Positions 1 to 14,891 of a DNA stretch of 14,891 bases are shown piece after piece. The stretch's first letter is position 1; every line of letters starts with the position of its first letter. The DNA is from Asaia bogorensis (GTDB lineage Bacteria; Pseudomonadota; Alphaproteobacteria; Acetobacterales; Acetobacteraceae). The notes under the pieces were generated by a model, which had not been told where the DNA came from, searched no databases, and worked only from the letters and a program-made list of their open reading frames with translations. The DNA is taken from assembly GCA_945874515.1 (NCBI GenBank), contig CAMCHA010000011.1, positions 1 through 14,891 of the forward strand, read 5' to 3'. A program made the translations under genes and the position numbers.

Positions 1-122
1 GCAGCGACGCGCGAAAGGCACGGGCGACGACGGAGGGGGCGAGCGCGACTTTGTGGATCCAGCGGTTCCCGGGCTTTGGCCGCCGGCGGCCCAGCAAGTG
101 CTAGGCCGCCGGCGCGCCAGGC
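1..122. other. Left-edge segment with no assignable gene
   Basis: GC-rich sequence between the window edge and the pit stop codon. One plus-strand frame is open from the edge to a TAG at 102-104 (34 codons, ending in residues PSKC). It could be the tail of a convergent gene, but it shows no recognisable motif, and other frames are equally open in such GC-rich DNA. Apart from the hairpin at 81-114, I can support nothing here. Confidence 0.3.
81..114 (-). terminator. Strong hairpin just after pit, possible terminator without U-tract
   Basis: Inverted repeat 8 nt downstream of the pit stop. Arms 81-91 and 104-114 are perfectly complementary over 11 bp (CGCCGGCGGCC against GGCCGCCGGCG). In the pit transcript, a U-G wobble (103/92) and three more pairs (100-102 with 93-95) close it onto a 4-nt loop, giving about 15 bp. 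The wobble pairs only in the minus-strand RNA (it is C/A on the other strand), which fits a role in the pit message. No T-run follows, so it is either a non-canonical terminator or a 3'-end-stabilising stem. Confidence 0.5.
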
Positions 123-1766
123 TCAGAAAATATGGACGAAGACGAAGAACAGAGTCATGGACAGCAGGATGGCGCAGGGCAACGTTAGCACCCAGGCCAT
201 CAACAGGTTGCGGATGGTGGCCAACTGCAGGCCCGACCCGCTCGCCGCCATGGTGCCAGCGACGCCCGAGGACAGCACATGGGTGGTGCTGACCGGCAGG
301 CCGTAATGGTCGGCCGCGAAGATCGTGCCCATCGCCACCATTTCGGCTGAGGCCCCCTGGCCGTAGCTCATGTGGGTCTTGCCGATCTTCTCGCCGACGG
401 TCACGACAATGCGCTTCCAGCCGACCATGGTACCAAGGCCAAGCGCGATCGCCACCACCACCTTCACCCAAGTGGGGATGAAGCGAGTGGCGCTGTCGAG
501 CAGCCCGCGATACTCGGAAACTGCCGTCGCCGCCTCGCCCGAGAAACTCACATGCTTCAACTTACCGAAAAGCCGCAGCGCCTCGTTGGTCAGATACATA
601 TCGTTGCGAACGCTCTGCACCACCTCATCCGGCAGATGGCCAAGGGTATCGAAGCCCTTTACCTGGGCGGAGATCTCACCGGCCAGCTTGCGCAGCGCCG
701 GGATGGTCTCAGGCGAGAGCTCCCTGTCCCGCACATAATCCGTAATCGCGAGCCGCGGGTCGCCGGTGAAGGCCATCGCATTCGGCGCCTTGTCAGCGAG
801 CGCGCGATCAAGCGCCTGGGTCGCCGTGACGAAGGCTGCCGGCGTCGGCGCGTCTGAAGTGCGGTTCAGTGCATAGACCGTCGGCACCGTACCGATCAGG
901 ATCAGCATGATCAGGCCCATGCCCTTCTGCCCGTCATTCGAACCGTGTGCGAATGAGACGCCGGTGCAGGTGAAGATCAACAACGCCCGGATCCACAAAG
1001 GCGGCGGCGTGGTGCCGTGTGGTTCTTGGTAAAGCTCTGGCTTGCGGACCATGAACTTCAGCAGCAAGAACAGGCCCGCCGCGCAGACGAAGCCGACCAA
1101 AGGCGAGAGCAGTAGCGCATAGCCGATCTCGGTCGCCTTCGCCCAGTCAACGCCCGAGGTGCCGTCGTAACCACGGTTCAGCGCATTAGCGATGCCGACG
1201 CCGATGATCGAGCCGATCAGCGTGTGCGAGGAGGATGCCGGCAGGCCGAAATACCAGGTACTGAGGTTCCAGATGATGGCGGCGACCAGCAGCGCGAAGA
1301 CCATGGCAAAGCCGGCACTGCTGCTGACCTGGAGGATGAGTTCCACCGGCAGCAGCGAGATGATGCCGAAGGCCACCACGCCGGTTGAGGTCAGCACACC
1401 AAGGAAGTTGAAGAAACCTGACCAGACCACCGCGATGTTGGGCGGCATTGCGTGGGTATAGATCACCGTCGCAACTGCATTGGCCGTATCGTGGAAGCCA
1501 TTGACGAATTCGAAGCCGAGCGCGATCAGCAACGCGACGCCGAGCAGGATGAAGGGCCCCCAACTGCGCACATGCGCCCCTTGCAGGTCCGAGAGCAGGG
1601 CTGTGAAGGCGTAAAATAACCCGCCGAGCACAACGGTGCCAACAAAGATGGACGTCAAACGTGCCATCCGCCGGTTTTCCGGTGTGTCGAAGCGCGCGTC
1701 GAACTGCGAGCCGCTGGGTGAGGCGGCCCCGGGCCGGGCCCGATCCGCAGTGGTGATGCTATCCAT
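123..1766 (-). CDS. pit: PiT-family inorganic phosphate transporter
   Basis: A 547-residue inner-membrane secondary transporter expected to import phosphate (or metal-phosphate) with protons. Both PiT repeats are visible. The first has GFHDTANA (residues 90-97) and ASSSHTLIGS (about 177-186). The second has GSNDGQKGMG (275-284) and GLPVSTTHV (489-497). Hydrophobic segments flank these, and a soluble insert of about 120 residues (roughly 302-430) separates the halves, as in E. coli PitA-type proteins. The N-terminus carries about 37 polar residues before the first membrane segment. The ATG start is supported by a ribosome site GAAGGGAG (1773-1780) six bases upstream. It lies downstream of the Na/Pi symporter on the same strand, but a 383-bp gap and its own weak Pho box suggest a separate promoter. 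Confident for the family; the cotransported ion is inferred. Confidence 0.95.
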   Translation of the reverse strand: MDSITTADRARPGAASPSGSQFDARFDTPENRRMARLTSIFVGTVVLGGLFYAFTALLSDLQGAHVRSWGPFILLGVALLIALGFEFVNGFHDTANAVATVIYTHAMPPNIAVVWSGFFNFLGVLTSTGVVAFGIISLLPVELILQVSSSAGFAMVFALLVAAIIWNLSTWYFGLPASSSHTLIGSIIGVGIANALNRGYDGTSGVDWAKATEIGYALLLSPLVGFVCAAGLFLLLKFMVRKPELYQEPHGTTPPPLWIRALLIFTCTGVSFAHGSNDGQKGMGLIMLILIGTVPTVYALNRTSDAPTPAAFVTATQALDRALADKAPNAMAFTGDPRLAITDYVRDRELSPETIPALRKLAGEISAQVKGFDTLGHLPDEVVQSVRNDMYLTNEALRLFGKLKHVSFSGEAATAVSEYRGLLDSATRFIPTWVKVVVAIALGLGTMVGWKRIVVTVGEKIGKTHMSYGQGASAEMVAMGTIFAADHYGLPVSTTHVLSSGVAGTMAASGSGLQLATIRNLLMAWVLTLPCAILLSMTLFFVFVHIF

Positions 1767-1829
1767 ATCAAACTCCCTTCAATAAATGTTTTGATAACTC
1801 ATGGCGATGACGCGAGCTAGGCAGGTTTC

Positions 1830-1847
1830 GCGACATTTCCATGAAAG
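1830..1847 (-). promoter_or_regulatory. Weak Pho-box-like element upstream of pit
   Basis: On the minus strand this reads CTTTCATGGAAATGTCGC. Compared with the PhoB consensus of two CTGTCAT half-sites 11 bp apart, the first half matches 6 of 7 and the second only 4 of 7. It lies 63 nt upstream of the pit start in the right orientation. No good -10 is visible; TAGCTC lies about 10 nt downstream but is poor. Its position before a phosphate transporter raises its plausibility. The degenerate second half keeps confidence low. Confidence 0.4.
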
Positions 1848-1866
1848 TAAGCGGCCTTGTCAGAAG

Positions 1867-1901
1867 CGCCCCACCTCATGGGGTGCCAGCGCTACTGGCG
1901 C
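1867..1901 (-). repeat. Compact nested inverted repeats in the pit leader region
   Basis: On the minus strand two 5-bp hairpins with 5-nt loops lie side by side: GCCAG/CTGGC (1899-1895 with 1889-1885) and CCCCA/TGGGG (1883-1879 with 1873-1869). GCGCC and GGCGC flank them, so an enclosing stem is possible. They lie just upstream of the weak Pho box. No T-run follows. Chance is a real possibility in DNA this GC-rich. Confidence 0.3.
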
Positions 1902-2149
1902 GGTGACGCCGCGTGGTATGGCAGCCTTCTGCCAGCCGGAAACCGCGCCGCTGCGGGCCACGGCGCGCATCCTTGGCCCCCTACTTCGCGACGAGCAAGG
2001 GCGGCGTATCGTCCGGCAGCTACGGATGGTGACATCAACGCCCACAGGTTGTACCTCGCCACGAAGGCATTGCCATGGCCGGGCCAGCTTGCCGTGTTCC
2101 GCAGCCGGGCGCTGGCGGCTTTGCCTTCCTGGCGGCCGTCGTTACCGGA

Positions 2150-3871
2150 TCACTCGGCGGGAACCATGTTCCCGGCGAGCGGTGCTTCAGGGCGCTTACC
2201 CTCTGACATGCCAGCCGCACGGATGCCGATCGTACTGCGGTCGACCGAAGCCCGCTCAGTCACGATCCGCTCTACCAGACCCTCGGCGCGCTCTACCGAA
2301 CCAAGCAGCGACAGCAGCGCGCCCTTTTCGCCAGCGGAGATGTCGCGGTTCTGCAAGGCCTGCCAGCGCAAATCTTCGAACTCTGCCCCAACGCTGTGCC
2401 CGGCAGGCAGACGCGGCTGCAGGGCCGGGTCGATCAAGATCCGGGCCAGCGACTGATCAAGTCGTTCCAAACCCTGACCCAAGACTACACGTGCCGCATC
2501 AGAGAACGGCTCGCGCTTTACCCTACGGGCAATCTGGTACAGAGCTTCCGAGAGAGCAGAGGTAAAGTCGACCTCTTCGATCAGCGAGGCGACCAGATCA
2601 AGTTGATCGCGCGACAGTCCGTCTTGGAACAGTTGGGCCTGGAAAGCGCGGATCTCGCGGCTTAGGACGTCGGTGGCTACGTGGTGTTCACCCGGATCCT
2701 TGGGCGCGCCTAGCTTGTTGCGGGCGATGTCAAGGAAGACGGCACCGGCCTGCAAGTGACGCTGTGCTTCTTGCTGCACGCCGGGCAGGGCTGCGTTGAA
2801 GTCACCAACTAGCGATTTATCTAGAAAGCGCGGGATCGAGTAGTCTTCGATATTGTCTGATGCGCTCTGCCCGACGCGGGACAACACCCGCTCGAACAGG
2901 CCGATAAAGGGGAACATGATCAGCAGGTTGAAGATGTTGAATATGATCGAAAAAACACCAACGGCAATCGGCACGCCGGGGAACGTTTCTTGGCCATCGA
3001 CCAGAACCGCCGCACCCGGGTCGATGCCCCAGGCTGCAAGCGCCAACTTCAGAGCCCACATCGCAGGGAAGAATAGTAACAATACTACCGTTACGCCGAT
3101 AATGTTGAAGCCGATATGCGCATAGGCCGCGCGTTTGGCGTTCTTTGAAAGGTTCAGAGATGCCATCCACGAGGTGATCGTCGTGCCAAGGTCGGCACCG
3201 ACAGCAAAGGCAATCGCGGTTTCCCACGATAGGATGCCCGCTGCGCCAAGGCCCATCACGATGCCAATGGTTGCCGAAGACGAGTGGATAAGGGCTGTGA
3301 TCAGCGCCGCCAGCAGCACGCAGGCAATGACGCCGCCAAAGGTGCTTGCGTCAAGTGACTGGATCACCTCCAGCACCTCAGGCATCTTGCGCAGCGGCTT
3401 CAGACCGCTGGTCATCAGGTTCAGGCCGTAAAAGATCAGCGAGAAGCCCATAGCCGCCAGCGAGATGTTGCGGAGCCGGTCGGATTTAGAAAAGCAATAG
3501 AGCGTCGCAAAAATGCCGCCGAACAGCAGACCCAGCGGACCCAACGGCAGGGCGATCAAACCATTGCCCAGCGTGGTGCCGACGTTGGCCCCCATGATGA
3601 CCGAAATCGCGGATCGCAGGCCTAAAACGCCAGCATTGACGAGCCCTACCGTCATCACGGTCATCGCTGTCGACGATTGAATTATCCCGGTGATTAACGT
3701 ACCCGCAAACGCCCCCTTGACGTCCGTGCCGGCCATTTTGGCCAACCATTCCCGCATCTTGTTCACCGACAAGGCCTGAATACCGTTTGCCATGAACTCG
3801 AGACCCAGAAGGAAAATTCCCAGGCCCCCGATTACGAGAACAATGATTTCATTGAACAGATCGACTTCCAC
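2150..3871 (-). CDS. Na+/phosphate cotransporter with C-terminal PhoU-like domain
   Basis: A 573-residue membrane protein of the Na/Pi cotransporter family (NptA/YjbB type), expected to move phosphate across the inner membrane coupled to sodium. The two family repeats are plain: QSSTA (65-69) followed by GANVGTT (94-100), and HSSSA (196-200) followed by GADLGTT (225-231). About eight or nine hydrophobic segments span roughly residues 8-330. Residues about 345-545 are soluble and helical, as expected for the PhoU-like regulatory tail of the long bacterial members. The start is a GTG, chosen because GAGGTG lies four bases upstream (3876-3881) and the reading begins 13 nt after the pstS-like stop, so the two genes are almost certainly one transcript. 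Direction is uncertain: YjbB-type proteins have been linked to phosphate export, although the Pho-box context favours uptake. Confidence 0.92.
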   Translation of the reverse strand: MEVDLFNEIIVLVIGGLGIFLLGLEFMANGIQALSVNKMREWLAKMAGTDVKGAFAGTLITGIIQSSTAMTVMTVGLVNAGVLGLRSAISVIMGANVGTTLGNGLIALPLGPLGLLFGGIFATLYCFSKSDRLRNISLAAMGFSLIFYGLNLMTSGLKPLRKMPEVLEVIQSLDASTFGGVIACVLLAALITALIHSSSATIGIVMGLGAAGILSWETAIAFAVGADLGTTITSWMASLNLSKNAKRAAYAHIGFNIIGVTVVLLLFFPAMWALKLALAAWGIDPGAAVLVDGQETFPGVPIAVGVFSIIFNIFNLLIMFPFIGLFERVLSRVGQSASDNIEDYSIPRFLDKSLVGDFNAALPGVQQEAQRHLQAGAVFLDIARNKLGAPKDPGEHHVATDVLSREIRAFQAQLFQDGLSRDQLDLVASLIEEVDFTSALSEALYQIARRVKREPFSDAARVVLGQGLERLDQSLARILIDPALQPRLPAGHSVGAEFEDLRWQALQNRDISAGEKGALLSLLGSVERAEGLVERIVTERASVDRSTIGIRAAGMSEGKRPEAPLAGNMVPAE

Positions 3872-3884
3872 GTTTCACCTCAGG

Positions 3885-5030
3885 TTAGCGCGTTGCGCTT
3901 TTTCGGGATTGCTGTTTGAAAGAAGTCGCCCAATAGGCTTCGACTTCCGCGGTAACTTTGGTTGGGAGCGCCACGTATCCCAGGGCATCCCCGACGCGTG
4001 CTGCTTCGGCATAGAAATAGCGAAAGAAAGTCACGGCGCGGGCGTTTTGCGCAGTATTCTGATTACGACGCATCACGATGTAGACCGTGGCCGTCATCGG
4101 CCAATCGGCCCCTGTGGCGGCAGCCGTGGCCGAGATACCGCCCTCGGCTGTCCAGACCCCGGCTTCGACAGCAGCACGGATTGTCTGCGGGGTCGGCGCC
4201 ACGATCTTGCCCGCGCCATTGATCAGTTGCACGATGCCCAGACCGGCACGCGTTGCCTGTCCGACCTCGGCATAGCCAATTGCGCCGGATGTCGCCTTGA
4301 CAGCAGCAATCACGCCAAGGTTGCCGTCGGCACCTTTACCCACCGGCCATGTGACTTTTGCGGCCTGCCCAAGCGTCCAGCCCGTGCTGCGGGCCAGAAA
4401 GCCAGTTACGGTCCAGGTGGTGCCCGACCCGTCAGCCCGGTATCGGACCGAAATCGGCAGATTGGGCAACGCGATGTTGGGGTTCAGCAAAGCGATGGCC
4501 GGATCGCTCCAGTCAGCGATCTTGCCGGTAAAGATCGCGGCCAGTGTATCGGCGTCCAGCGTCAGCGCCGCACCGCCAAGGTCCAGATTGGTCACAGCGG
4601 CAGCGGCCCCGTTGATCAACGGAAACTGCACCAGACCGCGATCAGTCAAATTGGCGGCCGAAACCGGAACTTCGGTTGCGGCAAACATCACGCGCGGATC
4701 CCGCAGTCGTTCGAGACCGCCAACCGAGCCTACCGGATCGTAGTCCAGCGCGTTCGCCCCGGCAGTCCAGTCACCGCTGCGGCCTTCATGGCGGGCCATA
4801 TTCACGCGGTCAGCCGCCAGATAGCTTCGATATGAGGTGGAAACCCGTTGCAGGATCGGGTTGACAAAGGTTGAACCGGCACCGGCCAGACGGCCTTCTT
4901 CGTTTGCACCTGCGGTTGCGAAAACCAGAAACCCAAGCCCGAGGAACATCGCCGAAGCCACGGCAATGCGTCGCCTAAGGCCCCAAGGTTTTCGTAGCAC
5001 AGACCTGCCGTCGTCCTGCGAAGTCAACAT
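3885..5030 (-). CDS. pstS: PstS-like periplasmic phosphate-binding protein
   Basis: A 381-residue exported solute-binding protein of the PstS family, expected to bind phosphate in the periplasm. A basic stretch (residues 17-21) precedes a hydrophobic signal segment (about 22-40), with a likely cleavage after A-G-A (40-42). PstS hallmarks follow: GAGSTFVNPIL (50-60), DYDPVGSVGG (96-105), VQFPLINGA (134-142), IFTGKIADW (166-174) and RADGSGTT (198-205). At the position where E. coli PstS has its ligand-contacting Asp (ASDAP), this protein has ATEVP (Glu120). The ATG is preceded by GAGAGGG (5038-5044) at seven bases. A Pho box lies 64 nt upstream. It leads an operon with the Na/Pi symporter. No pstC, pstA or pstB is in view, so its membrane partner is unclear. 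Confidence 0.92.
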   Translation of the reverse strand: MLTSQDDGRSVLRKPWGLRRRIAVASAMFLGLGFLVFATAGANEEGRLAGAGSTFVNPILQRVSTSYRSYLAADRVNMARHEGRSGDWTAGANALDYDPVGSVGGLERLRDPRVMFAATEVPVSAANLTDRGLVQFPLINGAAAAVTNLDLGGAALTLDADTLAAIFTGKIADWSDPAIALLNPNIALPNLPISVRYRADGSGTTWTVTGFLARSTGWTLGQAAKVTWPVGKGADGNLGVIAAVKATSGAIGYAEVGQATRAGLGIVQLINGAGKIVAPTPQTIRAAVEAGVWTAEGGISATAAATGADWPMTATVYIVMRRNQNTAQNARAVTFFRYFYAEAARVGDALGYVALPTKVTAEVEAYWATSFKQQSRKSATR

Positions 5031-5094
5031 TCAGCGACCCTCTCAGCCAATCCACACCCTTTGTTGCGACGCTACCAAGGGAGACGTGCAACAG

Positions 5095-5112
5095 ATGACA
5101 TTTTCGTGACAG
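5095..5112 (-). promoter_or_regulatory. Pho box upstream of pstS-like operon
   Basis: On the minus strand this reads CTGTCACGAAAATGTCAT. It has two 7-bp half-sites in direct orientation separated by four bases: CTGTCAC (6 of 7) and ATGTCAT (6 of 7), against the consensus CTGTCAT. Spacing and orientation are canonical for PhoB binding in place of a -35 element. It lies 64 nt before the ATG of the pstS-like gene. I see no strong -10 hexamer at the usual distance. Inference: the pstS-Na/Pi operon is induced by phosphate starvation through PhoB. Confidence 0.8.
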
Positions 5113-5176
5113 TTAAAATTGATACTAGTAGTCTTGGTAAAGCAAAAATTCATCGGCTGGTCAACGGGTCTGATTT

Positions 5177-5368
5177 TTATTGGACGTTCATGGCCTTAAC
5201 AACGTTGTTCATGGTACGGTCCAGAGCTTCTGTATCGTTGCAGATCTGATGGACGAGATAATGGGCTTTGCGGTCGCGCTACACGGTTTCGCTATCGTTA
5301 AGTTCGGGCGCGTATTTGGTATCCATCCACTGATTCATACCTTGCTTTTCAGGTGAAGCCTCCATCAT
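5177..5368 (-). pseudogene. Decayed small ORF with internal TAG, family unknown
   Basis: On the minus strand a reading frame starts ATG ATG (5368-5363) and runs 64 codons to TAA (5177-5179), interrupted by one in-frame TAG at codon 30 (5279-5281). The residues on both sides look protein-like: MNQWMDTKYAPELN before the TAG and HYLVHQICNDTEALDR after it. The frame is also closed upstream by TAG (5387-5389). No ribosome site precedes the ATG pair. It reads like the C-terminal remnant of a small acidic helical protein, but I do not recognise the family. A chance frame is possible, though the composition is unlike the shadow frames elsewhere in this window. Confidence 0.4.
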
Positions 5369-5479
5369 CTGTTCGTATCCAACAGCCTAGGCCTTGAATC
5401 AGAATCGCGCGCCCGTGGGAATCCCGTTTATGAATTCACTGCCTAAACAAACCGAAAAAGAAGTTTATCCCGCTTGCGC

Positions 5480-5519
5480 AGACGTCACCCGGTTCAGGCT
5501 GCGGGCGAAGACGTCACCC
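5480..5519 (+). repeat. Direct repeat AGACGTCACCC, two copies upstream of fabI
   Basis: AGACGTCACCC occurs at 5480-5490 and again, identical, at 5509-5519. The copies start 29 bp apart, close to three helical turns. Each contains the palindrome GACGTC. They lie 24 bp or more upstream of the possible -35 of fabI, where an activator or repressor would bind. The regulator is unknown. Confidence 0.5.
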
Positions 5520-5542
5520 AAGTTTCACACTTCGGTCATCAC

Positions 5543-5570
5543 TTGGTCGCGCCCATTGGGATATTGATAA
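5543..5570 (+). promoter_or_regulatory. Possible fabI operon promoter
   Basis: TTGGTC (5543-5548) and TGATAA (5565-5570) are separated by 16 bp and lie directly upstream of the fabI ribosome site. Both match the sigma-70 consensus only partly, and overlapping AT-rich choices (TAAGAT at 5568, GATAAT at 5571) exist. The call rests mainly on position. Confidence 0.35.
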
Positions 5571-5592
5571 GATAATTCGTTGAGAGGTTTAC

Positions 5593-6414
5593 ATGGCCGA
5601 TCTCCCTACTGATCCGCTGTCTAAGGTATGGAACCCCGATGATCGCATCGGCGACATGCTCAAGGGAAAGCGCGGGCTGATCGTTGGGGTTGCCAATGAC
5701 AGTTCAATCGCCTTCGGCTGCGCCGCCAAGTTGCGCGCCTTCGGTGCTGAACTCGCGGTAACATGGCTGAATGAAAAGGCGGAGCGTTTTGTCCGCCCGC
5801 TCGCGGAGCAATTGCAATCCTCCATCATGATGCCGCTCGATGTCGAAGAACCGGGTGCGCTTGAGTCGGTTTTCGCGCGCATCGAAAATCAATGGGGCAA
5901 ACTTGACTTCGTGATCCACTCCATCGCCTTCGCGCCGCGTGAGGATCTTCATGGCCGTGTGGTTGATTGCTCGGCAGAAGGTTTTACCCAAGCGATGCGC
6001 GTTTCCGCATGGTCCTTCCTGCGCATGGCCAAGCTTGCGGAACCGCTGATGAAAGATGGCGGCGTATTGATCACCATGAGCTATTACGGCGCCGACAAGG
6101 TGGTCGGGAATTACAACATGATGGGCCCGGTTAAGGCCGCGCTTGAAGCTTCGGTGCGTTATGCCGCCGCTGAACTTGGCCCAAGGCATATTCGTGTCTT
6201 TGCTGTTTCACCCGGTCCTCTCAGGACCCGTGCCGCAAGCGGCATCGCCCATTTCGATGAGTTGGTGGATATGGCGCAATCCCGCGCACCGGCGCAGCGC
6301 CTGGTGGACATCGCGGAAGTTGGGCGCGTCGTTGCCTTTCTTGTCGGAGGCGCTTCATCCGGCATGACGGGCGATACGATCTATGTTGATGGTGGTTTGC
6401 ATATCATGGCCTGA
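5593..6414 (+). CDS. fabI: Enoyl-[acyl-carrier-protein] reductase (NADH), FabI type
   Basis: A 273-residue cytosolic short-chain-dehydrogenase-fold enzyme that reduces trans-2-enoyl-ACP (or a short enoyl-CoA) to the acyl form in fatty-acid elongation. The nucleotide-binding segment [15 protein letters not shown] (28-42) and the loop [14 protein letters not shown] (109-122) are FabI-specific. The catalytic pattern Tyr164, Tyr174 and Lys181 reproduces E. coli Tyr146-Tyr156-Lys163 spacing exactly. The C-terminus has the usual GDTIYVDGG motif. Length is normal for the family (about 260-275). The ATG has GAGAGG (5582-5587) five bases upstream. It is first in a plus-strand operon; the next gene starts 11 nt after its stop. 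Its place beside acyltransferase, AckA and CoA-transferase genes suggests an accessory FabI for short-chain metabolism rather than the housekeeping copy, but that is inference. Confidence 0.93.
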
Positions 6415-6425
6415 AGGGGCAAGCG

Positions 6426-7082
6426 ATGCACAGAAAGGCTATCTCCGCCGCTGAGGCTGCGGCGCTGATTACTGACGGATCAAGCGTGATGTTCGGCGGC
6501 TTCATGGGGGTGGGTACACCGACCCGCATTGTGGATGCGCTGGTCGCGCGTGGCGCCAGGGACCTGACCATCATCGGCAATGACACGGCAAGGCCTGGAG
6601 TTGCGATCGGCAAGCTGATTGATGCCGGCTGTGTCGCGAAATGCATCGTCAGCCATATCGGCACCAACCCCGTCACCCAGAAGAAAATGATCGCGGGCGA
6701 GATCGAGGTGGATTTGGTGCCGCAAGGTACCCTGGCGGAGCGCATTCGCGCTGCTGGGGCAGGGCTCGGCGGTGTTCTCACGCCAACTGGCGTTGGCACC
6801 AGGGTGGATGAAGGCAAGCGGGTGATAGAGATCGAAGGCCAAAGCTTCCTTCTGGAGACGGCCTTGCCTGCTGATGTCGCGATCATCCTGGCGCATGAGG
6901 CCGATTACAATTTCAACCTGACTTACAGGCTGACCGCGACCAATTTCAACCCAGTCATGGCGCTGGCCGCCAAGCTGGTGATTGCCGAAGCTGGCGAGAT
7001 CGTGCCTGTCGGTGTTATACCCCCGGATGCCGTTCGCACACCTGGCATCTTGGTCACACATCTTGTGGAGCGGCCGCGATGA
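6426..7082 (+). CDS. atoD: Acetoacetate/3-oxoacid CoA-transferase, alpha subunit
   Basis: A 218-residue alpha subunit of a two-subunit CoA-transferase that moves CoA between acetyl- or butyryl-CoA and acetoacetate or related short acids. Clear AtoD-type segments are [16 protein letters not shown] (24-39), SHIGTNP (76-82), [11 protein letters not shown] (98-108), [15 protein letters not shown] (111-125) and [13 protein letters not shown] (164-176). Length matches E. coli AtoD (220). GAAGGGG (6413-6419) precedes the ATG by six bases and overlaps the fabI stop, so the genes are co-transcribed. Its stop overlaps the beta-subunit start by ATGA, which suits equal synthesis of the two chains. The substrate could equally be butyrate or succinate/acetoacetate (SCOT); the resemblance is closest to AtoD. 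Confidence 0.9.
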
Positions 7083-7741
7083 GCATGGAAGCCAAGGAAA
7101 TCATCGCGCGCCGCGTGGCGCTTGAATTGCGCGACAATACCCTGGTCAATCTTGGCATAGGCTTGCCGACCCTGGTGGCGCGCTATATCCCCGCGGGCAT
7201 CAGGGTTCATTTCCAAAGCGAAAACGGGATCATCGGCTTTGGTGCGCCACCGCCCGAAGGCATGGAAGACCCCAACCTGACCGATGCCGGCGGCGGCTTC
7301 ATTTCCGCCATGCCGGGCGCGGCATCCTTCGACAGCGCCATGAGCTTCATGCTGATCCGCGGTGGGCATCTGGACATGACTGTGCTTGGCGGGTTGCAGG
7401 TGAATGCGCGGGGGCAGCTCGCGAATTGGATGGTGCCCGGCAAGCTTGTGCCGGGCATGGGCGGTGCCATGGACCTGGTTGCCGGTGCGCGCCGCGTGGT
7501 GGTGGCGATGCAGCACGTCGCCAAGGGCGAAAGCAAGATCGTACCTGAATTGACGCTTCCGCCCACTGCGGCAAGACCCGTGACACTGGTAGTGACGGAC
7601 CTCGCGGTGCTGGAACCATCAGCGCAAGGCCTGATCCTGAAGGAACGCGCGCCGGGCGTCAGCGTTGAAGCGGTCCGCGCCGCAACCGCTGCGCCGCTGA
7701 TCATCCACGGAGACGTGCCTGAAATGGCGCTCACGCCCTGA
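7079..7741 (+). CDS. atoA: Acetoacetate/3-oxoacid CoA-transferase, beta subunit
   Basis: A 220-residue beta subunit carrying the catalytic glutamate of the CoA-transferase: QSENG at 46-50 gives Glu48, which forms the glutamyl-CoA intermediate in this family. Other AtoA-type segments are [14 protein letters not shown] (23-36), [11 protein letters not shown] (about 80-90), GGLQVN (102-107) and [16 protein letters not shown] (about 118-133). The start overlaps the atoD stop by 4 bp (ATGA), indicating translational coupling; TGGAG lies about nine bases upstream. A second ATG two codons later is a weaker alternative. With AtoD it would turn acetoacetate plus acetyl-CoA into acetoacetyl-CoA plus acetate, feeding acetate to the acyltransferase and kinase encoded downstream. 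Confidence 0.92.
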
Positions 7742-7757
7742 AAGACGGAGAACCCCC

Positions 7758-9185
7758 ATGCCGCCTTCCGATCTGATCGGCCATGGCTATGATGATCTTT
7801 CCATCGGCCAGACCGCAAGCCTTGAACGCATCTGCAAGGATAATGATCTTATTGTCTTCGCCCATGCTTCCGGCAATCTCAATCCACGGCATTTGCCGGG
7901 GCTCGCCGAAAAAGTGACTGGCGAAAAGCCGGTCGCACCTGCCATGTGGGGCGGTTCGCTTTTCTCTGCGCTGCTTGGCAATGTCCTGCCGGGGCCGGGC
8001 ACGGCCTATCTTCAGCAGACGCTTAATTTTCACAATCGGGTTTATCCGGGTGATGTGCTGACCGCGACAGTCACAGTGCGCGACAAGCGACCAGATCGCC
8101 GTGTGGATCTTGAATGTCGGCTTACCCGCAATGACGGTACCCTAATTGCTGATGGCGTGGCTGAGGTGAAGGCGCCGGCCATGAGCCTCAGGGCCGATGA
8201 CATCACCCTGCCAAGCCTTGCGCTACAAAAACGCGGTAAGATTGAACGCCTGCTCGCTGCGTGCGACGGCGTGCCCCCAATGCCGACCGCTGTCGTGGCG
8301 CCGACTGACCGAAACTCCCTTGGCGGCGCCTGGGAGGCAACGAAGGCCAGGCTGATCGAACCAATCCTGATCGGGCCGGAATCGCAAATCCGCGCAGTCG
8401 CAGCAGAAATCGGCTGGGATCTTGCCGATATACGCATCCTGGCAACACACGATGACCATGCCGCGGCCGCGCGCGCTGTCGCGCTGATTCACGAAGGCAG
8501 TGCAGCCGCTGTGATGAAGGGCAATATCCATTCCGATGAAGTGCTGAAGCATGTCACGAAGGGCGATGGGGGCCTGCGCGCCGGGCGGCGGATCAGCCAC
8601 GTTTTTGTCCTGGATGTTCCGGGCCGAGAAGGACCATTGCTGATTACCGATGCCGCCATCAATATCGCGCCTGACCTTATGACCAAGGCCGATATTATCC
8701 AGAATGCCATTGACCTGGCGCGCGCGATCGGCCTTGACCAGCCGCGTGTCGCCATTCTCTCCGCAGTGGAAACGGTCAATCCGGCCATACCCTCATCGCT
8801 GGATGCCGCCATCCTCTCCAAAATGGCCGAGCGTGGACAGATTAAGGGCGGCATTGTGGATGGTCCGCTCGCCATGGATAATGCCGTTGATATTGGAGCG
8901 GCGAAAACCAAGGGTATCGCTGGAATGGTTGCCGGCCATGCGGATGTGCTGGTTGTTCCCAATCTTGAAGCCGGCAATATGCTGGCGAAGCAACTTGTGT
9001 TTATGTCAGATGCCGATACGGGTGGCCTGGTTGTCGGTGCCAAGGCGCCGGTGATGTTGACCAGCCGCGCCGATGATGAGGATGCGCGGCTGATGTCGGC
9101 TGCATTGGCGGTGCTCTACAGCCATTGGATGCGTACCGGAAAGTGTCTGGCTTCCGCATGGCCAGTCCAAGTGACCGGGGCTTAA
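7758..9185 (+). CDS. MaoC-like hydratase / phosphate acetyl(butyryl)transferase fusion
   Basis: A 475-residue two-domain protein. Residues about 10-145 form a MaoC/PhaJ-like hotdog domain, with FAHASGNLNPRHL (34-46), MWGG and LPGPGTAYLQQTLNF. Residues about 155-465 form a phosphate acyltransferase (PTA/PTB) domain, with VMKGNIHSDEVLKHV, ITDAAINIAPDL and DGPLAMDNAVD motifs. The second half interconverts acyl-CoA plus phosphate with acyl-phosphate plus CoA. The first half is named enoyl-CoA hydratase in related fusions. Here the position of the catalytic Asp of the Asp-x4-His dyad is Asn40, while His45 is kept, and the usual HG before the MW motif is AP. Hydration may therefore be lost or changed. 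GGAG (7747-7750) lies seven bases before the ATG. It sits 16 nt after atoA and upstream of ackA, its functional partner. Confidence 0.9.
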   Translation: MPPSDLIGHGYDDLSIGQTASLERICKDNDLIVFAHASGNLNPRHLPGLAEKVTGEKPVAPAMWGGSLFSALLGNVLPGPGTAYLQQTLNFHNRVYPGDVLTATVTVRDKRPDRRVDLECRLTRNDGTLIADGVAEVKAPAMSLRADDITLPSLALQKRGKIERLLAACDGVPPMPTAVVAPTDRNSLGGAWEATKARLIEPILIGPESQIRAVAAEIGWDLADIRILATHDDHAAAARAVALIHEGSAAAVMKGNIHSDEVLKHVTKGDGGLRAGRRISHVFVLDVPGREGPLLITDAAINIAPDLMTKADIIQNAIDLARAIGLDQPRVAILSAVETVNPAIPSSLDAAILSKMAERGQIKGGIVDGPLAMDNAVDIGAAKTKGIAGMVAGHADVLVVPNLEAGNMLAKQLVFMSDADTGGLVVGAKAPVMLTSRADDEDARLMSAALAVLYSHWMRTGKCLASAWPVQVTGA

Positions 9186-9201
9186 GCTTTTCTCGGGCTG
9201 G

Positions 9202-9242
9202 GCTTGCCTCCTTCGGGCGGGCCACACGCCACAAATGCAAGC
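9202..9242 (+). repeat. Inverted repeat before ackA start
   Basis: GCTTGC (9202-9207) and GCAAGC (9237-9242) are perfect 6-bp complements around a 29-nt loop in the 69-nt gap before ackA. The right arm ends immediately before the ATG at 9243 and three bases before the weak ribosome site. It could lower ribosome access, but a long loop and short arms make chance likely. Confidence 0.25.
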
Positions 9243-9254
9243 ATGGGGTACTTC

Positions 9255-10481
9255 ATGAACGGCATTATCATGGTCCTGAATGCGGGGTCGTCTTCCCTGA
9301 AATTCGCCACTTATGAAGCCGCGGGCGCTGCACTCGCGCAGCTTCATGCCGGGCAGGTTGAGGGCATCGGCGCGACGCCGCATTTCGTGGCCCGGGATTC
9401 CAATGGCCTGAAAATCGCCGATGAGCTTTGGCCAGATGGCGGCGCACCAGCTGATCATGCCGCGGCGCTTAACGTCATCATCACCTGGCTGGAAGACCGG
9501 CTACCTGCCCCGGTTGTGGCCATCGGGCATCGTGTGGTGCATGGCGGGCCGGATTTTTCGGCACCCATACTGATTGATCTTGGTGCCATGGCGGAATTGC
9601 AGGCGCTTGTTCCGCTTGCACCACTGCATCAGCCGCATAATCTAGCCGGCATTACTGCCGCCGCGAAACGCTTTCGGGGTGTGCCGCAGGTTGCCTGTTT
9701 TGATACGGCGTTTCACCGCACGCAGCCCTTTGTCGCCGATACCTATGGCCTACCGCCTCAGTATCACGCGCAGGGTATCCGCCGCTTTGGCTTTCATGGC
9801 CTGTCTTATGAATACATCGCCGGGCGCATCGCCGCCGAGGACCCTGCCCTTGCCAAGGGCCGCCTTGTTGTTGCACATCTTGGCAATGGCTCATCGCTTT
9901 GCGCCATCGCCAATGGCCGCGCCCAGGCCAGCAGCATGGGTTTTACAGCGGTGGATGGTGTTCCCATGGGCACGCGCTGCGGCCAGCTTGATCCCGGTGT
10001 TGTGCTTCATCTTCTTGACAGCCTGGGCATGACAACCGCCGAAGTCACCCGGCTGATCTACAGCAATAGCGGTCTCAAGGGCATGTCAGGCATTTCGCAT
10101 GATGTGCGCGAAATTGAGGCCGCCGGAACTGCCGCTGCCGAAGGCGCGCTTGACTATTTCGCCTATCGCGTCCGGCGCGAAATCGCGTCACTTGCAGCCG
10201 CCATGGGCGGGATTGACGCTTTGATCTTCACGGCAGGCATTGGCGAAAATGCGCGCGCACTCCGTGCACGGATTTGCGAAGGGCTTGGCTTTCTCGGCAT
10301 TGCTCTGAACCCAGCGCTGAACAGCGCCAATGCCCCGGAGATCGCATCGGCAGATGCGAAGCTTCGCGTTCTGGTCCGCCGCACCGATGAGGAACGCATG
10401 ATCGCGGAACATACAATGGCAGTCGCCCTTGGCGGCCAGGACGTGTCGTATCGCCCGGCGTCCCAATCGGATGATGCGTGA
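9255..10481 (+). CDS. ackA: Acetate kinase family (acetate/propionate/butyrate kinase)
   Basis: A 408-residue cytosolic kinase interconverting ATP plus a short carboxylate with ADP plus acyl-phosphate. Family motifs run in order: VLNAGSSSLKF near the N-terminus, GHRVVHGG, ACFDTAFH, RRFGFHGLSYEYI, VAHLGNGSSLCAI, PMGTRCGQLDPG, GLKGMSGISHDVREI and IFTAGIGENA. I chose the ATG at 9255 because a weak GGGG lies 6-9 bases upstream and only 8 residues precede the NAGSSS motif, as in AckA proteins. ATGs at 9243 and 9270 and an upstream TTG at 9204 are in frame alternatives. It lies 69 nt after the phosphate acyltransferase gene; the pair makes a full acyl-CoA/acyl-phosphate/carboxylate shunt. Substrate chain length cannot be read from sequence. 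Confidence 0.93.
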   Translation: MNGIIMVLNAGSSSLKFATYEAAGAALAQLHAGQVEGIGATPHFVARDSNGLKIADELWPDGGAPADHAAALNVIITWLEDRLPAPVVAIGHRVVHGGPDFSAPILIDLGAMAELQALVPLAPLHQPHNLAGITAAAKRFRGVPQVACFDTAFHRTQPFVADTYGLPPQYHAQGIRRFGFHGLSYEYIAGRIAAEDPALAKGRLVVAHLGNGSSLCAIANGRAQASSMGFTAVDGVPMGTRCGQLDPGVVLHLLDSLGMTTAEVTRLIYSNSGLKGMSGISHDVREIEAAGTAAAEGALDYFAYRVRREIASLAAAMGGIDALIFTAGIGENARALRARICEGLGFLGIALNPALNSANAPEIASADAKLRVLVRRTDEERMIAEHTMAVALGGQDVSYRPASQSDDA

Positions 10482-10527
10482 ACGGCCGAAGCATCATGGC
10501 CGGCCCGCTTGGCGCGTGGCCATGATG
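10471..10527 (+). promoter_or_regulatory. Mutually exclusive hairpins between ackA and the phosphodiesterase-like gene
   Basis: Three complementary segments lie around the ackA stop: 1 = ATGATGC (10471-10477), 2 = CATCATGGCC (10492-10501, with a G before it) and 3 = GGCCATGATG (10518-10527). Segments 2 and 3 pair perfectly over 10 bp with a 16-nt loop. Segments 1 and 2 pair over 7 bp with a 13-nt loop that contains the ackA stop. A third option pairs CGGCC (10483-10487) with GGCCG (10498-10502). The 2:3 stem is followed by a pyrimidine-rich but not T-run stretch, so it is not a standard terminator. It ends 19 nt before the next ATG, which has no visible ribosome site. Confidence 0.5.
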
Positions 10528-10546
10528 TCTCTCTGTCGTCATTCCC

Positions 10547-11410
10547 ATGACTGATCAGAAGCTGCTTGTGACACTTGCGGCACTTGAAGCCTTTCTCCTA
10601 GCGCGTCGGCAGGGGCCGCCAGATCTGGACGCAGCAGTGCAAGCGGCCATGGTGAAACTCCACGGCGATGCCGTACCTCACGCAATCGCGACCGCCGGCC
10701 ACGCGATTGCCCAGGCTGTTGAGGCCCATGGCGCCACTTTCCCGCCCGGAACCGAGCCCGCTTATCACGACCGGCATCACCAGGCTGAAGCGATCCTTGC
10801 TGCAGGCTGGCTTGGGACCGCTGCGGTGGATGCTGGCTTGATGTCCAGGTGCGCGGCGACATTGCTTATCCTTGCCATGGCGGGCCATGACCTGCTGCAT
10901 GACGGCACGCTCGGCGATACGGCAGGCGCGCTCGAAAGGCGTTCGGCGCTGCGCACAGATGCGCTGATCACCTTTCTTCCTACAACTGACAGGGTAGAAA
11001 TTTCGCGCCTCATCATGGCCACGACGCCTGAGGTGGAGGTGGGCGACCTGCCAGCAAGGCTCGCCCGCGAGGCGGATCTCTTCGCGAGCTTGACCCCAGG
11101 GCTTGGTTGGCGCCTCAGCCTTGCCCTGGCGGCGGAGATGGCGGCTGCTGGACTGCCGGGGGCCGATGCTATCGCCAGCCATGCCGGTCGCCTTGCCCTG
11201 CTGAAGCGCCTGCCCGAAATGACGCCTCCCGCCCAGACACTTGGTCTGGCTGCGGCACGCGCGGTGCAATTGGCCGCACTATGTCGCGCCGGCGGGGATA
11301 GCTGCGCCGAAACTGCCGCCGCAAATCTTGATGCCATGCCGTCAGAGGAGAATGCGCGCCTTTGGCACGCGGCACTGATCGCCCTTGGCTGGCCGGACCC
11401 CACCGCGTGA
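10547..11410 (+). CDS. HD-type protein resembling class I cyclic-nucleotide phosphodiesterases
   Basis: A 287-residue, probably cytosolic, helical protein. Metal-site motifs follow the order of class I (PDEase_I) enzymes: YHDRHH (73-78, His74), GHDLLHDGT (113-121, His114-Asp115, His118), LERR (129-132, where class I has LExHH) and READLFASLTP (175-184, Asp177, where class I has ADxSxP). This gives the His/His/Asp/Asp set that binds two metals. The protein is shorter than eukaryotic class I domains (about 330), and the substrate-specifying Gln is not identifiable. Predicted role, by inference: hydrolysis of a cyclic nucleotide, probably the one made by the cyclase whose GTG start overlaps its stop by 4 bp. 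No ribosome site is visible before the ATG; hairpins at 10471-10527 precede it. A generic HD hydrolase is the alternative. Confidence 0.7.
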   Translation: MTDQKLLVTLAALEAFLLARRQGPPDLDAAVQAAMVKLHGDAVPHAIATAGHAIAQAVEAHGATFPPGTEPAYHDRHHQAEAILAAGWLGTAAVDAGLMSRCAATLLILAMAGHDLLHDGTLGDTAGALERRSALRTDALITFLPTTDRVEISRLIMATTPEVEVGDLPARLAREADLFASLTPGLGWRLSLALAAEMAAAGLPGADAIASHAGRLALLKRLPEMTPPAQTLGLAAARAVQLAALCRAGGDSCAETAAANLDAMPSEENARLWHAALIALGWPDPTA

Positions 11411-13605
11411 CACGCCCTTTACGCGTCAGCTTTGCCATTACCATCCTGACGGCCTTCACTATTGTATTCGTCCTTGCCCTTGGGGCTGTGGTGCTTGCAT
11501 ATCGGCAAACAGGGGCACGCGCTGCGCTGGCCGCGGCAGAGCGGAGCCTGGCGCAAGCGGCCGATACGGCAGCAGCAAGCACGCGCGCCCTGATCAGACC
11601 AGTCATGGCGCTATCCGCTGTTTTGCCTGAATTCGCGCCTCTCACTGAGGGTCTCAATCCAGCCGCGAGCGATACCGCCGCCATGCTTGCGTTGCTGATC
11701 CATGAACCCGCCATTCAAATTATATCGGTAGGCCTGCCGGATGGCACATTGCGCCAGGTGATGCGCGTCGGGGCCTTGGCGAAGGAATATGCCGATGGCG
11801 CACCTGCACAAAGCGCCTTTGCGCTGCGTGAGATTCTGCATGGACAGACAAGCGAGAATTGGCATTTCCTTGATGCCGGATTGCAGCCCCTTGGTATGCT
11901 TGGGCGCGCAGCACGAAGCTTCACACCACGCCAGACGCAATGGTATTTGCAGGCGAGTGATGCCGCGGTGCATGTCTCCACGCTTTATGATCTCCCGCTG
12001 CTCGGTCGGCCCGGCATTTCGGTAAGCCGTCGCGTGCCTGGCTCTGGCGCTGTTGTAGCGTTGGACATGACGCTTGAAGGGCTGGTGGAATTCCTGGCCC
12101 GTCTGCGGACCACGCCGTCGAGTGTGCTTTTCCTTTTCACCCAGGACGGCATCATGATGGCGCATCAGCGGCCAGAGCTTGCCGTGCAACGCCTGGCGGA
12201 TGGCCGCACCGCCTGGACAACGCTCATGGCCAGCCCCGATCCGCTCATTCAAACGATTTGGCGGGAATATGCGCAAGGCGCGCTGCGTGTTGGGCAGACG
12301 ACGCAACTTTTGCCCGACGCAAGGCTTGTTTCAAGACTTGATTCGAGACTGGGGGCACACCGCGGCGCTGACCCGATGATACCAGCACCGACGGAAACCA
12401 TGCTGGTACGGCTTGAATCGGTTGCGGAACTCGCGGGGCCCAGTATGCTCGTTGCTGTGGCAGCCCCAATTGCCGATTTTACGCGACCCTTGGATATGGC
12501 TTTGAGTGAGGGCACGACCTGGGCGTTTTTCGCTTTGCTGCTTGGCCTTGGAGGCATCGGTGTGCTTGCGTGGCGTATATCACGCCCCTTGTCGCAATTG
12601 GCAAGAGAAGCAGATGCGATTGCGCGCCTTGATCTTGCTGCCCCCATCCACGTGCACAGCCACATCACGGAAATCGCACGACTGGCCAGCACCATGGATG
12701 GCATGAAATCAGCACTGCGCGTTTTTGGCGCTTATGTGCCGCGCAGCCTTGTGGCCAAGCTGATGGCTGAGGGTGATGCCGCAAAGCTGGGCGGCACGCG
12801 GCGCAGCATCAGTGTCATGTTCAGCGATGTCGAAGGCTTCACGACCCTGGCTGAAGACCTTCCGCCTGAGGAGCTTATGCACATTGCTTCCGCCTATTTC
12901 GAGGATCTCACGGTAGAATTGCTGCGCTGCCAAGCAACGATTGACAAATATATTGGTGATGCCGTGATGGCGCTTTGGAATGCGCCGCAGGATGATCTTT
13001 CCCATGCCAGTAATGCCTGTGAGGCAGCGCTGCGCGCGCGGCTATTGACCGAGAGGTTGTGCGAGCGATTTGCCGCGCGAGGTTGGCCCCGGCTGCATAC
13101 CCGATTTGGCGTCCATACCGGAGACGCCATCGTGGGAAATGTCGGCTCATCTGATCGCATGTCCTATACAGCGATTGGCAGCATGGTGAACCTTGCCTCG
13201 CGATTGGAGGGCATGAATAAGGCCTATGGATCCCAGATCCTGATTTCCGAAGCGACACGACGCGCGGCCGGCCATGTCTTCGTGAGCCGGCCGGTTGATC
13301 TGGTACTCGTGAAGGGTTCCGCTCAGCCGGTTGAGCTGCATGAATTGCTCGGCTATCTCATTGTGGATCGTCCCGAGGATACGCCCTTGGTTGCTCACCC
13401 CCGCCTGGTTGCCGGGCTGGCTGCTTGGCAAAAGATGATCAATGCTTATCGTGCCGGGCAGTTTGACACAGCATCGGCGGCGCTTGCCGATGCCGATCTG
13501 CCGCCAGATGATCATCTCGGCCGGCTCTATGCCGAACGCATCAGCGCCCTGCGCGCGGGTGCTCCCAAGGACTGGACACCCGTGACCCGCGCGATGATAA
13601 AATAA
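11407..13605 (+). CDS. Membrane-bound class III adenylate cyclase with sensor and HAMP domains
   Basis: A 732-residue inner-membrane cyclase expected to make cAMP. TM1 (about 8-31), a periplasmic region (about 32-365) resembling a Cache-type sensor, TM2 (about 372-390), HAMP (about 390-445), cyclase domain (about 465-640) and a helical tail. Metal Asp474 (FSDVEGF) and Asp518 (DKYIGDAVM) are present. Lys514 and Thr588 form the adenine-selecting pair typical of class IIIb cyclases, and Asn595 and Arg599 are the transition-state residues at the expected spacing. In the usual GDTVNLASR stretch the Asp is Ser, not a known catalytic position. I prefer the GTG at 11407, which overlaps the preceding stop (GTGA) and places TM1 at the N-terminus; a TTG at 11362 would add 15 polar residues. 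No ribosome site is visible, so translation is probably coupled to the phosphodiesterase-like gene. Confidence 0.9.
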   Translation: MTRPLRVSFAITILTAFTIVFVLALGAVVLAYRQTGARAALAAAERSLAQAADTAAASTRALIRPVMALSAVLPEFAPLTEGLNPAASDTAAMLALLIHEPAIQIISVGLPDGTLRQVMRVGALAKEYADGAPAQSAFALREILHGQTSENWHFLDAGLQPLGMLGRAARSFTPRQTQWYLQASDAAVHVSTLYDLPLLGRPGISVSRRVPGSGAVVALDMTLEGLVEFLARLRTTPSSVLFLFTQDGIMMAHQRPELAVQRLADGRTAWTTLMASPDPLIQTIWREYAQGALRVGQTTQLLPDARLVSRLDSRLGAHRGADPMIPAPTETMLVRLESVAELAGPSMLVAVAAPIADFTRPLDMALSEGTTWAFFALLLGLGGIGVLAWRISRPLSQLAREADAIARLDLAAPIHVHSHITEIARLASTMDGMKSALRVFGAYVPRSLVAKLMAEGDAAKLGGTRRSISVMFSDVEGFTTLAEDLPPEELMHIASAYFEDLTVELLRCQATIDKYIGDAVMALWNAPQDDLSHASNACEAALRARLLTERLCERFAARGWPRLHTRFGVHTGDAIVGNVGSSDRMSYTAIGSMVNLASRLEGMNKAYGSQILISEATRRAAGHVFVSRPVDLVLVKGSAQPVELHELLGYLIVDRPEDTPLVAHPRLVAGLAAWQKMINAYRAGQFDTASAALADADLPPDDHLGRLYAERISALRAGAPKDWTPVTRAMIK

Positions 13606-13609
13606 TCTG

Positions 13610-14641
13610 ATGACAGGGCCAGAACCACCGACAAGGAAGCGCATCAAACTTGCTTTGCAAGGCGGCGGCGCCCATGGCGCCTTCACCTGGGGTGTGCTTG
13701 ATCGGCTGCTGCGCGACCCGCGTCTTGAGGTTGAAGGCATTGTCGGGACGAGCGCCGGGGCGATGAATACCGCGCTGGTGGCGGATGGTTTGGCGGCAGG
13801 CGGGCCTGATCTTGCACGCCGCATGCTGACCGAATTTTGGAGCGGCGTAGGGAAGATGGCGGCAGCCGCGCCAGTTCAGCCCACGTCAATCGATCGGCTT
13901 TCCTCGCCAGGGACCATGCGCTTTTCACCGCTCTGGATGGCAACCGATGCGATGTTCAAGCTTTTCTCGCCCTATCAGCTCAATCCGCTCAACCAGAACC
14001 CTCTCCGGCAATTGCTGGAGGATCTGGTTGACTTTTCGCGCCTTCGCAAGGCCGAGCGGCCAGCGGCCTTTGTCTGTGCAACTAATGTTCTGAACGGACG
14101 TCTTAAGGTTTTTGCTCGTCATGAAATGAGTGCGGCGGCGGTCATGGCCTCCGGCTGTCTGCCACAGCTGTTTCAAGCGGTTGAGGTGGATGGAGAACAT
14201 TATTGGGATGGCGGTTATTCCGGAAATCCACCTATTTTTCCACTGATCTACATGGGCGGATGCCCGGATATCATCATCGTTCAGCTCAATCCCATCAATA
14301 TCCCGGCGGTGCCACGCGACATGCGGGCGATCATGGATCGCATCAATACGCTCGCCTTCAATTCATCATTGATGCGGGAAATGCGGATGATCCATTTCGT
14401 CACCCAGTTGATTGATCGCGGTGATCTTGACGGGGGGAAGTATCTGCGGCTTTTCATTCATTGCATTGATGCCGAGGAACAGCTCGCGGGACTCGACCCA
14501 TCCTCAAAGCTCAATGCTGCGCCGGGTTTTTTGGCTCATCTTTTTGACCTTGGGGTCGCCCAAGCTGAGGCGTTTCTCACCTCACATTTTGATGCCATCG
14601 GAGTTGCATCATCTACGGATATAGAGGCGAAGTTTTGTTGA
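13610..14641 (+). CDS. Patatin-like phospholipase family protein
   Basis: A 343-residue serine hydrolase of the patatin family, expected to cleave acyl esters of lipids (or possibly polyhydroxyalkanoate-related esters). The oxyanion loop LQGGGAHGAF (16-25), nucleophile elbow GTSAG (46-50, Ser48) and DGG (Asp200 in YWDGGYSGNPP) give the full Ser-Asp dyad. No signal peptide or membrane segment is visible, and there is no obvious cyclic-nucleotide-binding domain; about 110 residues after the core are unassigned. It starts 4 nt after the cyclase stop with no clear ribosome site, so it is co-transcribed and probably translated by reinitiation. Patatin-like proteins of this size are often found near 3-hydroxybutyrate genes in alphaproteobacteria, which would fit the upstream short-chain acyl genes; the substrate remains unknown. 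Confidence 0.88.
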   Translation: MTGPEPPTRKRIKLALQGGGAHGAFTWGVLDRLLRDPRLEVEGIVGTSAGAMNTALVADGLAAGGPDLARRMLTEFWSGVGKMAAAAPVQPTSIDRLSSPGTMRFSPLWMATDAMFKLFSPYQLNPLNQNPLRQLLEDLVDFSRLRKAERPAAFVCATNVLNGRLKVFARHEMSAAAVMASGCLPQLFQAVEVDGEHYWDGGYSGNPPIFPLIYMGGCPDIIIVQLNPINIPAVPRDMRAIMDRINTLAFNSSLMREMRMIHFVTQLIDRGDLDGGKYLRLFIHCIDAEEQLAGLDPSSKLNAAPGFLAHLFDLGVAQAEAFLTSHFDAIGVASSTDIEAKFC

Positions 14642-14823
14642 CCTTGCCCTTTCCGCTAAGTAGTGCAACAAAATTGTCATTGATATACCTGCTTCCAAAA
14701 CCACGAATTGTTGAATAAACTTAAAATCGAGAGCGAGTGGGCGTCACGCGGCTACCAAGTCGGATAGGCGGCGCTTTAATCTCAGCTTGAGGTGCTTTTT
14801 TGAGATGAAGAAGGAGTAAGAAC
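14642..14823 (+). promoter_or_regulatory. AT-rich leader of the last gene
   Basis: A 182-bp gap after the patatin gene, AT-rich around 14661-14730, so probably a promoter region; TAAAAT (14722-14727) could be a -10, but no matching -35 is at the right distance. ATCTCA (14779-14784) and TGAGAT (14801-14806) form a 6-bp inverted repeat with a 16-nt loop just before the ribosome site AAGGAG (14811-14816). No clear terminator for the patatin gene is visible. Confidence 0.4.
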
Positions 14824-14891
14824 ATGTCGCAGGAAAATAGCGAAGCGGAACCAAAATCCTGGCTTCAACTCGCGATCGAGGATGATCTGGA
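14824..14891 (+). CDS. Start of an unidentified gene, cut by the window edge
   Basis: An ATG with an excellent ribosome site (AAGGAG at 14811-14816, seven bases upstream) opens a frame that runs off the window after 22 codons: MSQENSEAEPKSWLQLAIED and onward. The N-terminus is polar and acidic, with no signal peptide. Too little is visible to name a family. The separate leader suggests its own promoter. Confidence 0.7.
   Translation, partial: MSQENSEAEPKSWLQLAIEDDL

Follow-up and report, generated by a model that had tools for sequence, protein, structure and literature searches.

A class I phosphodiesterase-like gene overlapping a membrane adenylyl cyclase gene in Roseomonas-type Acetobacteraceae, a probable maker-eraser pair for cAMP

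In this study we have compared sequences, predicted structures and gene neighbourhoods around three adjacent genes of one contig. The window, by which we mean the whole stretch of DNA analysed (14,891 nucleotides), is contig 11 of genome G000 (2.59 Mb, 404 contigs, 79% complete). It carries a gene for an HD-type protein resembling the class I cyclic nucleotide phosphodiesterases (PDEs), followed in a different reading frame by a membrane adenylyl cyclase gene, and then by a patatin-like phospholipase gene (Table 1). The first two open reading frames, and the GTGA shared by the stop codon of one and the start codon of the other, are present as the first-pass annotation had described them. The patatin-like gene, part of this conserved block as well, was not mentioned there. 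A hairpin with a T run beyond this third gene is possibly the transcript end; such matches, three in the region against a mean of 4.3 in shuffled sequence, are not commoner than in shuffles. The acetate kinase and phosphotransacetylase genes directly upstream in the window were not counted in the module, because in the Neoroseomonas loci the end of acetate kinase is at a distance of about 2.5 kb.

Table 1. Position of the genes, overlap, domains and predicted active-site residues in the window
Feature	Position	Strand	Basis
Class I PDE-like HD gene, 287 aa	10547..11410	+	ORF, ATG start
Y73-H74-x3-H78: predicted proton donor His74, predicted metal ligand His78	10763..10780	+	140/142, two gapped
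H114-D115-L-L-H118, predicted metal pocket	10886..10900	+	H114, D115, H118 in 142/142
Glu130, predicted metal-pocket Glu	10934..10936	+	142/142
Asp177, predicted last metal ligand, EADLF motif	11075..11077	+	142/142
GTGA overlap, PDE-like stop and cyclase start	11407..11410	+	GTG 11407-11409, TGA 11408-11410
Membrane adenylyl cyclase gene, 732 aa from GTG 11407	11407..13605	+	Pfam and orthologues
Membrane helix at the N-terminus, then dCache-type sensor predicted to be extracytoplasmic, residues about 9-354	11431..12468	+	Model, Foldseek
HAMP linker, residues 386-438	12562..12720	+	Pfam
Class III cyclase catalytic domain, residues 467-638	12805..13320	+	Pfam, alignments
Patatin-like phospholipase gene, third in conserved block	13610..14641	+	Pfam Patatin 8.9e-24
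Terminator-like hairpin and T run 3' of patatin gene	14770..14796	+	Consensus match only

The database relatives of the PDE-like protein form at least 132 clusters at E 1e-3 or better, the majority of them without a name or labelled hypothetical, and the named records come nearly all from Roseomonas-type Acetobacteraceae. Our family set holds 142 proteins, the window's included. Invariant columns in 60 aligned members include Y73, H74, H78, H114, D115, H118, E130, T159 and D177, and these residues are kept across the 142 proteins wherever letters exist, as well as in nine of nine further proteins, those of the sister genomes G222 and G228 and seven outgroup proteins. The layout of His74, His114, Asp115 and Asp177, which had been read at first as that of a class I enzyme, is invariant in the family apart from gaps; that reading overlooked three residues with which the class I pattern becomes complete, namely His78 (at the position of a metal ligand), His118 and Glu130. 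The Tyr-His motif aligns with YHNxxHAAD of PDE4 and PDE7, the two proteins that do not show it being gapped at 73-78, and the spacing of 40 residues between His74 and His114, found in 132 of the 142 proteins, is also that of 119 of 120 PDE4 proteins. A pattern YHxxxH-(25..60)-HDxxH arose once in 200,000 composition shuffles of the PDE-like protein.

Class I PDEs have eight conserved metal-pocket residues (PMC5617230, excerpt), and seven of them are matched here in order and type. The eighth position, three residues past Glu130, is occupied by Ser133 (141/142) in the place of the class I His. The zinc ligands of PDE4B are His238, His274, Asp275 and Asp392 (PMC13095499, excerpt); judged by spacing, H78, H114 and D115 are the counterparts of the first three, and D177 is likely that of the fourth, Asp392. 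This last equivalence rests on the likeness between EADLF and CADLS and on the bacterial outgroups, because the mixed MAFFT alignment put this Asp of PDE4D in the wrong place. The H...HD...D metal motif of the HD superfamily is present within the predicted helical fold, and the protein would be expected to bind metal.

The AF2 model of the PDE-like protein (pLDDT 96.8) can be matched to class I PDEs along the entire catalytic domain (about 16 helices), beyond the HD core. The best 50 matches listed by Foldseek and the best 50 listed by VIA are all class I PDEs, lists on which the very large number of PDE entries in the PDB weighs, and the Foldseek TM-scores among the matches listed are moderate (0.34-0.56 by query length). 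The predicted fold and seven of the eight metal-pocket residues support the earlier class I reading, but formal membership in PDEase_I is only partial. The window's protein has no Pfam or NCBIfam match above cut-off, and a search with this protein alone against PDB chains, Pfam, NCBIfam and PHROGs returned nothing useful. Pfam PDEase_I matches 18 of 60 members weakly (best 0.0021), and the generic Pfam HD matches three of 60, with 6.4e-4 the best family match of any member. Across genomes, Pfam PDEase_I scored above cut-off in one of 59 relatives and one of 398 phylum genomes and missed the window's protein; it was a poor detector of this family. Among the relatives, P0122 comes with a PF00233 label that was precomputed, and a JGI label on one member reads 'predicted metal-dependent HD superfamily phosphohydrolase'. 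A profile-based second database search gave no bridge family among the matches listed, the hhalign comparison with a narrow PDE4-only profile was weak (54 columns, probability 4.6%), and two of six PDE4 proteins offered to the family profile matched it, at 0.009 and 0.02. A phage origin of the protein was considered and dropped, as viral contigs held no close relative, the only kind of relative detectable there.

The full PROSITE signature PS00126 (pattern as given in PMC5617230, excerpt) is found in none of the 142 proteins and its first half in 141, whereas it is complete in 120 of 120 proteins of the PDE4 comparison set; the N/Q of the signature is missing from the family. Regarding the purine-binding Gln, positions 230 and 231 vary and Q241 is present in 142/142. 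Q241 sits where helix lengths differ from those of PDEs and its placement by helix position is ambiguous, so it is a candidate only. Formal membership aside, we say that the protein, as modelled, would work like a class I PDE.

These features invite a different reading, in which the substrate of a hydrolase with the PDE fold is not cAMP but a different cyclic nucleotide, an NMP or a lipid-derived phosphoester, and the cyclase is co-transcribed for another reason. The second half of PS00126 is missing in 142/142, Ser133 replaces His, the purine Gln is unplaced, and the single best family match, like the JGI name, points to an HD phosphohydrolase. We consider this unlikely, if worth keeping in mind, since the predicted fold is that of the whole class I domain and not of the HD core alone, and since the gene is paired with an adenylyl-type cyclase, the two being jointly present or absent. 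The unplaced Gln weighs less because a natural enzyme that lacks it is reported active: in CAPE of streptophytes, a single protein with a class I PDE at its N-terminal end and a class III cyclase at its C-terminal end, the purine Gln is replaced by Asn or Thr, and for the Marchantia CAPE PDE, which has Thr, activity with specificity for cAMP is reported (PMC8115329, excerpt). We infer that the substrate of the PDE-like protein is cAMP, shared with the cyclase.

On the cyclase, Pfam recognises Guanylate_cyc (2.8e-17) and HAMP (3.6e-9). Class III cyclases use two metal-binding Asp residues, a Lys/Thr substrate pair, and an Asn and an Arg, Lys together with Thr marking adenylyl specificity. The set of catalytic residues claimed at first is complete (D474, K514, D518, T588, N595 and R599), invariant in ten aligned long-type cyclases and seen by eye in all 15 aligned cyclases, and we take K514/T588 to be the class IIIb pair of adenylyl type. 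Among solved catalytic domains, the closest in sequence are those of the adenylyl cyclases 2w01 and 6fht and of CyaB 3r5g. The sensor part models as dCache-like, with Foldseek matches to chemoreceptor ligand-binding domains, many of them for amino acids, in a model (mean pLDDT 69.8, 10 sequences) that is good for this part only; Pfam dCache_1 reaches 0.044, below cut-off. Ten of the 15 cyclases are long (698-732 aa) and five are short (399-410 aa) and have no sensor region.

The overlap between the two genes recurs among relatives. Of 21 distinct genomes whose junction can be read (the frame-broken L034 left out), 20 have an in-frame cyclase start at -4 that gives an NTGA overlap, in the window, 13 loci and six further genomes, as ATGA in 15 and GTGA in five; the remaining junction, in locus L028, is TGATG with the start at -1. 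Judged by these junctions, the overlap is more than chance would give. Since further in-frame starts lie close by in most of the loci with a -4 start, we infer rather than observe the use of the -4 codon. The junction between cyclase and patatin genes is also tight (among 17 distinct loci with a candidate start, four include -4 and 13 have +3 to +7), and contrasts only weakly with the first junction and its fixed -4. The order PDE-like gene, cyclase, patatin is kept in 15 of 16 loci, the sixteenth (L030) being cut off by the end of its contig 205 bases past the first gene. Locus L032 is nearly identical to the window.

Pairing and overlap would also fit a two-subunit complex, and the sensor of the cyclase varies while its PDE-like partner stays. 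Both points could speak for a PDE-fold protein that binds cAMP or the cyclase as a regulator, with hydrolysis secondary or absent. We find this improbable to a high degree, as a dead enzyme would not be expected to keep its predicted metal and proton-donor residues across 142 proteins.

The maker-eraser reading draws on co-inheritance as well. In the window's genus the PDE-like gene is present in 18 of 35 genomes, and the same 18 carry a cyclase orthologue (E 2e-125 or better) and a patatin orthologue (67% identity or more), whereas the 17 genomes without it have no cyclase orthologue at E 1e-40, a comparison between related genomes, some incomplete, and not between independent events. Patatin in those 17 is represented by paralogues only (46-47% identity) in 16 and is absent from one; 15 of them have no class III cyclase, and G005 and G007 have one each. 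The cyclase adjoins the PDE-like gene in 16 of the 18 genomes, the other two being cut by contig ends. Across the order, a match was found in 23 of 299 genomes, belonging to seven genera of one family. Seven of these genomes lie outside the window's genus: four have the full trio (L159-L162), G150 (Elioraea) keeps the order of the three genes, though with a broken frame, and G222 and G228 have a more distant PDE-like gene. The expectation that homologues sit next to class III cyclases holds in every uncut locus examined except for these two members of the sister subfamily, where neither cyclase nor patatin lies within 3.3-5.7 kb on each side (10-11 kb fetched) and class III cyclases are found elsewhere in both genomes.

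Still more distant PDE-like relatives occur in nine of 240 class genomes. Eight of the nine neighbourhoods were searched and none of the eight showed a cyclase (that of G744 is cut by a contig end downstream), and in the ninth genome, G364, the cyclases are positioned elsewhere. A class III cyclase is present somewhere in six of the nine genomes and in none of the other three. The cyclase pairing so marks one branch and not the whole PDE-like group, and a link to cAMP cannot be extended to the wider group, because G222 and G228 are unpaired and three of nine genomes show no class III cyclase; the same observations add to the case for a non-cAMP substrate.

We propose, with a probability of roughly 0.7, that the locus is best explained as a coupled class I-fold cAMP PDE and sensor cyclase, a maker-eraser pair, in which, in bacteria of the Roseomonas group, the signal is probably both made and destroyed by the products of a single message. 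The product of the first gene would be a soluble phosphodiesterase with two metals and a catalytic fold of class I (PDEase_I), and it would hydrolyse the 3',5'-cAMP that the membrane cyclase encoded next to it produces. Ribosomes ending translation of the PDE may re-start on the overlapping GTG, so that synthesis of eraser and maker would be coupled. The cyclase may sense a small extracytoplasmic ligand through its dCache and HAMP regions, and the PDE made with it would keep basal cAMP low and its turnover quick, only a stimulated cyclase lifting cAMP. The fixed ratio and the localised signal proposed in the first-pass annotation may be further outcomes. Two cNMP-binding proteins are encoded in the genome and are possible receivers of the signal.

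How does this pair compare with known systems? With the class I PDEs (PF00233; PDE4, PDE7 and PDE10) the family shares the predicted whole-domain fold, YHxxxH and HDxxH at a 40-residue spacing, and the pocket Glu and Asp positions; in contrast, its members are bacterial, of about 290 aa and without regulatory domains, have Ser for the pocket His, miss the N/Q of PS00126 and fall below the Pfam cut-off. Other alphaproteobacterial PDE-like proteins (from G364, G055, G744, G850, G913 and others) are homologous by profile and have the same metal-pocket residues, and five of seven scanned pass the PDEase_I cut-off; unlike the window's family, they are longer, have no cyclase in the stretches examined, and carry Q241 in one of seven. 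The cyclase resembles other dCache-HAMP class III adenylyl cyclases in its complete catalytic residues and K/T pair, and only its regular PDE-like partner and patatin neighbour are unusual. CpdA and Rv0805, bacterial class III cAMP PDEs with the same presumed cAMP-removing role, have a fold unrelated to that of class I PDEs. Their motifs are those of metallophosphoesterases (PMC4320098, excerpt), unlike the family described here. YpgQ-like HD proteins share the HD motif with class I PDEs and are set apart from our family by their description as a generic HD fold (3DTO template; PMC8431786, excerpt). One of them, BDPDE1 of Brachypodium, which has bacterial orthologues, is reported to hydrolyse cAMP (PMC8431786, excerpt), so that a cAMP PDE activity in an HD protein has a precedent.

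By analogy, the closest known arrangement to the PDE-cyclase pair is CAPE, a plant fusion with the same enzyme pair in the same order in a membrane protein. Here there are instead two bacterial genes with a 4-base overlap and a dCache cyclase, and no sign of common descent with CAPE. Class I PDEs are placed in eukaryotes in one source (PMC8115329, excerpt), and described as mainly eukaryotic, with the class III enzymes being bacterial, in another (PMC4320098, excerpt). Our literature search, which covered few subscription papers, found no account of a class I PDE from bacteria that is joined to a cyclase. Tentatively, and a little short of even odds, we suggest an unrecognised bacterial lineage with the class I PDE fold, which could be of the kind of bacterial stock that gave rise to the eukaryotic class I PDEs, and whose cyclase-coupled branch is a maker-eraser cassette that arrived at a CAPE-like pairing independently. 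If true, this would provide a small soluble class I model enzyme without regulatory domains, a test of purine-pocket function without the usual signature, a natural cAMP maker-eraser cassette and a lead on the origin of eukaryotic PDEs, and would put a name on a family whose 132 database clusters are mostly nameless or hypothetical.

What could the patatin-like phospholipase contribute? It may be an output of the signal, which would give it a role in cAMP signalling, or a mere neighbour. Pycsar and CBASS are systems with a defence function that use cCMP/cUMP or a CD-NTase signal. In a system of this kind, the cyclase signal would activate the phospholipase and the PDE would reset it; PADLOC PycC models match the cyclase (best 6.7e-31), PADLOC phospholipase effector models match the patatin (best 3.5e-8), and the patatin orthologue accompanies the PDE-like gene in 18/18 genomes and is found in 0/17 without it. 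We hold this to be very improbable: PycC models may pick up class III cyclases of any kind, the order of the trio is kept on chromosomal contigs of many genera, the PDE-like protein has no PADLOC match and no close relative in viral contigs, and the dCache-HAMP architecture suggests sensing of a chemical ligand. In two other families (G048 and G041), a cyclase lies beside a related patatin without the PDE-like gene.

Cyclase and patatin genes also occur side by side elsewhere. In G048 and G041, genomes that are members of two other families, a related patatin gene adjoins a class III cyclase gene and the PDE-like (class I phosphodiesterase-like) gene is absent; because the pair occurs without it, cyclase and patatin may have been linked before the PDE-like gene joined them. 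At five loci (L022, L025, L026, L027 and L031) the cyclases are short, about 400 aa, and do not have the dCache region, the predicted extracytoplasmic sensor of the long-type cyclases, and the PDE-like/cyclase overlap is retained there. With PADLOC, the window cyclase matched Pycsar PycC models and the patatin matched phospholipase effector models, which probably reflects general homology.

In Elioraea thermophila (L158 of G150; L034), frame changes are found in the PDE-like, cyclase and patatin genes alike, despite which their order is retained, as if the whole module had decayed jointly or the assembly were poor at that place.

Locus L032, from a MAG labelled Asaia bogorensis, encodes proteins 97–99% identical to those of the window, while the remaining relatives are mostly of Roseomonas type; the label of this MAG is doubtful.

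Positions of the module genes, their neighbours and related loci
Feature	Position	Remark
CoA-transferase subunits, enoyl-ACP reductase-like gene		ahead of phosphotransacetylase
Phosphotransacetylase	window 7758-9185	N-terminal MaoC-like stretch, match slightly below Pfam cut-off
Acetate kinase	window 9204-10481	follows phosphotransacetylase
Cyclase	window 11407-13605	
Patatin	window 13610-14641	
Cyclase–patatin pair, G048	L133:2784-5535	
Cyclase–patatin pair, G041	L134:2029-5849	
Elioraea thermophila module	L158, about 5657-8289	frame changes
Open frame, G790	L149:6634-9963	1109 residues

Further uncharacterised PDE-like proteins were found in Alphaproteobacteria (L135, L148–L155), in 9 of the 240 class genomes screened. 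Five of the seven scanned proteins of this wider set passed the Pfam PDEase_I cut-off, and two of its genomes are small and incomplete (1.2–1.4 Mb), with one cyclase apiece. In the G790 open frame there are two stretches of PDE-like sequence, with a UPF0167 domain at the C-terminus.
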